Shown piece after piece: positions 1-49,317 of a stretch of 49,317 nt of DNA. The stretch's first letter is position 1, and each line of letters opens with the position of its first letter. The position numbers and the translations under genes were made by a program. The notes beneath the pieces are model-generated. The model had not been told where the DNA came from. It was given only the letters and a program-made list of their open reading frames with translations, and made no database searches. Origin of the DNA: Deltaproteobacteria bacterium (GTDB lineage Bacteria > Desulfobacterota > GWC2-55-46 > UBA9637 > GWC2-42-11); the NCBI GenBank assembly GCA_016223005.1, contig JACRPW010000001.1:1-49317 (forward strand). The letters are read 5' to 3'.

Positions 1-170
1 GAACAAAGCACGACCCATGCTTCGCATGGGTGCCCCGGGCGCGACAAAAGCGAGGAGTGAGGCGTATTTTAAGCATACGCCGCAACGACCTGTCTGCGTG
101 CAACGCACAGGCAGGCAACGAAGGTATGCGAAGTTATGACGCTATGTATAGTTTATGCTAATTCATAAGG
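1..170. repeat. Hairpin-rich non-coding stretch
   Basis: No credible gene lies in the first 324 bases. Three successive hairpins can be read. CCCATGC and GCATGGG pair around a TTC loop at 15-31. GGCGTAT at 61-67 pairs with ATACGCC at 75-81. CCTGTC/TGCGT pairs with ACGCA/GGCAGG at about 99-125, with a small bulge. The stretch is visibly more GC-rich than what follows, which suggests a dispersed structured repeat rather than a regulatory leader, but family membership cannot be tested here. From 170 to 324 the sequence is AT-rich with nothing I recognise. Confidence 0.4.
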
Positions 171-324
171 AAAGGCAACCAATCTATGAGATCTATGAGA
201 TTGTTTTTCCTATATTGTTTTTTACTGTTTTGCCTTGCTTTTCAGGTTAGGTTTTGGTAAAAGGCAAAAAAGGAAAGTGAATAAGAACTTGTTAGGTATT
301 TAGAGTTAAAATGGAAGGATATTT

Positions 325-558
325 ATGGTCATTCTCGGCTCTTGTAAGTGTTGTCGTGGTCGTGTTAGCCATGAAGCTAAATCTTGTCCCCATTGCGGAC
401 AGCCAAATCCAGTCACGAATCCCTGTGGAGACTCATTGCAAAATATTATATCGTCCATACAAGCAGGCGATACTGTAAATGCCTGCAAATTGGTTAGGAA
501 TGCAACTGGCTGGTCGTTACTAGAGGCGAAGCAATTTGTGGACTCATTGTGTGTGTGA
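325..558 (+). CDS. Small zinc-ribbon protein with an L7/L12-like C-terminal helix
   Basis: A 77-residue protein preceded by GGAAGG seven bases before the ATG. The N-terminal half holds two CxxC pairs, CKCC near residues 8-11 and CPHC near 21-24, which form a plausible zinc ribbon. The C-terminal half has NATGWSLLEAKQFVDSL, which resembles the ribosomal L7/L12 C-terminal segment with the pattern TGxxLxEAKxxVD. That segment is also found in small zinc-ribbon proteins of unknown role. It is a monocistronic gene flanked by non-coding DNA, convergent with hflX. The function is unknown; the two-part architecture is read from motifs only. Confidence 0.6.
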   Translation: MVILGSCKCCRGRVSHEAKSCPHCGQPNPVTNPCGDSLQNIISSIQAGDTVNACKLVRNATGWSLLEAKQFVDSLCV

Positions 559-625
559 GGTAAAATTATTTAGGGGAAAATAGGGACATTGACCATTAAA
601 AGACAATGAAAGCCTAACCATTCAC

Positions 626-2248
626 TTAGAAATCCCACAACCTCTGCTCTATCGCTTTTAACAGCCTCTTCAGTGTTTCTGTCTGGAAAGCAGATATTGA
701 AACAGCGTCAAATCTCCTGCAAAGATTTTTTAAAACTTCTTTGTCAACCTTATCCTCTTTATTAAAAACCAGAATGCTGGGGATATTATCAAGTCCTACA
801 TCTTTAAGGATTTTATGGACAGAGTCAATCCTTTTTTCAAAATTCGGACTGCTCACATCAACAAGATGGACAAGCAAATCAGCATCCTTCATCTCTTCAA
901 GTGTCGCCTTGAATGCAGTCAATAAATCCTCTGGCAAATCTCTTATAAAGCCGACTGTATCTGTGATTATTGCATCCCTCTCTCTTGGAAACCGCAGTCT
1001 CCTTGAGGCTGTATCAAGGGTCGCAAACAAAAGATTTTCAGTAAATGTCTCGCTCTTTGTAAGCGCATTTAAAAGCGTTGACTTGCCTGCATTTGTATAG
1101 CCGACAATGGATATAATCGGTATGCCTGTTTCTGCCCTGCGCCTTCTCCTTTCATACCTGCCTTTGCTTAATATTTTTAACTGTTTTTCAAGATGTGTAA
1201 TCCTGTCCTGCACCCTGCGTCTGTCATTCTCAAGTTTTGTCTCGCCGGGGCCCCTTCCGCCAATGCCCCCTTCAAGCCTTGATAATGCTGTTCCCTTGCC
1301 TGTTAATTTAGGCAATAAATATTTCAACTGCGCAAGTTCAACCTGCACCTTGCCGTCCCTTGAGTGCGCGCGGTTTGCAAAAATATCAAGAATCAACTGC
1401 GTCCTGTCAATTACCTTTAATTCTGTGATTTCTCCAATCTCCCTAACCTGTGTCGGCGTCAGTTCCTGATTGAATATGAGCAAACCTGCCTCATTCTGCA
1501 GCGCCTTTACAATGAGTTCCTTGATTTTCCCCTTGCCCAAAAGATATTTTGGATTGATTTCTTTCGGCCTCTGGATGATTGTGTCAAGCACAGAGATATT
1601 GTCTGTCCTTGCAAGTTCCTTTAATTCCTCAATGGATTCTCCCTGTGTTTCTTTATCCTCTTTTGAAACGCTTACAAGTATTGCCCGCTCCCTTTTATCA
1701 TTCACATCCCTTGTAATCGCCCTGCCCATCTCATCCTCAATCGCAGAGATGCGCTCATTAAACTGCATTTCAAATCTATGAAACTGCATCGCAGGATGGA
1801 TTTCATAAGGTTTTGCATCCAGGTTAAAAGGCAATAAGTGGGCAAGATAAATATTCCCCGGAAGTCCGTTTTCCAAAACCTCGATTGCAGCCATAATATC
1901 CAGCCTTAAAATGGCAAGGTCAGTTAAGTCATCCTGAGAAAGAGGTTCATTTTTTAAGTGCGTGTGAATGCACCTGACGCCGCGAAGCCGCTTTCTTCCA
2001 AGAGGATATTTTTCAAGGACAGGGATAACAATCTCTTTTTCATCGCCGACAATCACATATTCCACAAACCCCTGCCTGTTTACAATAAGACCGATTTGGC
2101 GGTTTATCTCTCGGGATATCTCTGTAATATATCGGGCGAGTTCAGGTGTGATGAGTTGAGATGCAGGAATTCTGCGGTTATAAATCCTCTGAATCCTTTT
2201 TATCTCATTTGCCTTAAGTCCGTTTGTATTGCCGTGTATGATTGGGAT
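626..2248 (-). CDS. hflX: GTPase HflX (probable AUC start)
   Basis: Ribosome-associated GTPase of the Obg-HflX superfamily, known for splitting stalled ribosomes. The HflX signature RGPGETKLE, the P-loop GYTNAGKST, and DTVGFI and NKED G-motifs are present. The first ATG/GTG/TTG in frame is a GTG at 2065, but the frame stays open upstream to a TAA at 2261-2263. The 61 codons in between encode conserved HflX N-terminal sequence, including IHGNTNGLKANEIKR and ELARYITEISREI. No ATG, GTG or TTG occurs among them. A good AAAGGAG at 2256-2262 lies seven bases before an ATC at 2246-2248, so I place the start there, giving 540 residues. With the GTG start the protein would be 479 residues and lack this conserved segment. 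Family identity is certain; the start codon is inference. Confidence 0.85.
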   Translation of the reverse strand: MPIIHGNTNGLKANEIKRIQRIYNRRIPASQLITPELARYITEISREINRQIGLIVNRQGFVEYVIVGDEKEIVIPVLEKYPLGRKRLRGVRCIHTHLKNEPLSQDDLTDLAILRLDIMAAIEVLENGLPGNIYLAHLLPFNLDAKPYEIHPAMQFHRFEMQFNERISAIEDEMGRAITRDVNDKRERAILVSVSKEDKETQGESIEELKELARTDNISVLDTIIQRPKEINPKYLLGKGKIKELIVKALQNEAGLLIFNQELTPTQVREIGEITELKVIDRTQLILDIFANRAHSRDGKVQVELAQLKYLLPKLTGKGTALSRLEGGIGGRGPGETKLENDRRRVQDRITHLEKQLKILSKGRYERRRRRAETGIPIISIVGYTNAGKSTLLNALTKSETFTENLLFATLDTASRRLRFPRERDAIITDTVGFIRDLPEDLLTAFKATLEEMKDADLLVHLVDVSSPNFEKRIDSVHKILKDVGLDNIPSILVFNKEDKVDKEVLKNLCRRFDAVSISAFQTETLKRLLKAIEQRLWDF

Positions 2249-2340
2249 GTTGTTGCTCCTTTATGGTTAGTTCACGCTGAAAAATGCCACGTTCTATGAC
2301 TTTGTCATGGCGCCCTGTTTGCTGTAATTTTAGTTAATCA

Positions 2341-3240
2341 TCAGGAATGAGGCTGCATAGCAAGGCTGGAAACATCTATAAGTAATTCTATTTTACAGGT
2401 TTCTCTGGGAGCCAATTTTAATTCCCATGAAGGCAGCCAGCAGAGTCCCTGAAAGTTTTTTTCAAAACCTGCCTCTGATAAAGATACGGTTTCAACAGGA
2501 TATATATATAGATTGGCAGTAGGTTTAAACTGCATCTTAAACTTTAAGCCTAACCAGTCCTCTTGAAGTTCGAACTCTTCCATCATGCCTAAATTTTGCT
2601 GCTTCATTCCAAAACCAATAAGGATGTTCCATTCTGATAAGAATACTGTATGTAAAGGGAGGGTATCCAGATTGGTTATCTGATAGACAATCTTTATGGA
2701 TGATTTTTGAGCAGGACAAATCTTTTTTTGGAGTCCAACATGCTTACTAGATACCATGCCATTATAATACAACAGCACATCTGAGTTATCTCTGTTAATC
2801 TTGTATGTATAGTCTGCATCAACAAAACTTCCGCAATCCATATAGTTTCCTGATAGAAAGGCATCTATGGGTGTATCAGGTGCTGCAAAATGGTCAACGA
2901 GGGAGCGCCTCTCATAGGTATCATAGATAAGTGCCTTTTCCAGACCTGTCTCTTTTGATGCAAAGGGTCCATGAATACTTTTTGCCACGCCTTGTCCTGT
3001 TTTTGTTTCAAGAGGTCTGATTTTATTGTGATACCCTTCATATCGTCTTGTAAGGACATTCGTCAGATTATAGGGAACTGGTTTAAAGTCCAGTTCCTGA
3101 ACTACCCCGCCATTATGTGGTTTCAGGTAGATATTAAAGTCAGGGGTCTTGATAAGTATCTCCTTCTTGTCATCAGCATCAAGATCATCTACCTCGACTC
3201 TCGTCCCTTGATAATCGCCCGCTTCTTCTAAAAGATTTTC
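2341..3240 (-). pseudogene. Detached C-terminal part of the GH57 glucanotransferase
   Basis: This frame continues the GH57 gene that stops at 3243. It encodes the beta-sandwich part of 4-alpha-glucanotransferase-type GH57 proteins (DUF1925/DUF1926 region): DLDADDKKEILIKTPDFN, PHNGGVVQELDF, LTRRYEGYHNKI and VAKSIHGPFASKE run on without a stop to 2341. It is out of frame with the catalytic part. Its own frame is closed by a TAA at about 3292-3294, inside a heptamer repeat. The expected linker of about 40 residues in relatives, with a YWHG...GGLYLPHLR-type motif, is missing at the junction. No convincing start codon precedes it. A GTG at 2988 would give 215 residues and leave out the first conserved part. 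Confidence 0.65.
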
Positions 3241-3242
3241 TG

Positions 3243-4352
3243 CTATAATAAGTGGCGAGCTGTAATCTGTGAACTGTGAGCTGCTAACTGCTTACTTACC
3301 ATCAGCATCCTCTTATGCATCCAGTTTGCCTCACTGTATTTTGCCATAAAGTTACGCCACATTCCGCCCTGAAGAAATCTCTTTATCCTTTCACCGTCCT
3401 GCCATGTCTTTATATCATTTACCAGATTTGTGTATTCAAATGATGCCTCTGCGGGCAGCGCCCATTCACCCATTTCCATATATGAAGTTGTTGGGAGATA
3501 AACTCTGCCGCATGGATTATTGCCTGCAATGTATTCAGAAAATGTTATAGGTTTTATCCACTCAAGATTAGATGTTAATACCTCTGAAAACCTTTCAAGC
3601 CATCTATCAATATAAACCCACTTATGAGTATCGGGCCATGCACCAAATTTCTCGCCGTCATCAGCAAACACAGTAAGTGGTGAGTGGTGAGTAGTGAGTG
3701 GTGATTTCTGTTCCAATTCATTCAGGTGTTCAATGAATTTTTCAGGTGACTCAAAGGGCATAAGATAACGTAGCCTTTCACTGCCGGGAAACACCTTTAA
3801 AGGATACCCCATTTCCTCTGTTAAGTAATACCCTGACAGATTTTCTTTCTTAAGTCCTGCCTTTACAAAGTGATAGTCATCAACAACAACATATTCAACA
3901 CCTGCTTTATGTAAAGATTTAGGCAGGCGTGGTTCCCATACCCTCTCTGTAAGCCAGATACCCCGCGGTCTAACCCCAAAGGATTCATGTAATTTATCTG
4001 ACATCAGTTTTATCTGCCCAATCCTGTCCCCTTCAGGAATAGCAATAAGAACAGGCTCATAATATCCACCTCCCAGCATCTCAACCTGTCCCCGTTCAAT
4101 CATTGTGCCAAGAAGTTCAATATATTCTTTATGGTTCTCCATAAGATAATCCAGAAGATACCCTGATATATGGAGAGATAATTTTATGGATGGGTAGTTT
4201 GAAAGTATCTTAAGAAAGGGCAGATATGAATTTTTGTAGGCATCTTCAATTACAAAACCAAAATTACCTACAGGCTGGTGATTGTGTATGCAGAAGATAA
4301 AGTTTGTCAATGTCTTTTTTCCAAATCTCTTTCCAAATCTCTTTCTTGCCAA
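3243..4352 (-). CDS. GH57 4-alpha-glucanotransferase/alpha-amylase, truncated catalytic part
   Basis: The N-terminal (beta/alpha)7 catalytic part of a glycoside hydrolase family 57 enzyme acting on alpha-1,4-glucans. HNHQPVGNF at 23-31 is the first GH57 motif. The nucleophile Glu is in WLTERVWEP (residue 136), and the acid/base Asp is in FADDGEKFG (231/232). The ORF ends at residue 369, whereas whole enzymes are about 650-750 residues; the rest lies out of frame at 2341-3240. The last 15 residues (QLAAHSSQITARHLL) are encoded by a heptamer repeat. Another repeat inserts SPLTTHHSPLT at 217-227. Two AAAGAGATTTGG copies surround the start, a TTG at 4352 with weak support. It is divergent from mutS2 with 30 bases between. 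The product is probably not a full enzyme. Confidence 0.7.
   Translation of the reverse strand: MARKRFGKRFGKKTLTNFIFCIHNHQPVGNFGFVIEDAYKNSYLPFLKILSNYPSIKLSLHISGYLLDYLMENHKEYIELLGTMIERGQVEMLGGGYYEPVLIAIPEGDRIGQIKLMSDKLHESFGVRPRGIWLTERVWEPRLPKSLHKAGVEYVVVDDYHFVKAGLKKENLSGYYLTEEMGYPLKVFPGSERLRYLMPFESPEKFIEHLNELEQKSPLTTHHSPLTVFADDGEKFGAWPDTHKWVYIDRWLERFSEVLTSNLEWIKPITFSEYIAGNNPCGRVYLPTTSYMEMGEWALPAEASFEYTNLVNDIKTWQDGERIKRFLQGGMWRNFMAKYSEANWMHKRMLMVSKQLAAHSSQITARHLL
3250..3298. repeat. Degenerate 7-nt tandem repeat at the GH57 break
   Basis: Seven consecutive 7-base units can be set in register: AAGTGGC, GAGCTGT, AATCTGT, GAACTGT, GAGCTGC, TAACTGC and TTACTTA. The consensus is about GAACTGT. The array covers exactly the point where the two GH57 parts lose frame. 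Confidence 0.65.
3674..3701. repeat. Degenerate 7-nt tandem repeat inside the GH57 gene
   Basis: Four 7-base units, TAAGTGG, TGAGTGG, TGAGTAG and TGAGTGG. On the minus strand they encode the serine-, threonine- and histidine-rich insert between the conserved NELEQ and VFADDGEKFG segments. The reading frame is kept here. Confidence 0.7.
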
Positions 4353-4382
4353 ATCCGTTGATAATCTATATCATATATCCAC

Positions 4383-6728
4383 ATGGATAAGCAAACATTA
4401 GAGGCGTTGGAATACAATAAGATTATTGAAAGGTTGTCTTCCCTTGCCATAACATCCTGCGGTAAATCTCTGTGCAACTCTATCAAACCTTCTACAGCAC
4501 TGCAGGATATAAATAATGCACTCCTGGATACCTTTGAGATGCAGGAGATTCTAAAGATTCACGGGGAATTGCCGCTTTCATGGATAATTGATGTAAGACC
4601 ACATCTGAAGAAATTATCAGTTGAAAATGCCTATCTCCTTCCCGAAGAATTTTTACAACTCAAATCTACCTTTACCGCAATCCATTATATAAGAGATTTT
4701 TTTCCGCCCATATCTAAAAAATATCCAAGAATATCTTTGAAGGCTTCAAATCTGTGTATATACAATCAACTTTTGGAAGGGGTAACAAAGACCTTTGATG
4801 AAAAGGGCTGTATAAAAGATAGTGCCTCCCCTGAACTTTCATGGATAAGAAAAGAAATTCTTGAGGTAAGAAACAGGGCAAGAAATATATTAAACGAACT
4901 CTTAAGAAGGCAGGATTTGAGACCCGCGTTTCAGGATGATTTTATAACCATAAGGGACGACAGGTTCTGTCTTGCACTAAAGTCGGATTTTAAGGGCAAG
5001 ATGAAGGGCATAATCCACAGTGAATCCGGAAGCGGTGAAACATACTTTATAGAACCATTTGAAACAGTAGAACTCAATAATCAACTCACCATACTTGCAA
5101 AAGACGAAAGAGATGAGGAGATAAAAATATTAAAAAAACTGTCAATCGTTGTAATGGAAAGAAGGGATGACATTACAAAGGATATTATCCTCCTTGCAGA
5201 GATAGACATGATATATGCAAAGGCAAAATTCGGCATTATGCTGAATTCAATAAAGCCTGAGGTTTGTAATGGCGGCGATGTGCATATAATAGATGCAAGG
5301 CATCCGCTTCTTGCATTAAAAGGCAGTGTTGTGCCTGTTGATATGTGTCTTAAATACGATAAGAAAGTCTTTGTAATATCAGGTGCAAATACAGGGGGCA
5401 AGACAGTTGCTTTAAAGACTATTGGACTTCTGACACTTATGGCTCAGTCAGGTTTTACAATACCAGCGGTAGAGGGGAGCAAGATAAATATATTTGATAA
5501 TGTAATTGCAGACATTGGCGACAGGCAGGACATACAGTTAAACCTTTCCACATTTTCAGGTCATCTAAAAAGGCTTGGAGAAATCATGGGCACTGCTGGA
5601 GAAAATACCCTTGTGCTTATAGATGAAATCTGCGACGGCACAGACCCTGTAGAGGCAGGGGCATTAAGTCTTGCAATGCTTGAAAGGCTTGAATTCCTTG
5701 GTGCAGTAACAGTTGTAACAACACATCTAAACACCCTCAAGTCCTTTGCATACACAAATGACTTTGCTGAAAATATATCTGTAGAATTTAATGAAGTAAC
5801 CTTAAAACCCACTTATAAACTGATTTACGGTATACCGGGTCAAAGCTGCGCTATAACCATTGCAGAGAAATGGGGTATAGAAAGGGATGTCATAAAAAAG
5901 GCAAAGGAGTATCTTAAAGGCACAGAGGGCGCAGGCATTGAATTTATAAAGACACTTGAATATGAAAAAAAACTCCTGATGGATGAAAGGTTGAAATTAG
6001 AAGAATTGAGCAGAGAAACTCTGCAAATAAATGAGAGAAGGAAGAAGGCAGTAAACAGATTTGATGAGGAAAGGCATGAACTTATTGAGAGGGAAAGGAA
6101 AAAGGCAGAGGAGATTATAAGGCTCGCAGAAGGGGAATTAAAAAAGATAATTGAAGAAATAAGGGCTCATGGGTTCAAGGACTCAAGGGTGCGAAGAGAG
6201 GCATTGGAAGAAATAAAAACCAAAACACTTGAGGCACTGAAAACAGAGAAAAGGAAGCCATCTTATACTCCAAAGGTTGGCGATGTCGTAAATATTATGG
6301 GCAGGCAGAATAAGGGGCGGATTATAGATATAGATGAGGATGCGGGGCAGGCAGAGGTTTTGATAGGCAGTATTAAGGTTAGGATGTCGTTTGAGAGTAT
6401 TGAGTTTGCTGAAAAAAGGCATGGGGAAATAGCAGGTGATAAGTTATTTTCAGCCTTTACAATTCAGCCTTCAGCCTCATTGTCGGATGTTTCCCGTGAG
6501 ATAAACATCATAGGCTTAACAATTGATGATGCCATGCCAAAGGTTGATAAATTTATAGACAACGCCTTGCTCAGCAGTATGACAAGTGTTGTGATTATAC
6601 ACGGCGCAGGAACAGGCAGACTGCGAAACGCTGTCCACGAATACTTAAAAAACCACAAGGCAGTCAAAGGGTTTCATTATGCTGACATAAAACAAGGCGG
6701 CAGCGGCGCAACAGTGGTGGAGTTATAG
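4383..6728 (+). CDS. mutS2: Endonuclease MutS2 / ribosome-collision factor
   Basis: A 781-residue MutS2, the usual length. In order: the core/lever region, the ABC ATPase (Walker A SGANTGGKT at about 333-341, Walker B TLVLIDE near 409, VVTTHL after it), a charged coiled coil (about 520-630) and a C-terminal Smr domain (about 700-781). The Smr HGAGTGRLR motif is present. The Smr LDxxG motif reads INIIG, so its Asp is replaced by Asn and nuclease activity may be weakened. Members of the family act in anti-recombination and in rescue of collided ribosomes. radC follows three bases after the stop. Confidence 0.95.
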   Translation: MDKQTLEALEYNKIIERLSSLAITSCGKSLCNSIKPSTALQDINNALLDTFEMQEILKIHGELPLSWIIDVRPHLKKLSVENAYLLPEEFLQLKSTFTAIHYIRDFFPPISKKYPRISLKASNLCIYNQLLEGVTKTFDEKGCIKDSASPELSWIRKEILEVRNRARNILNELLRRQDLRPAFQDDFITIRDDRFCLALKSDFKGKMKGIIHSESGSGETYFIEPFETVELNNQLTILAKDERDEEIKILKKLSIVVMERRDDITKDIILLAEIDMIYAKAKFGIMLNSIKPEVCNGGDVHIIDARHPLLALKGSVVPVDMCLKYDKKVFVISGANTGGKTVALKTIGLLTLMAQSGFTIPAVEGSKINIFDNVIADIGDRQDIQLNLSTFSGHLKRLGEIMGTAGENTLVLIDEICDGTDPVEAGALSLAMLERLEFLGAVTVVTTHLNTLKSFAYTNDFAENISVEFNEVTLKPTYKLIYGIPGQSCAITIAEKWGIERDVIKKAKEYLKGTEGAGIEFIKTLEYEKKLLMDERLKLEELSRETLQINERRKKAVNRFDEERHELIERERKKAEEIIRLAEGELKKIIEEIRAHGFKDSRVRREALEEIKTKTLEALKTEKRKPSYTPKVGDVVNIMGRQNKGRIIDIDEDAGQAEVLIGSIKVRMSFESIEFAEKRHGEIAGDKLFSAFTIQPSASLSDVSREINIIGLTIDDAMPKVDKFIDNALLSSMTSVVIIHGAGTGRLRNAVHEYLKNHKAVKGFHYADIKQGGSGATVVEL

Positions 6729-6731
6729 GAA

Positions 6732-7424
6732 ATGGATTATAAAAAATCGTTTACTGTGCGAGATCTTCCAAAATCTGAAAGACCCCGTGAAAGGTTGCAG
6801 CAGTTTGGACCTGAGGCGCTTTCTCTACAGGAACTTCTGGCACTAGTAATCAGTCGTGGTGTATCTAAAAAGTCTGTAATGACTATTGCACAGGATTTGC
6901 TTGTAAAATTTGGCAGTATAAAGGCAATAAGCGAGGCATCATTAGAAGAACTCTCTCAAATAAAAGGCATCGGCTTTGCAAAGGCAGTGCAGATTAAGGC
7001 GTGTTTTGAACTTGGCAAAAGAAAGGATTCGGAACATGAACTAAAAGACTTCAATATAAAAGACCCTCAAAGTGTTGTCAAAGCCATCCAGTCCAGCATT
7101 AAGGATAAGGCAAAAGAACACTTTAAACTCATCCTTTTAAACACCCGCAATAAAATCATCGGCATCTCTACCATCTCTATTGGCTCTTTAAGTGCAAGCA
7201 TAGTGCATCCCCGAGAGGTGTTTAAGGATGCAATAATGCACAGTGCCAATGCAGTTGTTTTGGTTCACAACCATCCATCAGGAGATACTGAACCTTCAGA
7301 AGATGATTTAAAGATTACAAAAAGACTGGCAGAGGCTGGTAAGATTTTAGGGATAGAGGTTTTAGACCATATAATTATTGGCAAGGATAATTACTTTAGT
7401 TTTAAAGAGAAAAGGCTGGTTTGA
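6732..7424 (+). CDS. radC: RadC family JAMM-domain protein
   Basis: A 230-residue RadC (UPF0758). It has an N-terminal helix-hairpin-helix with LSQIKGIGFAKAVQIKA and a C-terminal JAMM metalloprotease-like fold with VHNHPSGDTEPSEDD, which supplies the two His and the Asp of the zinc site. The family was once linked to DNA repair, but its biochemical role is still uncertain. It starts three bases after mutS2, so the two are probably co-transcribed. Its last 23 bases overlap the 3' end of hpt on the opposite strand. Confidence 0.93.
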   Translation: MDYKKSFTVRDLPKSERPRERLQQFGPEALSLQELLALVISRGVSKKSVMTIAQDLLVKFGSIKAISEASLEELSQIKGIGFAKAVQIKACFELGKRKDSEHELKDFNIKDPQSVVKAIQSSIKDKAKEHFKLILLNTRNKIIGISTISIGSLSASIVHPREVFKDAIMHSANAVVLVHNHPSGDTEPSEDDLKITKRLAEAGKILGIEVLDHIIIGKDNYFSFKEKRLV

Positions 7425-7944
7425 GTTCATATATATCTTTCAGATACCGGTACTCCTCATTAAAATCAAGACCGTATCCGACAACAAAACCGATATCCTT
7501 GTCAAGCGTGAAGCCCTTGTAATCAACCCTGACATCAACCTTTCTTTTTGATGGTTTATCAAGCAGACTGCATATCTTTATTGAAGCAGGCATCTTTTCT
7601 TTCAGATGATTTATGACAAAATGAATGGTGAGTCCTGTGTCAACAATATCTTCAACAATAAGGACATCTTTGCCTTCAACATACATCTCTATATCCTTTA
7701 TCATCTCTACCGCACCTCCACTATAATCCTTTGAGCCGTAACTTGCAGCCCTTATAAAATCTATCTTTAGAGGTATATTTAATTCCCTTGCAATGTCAGA
7801 CAAAAATACAAAAGACCCCTTTAATATGCCAATCAAGACAGGATTTTTATCTGAATAATCTTTTCTTATTTCAGAGGCAAGTTTTTGGACTGCTTGTCTG
7901 ATTTTGGTATGTGAGATGATAGACTTTAAATGAGGTTTTTGCAT
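7402..7944 (-). CDS. hpt: Hypoxanthine phosphoribosyltransferase
   Basis: A 180-residue type I phosphoribosyltransferase for purine salvage (hypoxanthine/guanine plus PRPP to IMP/GMP). The PRPP-binding loop VLIVEDIVDTGLT and the ILKGSFVFLSDI segment are typical. It lies five bases downstream of amrS on the same strand, and its 3' end overlaps that of radC by 23 bases. With no space for separate terminators, the two convergent transcripts must overlap. Confidence 0.93.
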   Translation of the reverse strand: MQKPHLKSIISHTKIRQAVQKLASEIRKDYSDKNPVLIGILKGSFVFLSDIARELNIPLKIDFIRAASYGSKDYSGGAVEMIKDIEMYVEGKDVLIVEDIVDTGLTIHFVINHLKEKMPASIKICSLLDKPSKRKVDVRVDYKGFTLDKDIGFVVGYGLDFNEEYRYLKDIYELKPAFSL

Positions 7945-7949
7945 TGATT

Positions 7950-8957
7950 TTATAGTTCTACACCATCTATACGGGCATCACAATATGGGCATCTTGAATC
8001 TTGCACGAGATTTCTTTTAACAAAAAAACCGTGTCTTTCAATGATGTTTTTCTTGCAGTTGTAACAGTATGTGGATTCACCAATGTCCCCAGGCACATTG
8101 CCTGTATAAACATATCTCAAACCCTCTTCCAATCCTATAACCCTTGCCCTGTCAATGATGGACACAGGTGTCCTTGGCAGATTGGACATCTTATATGTTG
8201 GATAAAACGCACTTATATGCCACGGCATGGTCTTATCAGTTTTATATATCCATTTTGCAATCTGCCTGAGTTCGTCTTCAGAATCGTTCTGTGTTGGTAT
8301 TATAAGGGTTGTTACCTCAACCCATATACCAATTGCCCGCATATATTCAATTGACTCAAGCACAGGTGCTAATTTTGCACCGCATACCCTTTTGTAAAAC
8401 TCCTCTGTGAATGCCTTTACATCCACATTCGCACCATCCAGAAGCCCTTTCATCTCATCAAGGCACTGCTTTGTCATAAAGCCATTTGTTACGAAGGTGT
8501 TTCTTAAACCCTTTTCCCTTGCCAGTTTCATACAATCATATGCAAACTCAAAAAAGATGGTTGGCTCTGTGTATGTATAGGATATACTCTGACACCCTGT
8601 CTCCAGTGCCTCATGCACAATCTCTTCAGGTGTTATATCTTCACCGAGTATCCGTTTCTGGTCTTTAGGCATTTGGGAGATTTCAAAGTTCTGGCAGTGA
8701 AGACATCTAAAGTTGCATCCAACTGTGGCAATGGAATATGAACGGCTCCCGGGTTGGAAATGAAAAAACGGTTTTTTCTCTATGGGGTCTATATGATGGG
8801 CAATGGCTTTGCCATAAACAAGGGTATAGAGCGTCCCGTTTCTATTTTCCCTGACACCGCATATCCCTTTCTTGCCATCAGCTATTCTACAATAATGGGA
8901 GCAGAGAAAGCAGTGGACATAATTTTTATCTGCTTTATTGTATAGACGCGCTTCCAT
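7950..8957 (-). CDS. amrS: AmmeMemoRadiSam system radical SAM enzyme AmrS
   Basis: A radical SAM protein of the AmrS (PflA-like) family, 335 residues from the ATG at 8957. The cluster motif CNFRCLHC (CX3CX2C) follows the conserved SIATVG. An N-terminal CFLCSHYC...GICGVR segment and a C-terminal CYNCKK...CPYC pair of zinc-type cysteines are usual for AmrS. In many genomes it sits with the AMMECR1 and Memo proteins; those are not next to it here. An upstream TTG at 8966 lies in repeat DNA and is a poorer start. hpt follows on the same strand. Confidence 0.92.
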   Translation of the reverse strand: MEARLYNKADKNYVHCFLCSHYCRIADGKKGICGVRENRNGTLYTLVYGKAIAHHIDPIEKKPFFHFQPGSRSYSIATVGCNFRCLHCQNFEISQMPKDQKRILGEDITPEEIVHEALETGCQSISYTYTEPTIFFEFAYDCMKLAREKGLRNTFVTNGFMTKQCLDEMKGLLDGANVDVKAFTEEFYKRVCGAKLAPVLESIEYMRAIGIWVEVTTLIIPTQNDSEDELRQIAKWIYKTDKTMPWHISAFYPTYKMSNLPRTPVSIIDRARVIGLEEGLRYVYTGNVPGDIGESTYCYNCKKNIIERHGFFVKRNLVQDSRCPYCDARIDGVEL

Positions 8958-8964
8958 AAAATAC

Positions 8965-9040
8965 AATTACGAATTAAAAATTATGAATTACGAATTGAGG
9001 TAGATCTGGTTTTTAATTTCTAATTCCTAATTCGTAATTT
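8965..9040. repeat. Two-armed 7-nt repeat upstream of amrS
   Basis: Arm one (8965-8999) reads AATTACG, AATTAAA, AATTATG, AATTACG, AATTGAG. Arm two (9010-9037) reads TTTTTAA, TTTCTAA, TTCCTAA, TTCGTAA. The arms are inverted complements (TTACGAA against TTCGTAA) separated by about ten bases, so the whole can fold as a long imperfect hairpin. It fills the whole gap between the BCAM0308-like gene and amrS. Confidence 0.75.
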
Positions 9041-9043
9041 CTG

Positions 9044-9547
9044 TTATCTACTCCACACCACCCTTGTTACCCTGTCTTGTGTCATTTTGATTATAAGTTC
9101 ACCATGACATGCCTTATGCACCTTTTTACCGATGCGCTGTGCAAGTTTCTCATGGGTCGTTGTGATTTCAATAACCTTGCCGCTGTCCTTGATTTCAATA
9201 ATCCTTTCCAAAGGATTTAACCCCTTTGCCCTTTCTTCCTCGTTTTTTATAAGATTCAGGATATCATTTTTATGTTCTTTCAGATAATCCCCCTTCAAAG
9301 TTACAAACCCTTCAGCATACCCATCCCTTATCTTCTGACACGCAGGACAAAGAACCATGATGGTCTTTTTGTGGTCTCTCTTTTTCATGTAAAGTTTCTC
9401 ATCAAATGACCACCTTTTGTTATTATATATAGCATGGCAGTTTTTGCACAATGCCATGTCATGCTGACCCCATTTTGGGAGATAGGGGTCTTTGCAGGTA
9501 TCAATTGCCTTTTTTGTAACCTTTTGTGCAGATTTTTTTACCTTCAC
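9044..9547 (-). CDS. BCAM0308-like zinc-finger protein
   Basis: A 167-residue protein with two cysteine pairs (CKNC at about 34-37 and CPAC at about 64-67 of this start) and a C-terminal ITTTHEKLAQRIGKKV...VVWSR segment. This order matches the uncharacterised BCAM0308 family, which looks like an NMD3-related zinc-binding fold. I chose the GTG at 9547 because AAAGGAGG lies nine bases upstream. A longer ATG start at 9598 has no such site and adds an unconserved tail. Function unknown. Confidence 0.7.
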   Translation of the reverse strand: MKVKKSAQKVTKKAIDTCKDPYLPKWGQHDMALCKNCHAIYNNKRWSFDEKLYMKKRDHKKTIMVLCPACQKIRDGYAEGFVTLKGDYLKEHKNDILNLIKNEEERAKGLNPLERIIEIKDSGKVIEITTTHEKLAQRIGKKVHKACHGELIIKMTQDRVTRVVWSR

Positions 9548-9634
9548 TTTATTGTGCCTCCTTTGAATAATATTTTCAGTTGAATAACAATTTAACATTA
9601 TTGCAAATATTTAGCCATAAGAAATCACTACCGT

Positions 9635-9707
9635 AAAATAGCGATTAAAAACCTCGCTATTTTAATTCAGCGGGAACTCCCCGCCTGTAAAGGCAGGTTT
9701 CCCCAAA
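9635..9707. repeat. Cluster of hairpins between divergent genes
   Basis: AAAATAGCGA at 9635-9644 pairs perfectly with TCGCTATTTT at 9654-9663. GCGGG at 9670-9674 pairs with CCCGC at 9680-9684, and CCTG/CAGG pairs follow. Because the genes on both sides point away from it, it is not a terminator; a dispersed palindromic element is more likely. The remaining bases up to 9824 hold no gene I can recognise. Confidence 0.5.
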
Positions 9708-9824
9708 AATCAATGTCTATTTTTGGTCACTATCATGAATTGCTGGAAAAATCACTGCTGGCTCTAACAGGACACACAGCCCGATGTTGACTTTTGGCGC
9801 ATACTCTGTTAATTTTAGTCCAAT

Positions 9825-10115
9825 ATGGCTTTTATAAATGAAAATAATAAGGGTTACCTATATCTCCTCTCTGTATTTGTAATCTTTATGATATTTTTGA
9901 CAGTATTCAGTGATAAAGGGCTGATAAAAATATATCACCTCTCCAAAGAAAGGGACAACATACGGATAAACAATGCAATAATAAATGTAGAAAATGAAAA
10001 TTTAAAAAACGAAATAAACAGGCTTAAGACAGATAAGAGATACATAGAAGAAGTTGCCCGCAAAGAACTCGGTATGGTAAGACCATCGGATATTATTTAC
10101 CAGTTTGAAAAATAG
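9825..10115 (+). CDS. ftsB: FtsB/DivIC-family septum formation initiator
   Basis: A 96-residue bitopic protein with a short cytoplasmic N-terminus, one membrane helix at about 11-29, a leucine/asparagine-rich coiled coil at about 38-70 (ENENLKNEINRLKTD) and the family's closing pattern ARKELGMVRPSDIIY. FtsB joins FtsL and FtsQ in the divisome. It is six bases upstream of the nitrilase-family gene and in the same direction. In many genomes ftsB instead follows eno, which is not seen here. Confidence 0.8.
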   Translation: MAFINENNKGYLYLLSVFVIFMIFLTVFSDKGLIKIYHLSKERDNIRINNAIINVENENLKNEINRLKTDKRYIEEVARKELGMVRPSDIIYQFEK

Positions 10116-10121
10116 AGGACT

Positions 10122-10940
10122 ATGCTAAAAATCGCAGGCATACAATTAATTACAAATGAAGATAAAGATAGTAACATTGAAAAGGCAAAGAACCTTGTGG
10201 GAGTGGCTTCTGATAAAGGGGCAAAGATTATCTGCCTCCCTGAACTCTTTAATACCCGCTGGTTTCCCAGAGATATAAACCCTGACAATTTCAAACTTGC
10301 AGAAGACGAGGCAGGACATACCTTGAATGTAATGAAGGATACTGCCAGAAGAAAAAAGGTTGTTCTTGTATGTCCGATATTTGAAAAAGACGGAGATGAT
10401 TACTATAACACTGCCTTTGTCATAGACGAACATGGCGAGGTTATTGGAAAATACAGGAAGGTTCATGTCCCGCAGCTGCCGTTCTGGGAAGAAAGGTCTT
10501 ATTTCAAGCCGGGCAATCTCGGCTTTCCTGTATTTGATACAAAATATGCAAAGGTAGGCATCCAGATATGCTGGGATAATTTTTTCCCTGAGGGTTCAAG
10601 GATACTCGCCTTGAAAGGTGCCGAGATTATATTTGCACCAACAGCCTCGGCATTCAGTCACTCCCATGAACGATGGGAAAGGGCAATGGCAGTAAATGCC
10701 CACATGAACGGCATATTTATATTCAGGCTCAACCGAATAGGCAGAGAGTCCCGTCAGGAATTTTATGGAAGGAGTTTTTGCGTCGGACCAGATGGAGAGT
10801 TTATTGACAAGCCTTCTGGACAATCTGACGGTGTTGTAATAGTCAGTATAAATCTTAAGGCAATAGATGTCATAAGACAGGACTGGGCATTCTTTAAAGA
10901 CAGAAGACCCGACCAGTATGGAGAAATAATAAAAAAATGA
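10122..10940 (+). CDS. Carbon-nitrogen hydrolase (N-carbamoylputrescine amidase-like)
   Basis: A 272-residue nitrilase-superfamily amidase. The catalytic triad can be read as Glu41 in CLPELFNTRW, Lys113 in GKYRKVHVP and Cys150 in GIQICWDNFFPEG. The FNTRWFP and PFWEERSYFKPG surroundings are closest to the N-carbamoylputrescine amidase (AguB) and beta-ureidopropionase branch, which release ammonia and CO2 from N-carbamoyl amines. No polyamine gene is adjacent, so the substrate is not settled. Confidence 0.85.
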   Translation: MLKIAGIQLITNEDKDSNIEKAKNLVGVASDKGAKIICLPELFNTRWFPRDINPDNFKLAEDEAGHTLNVMKDTARRKKVVLVCPIFEKDGDDYYNTAFVIDEHGEVIGKYRKVHVPQLPFWEERSYFKPGNLGFPVFDTKYAKVGIQICWDNFFPEGSRILALKGAEIIFAPTASAFSHSHERWERAMAVNAHMNGIFIFRLNRIGRESRQEFYGRSFCVGPDGEFIDKPSGQSDGVVIVSINLKAIDVIRQDWAFFKDRRPDQYGEIIKK

Positions 10941-11003
10941 AAAGCGAAAGGTGAAAAGTGAAAAACTAATGCACCTTCGTTTTTTGCTTTACACTTTACA
11001 CCA
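10939..11003. repeat. Two-armed 7-nt repeat directly before argS
   Basis: Arm one reads GAAAAGC, GAAAGGT, GAAAAGT, GAAAAAC (10939-10966). Arm two reads GCTTTAC, ACTTTAC, ACC (10986-11002), the inverted complement. It fills the gap between the nitrilase-family stop and the argS ATG, so argS has no standard ribosome-binding site within it. Confidence 0.7.
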
Positions 11004-11005
11004 AA

Positions 11006-12694
11006 ATGAAAGATACCATCACAAACATTATAAAAAACACCCTTGATATTTGTAAAAATAAGGGCTTACTTACCATAGAAGAAATTCCCCCTATAATCAT
11101 TGAAAGACCAAAGAGAGAAGAGTTCGGAGACTTCTCTACAAATGCTGCAATGCTTATTGCATCAAAAGAGGGCGAGCCTCCCCGCAAGATAGCGGAGATA
11201 ATAACTAGAGAGATAAGGGATGAAGGAAAGATTATCAAAAAGGTTGATATTGCAGGACCGGGCTTTATAAATATATTTGTTGAAAAAGGGCAGTGGCTTA
11301 AATCTTTAAAAGATATAGCAGTAATTGGGAATAGATATGGACAGACTAACATTGGAAAAGGCAAAAAGGTTCAGATAGAGTTTGTCAGTGCAAATCCAAC
11401 TGGACCGCTTCACATAGGACATGCAAGGGGCGCTGCTGTAGGAGATGCGCTTGCAAATATCCTTGAGTCTGTTGGCTATGATGTATTCAAAGAATTCTAT
11501 ATTAATGACAGGGGCAGGCAGATAGAAACTCTGGGCAGGTCTTGCTATATTCGTTACAAACAACTCCTTGGTGAAAAGGCTTCAATGCCGGAAGACTTTT
11601 ACAGGGGTGAATACATAAAAGATATTGCCCGTGATTTAGTCTCAAAGTATGGCAGCAAATACTCTGGGGACAGATTTAAAATCTGTCCCCAAACACCTGA
11701 ACCAGTGCAAGAGATTGCTAGATTTGCCAAATCTATTCTTTTGAACCATATCAGAAAAGACCTTGAGGATTTTGGCGTAACATTTAATAATTGGTTCAGC
11801 GAAAGCGGCCTTTATGAAAAAGGGTTTGTGGATAAGACAATAGACGAACTCAGAAAAAAAAGGGTTGTGTTTGAGCAGGACGGCGCAGCATGGTTTAAGA
11901 CAACTGATTTTGATGATGACAAGGACAGGGTTTTAGAGAAGGCGGACGGCGAAAAAACATATTTTGCATCTGATGCTGCATATCATCTGGATAAAATAAA
12001 CAGGAAGTTTGATACAATAATCAATATCTGGGGCGCTGACCATCACGGGTATGAGGCAAGGATACGGGCAGTGTTTAAGGCAATGGGATATGATGATAAG
12101 GAGATGCTGAAAATCATCTTTGTTCAACTGGTCTCTCTTTTAAGAAACGGTGTAAATGTGCCAATGGGTAAAAGGGAAGGCGATTTTGTAACACTGCGGC
12201 AGGTTCTTGATGAGGTCGGCAGGGATGCATGCAGGTTTTTCTTTCTGATGAGAAAATCCGATGCCCATCTTGAATTTGACCTTGAACTTGCAAAAAAACA
12301 GGCGCCTGAAAATCCTGTATTCTATGTCCAGTATGCCTATGCAAGGATATGCAGCATAATAAAACATGCAAAGGAAAATAATGTTGAATGCCCTTGCTCT
12401 GAAGATGTAGATTTAAGCCTTTTAAATCAGGATGAGGAACTAACCATTATCAAAACCCTTGTAAGTTTCCCTGATGTCCTTGAAACCTGCGCAGTATCCC
12501 TTGAACCCCATAAACTTACATTCTATCTGCAGGAATTGGCAGGGATCTTTCATCCGTACTATAATAAAAACAGGGTTGTTTCTCCGGATAATATCCCTTT
12601 AAGCAAGTCAAGGCTGTTTCTCTGTAATGCTGTAAAGACAGTAATAAAAAATGGACTTTCCATCCTAAAGGTCTCTGCACCGGATGTTATGTAA
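11006..12694 (+). CDS. argS: Arginine--tRNA ligase
   Basis: Class I arginyl-tRNA synthetase, 562 residues, normal length. The HIGH motif appears in GPLHIGHARGAAVGD (about 132-146). The KMSKS counterpart is VPMGKREGDFVTL (about 385-397). The C-terminal anticodon-binding helices follow (NPVFYVQYAYARI). A perfect 27-base palindrome at 11665-11691 is inside the gene and adds nine in-frame codons, giving GDRFKICP near residue 221, in a region between conserved blocks. The gene begins right after a heptamer repeat and is followed by rsmB. Confidence 0.95.
   Translation: MKDTITNIIKNTLDICKNKGLLTIEEIPPIIIERPKREEFGDFSTNAAMLIASKEGEPPRKIAEIITREIRDEGKIIKKVDIAGPGFINIFVEKGQWLKSLKDIAVIGNRYGQTNIGKGKKVQIEFVSANPTGPLHIGHARGAAVGDALANILESVGYDVFKEFYINDRGRQIETLGRSCYIRYKQLLGEKASMPEDFYRGEYIKDIARDLVSKYGSKYSGDRFKICPQTPEPVQEIARFAKSILLNHIRKDLEDFGVTFNNWFSESGLYEKGFVDKTIDELRKKRVVFEQDGAAWFKTTDFDDDKDRVLEKADGEKTYFASDAAYHLDKINRKFDTIINIWGADHHGYEARIRAVFKAMGYDDKEMLKIIFVQLVSLLRNGVNVPMGKREGDFVTLRQVLDEVGRDACRFFFLMRKSDAHLEFDLELAKKQAPENPVFYVQYAYARICSIIKHAKENNVECPCSEDVDLSLLNQDEELTIIKTLVSFPDVLETCAVSLEPHKLTFYLQELAGIFHPYYNKNRVVSPDNIPLSKSRLFLCNAVKTVIKNGLSILKVSAPDVM
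11665..11691. repeat. 27-base perfect palindrome within argS
   Basis: TGGGGACAGATTT at 11665-11677 and AAATCTGTCCCCA at 11679-11691 are exact reverse complements around a single A. GGGGACAG...CTGTCCCC palindromes are common extragenic repeats, often near Y1/RAYT transposases; that family link is from memory. No such transposase gene is in the window. Its 27 bases equal nine codons, so the argS frame survives. Confidence 0.85.
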
Positions 12695-12714
12695 TATACT
12701 ATCCCACACCATTC

Positions 12715-14046
12715 ATGCAAGTAAACCCTGCCAGAAAGATTGCCCTTAATATCCTCATAAGGATAGGGTTAGAAGACTCTTTTGCTGACATACTGCTGGC
12801 TAATGAACTTGAAAAGGGCAGCCTCTCACAATTAGATAAATCCCTTACAACAGAACTTGTCTATGGTGTCCTACGATGGAGACTCAAGATAGACTGGATT
12901 ATCAACCAATTTTCAAAAATCAAGACAAAGAAGATGGAGCATACTGTCCTGAACGCGATAAGGCTTGGTGTTTATCAACTTCTCTTTCTTACAAAGATAC
13001 CTGCCTCTGCTGCAATAGATGAGTCTGTTAAACTTGTTAAAAAAAGCTGCACAAAGAAATCGGGATTTATAAATGCTGTTTTAAGAAGGATTGACGCTGA
13101 AAGAAAGGATATAATATTTCCCAATATCAAAATAGAGCCTATAAAATATGTTTCTGTTGTATTTAGCCACCCTGATTGGCTTATTGAAAGATGGATTACC
13201 AGATACGACGTTGCACAGACAATAAAAATTTGTCAGGCAAATAATCAGATACCTCCGGTTGTTGTGCGGGTCAACACATTAAAAACAACAAGAGATGACT
13301 TCTTAAAAAGACTTGCAGATCACGGCATAGATGCAGAAAAGACAAGATATTCTCCTGACGGTGTAATTGTAGGCAGGGGTTTTTATCCGCAGATGGAAAT
13401 GCTGCCGCAGGAACTCTTTTATATTCAGGATGAGGCATCTCAAATGGTTTCGTATCTCCTTGCACCAAAACCCGGAGAGGGTATCCTTGATACCTGTGCT
13501 GCACCGGGCAGCAAGACAACACACATGGCACAGATGCTCAATAATAAAGGATGTATCTATGCAATGGACATCCATAAATCAAGGCTGGAAACAATCTCAC
13601 AAACCTGCAAAAGATTGGGCATAAATATTGTAAAAACATTTTTGAGTGATGGAACTAAAGATTTGCAATTTGTTCCCCAAAACGGTTTTGACGCCGTCTT
13701 GATAGATGCGCCATGCTCAGGTCTGGGTGTGCTCCGCAGAAACCCTGATGCAAAATGGAAGAAACCTGACATGAATGGGTTGACCAGATTACAGAAAGGG
13801 ATTTTGGAAAACCTTTCCAGATATGTAAAAAAGGGCGGAAGACTTATATATTCAACATGCACAACCGAACCAGAGGAAAATGAAGAAGTTATATATGGGT
13901 TTCTTAAAGCCCACACTGAATTTAAACTTACAAATGCAAAAATGTTTTTGTCGGATACCATTGTTGATGAAAACGGTTTTTTGAGGACATCTTCACATAA
14001 ACATAATATGGATGGGTTTTTCGGGGCAAGGATGGAGAGGATATGA
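12715..14046 (+). CDS. rsmB: 16S rRNA (cytosine-967-C5)-methyltransferase RsmB
   Basis: A 443-residue RsmB (Sun/Fmu). An N-terminal NusB-like RNA-binding domain (about 1-140) is followed by an RNA-binding linker and a Rossmann methyltransferase domain. The SAM site is DTCAAPGSKTTHMAQ (about 259-273). The two catalytic cysteines are Cys334 in DAPCSGLG and Cys382 in YSTCTTEPEEN. It starts 20 bases after argS without a clear ribosome-binding site and is convergent with thrC. Confidence 0.94.
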   Translation: MQVNPARKIALNILIRIGLEDSFADILLANELEKGSLSQLDKSLTTELVYGVLRWRLKIDWIINQFSKIKTKKMEHTVLNAIRLGVYQLLFLTKIPASAAIDESVKLVKKSCTKKSGFINAVLRRIDAERKDIIFPNIKIEPIKYVSVVFSHPDWLIERWITRYDVAQTIKICQANNQIPPVVVRVNTLKTTRDDFLKRLADHGIDAEKTRYSPDGVIVGRGFYPQMEMLPQELFYIQDEASQMVSYLLAPKPGEGILDTCAAPGSKTTHMAQMLNNKGCIYAMDIHKSRLETISQTCKRLGINIVKTFLSDGTKDLQFVPQNGFDAVLIDAPCSGLGVLRRNPDAKWKKPDMNGLTRLQKGILENLSRYVKKGGRLIYSTCTTEPEENEEVIYGFLKAHTEFKLTNAKMFLSDTIVDENGFLRTSSHKHNMDGFFGARMERI

Positions 14047-14078
14047 ACCAATGTGGTTTTATTAGTGCATAATTTGGG

Positions 14079-15131
14079 TTAAAACCCCAACACCTTAACA
14101 ACCTTTTTCAAATTAGGCGGAAGTGTAATCGGTTTATCAGATGATTTAATTGCTGTATCAGGGTCTTTTAAGCCGTGTCCTGTAAGTGTGCATACAATTG
14201 TATCGCCGTTTTTAAATATGCCCTTTCTGTGCATCTTGATTACACCTGCCAAAGATGCGGCAGATGCAGGTTCTGCAAATACCCCTTCCCTTGAGGCAAG
14301 GAGTTTATATGCATAAATGATTTCATCATCAGAGACCATATCAATCACGCCCCTTGATTCATCCCTTGACTTTACGGCATTCTGCCAACTTGACGGATTG
14401 CCAATCCTTATTGCGGATGCAACAGTCTCAGGCTTTTTAATGGGATGTCCAAGGACAATGGGCGCTGCACCTTCTGCCTGAAAGCCGAACATCTTTGGAA
14501 GGGTTTTTGTAATACCTTTTTCTTTGAACTCCTTATACCCATTCCAGTATGCAGTTATATTGCCTGCATTCCCAACAGGCAGGAAATGGTATATCGGCGC
14601 AAAACCGAGATAATTACATATCTCAAACGATGCTGTCTTCTGTCCTTCAAGCCTGAACGGGTTTATGGAATTTACAAGGGTTACAGGATATGTCTTTGAG
14701 ATTTCTCTTACGATAGTCAGCGCATCATCAAAATTTCCTTCAATCTGGATCACCTCTGCACCGTGCATCATTGCCTGAGAAAGTTTGCCAAGCGCAATCA
14801 TCCCTTCAGGTATAAGGACATATGCGCGAAGCCCGCCTCTTGCTGCATACGCTGCAGCAGACGCAGATGTATTCCCAGTGGAGGCGCATATAACAGCGTG
14901 AGAGCCTGATTCCTTTGCCTTTGACACAGCCATTGTCATGCCCCTGTCCTTAAAAGAACCGGTCGGGTTTACACCCTCATATTTCAGGAACATCTTGAGA
15001 TTCCCGATAATATCTGTAAGGTTATTAGCCTCAATCAAGGGGGTATTCCCTTCATTAAGTGTAACAATCGCATCGTCCTTTATATCAGGCAGATATTCCC
15101 TGAATGCCTTTATGACACCATTCCATCTCAT
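14079..15131 (-). CDS. thrC: Threonine synthase
   Basis: A fold-type II PLP enzyme of 350 residues that converts O-phospho-L-homoserine to threonine. The PLP lysine is Lys61 in NPTGSFKDRGM. The phosphate-binding SxGNT loop is CASTGNTSASAAAYA, and TLTGHGLKDPD is typical of the short thrC class. It lies last in the alaC...hom-thrC series, 70 bases after hom. That gap, together with the end of hom, is filled by an inverted repeat. Confidence 0.94.
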   Translation of the reverse strand: MRWNGVIKAFREYLPDIKDDAIVTLNEGNTPLIEANNLTDIIGNLKMFLKYEGVNPTGSFKDRGMTMAVSKAKESGSHAVICASTGNTSASAAAYAARGGLRAYVLIPEGMIALGKLSQAMMHGAEVIQIEGNFDDALTIVREISKTYPVTLVNSINPFRLEGQKTASFEICNYLGFAPIYHFLPVGNAGNITAYWNGYKEFKEKGITKTLPKMFGFQAEGAAPIVLGHPIKKPETVASAIRIGNPSSWQNAVKSRDESRGVIDMVSDDEIIYAYKLLASREGVFAEPASAASLAGVIKMHRKGIFKNGDTIVCTLTGHGLKDPDTAIKSSDKPITLPPNLKKVVKVLGF

Positions 15132-15154
15132 AATGAACTCCTAGTGTAAAGAAT

Positions 15155-15232
15155 TGTAACTCAAGGCTTTAGCCTTGACATCAAACCCCTGATAAAAACA
15201 TTCAGGGGCAGGCTCTAAAGGTTTGAGTTACA
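15155..15232. repeat. Inverted repeat between hom and thrC
   Basis: TGTAACTCAA at 15155-15164 and TTGAGTTACA at 15223-15232 are exact inverted ends. Inside are the palindrome AAGGCTTTAGCCTT (15164-15177) and the stem CCCCTGA/TCAGGGG (15186-15192 with 15202-15208). The element contains the hom stop codon, so part of the Hom C-terminus is repeat-encoded. It has the form of a non-autonomous palindromic element. Confidence 0.7.
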
Positions 15233-16581
15233 GTTTTTGTCATAAGTCTTAATGTCTTATGTCTTGAGTCTAATCTATTCTTCTCTTCAATCCTTAAGTA
15301 AACTGTCTTGTCCAGTGTAATATCAAGTTTATCAATCTCTGAAATTGCCTGCCTCATCTCTTTTTCTTTTGCATCATGCGTAACAACAACAAGAGGGACA
15401 GCGCCGCTTACTTTTCTGTCCTTCTGAACAACAGAGGATATGCTTATATTGTAACTTCCAAGCACACCTGATATTTTAGACAGCACCCCAGGCTTATCAA
15501 TAACAGAAAACCTTATATAATAAGGCATCTCCAGCAATTCCATATTCTTAATCTCCACCTTTCTTATTACAGACGGCATATAGGAAAGAGGAGATACCCT
15601 TGTCTTTATACCCATTCTCATATTCCTGCATATGTCAATTACATCAGAAACAACAGCGCTGCCTGTTGGGAGCATGCCCGCGCCTCTTCCGTAAAACATA
15701 ACAGAGCCGACTGCATTGCCTTTAAGCAGGATTGCATTGAACACACCGTCAACATTTGCCAATGGGTGATTGTCAGGGAGCATTGTCGGATGCACCCTTG
15801 CCTCAATCTTTCCAGCATCCTCTTTTGCAATTGCAAGCAGTTTTATGCGGTAGCCGAATTCCTTTGCAAATTTTATATCCAGCGGCGCAACCCTTGTGAT
15901 GCCTTCAATATATATGTCGTCAAGTTTTATATTCGTCCCGTATGCAAGGTTTATTAAAATTGCTAGTTTGTGGGCTGTGTCTATGCCTTCAATGTCATAG
16001 GTAGGGTCTGCCTCTGCATAACCCTTTTCCTGCGCCTTTTTTAAAACATCCTCAAACTTGCCCCCCTCATTTGTCATCTTGCTTAAGATATAGTTTGCCG
16101 TGCCGTTTATGATGCCGTAGATTGAGTTGATTTTATTTGCAGCAAGCCCTTCTTTAATTGATTTTATTATTGGTATGCCGCCGCCGACGCTTGCCTCAAA
16201 TCCAATATCAACACCATTTTTTACTGCCGCATTGAAGAGCTCCTCGCCATGCGTTGCAAGGAGCGCCTTGTTCGCAGTAACAACATTTTTCTTATTCTCA
16301 AGGGATTTAAGGATAAATTTCTTTGCAGGCTCAATACCTCCTACAAGTTCAATGACAATGGATATTTCAGGATCATTTATAACATCAAAGGCATCTGTCG
16401 TTAATATCCCCTTGTCAACAGGCACGCCCCTGTCCCTTTCAATATCCTTGTCAGCAATCCTTTTAAGCACAATCTCTGCGCCAAGTCTGTCTTGAATTGT
16501 TTTCGCATTTTCATGCAAAACCTTCACGACCCCTGCGCCCACTGTGCCGAAACCTATGAGACCTATGTTTATTTTTTGCAT
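15202..16581 (-). CDS. hom: Homoserine dehydrogenase
   Basis: A 459-residue monofunctional homoserine dehydrogenase with a C-terminal ACT domain. The NAD(P)-binding GLIGFGTVGAGVV is at about 7-19, VTANKALLA near 100, and the catalytic GIINGTANYIL and EADPTYDIEGIDTAHK segments follow. The ACT domain (about 360-430, RFSVIDKPGVLSKI) probably gives threonine feedback control. The last 25 or so residues, after YLRIEEK, have no match to the family and are encoded by a heptamer array and an inverted repeat. It is the second gene of the threonine branch, upstream of thrC. Confidence 0.94.
   Translation of the reverse strand: MQKINIGLIGFGTVGAGVVKVLHENAKTIQDRLGAEIVLKRIADKDIERDRGVPVDKGILTTDAFDVINDPEISIVIELVGGIEPAKKFILKSLENKKNVVTANKALLATHGEELFNAAVKNGVDIGFEASVGGGIPIIKSIKEGLAANKINSIYGIINGTANYILSKMTNEGGKFEDVLKKAQEKGYAEADPTYDIEGIDTAHKLAILINLAYGTNIKLDDIYIEGITRVAPLDIKFAKEFGYRIKLLAIAKEDAGKIEARVHPTMLPDNHPLANVDGVFNAILLKGNAVGSVMFYGRGAGMLPTGSAVVSDVIDICRNMRMGIKTRVSPLSYMPSVIRKVEIKNMELLEMPYYIRFSVIDKPGVLSKISGVLGSYNISISSVVQKDRKVSGAVPLVVVTHDAKEKEMRQAISEIDKLDITLDKTVYLRIEEKNRLDSRHKTLRLMTKTVTQTFRACP
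15239..15273. repeat. 7-nt tandem repeat at the 3' end of hom
   Basis: TAAGTCT, TAATGTC, TTATGTC and TTGAGTC keep a 7-base step across 15243-15270, with partial units on both sides. The stretch encodes the DSRHKTLRLMTK part of the unusual Hom tail. Confidence 0.6.
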
Positions 16582-16648
16582 GGTTGTTATTCTTTCCAGA
16601 AGGTATTTTTGATTTTGTATAATTTTGTTAAATATTCCTTACATGCCT

Positions 16649-17008
16649 TTAATATATCTTCTGCATGATTAAATCTTCTTGTGCAATATCCTCATCAATA
16701 TAACTTTCAAAGTCATAGTCGCCAGTTTGCCGTTCATTGAACAATTTTTCTATCATCTTTGTAAATACAGCAGGAAACTTTTTTGTTTTAACAAATTCCC
16801 TGTTAAACGCACCGATTGTCTGGCCATGCGATGAAAAATGCAAGTCCTTTGAAAGCAAAACAGCAGAGATTGCATGATAGACCGCATAATATGTGCGGGA
16901 GACAGAATCATCATATCTTTTATTGTCAAAATCTATATGGGCAGTTTTTAGTTTTTCATGTGCCTTTGAAAGCATTGCCTTTATAACATCAATATCGGCT
17001 GCCTTCAC
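16649..17008 (-). CDS. HEPN domain protein, probable toxin of a MNT-HEPN pair
   Basis: A 119-residue all-alpha HEPN protein. The RNase-type motif Rx4-6H is seen as Arg38...His45 in SRTYYAVYHAISA. HEPN proteins of this class are often ribonuclease toxins whose activity is blocked by a partner MNT nucleotidyltransferase that can AMPylate a tyrosine. The GTG start overlaps the TGA stop of the MNT gene (GTGA), so translation is coupled. The pair lies between alaC and hom. Toxicity is inference from the family. Confidence 0.8.
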   Translation of the reverse strand: MKAADIDVIKAMLSKAHEKLKTAHIDFDNKRYDDSVSRTYYAVYHAISAVLLSKDLHFSSHGQTIGAFNREFVKTKKFPAVFTKMIEKLFNERQTGDYDFESYIDEDIAQEDLIMQKIY

Positions 17009-17310
17009 AGTTCAACCCCCTCTTTTAATATATTCAAACCAATAGGGTATCTCTTTTTACTTTCCCATTCCTTTTCATCGCATACAATACATCCTACCAA
17101 TGCATAATACTTATTCATTATTTCAACACAGGCATCCAAAACAATCTCCTGAATCTTTTTCTCTCTCTTATCCACAATAATCAAGAAATCATAATCAGAA
17201 CCCTCTGTAAAATCACCTCTGGCATGAGAACCAAATAAAACTACCTTCTTTAAATGTCTTTTCAATTTGTTTTTGATAATTTCTGCAAAATTGTTAGTTA
17301 CCGTATCCAT
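17005..17310 (-). CDS. MNT-type nucleotidyltransferase, probable antitoxin
   Basis: A 101-residue minimal nucleotidyltransferase of the pol-beta superfamily. GSHARGDFTEGSDYDF (27-42) holds the GS motif and the Asp39-x-Asp41 metal ligands. It overlaps the HEPN gene by four bases, the usual arrangement of MntA-HepT toxin-antitoxin pairs. The bases between 17311 and 17486 hold no intact gene; a short open tail on the minus strand there could be an old gene remnant. Confidence 0.8.
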   Translation of the reverse strand: MDTVTNNFAEIIKNKLKRHLKKVVLFGSHARGDFTEGSDYDFLIIVDKREKKIQEIVLDACVEIMNKYYALVGCIVCDEKEWESKKRYPIGLNILKEGVEL

Positions 17311-17486
17311 GGGTTTAAAACCTCATTTTAGTCTGCCATTGCAGGCAAAGTCATTTTTAATGGTTGCTGGCACTATATGCTATTCTTTATAAATTAACTT
17401 TTCACCTTTTTTAAAAGCCATTGCCTGAACTCCTTTATCTTGGTGATATAGCGATTTGCAAACTCTTTTATTGCCTTTTTCCTGCT

Positions 17487-17687
17487 CTACACAGTTTCGT
17501 ATTGAAGAACCTTCATCTGTTCAGGTTTCACCCGCAGACTTAAATTAAGCATTTCAACACCCACTACTTTGCCTTCAGCGTTAAAATCCAGAATTACCCC
17601 CGGCTGCACCTCCTCTGATTCCACAATAGAAGATTCATCCAATCGAAAATAAAGGGCATCGTTTTCTTTGTCTACTTTTAACCTCAT
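17487..17687 (-). CDS. DUF2283 family protein
   Basis: A 66-residue protein with the DUF2283 pattern: DKENDALYFRL near the start, then a PGVILDFNAEGKVVGVEML core. It overlaps the upstream DUF4258 gene by four bases (ATGA). DUF2283 proteins are usually found right after DUF4258 proteins and are regarded as possible antitoxins. The biochemical function is not known. Confidence 0.75.
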   Translation of the reverse strand: MRLKVDKENDALYFRLDESSIVESEEVQPGVILDFNAEGKVVGVEMLNLSLRVKPEQMKVLQYETV

Positions 17688-17929
17688 TGTTGCCTCCTTG
17701 CCCTGCGGTCAAAAAATACGGTAACTATTTTCTTTGGCGAAACATGGGGATTTACAACCACATGGAGAATTCGCCCATCATGCTCTGGAATGCTTTTGAA
17801 ATAATGTATATTATTGTCTTCCCCAATATTTTTCCATCCATAACTATCAATGGTTCGCCATACCCATTCTTCATGGATATTGCGTTCTTGCAACATATCT
17901 TGAGCATGTGAGGATAATTTAAAATCCAT
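17684..17929 (-). CDS. DUF4258 family protein
   Basis: An 81-residue protein with the DUF4258 layout: SSHAQDMLQERNI near the N-terminus, an IHYFKSIPEHDGRILHVVV core and KKIVTVFFDRRAR at the end. It is thought to have a BrnT/RelE-like toxin fold, paired with the DUF2283 protein whose gene overlaps its stop codon. It starts 36 bases after alaC. It and the MNT-HEPN pair separate alaC from hom. Confidence 0.75.
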   Translation of the reverse strand: MDFKLSSHAQDMLQERNIHEEWVWRTIDSYGWKNIGEDNNIHYFKSIPEHDGRILHVVVNPHVSPKKIVTVFFDRRARRQQ

Positions 17930-17965
17930 ACGCTTACCAACAAGATATTTCCGCTAACATCATTT

Positions 17966-19144
17966 TTAACCTACCCTCTTCAACGCCCTCTTGATCCCTT
18001 GCGCTGCCTGTCTTGTCCTGTGTTCATTTTCAATCAAGGCTATTCTTACATATTCATCGCCGTATTCTCCAAAACCCACACCCGGCGACACAGCGACCTT
18101 CGCCTCTTTTAATAAAAATTTTGAAAACTCCAGAGAACCGAGCTTTCTGAAAGGCTCTGGAATCCTCGCCCATACAAACATTGTCGCCTTTGGTTTTTCA
18201 ATCTCCCACCCTGCCTGCGCAAAACTCTTAATTAAAACATCCCTTCTAACTCTGTATGTCTCGCAGATTTCATGCACACAGTCCTGCGGACCATTAAGGG
18301 CATGTATAGCGGCAATCTGAATCGGCTGAAACATGCCGTAATCCATATAACTCTTGATTCTTGCCAATGCCCCTATCATATGTTTATTGCCGACAGCAAA
18401 ACCAACCCTCCAGCCCGGCATATTGTAACTCTTTGAGAGGGTAAAGAACTCAACAGCACTATCCTTTGCGCCTGGGATTTGAAGAATGCTCGGAGCCTTA
18501 TATTCGTCAAATACAATATCAGCGTAGTCAAGATCATGGACAACCATCATCTTATGCTCTTTTGCAAAATCAACTATCTTTTTAAAAAACTCCAGATCAA
18601 CAACCTCTGTTGTAGGGTTGTGAGGGAAATTGATTACAAGCATTTTAGGTCTTGGCCATGTCTGCTTTGTGGCAGAGAGAAGGTCTTCAAAAAAATCTCT
18701 GCCGGGTATAAGCGGGATGCTTCTCAAATCGCCGCCTGCAATAATCACAGAATAGGCGTGTATCGGGTATGTAGGATTCGGCGCAAACACAACATCACCT
18801 GGACCGATTATAGCAAGCGCAAGATGTGAAATCCCCTCTTTTGAACCTATTGTTGCAATTGCCTCTGTATTAGGGTCAAGAGCAACATCATACCGTCTTT
18901 TATACCAGTCAGTTATTGCAAGCCTCAGTTTATAAATGCCTTTTGATACAGAATATCTGTGGTTCACAGGCTTCTGGATAGATTCAATGAGTTTATCCAC
19001 CACATGCTTTGGCGTAGGTCCGTCAGGGTTGCCCATGCCAAAATCAATTATATCCTCCCCGCGCCTGCGTGCATCCATCTTCAATTCTGTTGTTATGTTA
19101 AAGACATAAGGCGGCAGTCTTTTTATGCGGTGAAATTCTTCCAT
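17966..19144 (-). CDS. alaC: Alanine-type aminotransferase (AlaC family)
   Basis: A fold-type I PLP aminotransferase of 392 residues from the ATG at 19144, which has GGAG nine bases upstream. An alternative start at 19174 would add residues from repeat DNA. The PLP lysine is Lys238 in [22 protein letters not shown] and [11 protein letters not shown] are typical of the AlaC branch (glutamate-pyruvate type). In deltaproteobacteria this gene usually lies just before hom and thrC, so it may serve the same amino-acid pathway. Here two toxin-antitoxin-like pairs intervene. Confidence 0.88.
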
Positions 19145-19161
19145 AAAATCTCCAAAAATAC

Positions 19162-19234
19162 AGGCTATAGGCAATAGGCTATAGGCTATAGGCTATGTGT
19201 TTTCCTATTACCCATTACCTATTGCCTATCGCCT
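19162..19234. repeat. Two-armed 7-nt repeat between lipA and alaC
   Basis: Arm one (19162-19196) has five units, AGGCTAT, AGGCAAT, AGGCTAT, AGGCTAT, AGGCTAT. Arm two (19204-19231) has CCTATTA, CCCATTA, CCTATTG, CCTATCG, the inverted complement. The lipA stop codon (19215) lies in arm two, and an upstream alternative alaC start lies in arm one. Confidence 0.85.
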
Positions 19235-20108
19235 GTTTCTCTGCATTATACGAACTCCTCACAAACGGCCCTGAATAAACATATTTTAGACCTATTTCTT
19301 TTCCAAAATCCTCATATTCCTTGAAAATATCAGGATGCACATATTCCTTAACTTCCAGATTATTTTTTGTTGGTCTTAAATACTGCCCAATTGTTACTGC
19401 GTCGCATCCAGCAGATTTTAAATCCCTTAAAACCTTTTTAACTTCATCCTTTGTCTCACCCAATCCAACCATTATGCCTGATTTTGTTATAATACCATCC
19501 GACATCTCTTTTGCCGTTTCAAGAACCTTTAAAGACCTTTTGTAATCAGCCTGAGGTCTGACAATGCCATAAAGCGAAGGAACTGTCTCAAGATTGTGGT
19601 TGAATATGTCAGGCAATTCATCCATGACTGCCTTCAAACACCCTTTATCTCCTTTAAAATCAGGGGTTAAGACCTCTACAGAAATGGCAGAAATAGTATC
19701 CTTAATCGCCCTGATTGTCAAGGCAAACTGCATGCTGCCAAAGTCCTTTAAATCATCCCTTGTAACTGATGTTATGACTGCATGTTTTAAGTCCATTTCT
19801 CTTGCAGTCAAGGCAATATTTTGAGGCTCAAGAGGGTCAACAGTCATAGGCAGTGCCGATTTTTCCACACTACAAAAACCGCATGAGCGGGTGCAGATAT
19901 TTCCCAATATCATAAATGTCGCAGTCGGTTTTGAAAAACATTCACCAATATTCGGACACCTTGCAGATTCACAGACAGTATGCAGGTTCCTGCTCCGCAG
20001 CACACTTTTAACACTATGAATACTGCTCGGCTGCCCCATCTTCTTAATAAGCCATGACGGAAGCCGTCCAACACTTTGCCCATCCATAATATTTAAGGAT
20101 ATTATCAC
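19215..20108 (-). CDS. lipA: Lipoyl synthase
   Basis: A radical SAM enzyme that inserts two sulfurs into protein-bound octanoate, giving lipoyl groups for 2-oxoacid dehydrogenases or glycine cleavage. Both [4Fe-4S] sites are seen: the auxiliary CESARCPNIGEC and the radical SAM CTRSCGFC. The conserved end GPFVRSSYNAE is also present. The final residues QAIGNR are encoded by a heptamer repeat. The start is uncertain: GTG at 20108, or ATG at 20087, with no strong ribosome-binding site for either. Length 290-297, normal for LipA. Confidence 0.93.
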   Translation of the reverse strand: MIISLNIMDGQSVGRLPSWLIKKMGQPSSIHSVKSVLRSRNLHTVCESARCPNIGECFSKPTATFMILGNICTRSCGFCSVEKSALPMTVDPLEPQNIALTAREMDLKHAVITSVTRDDLKDFGSMQFALTIRAIKDTISAISVEVLTPDFKGDKGCLKAVMDELPDIFNHNLETVPSLYGIVRPQADYKRSLKVLETAKEMSDGIITKSGIMVGLGETKDEVKKVLRDLKSAGCDAVTIGQYLRPTKNNLEVKEYVHPDIFKEYEDFGKEIGLKYVYSGPFVRSSYNAEKQAIGNR

Positions 20109-20185
20109 CTTATTTTAATAAATACAATTGACTTAACCATACATGGTTTTGTATTTTTATATAAGGTCAATTTTGGAGTTATGCT

Positions 20186-21217
20186 TTAGGAAGCAGGGTG
20201 TATCCTGCCTTTAAGTTGACCGCATGCAGCGGATATATCCCTGCCCTTACTCTGCCTGATAAATGCTGTGTATCTGGAATTTAAGAGGATTTCCTGAAAT
20301 TTTGATACTACCGCATCCGCAGGTCTTTCAAAACACGAATCATGAAATGGGTTAAAAGGAATTAGATTTATCTTACATGGGATGCCTTGTAGAAGTTCTA
20401 TAAGCATTTTTGCATCACTGGATGAATCATTGATACCTTTAATAAGGACATACTCAAATGTTATCCTTCTGTTCTTTTGCAGGGGGTATGCACGACAGTC
20501 ATCCAGAAGTCCCCTTAAAGGATATTTTTTATTAACAGGCATAAGATAACTCCTGAGCGAATCTTCTGCAGCATTTAATGAAACAGCAAGATTGGTCTTT
20601 GTTTCTTTACCAAGTCTTTCCATCATTGGTATTATCCCTGCTGTTGAAACAGTTACCCTCCTTGTGGCAAATGCGAAGCCTTTTGGCTCGGTTAAAATGT
20701 TTAAAAATTTTATCACCTCGCTATAATTTAAAAGAGGTTCGCCCATGCCCATCAAAACTACATTTGTAATCTTTTGACCATCCGCTAGTAGTGATTTGCA
20801 TGCAAACACCTGTTTAGACATTTCAGATACCTTAAGGTTTCTTGTAAAACCCATTTTGCCTGTCAGACAGAATCTGCAAGTCAGGCTGCATCCAACCTGT
20901 GTTGAAACACATAGGGTAAGTCTTTTTTCTTCAGGTATAAGGACACACTCAATAAAGTTTCCATCATGAAGTTTTAAGAGGACTTTTCGTGTGCCGTCAA
21001 AGGAAACCTCTGTTGCAGCAATTTCAGGAATGCTTATGTAAAACTCATTTTTGACCTTTTCCCTTAATCCCTTTGAAATATCTGTCATCTCATCAAAAGA
21101 GGTAATGCCTCTGGAATAAATCCATGCAATTATCTGCCTTGCATGAAATGGTTTTTCTCCTGCTGCAAGAAGATGTTTCTCAATATCTTTTAGTGTAAGG
21201 TCTAAAATGTTTTGCAT
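20186..21217 (-). CDS. rlmN: Dual-specificity 23S rRNA/tRNA (adenine-C2) methyltransferase RlmN
   Basis: A 343-residue radical SAM methyltransferase acting on A2503 of 23S rRNA and A37 of some tRNAs. CSLTCRFCLTG is the CX3CX2C cluster motif. GMGEPLLNY, the KINLIPFNPF segment and the C-terminal methyl-carrying cysteine in DISAACGQL are all in place. It lies between the protoglobin-PsiE gene and lipA, all on the minus strand. Confidence 0.94.
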   Translation of the reverse strand: MQNILDLTLKDIEKHLLAAGEKPFHARQIIAWIYSRGITSFDEMTDISKGLREKVKNEFYISIPEIAATEVSFDGTRKVLLKLHDGNFIECVLIPEEKRLTLCVSTQVGCSLTCRFCLTGKMGFTRNLKVSEMSKQVFACKSLLADGQKITNVVLMGMGEPLLNYSEVIKFLNILTEPKGFAFATRRVTVSTAGIIPMMERLGKETKTNLAVSLNAAEDSLRSYLMPVNKKYPLRGLLDDCRAYPLQKNRRITFEYVLIKGINDSSSDAKMLIELLQGIPCKINLIPFNPFHDSCFERPADAVVSKFQEILLNSRYTAFIRQSKGRDISAACGQLKGRIHPAS

Positions 21218-21275
21218 TTAAAAAGATGAAAGGCAAGTAGTAATGAGCAAAGGGACAAAGGCTGTGTGTAATATA

Positions 21276-22163
21276 TCACGCTTCCAACTTGGCAATAAAC
21301 CAATATACACCGCCGAGAACAGCAACAGCAGCAATCAGGGTCAGTTGTGCCTCAATCGCCTCTCCCTTGAGTGTTGTGATAAGAATCTTTCTTATAACAG
21401 ATACTAATGCAACGCTTATAAAGACCTTTATTGCAAACTTCCCGCCCTTTAGGTGTTTTATTTCAGTATTCAGAAGTTCAATGACAACCCATAAAACAAG
21501 CAGGGAACCCAAGGTGCTTAACAGCCCCTTTTCTATATCACCTTCAAATATATGGCTTACATCATAGACAAAGAGACCCATAACCATTACAGACATTAGT
21601 ATGAGTCCTATGAGTAATAGGAGGTTCAGTCCGTGTGTAAATCTCTTTGCAATCTGAACCATGTAAGATTCTAGTTTTTGGGAGATAAAATAATTTCTAA
21701 GTTCACCCTCAACGAATGAACTTGTCATTATATCAAGGTTTATATCAATTATCTTTGTAAAGGAATTTGCAATCTCCCTTCTTTCTGATTCATCTCTATA
21801 TTCCTTTCTCAATATATCAAGGCAAAAGATTCTGACAAAGTTCATCGCAGCATTGACATAATGCGGTTTGAGACCTATCTTTACATGGGCATAACCTATC
21901 TTTTCCAGTCCGAGAAGGTAACCTTCTTCATAATCCCCTGAAAACAGGTTTGCATACCATTCCTTAAGGGAATGCTGATGCCGTTTTACAACCAATTCAT
22001 CTTTAAGAAAATGGGGTGTTTCTTCAAAGTCCCTTATGTGTTCATAAAACTTTACAGGAAACTCATCCGTATATTTCATCATTACCGGCGCAATATGCGT
22101 AAGGTTCTTTTCATCCCTCTCAAAGAAGTTGTAATGTTTTTTTATATCCCTGATGGATTCCAT
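21276..22163 (-). CDS. Protoglobin-PsiE membrane fusion protein
   Basis: A 295-residue protein in two parts. Residues 1 to about 180 are a protoglobin-type heme sensor: HQHSLKEWYANLFSG is followed by GYAHVKIGLKPHYVNAAM, whose first His is the likely proximal heme ligand. Residues about 185-295 have four membrane helices and the PsiE pattern (ELLNTEIKHLKGGKFAIKVFISVALVSVIRKILI), as in the phosphate-starvation protein PsiE. A globin tied to a PsiE membrane domain suggests a gas- or redox-responsive membrane protein, but the output is unknown. ndk ends three bases upstream. Confidence 0.78.
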   Translation of the reverse strand: MESIRDIKKHYNFFERDEKNLTHIAPVMMKYTDEFPVKFYEHIRDFEETPHFLKDELVVKRHQHSLKEWYANLFSGDYEEGYLLGLEKIGYAHVKIGLKPHYVNAAMNFVRIFCLDILRKEYRDESERREIANSFTKIIDINLDIMTSSFVEGELRNYFISQKLESYMVQIAKRFTHGLNLLLLIGLILMSVMVMGLFVYDVSHIFEGDIEKGLLSTLGSLLVLWVVIELLNTEIKHLKGGKFAIKVFISVALVSVIRKILITTLKGEAIEAQLTLIAAVAVLGGVYWFIAKLEA

Positions 22164-22166
22164 ATT

Positions 22167-22583
22167 CTATCCGCATATCTCCAATGAATTAAAAAAATAG
22201 CCTATTTCAAACACTGCTGTTTCAGGCGCATCAGAACCGTGAACTATATTTGATTCAATAGAATCCGCATAATCCCTTCTGATAGTGCCGGGCATAGCAT
22301 CTTTAGGATTTGTAGCACCCATTAAGTCCCTGTTCTTTTTTATGACATCCACACCTTCCAGCGCCATTACAACAACAGGTCCCGAAGACATGAATGTTGT
22401 AAGGCTGTCAAAGAACGGTCTTGCCCTATGGACTGCATAAAAGCCCTCTGCCTCTTTTTTTGAAAGGCAGAGCATCTTTATTGCTGCAACCTTTATATTA
22501 TTCTTTTCAAATCTTGAGATTATCTCACCGATAAGCCCCTTTTTTACACCATCAGGCTTGATAATAGACAAAGTCCTTTCCAT
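22167..22583 (-). CDS. ndk: Nucleoside-diphosphate kinase
   Basis: A 138-residue NDP kinase equalising nucleoside triphosphate pools. It has the phosphorylated His115 in [12 protein letters not shown], with [11 protein letters not shown] at the N-terminus and [16 protein letters not shown] before the active site. A spacer of three bases to the following globin-PsiE gene indicates co-transcription. Confidence 0.95.
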
Positions 22584-22597
22584 TCATACCTCCGCAT

Positions 22598-22786
22598 TCA
22601 ATGAATTTCTGTTTTACACTTTGGACATATAAATCTATTTTCAATAGCCATATCATAAATAAAACCGGGCAGGAGGAAAAAAAACCATAAAAATATTCTA
22701 AGCACTATCTGTTTCGGTTGTGAAGAAAACCTCTTTGGCTTTCCCTCAAAACTGCATTCAGGGCATTTAATCCAATTTTTATCCAT
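22598..22786 (-). CDS. Small zinc-ribbon membrane protein
   Basis: A 62-residue protein with CPEC near residue 7 and CPKC near residue 55, flanking one hydrophobic segment (IVLRIFLWFFFLLPGFIYDMA). I place the start at the ATG at 22786. The next upstream ATG at 22840 would run into the end of the selenoprotein gene. No functional clue beyond a zinc ribbon at the membrane. It stands between the selenoprotein and ndk in one transcriptional direction. Confidence 0.6.
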   Translation of the reverse strand: MDKNWIKCPECSFEGKPKRFSSQPKQIVLRIFLWFFFLLPGFIYDMAIENRFICPKCKTEIH

Positions 22787-22826
22787 AGAAGAAATATACT
22801 GGCAGCCTGCCAGCAATCTAAATCCC

Positions 22827-23042
22827 TCAAGTGCCTCCAAAACCTACTGTTATTTTATTATCCTCAACAATGACAGGCACATCCCGTTTTCCCTTTGAAT
22901 ATACCAGCATCTCTTTCATGGCATTTTCATCTGCCTTTACATTGAAGTATTTAACATCAAATCCTCTTTTTGCATAATCCTCACGGGCTGCATTTGTGTA
23001 TGGTCAGGTATCTTTCCCAAAGATGAGAACATTTTCTGGCAT
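22827..23042 (-). CDS. Glutaredoxin-like selenoprotein (UXX-type), read through an in-frame UGA
   Basis: A 71-residue thioredoxin-fold protein, visible only when the TGA at 23004-23006 is read as selenocysteine (codon 13). The active site becomes KDTUPYTNAA, a UxxT motif where glutaredoxins have CPYC. REDYAKRGFDVKYFNVK follows, then RDVPVIVEDNKITVGFGGT, with the cis-Pro of VPVIV and the glutathione-site-like GFGG. AGGAGG lies five bases before the ATG. This matches the small UXX selenoprotein family known from deltaproteobacteria. It probably acts as a selenol thiol-disulfide oxidoreductase. SelD and tRNA-Sec in the same window support the reading. It follows apbE on the same strand. Confidence 0.88.
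22971..23006 (-). promoter_or_regulatory. Putative SECIS hairpin of the glutaredoxin-like gene
   Basis: Downstream of the UGA (23004-23006), TGCA at 22989-22992 can pair with TGCA at 22971-22974. CC at 22985-22986 can pair with GG at 22979-22980 around a GTGA loop. The GU in the loop lies about 19 bases after the UGA, within the distance reported for bacterial SECIS elements. The stem is short and imperfect, so confidence is modest. Confidence 0.45.
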
Positions 23043-23101
23043 AAAGGCCTCCTGTCGAATTTTTTGAAATATTATCATTTAATACTAATTTTGCAATATA
23101 T

Positions 23102-24130
23102 TTATTGCCTTTCCATCGTAATCTTTTCTTTTAAACCTGATGAAACCTTTATTCTGCCATCTGCATCTACTATCAATCCTTCAATATCTGGCAGTCTTTC
23201 AATCAAATCCATTCCCTTTTCTGTGCCCATTACAAATACTGCTGTAGAAAGTGCATCTGCCATGACTGCGTCTTTTGCTACAATAGTTACAGATTGTGTC
23301 CATGATACCGGGAAACCTGTTTTTGGGTTCATAATATGATGATACCTTATGCCATCTTTTACAAAAAATCTTTCATAATCCCCTGATGTGGCAACCGCGC
23401 CATTTGATATAGTAATAGTTCCAAGAATTGCATCTTTATTTCTGGGGTGCCTAATGCCTATCTTCCATGGTGTATCCTCATTATCCTGAAATACGAACAT
23501 ATCACCACCTGCATGGACAACCCCTTTTTTAATACCTTTTTTTTTAATTTCATCCACAGCCTTTGCAACAATATACCCTTTTGCAATACCCCCCAGATTT
23601 ATCTGCATACCTTGTTTATTCAGTTTTACTGTTTTTGACTCTTTATCTATGATTATTTGTCTATAATCAATAAGCGGAAGGAGATGTTCAATATCTTTCT
23701 TTGCAGGTGGCAGCGGTTCTCCTTTGTCGTCATTTGTAAAATGCCATGCCTTGCCAAGCACACCCATTGTAATATCAAATGCCCCGTCGGTCATCTCTGA
23801 AACCTTTTTTGCACTTGCAATGACCTCAATAACCTCTTGAGATACCTTTACCTGTTCTCTGCCTGCCTCTCTGTTTGTTCTTGAAACCTCGCTTGCATCC
23901 TGATAATGACTCATAAGAGATTCCAGCCGTTGTATCTCTTTAAAAGCAGAATCTTTGGCATTATTCATCAATTCTATATTATTACCAACAAGGGTAATCT
24001 CAACGATAGTGCCCATTAAGAGTTGGGTGTATTTGATTTGTTCAGGTTTTTTTTTAAGGAGTGATACTGCCAGAATTACAACGACTACGGCAGTAACCAT
24101 GAGATAAGTCAGGGCGGCTCTTTTATTCAT
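23102..24130 (-). CDS. apbE: FAD:protein FMN transferase (ApbE)
   Basis: A 342-residue ApbE with an N-terminal membrane anchor (about 6-25) that places it on the periplasmic side. It transfers FMN to a threonine of target proteins such as Rnf or Nqr subunits. SDGAFDITMGVL-like (TDGAFDITMGVL), LGGIAKGYIVAKAVD and VVHAGGDMF are family motifs, and DALSTAVFVMG lies near the C-terminus. No Rnf/Nqr target is in this window. It stands between the DksA-like gene and the selenoprotein, with 19 and 59 base gaps. Confidence 0.92.
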   Translation of the reverse strand: MNKRAALTYLMVTAVVVVILAVSLLKKKPEQIKYTQLLMGTIVEITLVGNNIELMNNAKDSAFKEIQRLESLMSHYQDASEVSRTNREAGREQVKVSQEVIEVIASAKKVSEMTDGAFDITMGVLGKAWHFTNDDKGEPLPPAKKDIEHLLPLIDYRQIIIDKESKTVKLNKQGMQINLGGIAKGYIVAKAVDEIKKKGIKKGVVHAGGDMFVFQDNEDTPWKIGIRHPRNKDAILGTITISNGAVATSGDYERFFVKDGIRYHHIMNPKTGFPVSWTQSVTIVAKDAVMADALSTAVFVMGTEKGMDLIERLPDIEGLIVDADGRIKVSSGLKEKITMERQ

Positions 24131-24149
24131 CTGGAAGGCATATTAAAAC

Positions 24150-24797
24150 TTAAAACTCTTCTTCCACTTCAGTTTTTTCTATTATGCCAAATCCTGTTTC
24201 TTCTTCGTATTTTCTACGGCAACCATGCTCCCGCTCGTTTTTTGACTTACACTCCACGCAGACCTTTGTAAAAGGCAGCACCTTAAGTCTTTCCTCGCCG
24301 ATAGGTTCACCGCATTCTTCGCATATACCATAAGTGCCGTCTTTAAGTCTTTCAAAGGCGTCTTCTATGTTTGCCAGTTTCTCTCTGTCTCTGTCGCCTA
24401 ATATAAGTGATAGTTCTCTGTCCCTTTCAGTGCTTGCTATGTCATAGATATCACCTATCTCAAATTTTGATGTATTAGTTTCTTCCTTAACCTTCTGGCT
24501 TACATCCATGAGAAGTTCTTCTTTTGCCTTAAACAGTATTTTTGTTATCTGTTTTTCAAAAGGTTCTTTACCCTTTGGACGAGATATACCAGTAGTAATA
24601 GTTGGCTTTGCGGCGGTCAACCTCTGTTTTTTAAAGGGTTCTTTATCCTTTGGGTGTAGTTTGACAGTTTTTTTGACTGCAGACCCTTTTACCCTTCTAT
24701 CTGACTTTTTCTGATTTCCTGTATTGCCTTTTTGCTTTTCAGAAGGTTTCTTTCGTTGTTTGGCAGATTGTTGTTTTTGATTTTTTGAGTTTGGCAT
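24150..24797 (-). CDS. DksA/TraR-type zinc-finger protein with a basic N-terminal extension
   Basis: A 215-residue protein. The C-terminal 120 residues are DksA/TraR-like: a coiled-coil (LADVE-like ANIEDAFERLKDGTYG) and a four-cysteine zinc finger (CEECGEPIGEERL...CVECK). The first ~95 residues are rich in lysine, glutamine and proline, and contain two near-identical copies of PKxKEPFxKQ (about 49-58 and 74-83). DksA proteins bind RNA polymerase and tune stress transcription. The basic extension is unusual and could bind nucleic acid. It is the first gene of the minus-strand run and divergent from the diguanylate cyclase. Confidence 0.82.
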   Translation of the reverse strand: MPNSKNQKQQSAKQRKKPSEKQKGNTGNQKKSDRRVKGSAVKKTVKLHPKDKEPFKKQRLTAAKPTITTGISRPKGKEPFEKQITKILFKAKEELLMDVSQKVKEETNTSKFEIGDIYDIASTERDRELSLILGDRDREKLANIEDAFERLKDGTYGICEECGEPIGEERLKVLPFTKVCVECKSKNEREHGCRRKYEEETGFGIIEKTEVEEEF

Positions 24798-24835
24798 ATT
24801 GGGTTAAGAAGTATACAGAAAAAAAATAAACTGTC

Positions 24836-24879
24836 AATTAAAATTAAAAATTAAAAAATTAAAAATTAAAAATTAAAAT
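24836..24879. repeat. AT-only repeat with an approximate 7-nt step
   Basis: TT dinucleotides in a background of A recur at steps of 6, 7, 8, 7 and 7 bases (AATTAAA units). It lies upstream of the DksA-like gene and before the diguanylate cyclase gene, in the divergent promoter region. Confidence 0.55.
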
Positions 24880-24993
24880 CTTTTCCTTTGGGGCATAAAA
24901 TAGTATAATTTCTGCTAAAGTTCTGTATTTTTTTAGCGATATATAAAATGGAGAGGTATTCGTGTATAATGGGTAGTAAGGGTGTCTGATACA

Positions 24994-26040
24994 ATGCCTG
25001 ATATAAAGATGAAACCTGTTAAAGACAGAGTGGCAGGACAGGACAAAACACCCCTTGTCCACAATGTCTCTATTATTGCAAGGGATACCCTGAAATCCCT
25101 TGTGCTAAAGAATATCCCCATTACCCCTCAAAACTACAAGGAGCAATTTGAACAGTCTGCAAAGAATTTAGGAATGAGTGCTCTACTGGAACTCCTGCCC
25201 GAATGTTCCAATCCTGATGATGTGGGCTATGATGAAAGCGCCATTTCCATTGAAAAAGAGAAGGCTTTATCAGAGATGGCTGAAGAGGCAAAGAAGGTAA
25301 TGGATGAGGTGATGGGGGTTATAGAGTCATTGAAGGACAGGTCAATCAAACAGAATAAAAGTCTGGACGATGATGTGAAGAAGATAGAGAGGATAGATAC
25401 CAATAATGCCGTTATGGAAGTTAAAAAGATATTGATTGGAGAACTTCAAAAGATACAAGAGGACAATACCTCTTTAAAAAGGCAGTTGGATGAAACCACA
25501 AAAGATCTGGAAGATAAAAAGGAGAGGCTTGACAAGGTTAATAAGATGGCAGTTACAGACCCTCTCACCCAGATTCCAAACAGGAGGTCCCTGGACTTAA
25601 GACTCATTCACGAGATAAACCGTGTAAAAAGGTATGGAGGCAGTCTTTCTATTGTATTCATAGACCTTGACCACTTCAAAAAGATAAACGATACTTATGG
25701 ACACTCTGTTGGTGACGAGGTCTTGATAGCATTTGCCTCTTTACTACAAAATCATTTAAGGGAAACTGACTATGCTGGAAGATACGGCGGTGAGGAGTTT
25801 ACCATTATCCTGCCCGGAACAGACAGGAAAGGGGCAAGGATAGTTGCTGAAAGAATCAGAATTGAAATGAAGGAAAAGGCATTTATGGATAAGAAAAAAT
25901 CTATTTGTCTTAAGGTTACTGCCAGTTTTGGCATTACAGAATATAAGGATGGTGACGATGGAAAAACAATTCTGGAGAGGGCTGATTCTGCCCTTTATCA
26001 GGCTAAAGAGACAGGACGGGACAGGATTGAGGATATCTGA
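24994..26040 (+). CDS. Diguanylate cyclase (GGDEF)
   Basis: A 348-residue soluble protein. The N-terminal ~100 residues hold the NIPITPQNYKEQFEQ pattern often seen before GGDEF domains, followed by a long coiled coil (about 90-180). The GGDEF domain has DPLTQIPNRRSLD, the DLDHFKKIND metal/substrate site and an active GGEEF at 265-269. An RxxD inhibitory site (RETD) lies five residues before it, so c-di-GMP feedback is likely. The ATG at 24994 is preferred over a GTG at 24982 because AAGGG is nine to eleven bases upstream. The sigma-54 regulator follows six bases after the stop. Confidence 0.9.
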   Translation: MPDIKMKPVKDRVAGQDKTPLVHNVSIIARDTLKSLVLKNIPITPQNYKEQFEQSAKNLGMSALLELLPECSNPDDVGYDESAISIEKEKALSEMAEEAKKVMDEVMGVIESLKDRSIKQNKSLDDDVKKIERIDTNNAVMEVKKILIGELQKIQEDNTSLKRQLDETTKDLEDKKERLDKVNKMAVTDPLTQIPNRRSLDLRLIHEINRVKRYGGSLSIVFIDLDHFKKINDTYGHSVGDEVLIAFASLLQNHLRETDYAGRYGGEEFTIILPGTDRKGARIVAERIRIEMKEKAFMDKKKSICLKVTASFGITEYKDGDDGKTILERADSALYQAKETGRDRIEDI

Positions 26041-26046
26041 CACAGC

Positions 26047-27399
26047 ATGCATAAGATACTGATTATAGATGATGACAGGACAACCCGCCTTGCCATAAAA
26101 GAGGTTATGGATTTAAACGGGTTTCTCCCTATAGATGCTTCAGGGGGCAGGGATGGCATAGAGGTTTTTAAAAGGGAGAACCCTGATGCAGTGATTTTAG
26201 ACCTTAAGATGCCTGACATGGACGGCATAGAAACAATGCAGGAACTAAAAAAGATAGACCATGTAATACCTGTCATTATGTTAAGCGGTCATGGTAATAT
26301 CCCTACAGCAGTAGAAAGTATTAAACAAGGGGCTTACGATTTTATTGTCAAACCACCTTACTTTGATAGGCTTCTCATTGTTATAAAAAGGGCAATTGAA
26401 AAGGCATCCCTTGAAAAAGAGGTTTTAAAGCTAAATACCGTTATAGATACATCTATTGAAGGGTTGCTCGGCAAAAATGAGGAAATAAAAAAAGTTATAA
26501 AGCAGATTCATCGGATTGCCTCAAGCGACTTTTCTGTAATCATACAGGGAGAGACAGGCACAGGCAAGACTATGGCTGCCCGTGCAATCCATGACCAGAG
26601 CAGAAGAAGAGATAAGCCTTTTATAACAGTAGATATTGGGGCAATACCTGATACACTTATTGAGAGTGAACTTTTTGGATATGAAAAGGGGGCATTTACA
26701 GGTGCTGAAAAAAAGAGAAAAGGATTCTTTGAAATTGCCAATGGTGGCACCATCTTTATTGATGAACTGCAAAATATGCCGTCTGTAATGCAGGGTAAAT
26801 TACTGGGTGCTGTGGAGAAAAAACAGATATATCCTTTAGGCGCTGCTAGACCTCTGGATATTGATGTCCGCATTATTGCAGCAACCAATGTAAATGTACG
26901 GCAGGCGCTTAAAGAAGGGCATTTGCGCGAAGACCTGTTCTTCCGTTTAAGTGAATTCATTATTAGTTTGCCACCGCTTCGGGAAAGGGTTGAAGACATA
27001 TCCCTCCTCGCATACAGGTTTTTAAATGATTCGTTTGATGAACTAAATAAACAATTCAGGGAGATAACCCCTGAAGCAATGAACCTCCTTAAACAATATC
27101 CGTGGTCAGGCAATGTAAGGGAACTTAAAAATGTATGCAGAAGGGCAGCGATTATGTGTGATAACGGCACAATAAGACCTTCTCATCTTGAATTCCTTAT
27201 TGAGGATAAGAATGAATATAAAGACACCCGCCCTATTATGCCTTTAAAGGAATTGTCCGCTGCTGTTGTAAGAGATGCTGAAAAAAAGGCTATAAAAAAA
27301 GCCATGTACACAGCAAATGGCAACAAGACAAAAACCGCATCAATCCTTCAGATAGACTATAAGACCCTCCTCACAAAGATTAAGGAATACGGAATATAA
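26047..27399 (+). CDS. NtrC-family sigma-54-dependent response regulator
   Basis: A 450-residue activator in three parts. A receiver domain has phospho-acceptor Asp52 in VILDLKMPDMDG. An AAA+ domain has Walker A GETGTGKT near 168 and the sigma-54 contact loop GAFTGA at about 215-220. A Fis-type helix-turn-helix closes the protein (TANGNKTKTASILQIDYKTLLTKI). It lies directly upstream of two palindromes and a -24/-12 promoter that head the chemosensory operon, so it is the likely activator of that operon. Its kinase is not adjacent; the hybrid kinase at 36345 is one candidate. Confidence 0.94.
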   Translation: MHKILIIDDDRTTRLAIKEVMDLNGFLPIDASGGRDGIEVFKRENPDAVILDLKMPDMDGIETMQELKKIDHVIPVIMLSGHGNIPTAVESIKQGAYDFIVKPPYFDRLLIVIKRAIEKASLEKEVLKLNTVIDTSIEGLLGKNEEIKKVIKQIHRIASSDFSVIIQGETGTGKTMAARAIHDQSRRRDKPFITVDIGAIPDTLIESELFGYEKGAFTGAEKKRKGFFEIANGGTIFIDELQNMPSVMQGKLLGAVEKKQIYPLGAARPLDIDVRIIAATNVNVRQALKEGHLREDLFFRLSEFIISLPPLRERVEDISLLAYRFLNDSFDELNKQFREITPEAMNLLKQYPWSGNVRELKNVCRRAAIMCDNGTIRPSHLEFLIEDKNEYKDTRPIMPLKELSAAVVRDAEKKAIKKAMYTANGNKTKTASILQIDYKTLLTKIKEYGI

Positions 27400-27403
27400 A
27401 ATC

Positions 27404-27441
27404 ATGGAATTCCATCCATAACTATGGAAGACATTCCATAG
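27404..27441. promoter_or_regulatory. Two palindromic upstream activator sites
   Basis: ATGGAATTCCAT at 27404-27415 is a perfect 12-base palindrome. CTATGGAA (27422-27429) and TTCCATAG (27434-27441) are perfect inverted halves around GACA. Both share the half-site ATGGAA/TTCCAT and lie about 90-120 bases before the -24/-12 promoter, the usual place for enhancer binding. The regulator encoded just upstream is the natural ligand; this is inference. Confidence 0.7.
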
Positions 27442-27527
27442 TGAGATAATCATATTACCCATCCATTGCAGCAGCATTTTAATAAAATTTCCTTAAATTT
27501 AAACAGGTTATCCTTACCCATTGGTTT

Positions 27528-27545
27528 TTGGCATTTTTATTGCTT
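27528..27545 (+). promoter_or_regulatory. Sigma-54 (-24/-12) promoter of the chemosensory operon
   Basis: TTGGCA followed by TTTTAT and TTGCTT. The GG (27530-27531) and GC (27542-27543) elements are separated by exactly ten bases, matching the TGGCAC-N5-TTGC consensus. It is 80 bases upstream of the STAS gene and downstream of the NtrC-type regulator and its candidate binding sites. Confidence 0.75.
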
Positions 27546-27624
27546 AAACACTTGATGAAGTCGTAAAAAGTCTGAAAACACACATATAGTATATATTAAG
27601 CAATATAAAAAGGAGGGTAAAGTT

Positions 27625-27882
27625 ATGGCAGCGGCAATAACATTTAAAGACGAATTCACTATAAATCAATTAGATACTCTCTTTAACACAATACGGGATA
27701 CAATAAACTCAAGTGATGAAATAGTGGTTAATACAGAAAATATAACAAAGGTTGATATAGCAGGGGTGCAGATGCTGGTTGCCTTAAAAAAGGAGTGTAT
27801 AAGAAAAGGGCAGGAAGTTACTCTTAAGGTTTCTGATGCAGTAGCAGACCTTATGTCTATGATTGGGGTTAGAGAGATATGA
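27625..27882 (+). CDS. STAS domain protein of the chemosensory operon
   Basis: An 85-residue single STAS domain, related to anti-sigma-factor antagonists. AAAGGAGG lies ahead of the ATG. In SpoIIAA-type proteins a Ser/Thr after the Asp in the D(S/T)xG motif is phosphorylated; here the motif is VDIAGVQML, with Ile at that place, so switching by phosphorylation seems unlikely. Its stop overlaps the start of the MCP gene (ATGA), which suggests the two products work together. Confidence 0.85.
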
Positions 27883-29069
27883 GAGACTTAAAACTTACCG
27901 TAAAAGAAGCATTCGTAATCCTTCTTGTTTTTCTGCCATCAATGATAACCCAAACACCTATTCGGATAATATTAGCATCTGCTGCTTACATAGCGAGCCT
28001 TACAATAATCTACCTGTTATTCAGACAGATGCAAAACACATTAAAAAAGGAAGATGTTGCAAGAGAAAGGGGGCATCTTTTAGAGATGGAAAACATAGTA
28101 GAGCCTATTACAAAAACATTATATGAGAAAAGCAATACTATCCCTGTGTTAGTGGGTCAATTAAAAGAGGTTATACACGAGACAGAAACCGCAGCCCTTG
28201 ATATAGGTGAAAGGTTTATGAATATTGTGAGCATGGCGCAGCAGCAGGCAAATAAGACAGAGACAGTGTTTAAACTTTTTGCTGGAAGTGTCGATGGCAC
28301 AAGCAGTGACTTTACAGGACTAAGCAAGAAGGCGCTTTCAGATATTATAGAAAACCTAAACAGCCTTACAGACGGCATTAACCATACCCTTACAAATATG
28401 GACGTTATTATAAATGATGCGGGCAGTATTCAGCAAATAGTTACAGAGATTGAATATATATCTGACCAGACAAACCTGCTTGCCCTTAATGCAGCGATTG
28501 AGGCAGCGCGGGCAGGAGAGCATGGGAGGGGGTTTGCAATCGTTGCGGACGAGATTAGAAAATTGTCTGAAAGGTCAAATACGGCGGCAAACAAGATAAA
28601 GGAAAGGACACATAGGATAGAAACCGATATTAAGGGCATCTATTCAAAAACAAAGACAACTACCATAGAAAGCAACGAGCGGACAAAGGAATCAGAAGAC
28701 ATAGCAAGGGATACATTAAGAAAGATTGAAGGAATCATAATAGAGGCAAAGAGTCAGTTGGATACCCTTACCACCCAGACCCAAACTCTGGCAAAGGATA
28801 TAAGCAGTATTGTTGTATCAATGCAGTTTCAGGATATAACAAGGCAGCGCATAGAGCATGTAATAGAACCGCTTTCCGGGCTAAAATCAGATATGGATGG
28901 AATCATAAAACAATCAGTGAACATGGAGAATAAACTCCATGAATGGGAAAAGGACAGCAGTATGAAATCGCTTGAGAATATGTACACAATGGAATCAGAG
29001 AGAAAGGTTCTTAGAAATACAGCAGTCAGTGGGCAGTTACTGCTTACTGAAGACAAAGGGAGGGCATAA
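27879..29069 (+). CDS. Methyl-accepting chemotaxis protein without a ligand domain
   Basis: A 396-residue MCP. Two close membrane helices lie at about 10-28 and 30-48 with almost no periplasmic loop, so it has no extracellular sensor. A cytoplasmic helical region follows. The signalling hairpin tip is [38 protein letters not shown]-terminal [14 protein letters not shown] motif is seen in MCPs tied to non-motility systems. It is translationally coupled to the STAS protein, which may serve as its input partner. Confidence 0.88.
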
Positions 29070-29070
29070 C

Positions 29071-29442
29071 ATGGCAACGACAATACTGATAGTAGATGAC
29101 TCAATATCCATGAGGCAAATGGTGAACTTTGTTTTGACAGCATCAGGTTACAGTGTGGTTCAGGCAGTCCACGGCAAAGATGCGCTGGATAAACTGAATA
29201 ATGGGGCAAAGATAGATATGGTCATAACAGACTTAAACATGCCTGAAATGGACGGGATAGAATTCATAAAACAGTTTAGAAGGCATCCTTCATACAAGTT
29301 TACACCTGTTGTAATGCTGACAACAGAATCAAAGGATTCAAAGAAACAGGACGGGAAACAGGCAGGTGCCAGCGGCTGGATTGTAAAACCATTTACACCT
29401 GAACAACTATTAGATGTTGTGAAAAAATTTGCAAGACGATGA
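29071..29442 (+). CDS. cheY: CheY-type single-domain response regulator
   Basis: A 123-residue receiver domain with the acidic pair in VDDSISMRQ, the phospho-acceptor Asp in MVITDLNMPEMDG, the Thr in MLTTES and the Lys in WIVKPFTPEQLL. The ATG at 29071 starts one base after the MCP stop, and MATTILIVDD is the expected N-terminus. It probably carries phosphate from CheA to an unknown target; no flagellar genes are nearby. Confidence 0.93.
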   Translation: MATTILIVDDSISMRQMVNFVLTASGYSVVQAVHGKDALDKLNNGAKIDMVITDLNMPEMDGIEFIKQFRRHPSYKFTPVVMLTTESKDSKKQDGKQAGASGWIVKPFTPEQLLDVVKKFARR

Positions 29443-29467
29443 ATTGCAGATTTTAGGTTTGAAAACT

Positions 29468-31576
29468 ATGGATTTTAAAAAACTTCACTCCATATTTATT
29501 GAAGAGTCTCAGGAAAGACTTGCAGAACTTGAAAGTGGACTCCTGCAACTAGAAAGAACGCCCGATGATAAGGAACTCCTCAACACGATTTTCAGGGCTG
29601 CCCACACCATAAAAGGTTCCAGCGGAACACTGGGACTAAAAGATATTTCAAAATTCACCCATAATATGGAAGAAATATTAGACCTTATGAGGGAAGGAAG
29701 ATTATCGCCTCATAAGGAAATCATAAATACCCTTCTTGATTCCACTGACTTAATCAAAGAGATGGTGGAGTCTGTTGCATCTGACACTGTATTTGATTTT
29801 ACAAGGTGCAATAGTCTTGTAGAACGGATGGAGGAAATAAGGGCTGGAGATAGGCAGGTCATTCCTATCATAGACCAAGATATAAAGGGTTTGAAAACCA
29901 CACCTGCCAGTAGTGAACTCAGGACATTCAGGATTATCTTCATCCCTCCTCAAGACCTTTTCAAAAGGGGCATAGACCCTGCCATAATATTGGATGACCT
30001 CAAAAAAATAGGCACAGTTGCAAACATAAATGCAGATACAAATAACATCCCCCCTCTAAAAGATTTTAACCCTGAAAATCTTTACCTAAAATGGGACATC
30101 TGCTTTAAAACAGACAAGGATGAAGAAGAGATAAGGAAGGTTTTTGAATTTGTTGAGGACGGAAGCAAAATCAAGATTATCCCCGCATCTTCAACCCAAA
30201 AGGATATGCCGCTTATAGGGAAGATGCTTGTGGAAGAAGGGGTTGTGAGTCCTAAAGACATTGAAGAGGCATTAAGGGCACAGAAAAAACTTGGCGAAAT
30301 CCTTGTTGAACAGGGGAAAGCTACACCGCTGCAGATTGAAAAGGTGCTTAAAAAACAAGAGGGTATAAAATCAGAGTCCTTTAAAAGTTCTGTATCATCA
30401 ACCATCAGGGTTGACCTAGAAAAATTAGATAGACTTATAAACATTGTGGGTGAGATGGTAATCATAAATTCCATGTTCCAGCAATTAGTATCAGACAAAC
30501 AGGAAACAGCAGGTGATGCAAAAATCACAGTGGAACAATTAAATGCAATCTTCTCGCAGCTTACAAGGGTAAGCAAAGATATACAGGAAAATACCATGTC
30601 CTTGCGGATGCTGCCTGTAGGTGATGTGTTCCGCAGGTTTGACAGACTGGTAAGGGAACTCTCTGTAAGCGAGAACAAAAAAATTCAACTGGTAATGAGC
30701 GGTGAAGAAACAGAACTTGACAAAGGTGTCCTTGAAAAGATTACAGACCCGCTTGTCCATCTTATCAGGAATTCCATTGATCACGGAATAGAAGCCCCTA
30801 AAGAACGGCTCTTAAAAGGAAAAACTGAAACTGCAATAATCCATTTAACCGCGTATCAACTTGGCAACTCTGTTTATATAGATGTGGAGGATGACGGCAG
30901 GGGGCTCAATAAAGAGAAGATTCTGGAAAAGGCTGTCTCAAGAGGGATTATAAATGGCAATAAGGAACTTACAGATGAGGAAATCTATAATCTTATTTTC
31001 CTGCCGGGTTTTTCAACTGCTGACAGGGTAACAGATGTATCAGGCAGGGGTGTGGGTATGGATGTGGTGAAAAGGAACATAGAGTCTTTAAACGGCAGTG
31101 TCTTTATCCGCACAAGACATGATGCAGGGACAACCATATCCATTAAACTGCCTTTAACCCTTGCCATCATAGACGGGATTACAGTCCTTATTGGGAACGA
31201 AACCTTTGTTGTGCCAATGGCATCTGTTGTTGAATCCATAAGACCGCGGAAAGAAGATGTGCAGACAATCGCAGAAAAGGAAGAGGTCGTAAATGTCAGG
31301 GGAGAGTTTATACCGCTTATAAGACTTTATGAAACTATGAATATAATGCCCGGCAAAAAAGAGCCGTGGGACGGCATTGTGGTTATTGTTGGAACTGAAA
31401 ATGGGAAATACTGTTTGATGGCTGATGAAATCCTCGGACAGCAGCAGGTTGTTATAAAGAACCTTGGCAGGGCAATGCCAAAGGTTAGTTCTGTTGCAGG
31501 GGGAACAATACTTGGCAATGGCATGGTTGCACTTGTCCTTGATGTGCATGGTGTGGTGGAAAAGGGCATAAAATAA
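29468..31576 (+). CDS. cheA: Chemotaxis histidine kinase CheA with an inserted LGE-type repeat domain
   Basis: A 702-residue CheA from the ATG at 29468; an overlapping TTG at 29429 is possible. In order: an HPt domain with His46 in AAHTIKGSSG; a P2-like region; two tandem repeats at about 247-300 (IGKMLVEEGVVSPKDIEEAL and LGEILVEQGKATPLQIEKVL) like the N-terminal domain of type II secretion ATPases; a P3 dimerisation helix pair; the P4 kinase (HLIRNSIDHGIEAP, DVEDDGRGL, GRGVGMDVVK); and a P5 CheW-like domain. The secretion-ATPase-like repeats are not part of the standard CheA; in MshE-type ATPases such domains can bind c-di-GMP. Confidence 0.94.
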   Translation: MDFKKLHSIFIEESQERLAELESGLLQLERTPDDKELLNTIFRAAHTIKGSSGTLGLKDISKFTHNMEEILDLMREGRLSPHKEIINTLLDSTDLIKEMVESVASDTVFDFTRCNSLVERMEEIRAGDRQVIPIIDQDIKGLKTTPASSELRTFRIIFIPPQDLFKRGIDPAIILDDLKKIGTVANINADTNNIPPLKDFNPENLYLKWDICFKTDKDEEEIRKVFEFVEDGSKIKIIPASSTQKDMPLIGKMLVEEGVVSPKDIEEALRAQKKLGEILVEQGKATPLQIEKVLKKQEGIKSESFKSSVSSTIRVDLEKLDRLINIVGEMVIINSMFQQLVSDKQETAGDAKITVEQLNAIFSQLTRVSKDIQENTMSLRMLPVGDVFRRFDRLVRELSVSENKKIQLVMSGEETELDKGVLEKITDPLVHLIRNSIDHGIEAPKERLLKGKTETAIIHLTAYQLGNSVYIDVEDDGRGLNKEKILEKAVSRGIINGNKELTDEEIYNLIFLPGFSTADRVTDVSGRGVGMDVVKRNIESLNGSVFIRTRHDAGTTISIKLPLTLAIIDGITVLIGNETFVVPMASVVESIRPRKEDVQTIAEKEEVVNVRGEFIPLIRLYETMNIMPGKKEPWDGIVVIVGTENGKYCLMADEILGQQQVVIKNLGRAMPKVSSVAGGTILGNGMVALVLDVHGVVEKGIK

Positions 31577-31595
31577 ACAAAAGGAGGTGTTTTAT

Positions 31596-32066
31596 ATGCC
31601 AAATGAGTGCAGAGAGTATGTTACCTTTTATCTCAATAATGAGGCATTTGCTGCCCCGGCATTATCTGTTCAGGAGATTATAGAACTGACAAATATAACG
31701 AAGGTGCCGCACCTGCCTGAATTCATAAAAGGTGTTATAAACCTCCGCGGCACCATAATCCCTGTAATTGATTTGAAACAAAAATTCGGCATGAATTCAG
31801 AGGAATATAAGGCCCATGCCTGTATTATTGTTACAGAATTCTCAGGGGGTGTTACAGGACTGATTGTTGATAGTGTATCAGATGTTCTGAATATGCCGCA
31901 GGAATCCATTAAACCTGCCCCTTCTTTTGGGACAAAGGTAAGGGCAGACTTTATTAATGGTGTGGCAAAGGTGGATGAAAAACTGGTCATAGTCCTTGAT
32001 GTGGAAATGGTTCTTTCTAATGAAGAGGCAGCTATAGCCGCAGAGGCAGCGGCAAGCAGTATTTAA
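31596..32066 (+). CDS. cheW: Chemotaxis coupling protein CheW
   Basis: A 156-residue CheW, linking CheA to receptors. EYVTFYLNNEAFA, VQEIIELTNITKVPHLP, GVINLRGTIIPVIDL and GLIVDSVSDVL are the expected segments. AAAGGAGGT stands at a good distance before the ATG at 31596. An in-frame GTG nine bases earlier falls in the ribosome-binding site and is rejected. Confidence 0.95.
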   Translation: MPNECREYVTFYLNNEAFAAPALSVQEIIELTNITKVPHLPEFIKGVINLRGTIIPVIDLKQKFGMNSEEYKAHACIIVTEFSGGVTGLIVDSVSDVLNMPQESIKPAPSFGTKVRADFINGVAKVDEKLVIVLDVEMVLSNEEAAIAAEAAASSI

Positions 32067-32093
32067 TTTAAAACATTTAAAAAGGAGGATGAT

Positions 32094-33833
32094 ATGCTTA
32101 ACAAATTCAAATCACTCAAGGTGAAGACAAAACTACTCATAAACACATTTATACTTTTACTCCTTATGAGTATTGGGGCGGTTATGGGCTATAGAAGTCT
32201 GTCTGAAATAAATGATGCAATGGCTAAAATGGATGACACTTCTGAAAATGCTTATGAACTTGCAAACCTCAAGGCAAATATGAATGCTGCAAGGGCATCC
32301 CTTGTAATTATGACCTCAGAAACTGACAAGGTAAAACAAGAGGCACAGCACGTTATAATAAAAGAGGCAACTTTAAAAACCGACAGCATTATGGCAGGCT
32401 TTGATAAAAAAACACAGGACACCAAATTCAGGGAAATGAAAAAGACATGGGAGGAATTCAGGGATGTAAGGGACAAACAACTAATTCCACACATATACAA
32501 AGGTGAAATCCAGCAGGCAAAGATGCTTGCCCTTGGTGAACAGGCAGTGCGGTTTAAAAAGATATACACACTGTCATCAGAACTAATTGAAGAAAACAGT
32601 AAGGCAAAAAAGGCGCTGAAGGCAGGTGTGCAGGATATGTATAAAAAGACTGCTGCCGCTACAATAGGGGCGAGTATCTTTGCCATACTGTCTGGACTCT
32701 TGCTGTCACTGCTTATTTCCAATATGGTAACAAACCCTATCATAGCAGCAGGTGATGCTGCAAATAAGATTGCAGATGGAGACTTAAGGGTCAGCATCAA
32801 TAGTTCATCAAAAGACGAGGTTGGACTGATGATGGATTCATTAACCCATATGGTTGCAAACTTAAGGATGATTGTGTCCCAGACACAGGAGGCAGCCGGT
32901 CAGGTGTCCATTGCAGCAGACCAGATAGCAGATGCCAACCAGAATTTTTCACAGAGAATCACAGAACAGGCAGCCTCCATAGAAGAAACATCAGCCACTA
33001 TGGAAGAGATGTCAGCATCAATAAAACATACTGCAGAAAACGCAAGTCAGGCAAATAAACTTGCACAGGGCACACTCTGTCTTGCAGAATCAGGAAGCGC
33101 TGTAATGGAGGAGACCATTGTGGCAATGGATGATATGAACAGGTCATCAGGCAGGATAGTAAACATATCAAATGTGATAGAGGGAATCGCATTTCAGACT
33201 AACCTCCTTGCCTTAAATGCAGCGGTTGAGGCAGCAAGGGCAGGAGAGCATGGAAAGGGTTTTGCAGTAGTTGCGTCTGAAATCAGGAGCCTTGCCCAAA
33301 GGTCGTCCCAATCAGCAAAGGAAATTACAGGACTTATACAGGAAAGCGTGGAAAAGACAAAGAGGGGTGTGCATCTTGCCAATGAATTGAACACAAAACT
33401 TGGCGAGATAGCAATAAGTGTAAAAAAGGTTGCTGATTTGATGGATGAGGTTGCAGCAGCATCACAAGAGCAGGCATCAGGAATCAATCAGGTTAATACA
33501 GCAGTGTCCCAGATAGACCAGACCACCCAGCAGAATGCCTCTCTTGTAGAAGAGACATCCGCATCTGCAGAGGAACTTGCGGCACAGGCAAAGGAACTTA
33601 TAAGTCTTGTATCTGTATTTAAATTAAATGGAACAGGCGAAGAAACCCACTTTGAAAGGGGGATGAGAGAACACCCTGTAAAGAGGACTGCCATCCATGC
33701 AGTATCAGGCAAAACAGCAAAGGCCCTGCCCCGTGCATCGGGTAGAGCAGAAAGAAAGCCAACTACATCAGAAGTTTCAAATTATAAATCAGAGGTTTCA
33801 GGAAATGTGGAGGAGGGTTTTGCAGAGTTCTAA
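32094..33833 (+). CDS. Methyl-accepting chemotaxis protein with a 4HB periplasmic domain
   Basis: A 579-residue classical MCP. Membrane helices at about 13-32 and 188-212 enclose a mostly helical four-helix-bundle sensor domain. A HAMP domain ([18 protein letters not shown]...) and a long signalling hairpin follow, with [24 protein letters not shown] at the tip. Methylation-site-like Gln/Glu pairs are present on both helices. There is no CheR-tethering pentapeptide; the end is EEGFAEF. AAAGGAGG precedes the ATG. It is the second receptor of the operon. Confidence 0.94.
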
Positions 33834-33889
33834 AATGACAGCAACGGCAAAAAGACATTATAGTAAAGGCAATAAATAAATTTACATTA

Positions 33890-33962
33890 TTGTCATTCCC
33901 GCGCAGGCGGGAATCCAGTAAAATAAAAAGATTCTGGATACCTGCTTTCGCAGGCATGACAA
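33890..33962. repeat. Inverted-repeat element between the MCP and cheR
   Basis: TTGTCATTCCCGC...GCGGGAATCCAG (33890-33917) and CTGGATACCTGC...GCAGGCATGACAA (33934-33962) are imperfect inverted copies, each itself palindromic, around an AT-rich centre. This is the widespread GTCATTCCCGC palindromic repeat type seen in many Gram-negative genomes. It occupies the only large gap in the chemosensory operon and may act as a processing or attenuation point. Confidence 0.8.
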
Positions 33963-34036
33963 AAAACTTAATGCCGTTACTATAGTTAAAAATGACAGCA
34001 TATATACACACTATACCATATGAGGATGAGGAAGGA

Positions 34037-34855
34037 ATGGATGGGCTGACCAATGATGTGTTTTCCCTCTTTTCAAATCTGATATACAAATACTCTGGAA
34101 TAAAACTCAATGCTAATAAGCAAAACCTCCTTACATCAAGGCTTGCAAAGAGGATAAATCAACTGGGACTGCGGGGGGTTTATGATTATTATCAGATGGT
34201 GAGGGATAGCGAAGATGAACGGATAGAGATGCTTAACCGCATTTCCACTAACACAACAAAATTCTTTAGGGAGAATTATCATTTTGAGTATCTGAAAAAT
34301 AGTGTAATACCAAAATTACTGAAGGACAAGACAAATGACAGGACAATAAGGATATGGAGCGCAGGCTGCTCAACAGGTGAAGAGCCGTATTCCATAGCCA
34401 TATCAGTTTGTGAGGTAGTGAAAAGGCGCGGTTGGGACATTAAAATCCTTGCAACAGATATATCCACAAAGGCTTTAGAAACTGCAAAGGCAGGGATATA
34501 TGAGATGGAACAGATACCTGATGATTTGCCCACTGAAATAACTGCGGCATATTTTATGAAGGGCATTAAGGAAAATGAGGGCAGAATAAAGGCAAAGGAT
34601 TTTTTAAAGGAGATGATACGGTTCAGACGGCTCAATCTTAAAGACGCAGAATACCAGTTTTCAAAAAAGTTTGATGTCATATTCTGCAGGAATGTGATGA
34701 TTTATTTTGATGAAAACATGAAGCGCCATGTGATGAATAAATTCCACACACATCTGACAGATGATGGCTGCATGTTTTTGGGTCATTCAGAAACCGTATT
34801 GAATAAAGAGGTATTTACGCCTGTTTATATAACGGTGTATAGGAAGAAGATGTGA
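34037..34855 (+). CDS. cheR: Chemotaxis protein methyltransferase CheR
   Basis: A 272-residue CheR that methylates receptor glutamates. The N-terminal helical domain is followed by a SAM-binding domain with RIWSAGCSTGEEPYSIA, LATDISTKALE and FDVIFCRNVMIYFD. I chose the ATG at 34037 because GAGG lies five bases upstream; an ATG at 33992 adds 15 residues and has no such site. cheD starts one base after its stop. Confidence 0.93.
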   Translation: MDGLTNDVFSLFSNLIYKYSGIKLNANKQNLLTSRLAKRINQLGLRGVYDYYQMVRDSEDERIEMLNRISTNTTKFFRENYHFEYLKNSVIPKLLKDKTNDRTIRIWSAGCSTGEEPYSIAISVCEVVKRRGWDIKILATDISTKALETAKAGIYEMEQIPDDLPTEITAAYFMKGIKENEGRIKAKDFLKEMIRFRRLNLKDAEYQFSKKFDVIFCRNVMIYFDENMKRHVMNKFHTHLTDDGCMFLGHSETVLNKEVFTPVYITVYRKKM

Positions 34856-34856
34856 T

Positions 34857-35318
34857 ATGCAGCGGATTATAATTAACATTGGTGACATTATTGTGTCCAG
34901 TGAGCCTGCCTTATTGGAAACGGTTCTGGGTTCGTGTGTTTCTGTGTGCCTGTGGAACGAAAGACTGCGCATAGGCGGCATGAACCATTTCATGCTTCCG
35001 CAGACAAAAGATAACACAAAGGACAAAGGATATTACGGCTGTGAATCTATTCACGAAATGGTCAATAAATTTATAAGACTTGGCTCTGCTGCACAGTCTC
35101 TTAAGGCAAAGGTCTTTGGCGGCAGTAGGGTAAATAAGACTATTTACCAGAAAAGAACAATGGATATTGGAAAAGAGAATGTCCGTATTGCAAAGGATAT
35201 ACTGGATAAATACAGCATCTCTGTAATAAAGGAATTTACAGGACCTGATTATGGCATAAAGGTAATATTCTGCACATCCACAGGAAGGGCGTTTATAAAG
35301 AGACTAGGGGTTGTATGA
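34857..35318 (+). CDS. cheD: Chemoreceptor glutamine deamidase CheD
   Basis: A 153-residue CheD. The catalytic Cys is in VLGSCVSVCLW and the His in GGMNHFMLP, with KVFGGSRV later. It converts certain receptor glutamines to glutamates and is often controlled by CheC-type proteins, which are not in this window. It overlaps cheB by four bases (ATGA). Confidence 0.95.
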   Translation: MQRIIINIGDIIVSSEPALLETVLGSCVSVCLWNERLRIGGMNHFMLPQTKDNTKDKGYYGCESIHEMVNKFIRLGSAAQSLKAKVFGGSRVNKTIYQKRTMDIGKENVRIAKDILDKYSISVIKEFTGPDYGIKVIFCTSTGRAFIKRLGVV

Positions 35319-36358
35319 TAAAGGTAATGCTCATAGATGATTCTGCACTTATAAGGCATCTCCTCACAGAGATACTTAATGATACAGATGACATCAGGGT
35401 AGTAGGCACTGCCTCTGACCCGATATTTGCAATGAAGAAAATAAATGACCTCAAACCTGATGTTATTACCCTTGATGTAGAGATGCCCCGAATGGACGGG
35501 CTCACCTTCCTTGAACAACTAATGAAGACAAATCCCCTGCCTGTGGTTATGATTAGCGCCTTGACACAGAAAGGCGGTGACACCACTTTAAAGGCGATTG
35601 AACTTGGCGCTGTTGATTATGTAAGCAAACCATCTATTGATGTATCAAACGGTGTTTCAGCACTGGGTGATGAGATTGCAAGTAAAGTCAGGGTTGCTGC
35701 AAAGGCGAATTTAAGAAAAGTCAGGAGTCAGGGGGTGAAAAGCATGCTTTTCACGGTCAGGGGTAAAACTCAAAACTCTGAACTCAAAACCACCACTGAT
35801 AAAATAATTGCAATAGGGGCATCAACAGGCGGGACACAGGCTATAACAGAGGTCCTAGCCAATCTCCCTGAATCTACACCCGGCATTGTTATAGTCCAGC
35901 ACATGCCTCCTGTGTTTACCCGCTCATTTGCTGACAGGTTAAATTCTGTTTCAAGACTGGATGTAAAAGAGGCATGTTCAGGAGACAGGGTGTTGACAGG
36001 GACTGTCTTAATAGCGCCCGGTAATAAACACATGACAGTAAAGCGTAACGGCGCCATGTATTATGTGGATATTCAGGACGGTCCTATGGTAAACTTTGTC
36101 CGACCTTCTGCAGATGTCCTGTTTCGGTCTGTTGCAAGATGTGCAGGTAAAAATGCTATCGGAGTTATTCTTACAGGCATGGGTGAAGATGGTGCAAGGG
36201 GGATGCTGGAGATGAAAGAGGCAGGGGCATGGACAATTGCACAGGACGAGGCAACATCTGTTGTATTCGGCATGCCAAAAAAGGCAATAGAGATTGGCGC
36301 AATAGACAAGGTATTACCTCTGGAAAAGATAGCAGAGGGTATAAATGAAAACATCTAA
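35315..36358 (+). CDS. cheB: Protein-glutamate methylesterase CheB
   Basis: A 347-residue CheB: receiver domain (MLIDDSALIRHLL, ITLDVEMPRMDG), linker, and methylesterase domain with the catalytic Ser in AIGASTGGTQAI, His in VIVQHMPPVFT and Asp in GMGEDGARGM. The linker, about residues 134-157, is coded by repeat DNA: a perfect 20-base palindrome and 7-base tandem units. Its end overlaps the start of the hybrid kinase by 14 bases, so both are translated together. Confidence 0.95.
   Translation: MIKVMLIDDSALIRHLLTEILNDTDDIRVVGTASDPIFAMKKINDLKPDVITLDVEMPRMDGLTFLEQLMKTNPLPVVMISALTQKGGDTTLKAIELGAVDYVSKPSIDVSNGVSALGDEIASKVRVAAKANLRKVRSQGVKSMLFTVRGKTQNSELKTTTDKIIAIGASTGGTQAITEVLANLPESTPGIVIVQHMPPVFTRSFADRLNSVSRLDVKEACSGDRVLTGTVLIAPGNKHMTVKRNGAMYYVDIQDGPMVNFVRPSADVLFRSVARCAGKNAIGVILTGMGEDGARGMLEMKEAGAWTIAQDEATSVVFGMPKKAIEIGAIDKVLPLEKIAEGINENI
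35718..35791. repeat. Palindrome plus 7-nt repeats in the cheB linker
   Basis: AAAGTCA and GGAGTCA come first. GTGAAAAGCATGCTTTTCAC (35735-35754) is a perfect 20-base palindrome. AAAACTC, AAAACTC, TGAACTC and AAAACC (35765-35791) keep a 7-base step. The whole piece stays in frame and sits exactly in the flexible link between the CheB domains. Confidence 0.75.
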
Positions 36359-38816
36359 TAATCCATCAGGTTATTCCATCTCACTCCGCAATATCTTTTT
36401 TAAAGTCCTTGCAGTTATCTTCCTTGCTGAACTATTTATTATGTCTATTCTGCACATATTTTTGCCTGAAAAGGGCATAATTGTAGAAACATTTTTAGAT
36501 GTGACAGCCCTTGCAATTGTAATGATACCTTTCCTTTGGTATCTGGTTATTAAACCTTTTTCTGAAACACTTACAAAGACACATCTTCTCTTTGAATCAT
36601 CTCCTGACTGCATGTGCCATATCTCTTTGGATGGTAAATTTATTAGTATGAACAGGGCAGGCTTAAAATTGAACGGACTTGATAGTCCAGAAGAGGTTAT
36701 TGGAAAAGACTGCACAGCCAGCATAATAGACAACAAGGTTCTGGCAGAAGACGCAGTAAGGACTGCTGCAAAGGGTGAATCTATATCTCTTGAGTATAAG
36801 TCTGTTAATAAAAACGGCGCAGAAATCTGGTGGGATTCCAAATTAACACCAATAAAGGATTCAAATGGCAATATTACCAGCATACTGCGGGTTTCAAGGG
36901 ATATAACAGCCCAGAAATCTTTGGTAAAGACAATAGAGCAGATTACATCTATTATAGAATCAACCTCTGACCTTGTTGGGGTTGCCTCTCCTGACAAAAG
37001 GCTGATTTATATAAACAAGGCAGGAAGAGAGATGCTTGGCATTGGTCTGCACGATGATATTTCAAAAACATACATCCCTGATTATCATCCTGAATGGGCT
37101 TATAATATTGTGTTAAATAAAGGCATTCCATTTGCCATCCAGCATGGCACATGGACAGGTGAAACCGCTATTTTAACCCGCAGCCGCACAGAGATACCCT
37201 TATCCCAGACAATAATAGCACACAAAAGACATGATGGAAGTGTAAAATTCTTTTCTACTATTGCCAGAGATATAAGTAAATCCAAGCAATTAGAATATAA
37301 TCTGATAAAAAGCAGAGAACATCTTGCTCATGCTCAGGCAATTGCCCACATAGGAAGTTGGGAATGGGACATAGAAAAAGGAGGATTATACTGGTCTGAT
37401 GAAACCTACCGCCTCTTTGGTTTAAAACCATATGAGATTACGCCTGCATATGAAGATTTTCTCAACAGGGCGCACCATGAAGACAGGGGATTTGTCAGAA
37501 GGTCAGTTAATGAAGCCGTATATGACAAAAGACCTTACTCTATTGAGCACAGGATTATACTGCCTGATAATTCAGTCCGCTTTATGCATTCAGAGGGCAA
37601 GGTAACCTTTGATGAAGATAACAGGGCAATACTCATGTCAGGGACATCACAGGATATAACAGAGCACAAGAAACTTGAGACACAACTCCGTCATGCACAA
37701 AAGATGGATGCAGTAGGCAAACTGGCTGGAGGCATAGCCCATGAATTCAATAATATACTCACATCAATAATAGGCTACACCTATATCTTGCAGAAAAAAC
37801 TTAATAACGATCCATTGATTACATATACAAGGCAAATCCTTGCCTCATCAGAAAGGGCTGCCAATCTCATAAGGGGTCTCCTTGAATTCAGTAGAAAGGA
37901 CTTAACACCTTCAAAAAGGGCTGTAAATTTAAATGAGATAGTAAAAGAATCTATAGTTTTTATAGAGGGCATGATTGGGGAAGATATTAAGATTGAACAG
38001 GTATTGAGCGATGAGAAAATTAGTGTAATAGCAGACAGAGGTCAGATTGAACAGGTTTTAATGAACCTTGCTGCCAATGCAAGGGATGCCATGCCTGATG
38101 GAGGGGTTTTAATCATAAAGACGAAAATTATAGAGATGGATGATGGTTTTATAAAGGCGCACGGGTTTGGCAAAAACGGGAGATATGCTGTTATCTTATT
38201 TGCAGATACAGGTAAAGGCATGGATGAAAAGACAAGGGAGCATATCTTTGAGCCGTTCTTTACAACCAAGGATGTAGGAAAAGGCACAGGACTAGGACTT
38301 GCAATTGTGTATGGGATGATTGAAGAACACAGCGGCTATATAAATGTATATAGTGAACAGGGCAAAGGGACAGAGTTTACAATATACCTTCCTTTTACTG
38401 AAGAAAAGGTTACTATTGAAACACGACATGAAGTTACCCTGTTAGGCGGGAAAGAAACTATACTTGTTGTAGATGATGACTGCGAAACAATAACTGCTGT
38501 AAAAACCTTTCTTGAAGAATTTGGCTATAAGGTCATAGAGGCAGATAGCGGGGAATCTGCCATAAGGCTCTTTGAAGAAAATAAGGAAGGCATAGGTCTT
38601 GTTATCCTTGATGTAATAATGCCGGATAAGAACGGCAAAGAGGTATATGATGAAATGAAAAAAATCAGACCTGATATTAAAACTATATTTGTCAGCGGTT
38701 ATGGCGCTGATATGCTCTTTGAGAGAAAAATCCTTGAACATGACATGGATTTTATCTGCAAGCCATTCATACTCAGCCAGTTTTTGACTAAGGTCAGAGA
38801 GGTGCTGGACAGGTAA
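36345..38816 (+). CDS. PAS-containing hybrid sensor histidine kinase
   Basis: An 823-residue kinase. Two membrane helices at about 16-37 and 44-66 with a short loop come first. Three PAS/PAC units (about 70-190, 195-310 and 320-440) follow. The HisKA domain has His466 in [17 protein letters not shown], and the ATPase has [23 protein letters not shown] and [14 protein letters not shown]-terminal receiver has Asp756 in [12 protein letters not shown]. It is the last gene of the chemosensory run. It may phosphorylate the NtrC-type regulator, but its partner cannot be proven here. Confidence 0.92.
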
Positions 38817-38863
38817 ATATTCCCCCCTTGCAATCCCATCTCTTTTTAGGTTATAGATAGTTC

Positions 38864-39526
38864 ATGGAGTATTATCCAATATTTCTTGACATAAAAGACA
38901 AACCCTGTGTTGTTATCGGCGGCGGCAAGGTCGCAGAGAGAAAGGTGTTGTCCCTTCTTGATGCAGGCGCGAAGGTTTGTGTAATAAGCCCTGATGTTAC
39001 ACCCGCCATAAAAAGACTTGCCTGTCAAAAAAAAATAAAGATTATCTCTCGGGCATACAAACAAGGAGATGTAAAAGGCCTCTTTCTTGTTTACAGTGCA
39101 ACAGATAATAGGACAGTAAGCCTGATGGTCTTTAAAGAGGCTCAAAAAAATGGCATACTGCTCAATGTGGTTGATGTGCCTGAATTGTGCAATTTCATAG
39201 TGCCGTCAGTGGTTGAAAGGGGCGCTCTCTTGATTGCCATATCAACTTCTGGGAAATCGCCTGCTATGGCAAAAAAAATCAGGGAAAGATTGGAAAAGGA
39301 ATTCGGCACGGAATATGGCGTGTTCCTTGATATTATGGGCAAGATAAGGGAGAAGGTGTTGACCGGTAGTAAGGAGCCTGATAAAAATAAAAAGATATTT
39401 GAAGAACTTGTGAACTCTGCGCTTCTTGATTTAATAAGGCAGAAGAACAAAAAGGAGATTGACAGCCTTTTAAAGAGATTGCTTGGCAGTTCATTTACAC
39501 TGTCAAAGATGAAGGTGAAACTTTGA
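38864..39526 (+). CDS. Precorrin-2 dehydrogenase/sirohydrochlorin ferrochelatase (CysG N-terminal type)
   Basis: A 220-residue Met8/CysG(N)-type protein that oxidises precorrin-2 with NAD and may insert iron, yielding siroheme. PIFLDIKDKPCVVIGGG is followed by the NAD site GGGKVAERKVLSLLDAGA, then NVVDVPELCNFIVPS and ISTSGKSPAMAKKI. It opens the tetrapyrrole cluster with hemX, hemA and hemC. Its TGA stop overlaps the TTG start of hemX. Confidence 0.9.
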   Translation: MEYYPIFLDIKDKPCVVIGGGKVAERKVLSLLDAGAKVCVISPDVTPAIKRLACQKKIKIISRAYKQGDVKGLFLVYSATDNRTVSLMVFKEAQKNGILLNVVDVPELCNFIVPSVVERGALLIAISTSGKSPAMAKKIRERLEKEFGTEYGVFLDIMGKIREKVLTGSKEPDKNKKIFEELVNSALLDLIRQKNKKEIDSLLKRLLGSSFTLSKMKVKL

Positions 39527-40341
39527 ACTTTCTATTATTCCACATAACAGTTTTTTTATATCTGGCGGCTTCATGCGTGTATACTGCATTTCTATTTTCT
39601 CACAATGAGAAGATAGTTAAGGCAGGCAGTAGAATCCTTTTCTTCTCTTTCCTGCTTCATACAATCACAATTATAACCAGAGGCATTGAGGCAGGGAGAC
39701 TTCCTGTTACAAACCTGCATGAATCCCTGTCTATTCTTGCATGGATGCTCGTGGGGATTTATCTAATTGTGGACAGACAATACAGCATTGCATCACTTGG
39801 ATCTTTTGCTGCACCCCTGGCGCTTTTACTTTTGATAACCGCATCCCTTCTGCCAAAGGAGATTGTTCCGCTTGTTCCCCAACTTGAGAGTTACTGGCTC
39901 TATATCCATGTGCCCCTTGCAATGCTTGGCAATGCCTTTTTTGCCCTGACATTTTTATTAAGCATAATGTATATGATACAGGAGCATTATCTTAAATCAA
40001 GAAAACTCGGCGGGCTTTATTTTCTCTTGCCGTCTCTTGATGTGCTTGATGAACTGGGTTACAGGTGTCTTACTTATGGCTTTCCGCTTCTGACCGCAGG
40101 GATAATAACAGGCGCTATATGGGCTGAATATGTTTGGGGTAGTTATTGGTCATGGCAGCCAAGACAAATATGGTCTTTAATTACATGGTTTTTGTATGCA
40201 GCGCTTCTGCACGGAAGGCTTACAGTAGGCTGGCGGGGAAGAAAGGCAGCGATGTATGCAATTGCAGGGTTTGGTATTTTGCTTGGTTCATTTTTAATAA
40301 TAAATCTTTTATCACTCGGCGGGCATGGGTTTTTGAGGTAA
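39523..40341 (+). CDS. HemX/CcsA-like membrane protein
   Basis: A 272-residue integral membrane protein with about eight helices, of the cytochrome c assembly (CcsA/HemX) family. Conserved His residues stand in LHESLSILAW, YIHVPLAML and LHGRL. The WWD-like motif is WGSYWSWQPRQIWSLITW, where true heme-handling CcsA proteins have WDPKE. That divergence, and its position before hemA, point to the HemX role of controlling glutamyl-tRNA reductase. It starts with TTG overlapping the previous stop (TTGA). Confidence 0.85.
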   Translation: MNFLLFHITVFLYLAASCVYTAFLFSHNEKIVKAGSRILFFSFLLHTITIITRGIEAGRLPVTNLHESLSILAWMLVGIYLIVDRQYSIASLGSFAAPLALLLLITASLLPKEIVPLVPQLESYWLYIHVPLAMLGNAFFALTFLLSIMYMIQEHYLKSRKLGGLYFLLPSLDVLDELGYRCLTYGFPLLTAGIITGAIWAEYVWGSYWSWQPRQIWSLITWFLYAALLHGRLTVGWRGRKAAMYAIAGFGILLGSFLIINLLSLGGHGFLR

Positions 40342-40350
40342 TAGATATCT

Positions 40351-41652
40351 ATGAACATCATCATCGTTGGCTTAAGCCACAAAACAGCGCCTGTGGAAAT
40401 CAGGGAAAAACTTTCATTCCCTGCGGAAACAATTGCCGTGTCTCTGAATAAGTTATGCAGTAATTCCAGCATAAACGAAGGGGTCATAGTATCTACATGC
40501 AACAGGGTAGAGATATTTGCAATAACACCTGATGTTGAAAAGGGTCTATGGCAGGTAAAGAGGTTTTTGTCAGAATACCACAATGTCCAGATAGATGCAT
40601 TGGAGGAGCATCTTTACACATATACAGGAGATGGCGCTGTCCAACATCTTTTTAAGGTAGCAGCAGGACTGGACTCAATGGTTATTGGTGAACCCCAGAT
40701 ATTCGGACAGATTAAGGATGCATACGGTTACGCAGTCCAGTATAAGACAGCAGGGATAATCATAAACAAACTCTTTCACAAGGCATTCTCCGTTGCAAAG
40801 AGGATAAGGACAGAGACAAATATCGGTTCAAGCGCTGTGTCTATAAGTTACGCTGCAGTTGAACTTGCGAGGAAGATTTTCGGCAAAATGGAAGGCAAGG
40901 CAGCAATGTTAATCGGTGCAGGAGAGATGGCGGAACTCGCAGCAAGACATCTTTTAAATAACGGGGTCAATGAAATACTGATAGCCAACAGGAGTTATGA
41001 GAGGGCAGTGGAGATGGCAAGAACATTTAAAGGCACTCCTATAATGTTCAGGGAATTCGGACACTATCTGAAAAGGGTTGATGTAGTTATCGTTTCTACA
41101 GCAGCCCCGCGGTATATAATAATGCCCATTCAGATAGAAGATGTAATAAAGGAACGGAAGAACAAGCCTATGTTCTTTATTGACATATCTGTTCCAAGAA
41201 ACATTGACCCGCTTATAAACAATATAGACAATGTCTATTTGTATAATATAGATGACCTTCAGGGTGTGATAGAGGCAAATCTGAAAGAGCGTCAGAAAGA
41301 GGCAAGGCTGGCAGAAAATATAACTCATGATGAAGTAGCAAAATTTTGCAGGTGGATAAAATCACTTAATGTTGTGCCAACGATAATATCCCTCCGTAAA
41401 AAGTTTGATGAGATAAAAAAGGGTGAACTTAACGAGGCATTATCATCATTGAAAGACCTTTCAGATGAGCAGAAAAAGACAATTGAAAAGATGGCTGATG
41501 CGATTATTAAAAAGGTCATGCACGACCCTGTAACACATTTGAAAAAAGAATCTCATAATATTGAAGGAGATTTTTACATAGAGGCAGCAAGGAAGTTGTT
41601 TGATTTGGATAAAGAAGGGGAAGATGTTTCAAGAAAGGTTGAAGAAAGTTAA
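40351..41652 (+). CDS. hemA: Glutamyl-tRNA reductase
   Basis: The first enzyme of the C5 route to 5-aminolevulinate, 433 residues. GLSHKTAPVEIREKL opens the catalytic domain, and the nucleophile Cys50 is in VSTCNRVEIF. GEPQIFGQIKDAY, the NADPH site MLIGAGEMAELAARHL and the C-terminal dimerisation helices are present. It lies after hemX. hemC, normally next, is displaced by a restriction-modification pair. Confidence 0.95.
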   Translation: MNIIIVGLSHKTAPVEIREKLSFPAETIAVSLNKLCSNSSINEGVIVSTCNRVEIFAITPDVEKGLWQVKRFLSEYHNVQIDALEEHLYTYTGDGAVQHLFKVAAGLDSMVIGEPQIFGQIKDAYGYAVQYKTAGIIINKLFHKAFSVAKRIRTETNIGSSAVSISYAAVELARKIFGKMEGKAAMLIGAGEMAELAARHLLNNGVNEILIANRSYERAVEMARTFKGTPIMFREFGHYLKRVDVVIVSTAAPRYIIMPIQIEDVIKERKNKPMFFIDISVPRNIDPLINNIDNVYLYNIDDLQGVIEANLKERQKEARLAENITHDEVAKFCRWIKSLNVVPTIISLRKKFDEIKKGELNEALSSLKDLSDEQKKTIEKMADAIIKKVMHDPVTHLKKESHNIEGDFYIEAARKLFDLDKEGEDVSRKVEES

Positions 41653-42690
41653 TTGGATGTTAAGTTTATGTCAATAGAACCTTTACCAAGACTTGATGTT
41701 GCCCCCGTAATTAGAGAAAAAATATTGCCGTATTGCAGGCTAAAATATGGCGAGATTTGGGAGGATAAAGTAAGTGGGCATAGAGTTGGTATTCTAGATG
41801 CCGCTAAAATTGAGGATATACAAGAATTATTTGAGAAACAAAAAGCCACACTTGCTGTTAGCGACCCTCCGTATAATGTTATTGTAGGAAATGAAAATAC
41901 CGATAATCTTTTTAAGTGGACGTTAGAGCAGTATATGGAATTTTCAAAAAAGTGGGTTGAAAATACGATTTCAATTCTAGATAAAGATGCAAACTTCTAT
42001 ATCTGGCTAGGCGCAGACCAAAAAGAGCATTTTCAGCCTTTGCCTGATTTTATGATTATGATGAGAGGCTTCAAAGATATTCGTTCAAGAAGCTTCATCA
42101 CCATGCGCAATCAAAGGGGATATGGCACGCAGAAAAACTGGATGGCGGTAAGACAGGAACTGCTTTATTATACAAAGGGAGAAGCATGTTTCAATGTTGA
42201 CGCTGAATATACGGACATTCCGAAGATTTTAAGAGGTTACTACAAAGAGGTAAATGGTAAAAAAACAGAAAACTTTGAGAGAAGCAAGTCGGAAAACATT
42301 CGCGCGGGGAATGTGTGGGTTGATATTCAGCAAGTATTTTACAGAATGGAAGAAAATGTCCCCGGTTGTTATGCGCAAAAACCTTTGAAGTCGATTGAAA
42401 GAATTGTTAGGGCGGGCAGCCAGCAAAGGGATTTGATTGCAGATTTTTTCAGCCATGCAGGAACCACTTTGATAGCAGGGGAAATCCATAAAAGAAGGGT
42501 TTACACAATGGACATTGACCCGATTTTTGCTGAAGTTACGATTAGAAGATTGGAACATTTGAGGAAAACAGGCAAGACCGGTTGGCAATTTAAAAATCCT
42601 TTCCCTGAACTAGGTGAGTTGCAATTAGAACAAGAAGAACCTATAGAAAATAATAAAAAAATGAAGCCTCTAACACTTTTTGGCTTTTAA
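41653..42690 (+). CDS. DNA methyltransferase (beta class, amino-methylating) of a type II R-M pair
   Basis: A 345-residue site-specific DNA methyltransferase. The catalytic motif IV, DPPY (71-74), comes before the SAM motif region (DLIADFFSHAGTTLIAGE, about 255-272), the motif order of the beta class of N6-adenine or N4-cytosine enzymes. YTMDIDPIFAEVTIRRLEHL closes the fold. The frame begins with TTG right after the hemA stop; an ATG at 41668 is an alternative start. The endonuclease gene follows ten bases later. The target sequence cannot be read from this. Confidence 0.88.
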   Translation: MDVKFMSIEPLPRLDVAPVIREKILPYCRLKYGEIWEDKVSGHRVGILDAAKIEDIQELFEKQKATLAVSDPPYNVIVGNENTDNLFKWTLEQYMEFSKKWVENTISILDKDANFYIWLGADQKEHFQPLPDFMIMMRGFKDIRSRSFITMRNQRGYGTQKNWMAVRQELLYYTKGEACFNVDAEYTDIPKILRGYYKEVNGKKTENFERSKSENIRAGNVWVDIQQVFYRMEENVPGCYAQKPLKSIERIVRAGSQQRDLIADFFSHAGTTLIAGEIHKRRVYTMDIDPIFAEVTIRRLEHLRKTGKTGWQFKNPFPELGELQLEQEEPIENNKKMKPLTLFGF

Positions 42691-42700
42691 GAGATACTTT

Positions 42701-43447
42701 ATGGAAGAACTAACCAAACAACTACAAAAATTAATTGACAGACTTGAACATGCCAAAAATTTCAGAGAAGAAATTTTAACATTAAGGTCAATATTTCCAT
42801 TTAGCGAATATGAATATATCATTTCAACTTTACTCTGGAAAAGAAGGCTGACTTTTGATGAATATTTAGAACTGAGAATTTCTTACATTGATCGCAACCT
42901 ATATCTATACATTTTTGAAATTTCCGCACCAAGAGGTTTCGGCGACACTTGGGCATTTGGACACTTAAGAGAATTGGTTCCGGATTTTCAAAGACCCTCC
43001 AAAAAAATAGACCCTGATTATTCCGGGGAATACGACTTTTATCTTGAATGGGCAGATGGCAAAAAGAAAACTCACGGAATCAAGATAGAGGTAAAAGCAT
43101 CAAGGGCTGTTGATTTTGAGAGAGCCGACCAACCTTTGTATATTAAAGCCCTCACGCATGATTCAAAGCGACCATTTGATATGAATTTCCAACAAATCAA
43201 GCCAAAATGCTGCGATGTGTTTATATGGATTGCTGTATGGCGGGATAAAATAAGATATTGGGTTTTATCCTCAAAGGAAGTTGAAAGCAGCAAGTATTAT
43301 TCAAAGGGACAACACCGGGGAAATGTAGATGAAGGACAATTGCACCTAAACCATGACAACATTAAGGAATTTAATAAATACCTTATTGAATCAACGCATA
43401 TTAAAAAAGCTGTTATTGAGGCTTACAAAAGGCAACATAAGATTTAA
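42701..43447 (+). CDS. Probable type II restriction endonuclease
   Basis: A 248-residue protein with a PD-(D/E)xK core: Asp112 in GEYDFYLEW and Glu130-Val-Lys132 in IKIEVKASRAVD. DVFIWIAVWRDKIRYWVLSS supplies the next strands. It directly follows the methyltransferase, as expected of a restriction partner. I do not recognise a named isoschizomer family. The gene is AT-rich with more Asn/Lys codons than the heme genes on either side, which suggests arrival by transfer. The ATG at 42701 is preferred over a TTG at 42680. Confidence 0.75.
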   Translation: MEELTKQLQKLIDRLEHAKNFREEILTLRSIFPFSEYEYIISTLLWKRRLTFDEYLELRISYIDRNLYLYIFEISAPRGFGDTWAFGHLRELVPDFQRPSKKIDPDYSGEYDFYLEWADGKKKTHGIKIEVKASRAVDFERADQPLYIKALTHDSKRPFDMNFQQIKPKCCDVFIWIAVWRDKIRYWVLSSKEVESSKYYSKGQHRGNVDEGQLHLNHDNIKEFNKYLIESTHIKKAVIEAYKRQHKI

Positions 43448-43493
43448 ACCACGATTGTTATGGGAAAATAATAACATATGAAAGAGGTATCTC

Positions 43494-44438
43494 TTGAAGA
43501 AAGTCATTAAAATCGGCACACGCGGCAGCGCATTGGCGCTCTGGCAGGCGAATTTCGTCAAATCAGAACTTGAAAAAAGATACCCTGACTGCACGGTTGA
43601 ACTTGTGAAAATCAAGACCACAGGGGATAAAATATTAGATGTGCCTTTGGCAAAGGTCGGTGGCAAAGGGCTTTTTGTTAAGGAGATTGAAGAGGCGCTG
43701 TTAGAAAAAAAAGTTGATTTGGCAGTTCATTCAATGAAAGATGTGCCGACTGATTTTCCAAAAGGCCTTCATCTTTCTGCAATTTTAGAAAGGGAAGACC
43801 AAAGGGATGCGTTGATAATAAAGGGGCAAGGGGCAAGGGGCAAGGGGCAAGGGTTTAAAGACCTGCCGCAGGGTGCAACTATTGGCACAAGCAGTTTGAG
43901 ACGCTCGTCTCAACTGCTAAATATAAGACCTGATTTAAAGATTGTTCGGTTGCGCGGCAATCTTGACACAAGGATTAGAAAAATGGATGAAGGGCAGTTT
44001 GACGCCATAATCCTCGCTGCTGCCGGTGTTAAAAGGCTTGGCTTAAAAAATAGGATTACAGAACTCCTCTCCCCTGATATTAGTTTACCTGCAATTGGAC
44101 AGGGCGCTGTTGGCATTGAAACAAGGATTGATGATGAAGACACAAATAAGATGGCTGCATTTTTAAACCACAATGAAACATCTATTTGCGTTCGCGCTGA
44201 AAGGGTGTTTTTAAAGAAACTAGAGGGCGGATGTCAGGTGCCGATTGCCGGATATGGTGTTATTGAAAATAAAAACCTAAGCCTTACAGGGCTTGTAGCA
44301 TCTGTAGACGGCAAAAATATTATAAAGGATTTTATTATCGGCAGTGTTAAAGATGCAGAATCCCTTGGCATAAAACTTGCCGAAACCCTTCTGAATAAAG
44401 GCGCATGGGAGATTTTAAAAGAGGTATATGGGGGGTAG
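43494..44438 (+). CDS. hemC: Porphobilinogen deaminase (hydroxymethylbilane synthase)
   Basis: A 314-residue enzyme joining four porphobilinogens into hydroxymethylbilane. IGTRGSALALWQ, SMKDVPTDFP, IGTSSLRRSSQL and the cofactor-binding Cys in LEGGCQVPIAG are present. The start is TTG at 43494 with AGAGG seven bases before it. A run of four perfect GGGGCAA units and a partial one lies within the coding sequence and gives the insert KGQGARGKGQGF between REDQRDAL and LPQGATIG, about six residues longer than in E. coli HemC. Confidence 0.95.
   Translation: MKKVIKIGTRGSALALWQANFVKSELEKRYPDCTVELVKIKTTGDKILDVPLAKVGGKGLFVKEIEEALLEKKVDLAVHSMKDVPTDFPKGLHLSAILEREDQRDALIIKGQGARGKGQGFKDLPQGATIGTSSLRRSSQLLNIRPDLKIVRLRGNLDTRIRKMDEGQFDAIILAAAGVKRLGLKNRITELLSPDISLPAIGQGAVGIETRIDDEDTNKMAAFLNHNETSICVRAERVFLKKLEGGCQVPIAGYGVIENKNLSLTGLVASVDGKNIIKDFIIGSVKDAESLGIKLAETLLNKGAWEILKEVYGG
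43823..43853. repeat. Perfect GGGGCAA tandem repeat inside hemC
   Basis: Four perfect copies of GGGGCAA followed by GGG. Because seven is not a multiple of three, gaining or losing one unit would shift the hemC frame; three units together keep it. It is the least degenerate of the heptamer arrays here and so perhaps the youngest. Confidence 0.9.
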
Positions 44439-44474
44439 CAACTGCAATTTCTCTTTTTGGTTGTCAGAAATAAA

Positions 44475-44498
44475 AAATAGGGGAAGTGTCCCTTATTT
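44475..44498. repeat. Hairpin between hemC and selD
   Basis: AAATAGGGGA (44475-44484) pairs with TCCCTTATTT (44489-44498) around AGTG; nine Watson-Crick pairs and one G-U. It could end or attenuate the hemC transcript, but it lacks a run of T after the stem. Its GGGACAC/GTGTCCC core looks like the dispersed palindromes that accompany RAYT-type transposases. Confidence 0.6.
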
Positions 44499-44523
44499 CC
44501 TATTTGTCTCAAGGGGTAGTTAA

Positions 44524-45573
44524 ATGGCATCTGGCAAAAAAATAAGACTCACAAGTTATGCATCATGCGCAGGTTGAGCGGCAAAGATGGGGCCAAAAGC
44601 CCTGATGCAGGTTCTGCATCATCTGCCAGATGTAAAAGATGAAAATCTTTTGGTAGGCATTGATACTGCTGATGACGCAGGGGTGTATAAAATTTCAAAT
44701 GACACGGCTGTTGTGAATACGCTTGATTTTTTTCCGCCGATTGTTGATGACCCATATATATTTGGAAGTATTGCTGCGGCGAACGCCTTAAGTGATATTT
44801 ATGCAATGGGTGGGACTCCTAAACTTGCTATGAATATAGCGTGCTTTCCACCTGATTTAGATTTGTCCATACTTGAGGATATTATTAAAGGAAGTGTTGA
44901 TAAATTAAAAGAGGCGGGTGTTTTGCTTGTTGGCGGTCATTCTATAGAGGATAAAGAGGTCAAGTATGGACTTTCTGTTACAGGTTTTGTTCATCCTGAT
45001 GAGATAGTCAGGAATGCAGGCGCAAAGCCGGGGGACAGCCTTATATTGACAAAACCGCTGGGCGTGGGTGTTATTACGACTGCGCTGAAAAATAGAAATA
45101 TAAAACTAGAAGATGCTGATAATGCGATTGTTTCAATGCAGGCATTGAATAATATATCGGCAAAGGTTATGACAGAAATAGGTGTCAATGCCTGCACAGA
45201 TATAACAGGTTTCGGACTCATAGGTCATTTAACAGAAGTTGCAGATGCAAGCAATGTTTCTGCGGTTATAAACTCAAAAAAGGTGCCTGTCTTTGACATA
45301 GCGATTAAACTGGTTAAGAAAAGGGGCAATATGCCCAAGTCTATTGCTGCAAACAAGGAGTATTTTAAAGAAAGGGTTGAGTGTTCTGATAATGTGCCTA
45401 GTGCATTGGAAGACCTCTTTTACGATCCCCAGACATCAGGGGGGTTGTTATTATCTGTGGCACAGGAGAAGATGCCTCAATTACTAGAAAGATTAAAATC
45501 ACAAGGTGTGGCAGGATATAAGATTGGTGAGGCTGTGATGAGGCGGAACGAATGGCTGATATCTGTAAAGTGA
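44524..45573 (+). CDS. selD: Selenide, water dikinase, itself a selenoprotein (Sec18)
   Basis: SelD makes selenophosphate from selenide and ATP. The gene must be read through a TGA at 44575-44577 (codon 18): RLTSYASCAGUAAKMGPKAL aligns with the E. coli active-site segment SHGAGCGCKISPKVL, U replacing the catalytic Cys and Lys21 following. AAGGGG lies seven bases before the ATG at 44524. The rest is typical: VNTLDFFPPIVDDPYIFG, ANALSDIYAMGG, LVGGHSIED and DPQTSGGLLLSV; 349 residues. Starting at the ATG after the UGA (44587) would lose the catalytic residues. tRNA-Sec follows within 13 bases. Confidence 0.95.
44575..44621 (+). promoter_or_regulatory. SECIS element of selD
   Basis: After the Sec UGA (44575-44577), TGATGCAG (44603-44610) pairs perfectly with CTGCATCA (44614-44621) around a GTT loop. 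An eight-pair stem with GU in the apical loop, about 33 bases after the UGA, fits the known form of bacterial SECIS hairpins bound by SelB. Confidence 0.8.
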
Positions 45574-45586
45574 ATTATTGTAATCT

Positions 45587-45682
45587 GGAAGGCGATATCA
45601 CCCGGTGGTGCTGCCAGTCTTCAAAACTGTGCTGTCCTGTGAATACAGGAGAGGTGGGTTCGACTCCCTCCGCCTTCCGCCA
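45587..45682 (+). tRNA. selC: tRNA-Sec (anticodon UCA)
   Basis: The 8-base-pair acceptor stem GGAAGGCG (45587-45594) with CGCCTTCC (45671-45678), the discriminator G and an encoded CCA are those of bacterial tRNA-Sec. The anticodon TCA is at 45621-45623 in the loop CTTCAAA. A long variable arm has CCTGT...ACAGG. The T loop is TTCGACT; its five-pair stem shows one U-U mismatch. It lies 13 bases after selD and is probably transcribed with it. SelA and SelB are not in the window. Confidence 0.95.
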
Positions 45683-45744
45683 GTTTTAAAATTTCTTAAT
45701 ATTCATTTAACCTGCTTTTAACAAATCTGTGAAATAATAGGTGC

Positions 45745-46191
45745 ATGACAAAAAAACAAGAAAAAGGTAAGGCATCAAACAAAAACCTTATTATTGGTAT
45801 AATCCTGCTTGCACTAATTGGTTTTGGCGGCGGCTATTTCTTTTCTGTGTATTTAACAGATAAGGATGGAGATATTACTGACATTGCATTACTGCGCGGC
45901 GGTGAAACCAGCCCCACACTCTCACCTGTAAAATTTACAGGCAGAACAGCAAAGGCATACCAGATAGCAAAGGAGATACCTGAGGTGCTGGACAGCCTTT
46001 ATTGTTACTGCAGGTGCAAGGAAAATTTTGGACATAAAAGCCTTCTGTCGTGTTATGTGGATGACCATGCAGCATATTGTGATGTGTGCATGGATGAGGC
46101 AATTATTGCATATGACCTCTATAAGCAGGGTAAGGATGTAATCAGTATCAGAAAATATATAGATAAAAAATATTCGTCATTTTCCCATTGA
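45745..46191 (+). CDS. Cysteine-rich PCYCGC-like membrane-anchored protein
   Basis: A 148-residue protein with one membrane helix at about 15-35 and a soluble, probably periplasmic, domain. The domain has CYCRCKENFGHKSLLSCY followed by CDVCMDEA, a cysteine/histidine arrangement like the PCYCGC-motif proteins, which may bind metal or heme. It opens a group with a TPR protein, ResB and CcsA, so a part in cytochrome c or heme delivery is a fair guess only. AGGTG is close before the ATG. Confidence 0.7.
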   Translation: MTKKQEKGKASNKNLIIGIILLALIGFGGGYFFSVYLTDKDGDITDIALLRGGETSPTLSPVKFTGRTAKAYQIAKEIPEVLDSLYCYCRCKENFGHKSLLSCYVDDHAAYCDVCMDEAIIAYDLYKQGKDVISIRKYIDKKYSSFSH

Positions 46192-46208
46192 CCCTAAAGA
46201 GGTGAGGC

Positions 46209-46766
46209 TTGAACAGAAAGATTATTTTACTTGTTGCTGGTGTTATTGTGCTGTCACTGATAATGGGATATATGTTTGGTGCAAAGACAAAAAAACCAAG
46301 TATCATCAAGATAGATAAAAAAACTGCTTCATCCGAGGGTGCAGCAAATTCACATATAGATTATAATGAGGTAATAGGGGAGATTCAAGGACATCTTAAG
46401 ACAAACCCGAATGACGCAAAGGCACTTGCCGCACTTGGAGATACATATTTTGAACTCCAGAGGTTTGAAGATGCAGTAGATGTTTACAAAAAGGCAATTG
46501 CAATAGACCCTGATGATATTGATTCATGTAATGACCTTGGGTTATGTCTGCATTACACAGGGAGAACACAAGAGGCAATTAAATATATTGATGACTGCAT
46601 AAAAAGAAATCCCAACTATCAGAGGATATATCTTTCAAAGGGTTTTATATTGTCTGTAAGAGGGAAACTGCCAGAGGCAAGACAGTCATGGGAAATAGCG
46701 TATAAGATGGCACCTGACAGCGATGTGGGTAAGGCTGCAGAGGAGTTTCTGTTAAAGAATAGATAA
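46209..46766 (+). CDS. TPR protein with N-terminal membrane anchor (CcmI/NrfG-like position)
   Basis: A 185-residue protein. A membrane helix at about 4-22 is followed by a linker and three or more TPR units from about 58 onward (AKALAALGDTYFELQRFEDAVDVYKKAIAIDPDD and the next two). The start is TTG at 46209 with GAGGTGA ahead. TPR proteins of this type hold apocytochrome c in other maturation systems, and its position just before resB supports such a role here. This is inference from context. Confidence 0.78.
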   Translation: MNRKIILLVAGVIVLSLIMGYMFGAKTKKPSIIKIDKKTASSEGAANSHIDYNEVIGEIQGHLKTNPNDAKALAALGDTYFELQRFEDAVDVYKKAIAIDPDDIDSCNDLGLCLHYTGRTQEAIKYIDDCIKRNPNYQRIYLSKGFILSVRGKLPEARQSWEIAYKMAPDSDVGKAAEEFLLKNR

Positions 46767-46779
46767 ATGGGGGGTATTC

Positions 46780-48198
46780 TTGGAAAAGGGTGATGGACAG
46801 AAGGTGAAAAACAGCAGTAATGTTGGCAGTAAGGTCTGGGATTTTTTCAATTCCCTTAAACTTAACCTTACAGTTCTTTTGAGTCTGGCTGCTACCTCCA
46901 TCATTGGCACTATCATTGAGCAGGGCAAGCCCATTGAAGTTTATACAAAGGAATACGGTGAGAAGATAGCATCGTATATTGTAACATTCGGCTTTCATAA
47001 TATGTATCATACATGGTGGTTTCTTGCACTTCTGGGGCTGCTTACAGCAAATATAATAGTATGCACTATTGATAGGTTCCCTCAAAAGTGGAAATCCACC
47101 TTTGGTGGGAAGATTGAGGCAGAGCCGTCATTTATAAAAAGTCTTGGCAATAATAGTTATTTTACCATTCAAGGAGGCAATCTTCAGGATATAAAGGCAA
47201 GGGTGATAGATTATCTTAAGAGAAAAAGGTATAAGATAAAAAACTCTGACACAGATAAAGGTGCTTCAATCTATGCGTGGAAGGGGACAATAGGACGTTT
47301 TGGTTCCGATGTTACGCATGTGAGCTTAATCCTCATTCTTACAGGTGCAATACTAGGGAGTATCTTCGGTTTCAGAGATTATGTGAGCATAATAGAGGGG
47401 GAAACAGTCAAGACCCCAAGAACGGATTTCAAACTTAAACTGGATAAGTTCTGGATAGACTATTATGATTCGGGTGCTATAAAACAGTTCAACAGCAGTT
47501 TGACTGTTATTGAAGATGGCAAAGGGGTATTATCAAAACAGATATGGGTTAACGAACCTCTCAAATATAAAGGCGTCTGGTTTTATCAGAGCAATTATGG
47601 GCTGGCATATGACAGGATAAAAGAGGCACAACTGGTTCTAAAGAATAAAAAAGAGAATAAGATTATCGGTAAACCCTTTACAATAAAATGGGATGAGCAA
47701 TCTAAAATACCTGATTCAAATTTTACTGTCAGGGCCACAGGTTTTGTTGCAGACTTTGGTTTTGATGAAAAGATGAAACAGATATATACAAGGTCTAATG
47801 AGCATAATAACCCGGCAATTGGTGTAGAAGTTTATGATGGTGATAAACTTATATCCCGCCCGTGGCTTTTTCTTAATTATCCTGAAATATTTGCCGCAAT
47901 ACCGGATACAGACTATGACCTGATATTCATGGGTTACAAGGGGATTTACTTTACAGGACTGCAGATGACAAAGGACCCCGGCACAAATATTGTGTGGCTC
48001 GGTTCAATCCTGATGGCTGTTGGTTTCACACTTGCCTTTTTTATATTTTATAAAAGGGTGTGGGTCAGGATTAAAAGGGGAGAAAATGGTATGGATATTT
48101 ATATAGGCGGTATGATAAATAAAAATAAGATTATGTTTGAGAGGGAATTTTCAGAATTAGTTGAGTCTTTAAAGGCAAATGTGGAGGTTGTAAAATGA
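46780..48198 (+). CDS. resB: Cytochrome c biogenesis protein ResB
   Basis: A 472-residue ResB/Ccs1 of System II cytochrome c maturation. Membrane helices appear near 22-42, 74-92 and 168-190, then a large extracytoplasmic domain (NEPLKYKGVWFYQSNYG, the conserved Ccs1 patch) and a last helix near 405-428. The start is TTG at 46780 with a G-rich site before it. ccsA overlaps its end by four bases, and together they move heme and attach it to CxxCH proteins. Confidence 0.93.
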   Translation: MEKGDGQKVKNSSNVGSKVWDFFNSLKLNLTVLLSLAATSIIGTIIEQGKPIEVYTKEYGEKIASYIVTFGFHNMYHTWWFLALLGLLTANIIVCTIDRFPQKWKSTFGGKIEAEPSFIKSLGNNSYFTIQGGNLQDIKARVIDYLKRKRYKIKNSDTDKGASIYAWKGTIGRFGSDVTHVSLILILTGAILGSIFGFRDYVSIIEGETVKTPRTDFKLKLDKFWIDYYDSGAIKQFNSSLTVIEDGKGVLSKQIWVNEPLKYKGVWFYQSNYGLAYDRIKEAQLVLKNKKENKIIGKPFTIKWDEQSKIPDSNFTVRATGFVADFGFDEKMKQIYTRSNEHNNPAIGVEVYDGDKLISRPWLFLNYPEIFAAIPDTDYDLIFMGYKGIYFTGLQMTKDPGTNIVWLGSILMAVGFTLAFFIFYKRVWVRIKRGENGMDIYIGGMINKNKIMFEREFSELVESLKANVEVVK

Positions 48199-49025
48199 TA
48201 AAATCCCTTATGTTCTTTGATATGGCATTTTGGTTCTATCTTATAACTGCCGTATTGTATATACTTAACTGGATTGTTAAGTATGACTGGATTGGAAAGT
48301 CTGCTACAGTAATGGCATTTATTGCGATTTTTGCAAATACAATGATACTGGTTACAAGGACTATAGAGTCAGGTCATGCGCCTTTTTCAAATCTTTACGA
48401 ATCAATGGTTTTATTTGTATGGGCTACAGCAATAGGTTATCTTATTATTGAATTCAGGTATAAGATTAAGGTCATAGGTGCTGTTGTGATGCCGTTGGCA
48501 TTTATTGCTATGTTTTCTGCATCGCAACTGCCGTACAGGTTTCAGAATGTTGAGAAGTTGAACCCTGCACTGCAGAGCATATGGCTGGAAATCCATGTAT
48601 TTACAACATTTGTAGGTTATGCTGCCTTTGCCATAGCATTTGGTTTGTCTATAATGTATCTAATAAAGGAGTTGATGATTGAAAAGGGGAGAAGGAATGC
48701 CTTGATAGATGCATTTCCTGCGACTACAATACTGGATGAATTGAGTTATAAGGGCATTATGTGGGGATTTCCGTTTCTGACAATAGGTATAATCACAGGG
48801 GCATACTGGGCAAATAACGCATGGGGCACATACTGGAGTTGGGACCCGAAGGAGACATGGTCGCTTATTACATGGTTTATCTATGCAGCGTATCTTCATG
48901 CAAGGGTTACAAGGGGATGGAGGGGCAAGAGGGCTGCATGGCTCTCAGTCATTGGCTTTCTGGCAGTGATATTCCTTTACTGGGGGGTTAGTTTTATCCT
49001 GCCAGGGTTACATGCGTATGCATAA
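48195..49025 (+). CDS. ccsA: Cytochrome c biogenesis protein CcsA (ResC)
   Basis: A 276-residue membrane protein with eight helices and the complete WWD heme-handling motif, WGTYWSWDPKETWSLITW. Conserved histidines stand in GHAPFSNLYES, WLEIHVFTTFVGY and YLHARV. It forms the System II synthetase with ResB, encoded just before with a four-base overlap. It is a paralog of the hemX gene at 39523, which has a decayed WWD motif. Confidence 0.94.
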   Translation: MIKSLMFFDMAFWFYLITAVLYILNWIVKYDWIGKSATVMAFIAIFANTMILVTRTIESGHAPFSNLYESMVLFVWATAIGYLIIEFRYKIKVIGAVVMPLAFIAMFSASQLPYRFQNVEKLNPALQSIWLEIHVFTTFVGYAAFAIAFGLSIMYLIKELMIEKGRRNALIDAFPATTILDELSYKGIMWGFPFLTIGIITGAYWANNAWGTYWSWDPKETWSLITWFIYAAYLHARVTRGWRGKRAAWLSVIGFLAVIFLYWGVSFILPGLHAYA

Positions 49026-49036
49026 AAGACAGTGAT

Positions 49037-49086
49037 GAGTTAAGAGTTGAGTTGAGAGTTATGAGTTATAAGAAAAAAAAAAAAAA
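49037..49086. repeat. 7-nt repeat and A14 tract at the resA start
   Basis: AGTT recurs at steps of 7, 5, 7 and 7 bases (GAGTTAA, GAGTTGA, AGAGTTA, TGAGTTA) between 49037 and 49070. A run of 14 A follows at 49073-49086. Both cover the place where the next gene should start. Confidence 0.65.
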
Positions 49087-49317
49087 TTGAACAAGAGCAA
49101 AACATAGGAAATGAAAATAAAGGACTTTCTACCTCTGTCCTTACAGGTATATTTGTTGCCATATTGCTGATAATAGTCCTTGTTGTTGTCTTTGGCAGAA
49201 GCGAGAAATTCATGTCTGTTGAGGCAGGGACGCGGGCACCTGAATTTACACTTCCAGATTTAAAAGGTGGGAATAAAAGTCTTTCGGAATATAGGGGCAA
49301 GGTTGTATTTATAAACT
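49061..49317 (+). CDS. ResA/TlpA-like thioredoxin protein, partial, start out of frame
   Basis: The window ends inside this gene. The frame reading IEQEQNIGNENKG, a membrane helix (LTGIFVAILLIIVLVVVF), then AGTRAPEFTLPDLKG and YRGKVVFIN is the N-terminus of a membrane-anchored TlpA/ResA thiol-disulfide reductase, which would keep apocytochrome c thiols reduced for ResB/CcsA. The only suitable ATG (49061) is one frame off: it stops after nine codons at 49088. A run of 14 A lies between; loss of one A, or slippage, would join them. The CxxC active site would be beyond the window end. Confidence 0.65.

Follow-up and report, generated by a model that had tools for sequence, protein, structure and literature searches.

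A predicted glutaredoxin-like selenoprotein with two in-frame UGA codons in a Deltaproteobacteria bacterium

On the minus strand of the window (the whole stretch of 49,317 nucleotides that was analysed) a short reading frame is interrupted by UGA, which raises the question of whether this UGA is read as selenocysteine (Sec) and, if so, where the gene ends and what its product may do. The initial annotation had proposed a hidden gene for a glutaredoxin-like protein with one Sec, at codon 13. Our best explanation of the locus as a whole, which we hold with considerable confidence, is that it encodes a member of the double-Sec UXX-star family 1, likely a thiol/selenol redox protein.

Reading frame, family membership and neighbourhood

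The complete coding sequence occupies positions 22818..23042 on the minus strand and has 74 codons followed by TAG. The start codon ATG is at 23040-23042, and the strong AGGAGG described five bases before it was found at 23048..23053, as a Shine-Dalgarno sequence 5 nt ahead of the ATG. The UGA at 23004..23006 is in frame as codon 13, at the N-terminal active-site position (UPYT), and when it is read through, the anticipated peptide is obtained, from KDTUPYT through YAKRG to VPVIV and GFGGT. The end of the gene had been placed at the TGA at 22827..22829. This triplet is instead predicted to be a second Sec codon, codon 72, the third residue from the C-terminus (U-G-I-stop), and the frame runs on through TGA GGG ATT TAG to the true stop at 22818..22820. 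The product, MPENVLIFGKDT-U-PYTNAAREDYAKRGFDVKYFNVKADENAMKEMLVYSKGKRDVPVIVEDNKITVGFGGT-U-GI-stop when TGA is translated as U, has 74 residues and not 71. That the gene carries two predicted Sec codons is, judged from the sequence, nearly certain. A genome search found it in a single copy.

In an hmmscan against NCBIfam the product matched NF041114, 'UXX-star selenoprotein family 1', with 117.8 bits (E = 1.8e-34, curated cut-off 72) and its parent NF041212 with 93.2 bits (cut-off 66), and the Pfam Glutaredoxin profile PF00462 gave 39.2 bits (gathering cut-off 22.9). The NF041114 score and the UPYT motif agree with the proposed assignment to glutaredoxin-like selenoproteins of the UxxT type. The claim that ordinary ORF calling misses the gene also holds, since the first UGA interrupts the frame, and the E value is far beyond chance. 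The name 'UXX-star' stands for Sec, two residues and a stop, which fits the true end of the window gene. The gene has the NF041114 features of a UGA in UxxT, a second UGA followed by two residues and a stop, Sec machinery in the host and a SECIS-type hairpin for site 2 (codon 72; codon 13 is site 1). The second Sec (U72), the family's hallmark, and the existing name NF041114 were both overlooked in the first reading. The protein family is already known, as it is listed in a 2026 review (PMC13188914), where family 1 ('Distant Grx-like protein 1') is described as predicted, with UxxT as its motif and two Sec in each protein, and is attributed to Zhang & Gladyshev 2008. Experimental characterisation of UXX-star family 1 was not found in the literature searched. 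On the sequence comparisons the window gene is a well-supported, ordinary member of this known, sequence-named double-Sec family.

The neighbours that had been named are indeed present, apbE upstream and a zinc-ribbon ORF downstream, but neither is conserved family-wide. ApbE was rejected as a functional partner because it is not recurrent among 66 loci, and no family-wide partner gene recurred within 4 kb of these loci. The order ndk, protoglobin/PsiE protein and rlmN, which follows the gene in the window, recurs in only about 6 of the 66. The zinc-ribbon protein (22598-22786, minus strand) is small and membrane-like, with a likely ATG at 22784-22786. This ATG lies just past the hairpin of Sec72, so the TTG at 22840, from which the ORF had been listed and which would make it overlap the Sec gene, is probably a false start. 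The protein at 21276-22163 (minus strand) is a fusion of a protoglobin domain and a membrane domain of the PsiE type. Further away, a HEPN/nucleotidyltransferase (MNT) gene pair at 16649-17310 (minus strand) has a typical toxin-antitoxin arrangement, and the nearby DUF4258/DUF2283 pair (17487-17929) also looks like a toxin-antitoxin module.

Codon pairs and hairpins at the two UGA sites

Homologs were collected from relatives (59 genomes, of which 42 gave a match at E <= 1e-6 and 41 exceeded the NF041114 cut-off), from the phylum (100 of 395 above this cut-off) and from GTDB contigs, from which the best 80 of 165 confirmed relatives were used; the titles among these 80 included Deltaproteobacteria, Acidobacteria, Methylomirabilota, Latescibacterota, Myxococcales and others. 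After filtering, 117 distinct genes were left. The pattern applied demanded U or C at site 1 and U, C or S at site 2, and the codon-pair counts accordingly show which of the permitted letters occur; looser and unfiltered alignments of the family agree with them. The pair was UGA/UGA in 106 genes, UGY/UGA (Cys/UGA) in ten and UGC/UCA (Cys/Ser) in one, so that site 1 is U or C in all 117. An all-Cys gene (L092/L148), additional to the 117, has Cys at site 2. Altogether there were 222 in-frame UGAs, all of them at the two sites, and other in-frame stops were absent.

The initial annotation had suggested a search for homologs with Cys or Sec at codon 13; both occur there, and conservation persists downstream. 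Codon 13 could also be read as a pseudogene lesion or a sequencing error, since the frame is interrupted and the assembly is a draft of 102 contigs. However, 106 distinct genes share the UGA at this codon and the sequence behind it is under purifying selection, which leaves this reading with a negligible probability. In closely related pairs dN/dS was low: between the window gene and its nearest relative (L013) dN was 0.16 and dS 1.06, indicating purifying selection beyond codon 13, and over 1333 pairs the median dN/dS was 0.36, with dS partly saturated. When UGA was read as Cys, K10, residue 13, P14, T16, V55-P56, G67, G69 and residue 72 were invariant in 53 homologs.

If only codon 13 were Sec and the UGA at codon 72 a normal stop, the product would have 71 residues. 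UGA can terminate in such organisms, as it is the true stop in 49 of the 117 homologs. However, the true stop always follows two further residues past site 2 and is mixed (TGA 49, TAA 41, TAG 27), whereas site 2 itself is UGA in 116 of the 117; if it were a plain stop, a mixture would be expected there too. The two residues in between are a conserved small residue and then V or I, and a covarying hairpin follows at the right distance. Together with the genomes that have lost Sec, described below, in which site 2 is Cys or Ser and the hairpin has decayed, these comparative data contradict UGA72 as a stop, and we consider the single-Sec reading highly improbable.

With both codons read as Sec, the two sites differ in how often Sec is replaced. 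At site 1 Sec has given way to Cys in 11 genes, corresponding to 11 changes by parsimony, which may be an overcount on a weakly resolved tree (L002 and L003, for example, are congeners). At site 2 it is replaced in one of the 117 genes (by Ser) and in the all-Cys case. Sec13 has thus repeatedly been swapped for Cys and Sec72 rarely, so that the C-terminal Sec appears harder to lose, with the caveat that relatives that lost it long ago could fall under the family cut-off. Two variants were observed in passing: one locus (L155) has two double-Sec genes in tandem, at a distance of about 425 bases and each with a site-2 hairpin of its own, and a Cys13 variant (L149) ends in U-R-V-V-stop, where the C-terminal Sec is followed by one residue more than is the rule in the family.

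Because Sec72 comes just three codons before the end, its bSECIS-type hairpin is located in the 3' UTR (22797..22815, minus strand; UGCUGGCA-GGC-UGCCAGUA) and folds with 8 bp and the loop GGC. Being beyond the stop codon, it is under no coding constraint. Across the family the mean folding z at site 2 was -2.8 at +9..+39 (30-nt window, counted from the U of the UGA) and close to 0 further downstream. Of 116 genes, 114 have a stem of 4-10 bp (mostly 6-8), whose loop in most cases begins 20-24 nt past the U of UGA; the mean score was 18.7, compared to 7.5 in shuffled sequences. As the best hairpin was chosen by search, the pairing counts lean towards pairing and the weight rests on the shuffled control. 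The same bias applies to the 30 aligned hairpins with three-base loops, pre-selected as best hairpins, in which 99.5% of the cells were paired, compared to 73% after shuffling. In these 30 hairpins changes on both sides were seen at 7/7 pairs, and the covariation signal was lost when the columns were slid by 1-3. The loops contained G in 116 of the 117 unconstrained folds and were mostly GGU, GGUC, GGC or GUC.

A GC-rich hairpin right behind a stop is also a common shape of transcription terminators, and the structure could in principle act as a terminator or mRNA stabiliser and not as a SECIS. The clustering of the loop start 20-24 nt from the UGA, the G in the loop and the lack of a U-run after the hairpin in the window argue against this, as does its decay where the site-2 Sec and the Sec machinery were lost, and we regard it as very unlikely.

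The bSECIS-type hairpin for Sec13 (22971..22992, minus strand; UGCA-GC-CC-GUGA-GG-AUUA-UGCA) is weaker and coding-constrained, and the window sequence alone gives a weak fold (z -0.9). For both hairpins the z of the window alone is weak to modest, and the case rests on comparison. Selection behind site 1 appears clearly across the family in the synonymous choice of the Arg20 codon, in the loop of this hairpin: CGU was used in 79 of the 106 Sec genes and CGC in none of them, whereas CGC was used in 7 of the 11 Cys13 genes (p = 7e-9, shared ancestry ignored). At the other Arg positions of these genes (373 codons) CGC was found 106 times and CGU 31 times, giving a p value of 4e-41 for the excess of CGU at Arg20, again with ancestry ignored.

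Sec machinery and natural loss of Sec

Profile searches found selA (607 bits), selB (398 bits), selD (380 bits) and tRNA-Sec in the genome of the window. The selD gene (44524..45520, plus strand, end approximate; TIGR00476, 379.7 bits, match 44545-45471) has an in-frame UGA at 44575-44577 (SCAGU) and is itself a selenoprotein gene. Close behind it is the tRNA-Sec gene with the anticodon UCA (45587..45678, plus strand; Rfam RF01852, 59.8 bits, and ARAGORN), and part of the Sec machinery thus lies on the same contig as the UXX-star gene.

In a class sample of 63 genomes, 40 had a UGA-bearing gene of the family by our own tally, and SelA was present in 36 of these. In the remaining four (G023, G035, G053 and G058) SelB was above the cut-off in each case, and the missing selA is therefore probably an assembly gap. 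Only two class members had a family gene without UGA, one Cys/Cys (G039) and one Cys/Ser (G044), and in neither genome were SelA, SelB above the cut-off (EF-Tu-level matches only) or tRNA-Sec above the cut-off found. The site-2 hairpins of their genes no longer fold in the manner of the family: the stem is broken in the Cys gene (L148), and the Ser gene (L147) has an insertion of ~21 nt inside the hairpin. The decayed region is in both genes about 12-60 nt past site 2. The 13 other SelA-negative genomes of the sample lacked the UXX-star family. The association of SelA with a UGA-bearing gene had a Fisher p of 8e-6, with shared ancestry ignored, and of 4e-9 when the four SelB genomes were counted as Sec users, ancestry again ignored and eight SelA-negative genomes left out of the SelB search.

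Predicted fold, proposed mechanism and related systems

An AlphaFold2 model, based on 53 homologs with UGA read as Cys at both sites, had the order beta-alpha-beta-alpha-beta-beta with a mean pLDDT of 91.6, without the C-terminal helix of glutaredoxins. In a PDB comparison its best matches among solved structures were glutaredoxins and NrdH (TM ~0.7), consistent with the earlier statement that a thioredoxin-fold protein appears once the UGA is read as Sec. In glutaredoxins the stretch past the last strand, which carries the GG/GF motif, lies next to the active site and takes part in glutathione binding. The counterpart in the window protein is GFGGT-U-G-I-stop, and from this position Sec72 would be near Sec13. 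We give a Sec13-Sec72 pair about even chances. No glutamate-cysteine ligase of the GCS2 type, the only type of ligase considered, was found in the genome, which is at most a hint against the use of glutathione.

We propose that both in-frame UGAs would be read as Sec by the SelA, SelB, SelD and tRNA-Sec of the cell, each directed by the hairpin just downstream, and that the protein would act in the cytosol as a thiol/selenol redox protein with a C-terminally shortened glutaredoxin fold. Sec13, in a UPYT motif without Cys at the usual resolving place, would attack a disulfide or peroxide of the substrate. Sec72, located where glutathione is bound in glutaredoxins, would then resolve the mixed selenosulfide or selenenic acid within the chain and so stand in for the missing second Cys of UxxT. 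The product would be a Sec13-Sec72 diselenide, or a Cys13-Sec72 selenosulfide in the Cys13 relatives, and a reductase or thiol would re-reduce it. The initial annotation had the selenol working with another thiol; a partner is retained in our proposal, but it is best re-read as a second selenol in the same chain. The stronger claim, that the Sec13-Sec72 diselenide is the catalytic unit and the C-terminal Sec at the glutathione-binding edge its indispensable residue, is tentative. The repeated change of Sec13 to Cys with site 2 staying Sec counts somewhat against the proposal, as a simple two-selenol cycle would not by itself call for it.

It has been suggested that the Sec of UXX-star proteins may bind metal (PMC13188914), and the two Sec could form a soft-metal or metalloid site (e.g. 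for Hg, As or Cu) in a chaperone or detoxification factor and not in a redox enzyme. Two nearly invariant soft ligands, of which site 2 stays Sec as site 1 drifts to Cys, would suit such a role. The protein has the fold of a glutaredoxin, an intact active-site motif and the VP loop (cis-Pro type), and among the genes recurring near the 66 loci, where clusters were judged by eye and a part was annotated, none was recognised as a metal-resistance gene; both points speak against such a role. We consider a metal site rather unlikely, though with an appreciable probability, and prefer the redox reading.

Gene callers hide genes with two Sec codons, because the frame is split at the first UGA and the second passes for a natural stop. 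The family provides a clean natural experiment on Sec recoding, with Sec/Cys switches and SECIS decay after the loss of SelA and SelB, and it offers a SECIS wholly outside the coding sequence, a useful case for studying SECIS evolution. If the Sec13-Sec72 diselenide is formed, it would make this a natural diselenide redox protein of very small size.

Several related systems were compared with the window protein. The selenocysteine glutaredoxin (PMC13188914, ref. 85) shares the glutaredoxin fold and Sec at the N-terminal active-site position, and related cGrx structures were among the top fold matches, but its motif is UxxC compared to UxxT, and the window protein has the extra C-terminal Sec and, in the model, lacks the last helix. 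A dithiol glutaredoxin (CxxC or UxxC with a resolving Cys) was rejected, the motif being UPYT with the fourth position an invariant Thr in 53 homologs. The NrdH-redoxin and YruB-family glutaredoxin-like proteins have a similar length and a GF motif before the C-terminus, with a fold match to NrdH (1h75, 4fiw); they have a C-terminal helix where the window protein has the Sec tail, and the latter is under both curated cut-offs. With 24.6 bits for NrdH-redoxin (TIGR02194, cut-off 85.75) identity with this protein was rejected, and the YruB-family score was 42.1 (cut-off 88.55). The distant phylum matches under the NF041114 cut-off were not accepted as members either, since they are mostly other glutaredoxin-like proteins with CPYC, UPYC or UPHC. 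Other members of the phylum also have separate selenoproteins of the YruB/Grx-like kind (L160-L166, L173), in which the motif is UPYC, UPFC or UPHC and the C-terminus is ordinary.

UXX-star families 2 and 3 (NF041211, NF047338) and the HUGP/GUXX-star fusion (NF045501) are alike in the Grx-like domain and, by name, in the C-terminal UXX-stop. Their scores of 48.5 (cut-off 100), 52.9 (97) and 57.6 (325) are significant but below the cut-offs, and the window protein is not a member. The closest system is UXX-star family 1 itself (NF041114), represented also in Deltaproteobacteria bacterium GWC2_42_11 (L063/L013), which belongs to the same family as the genome of the window: the size, the UxxT motif, the two Sec and the position of the second Sec three residues from the C-terminus are the same, and nothing essential differs.
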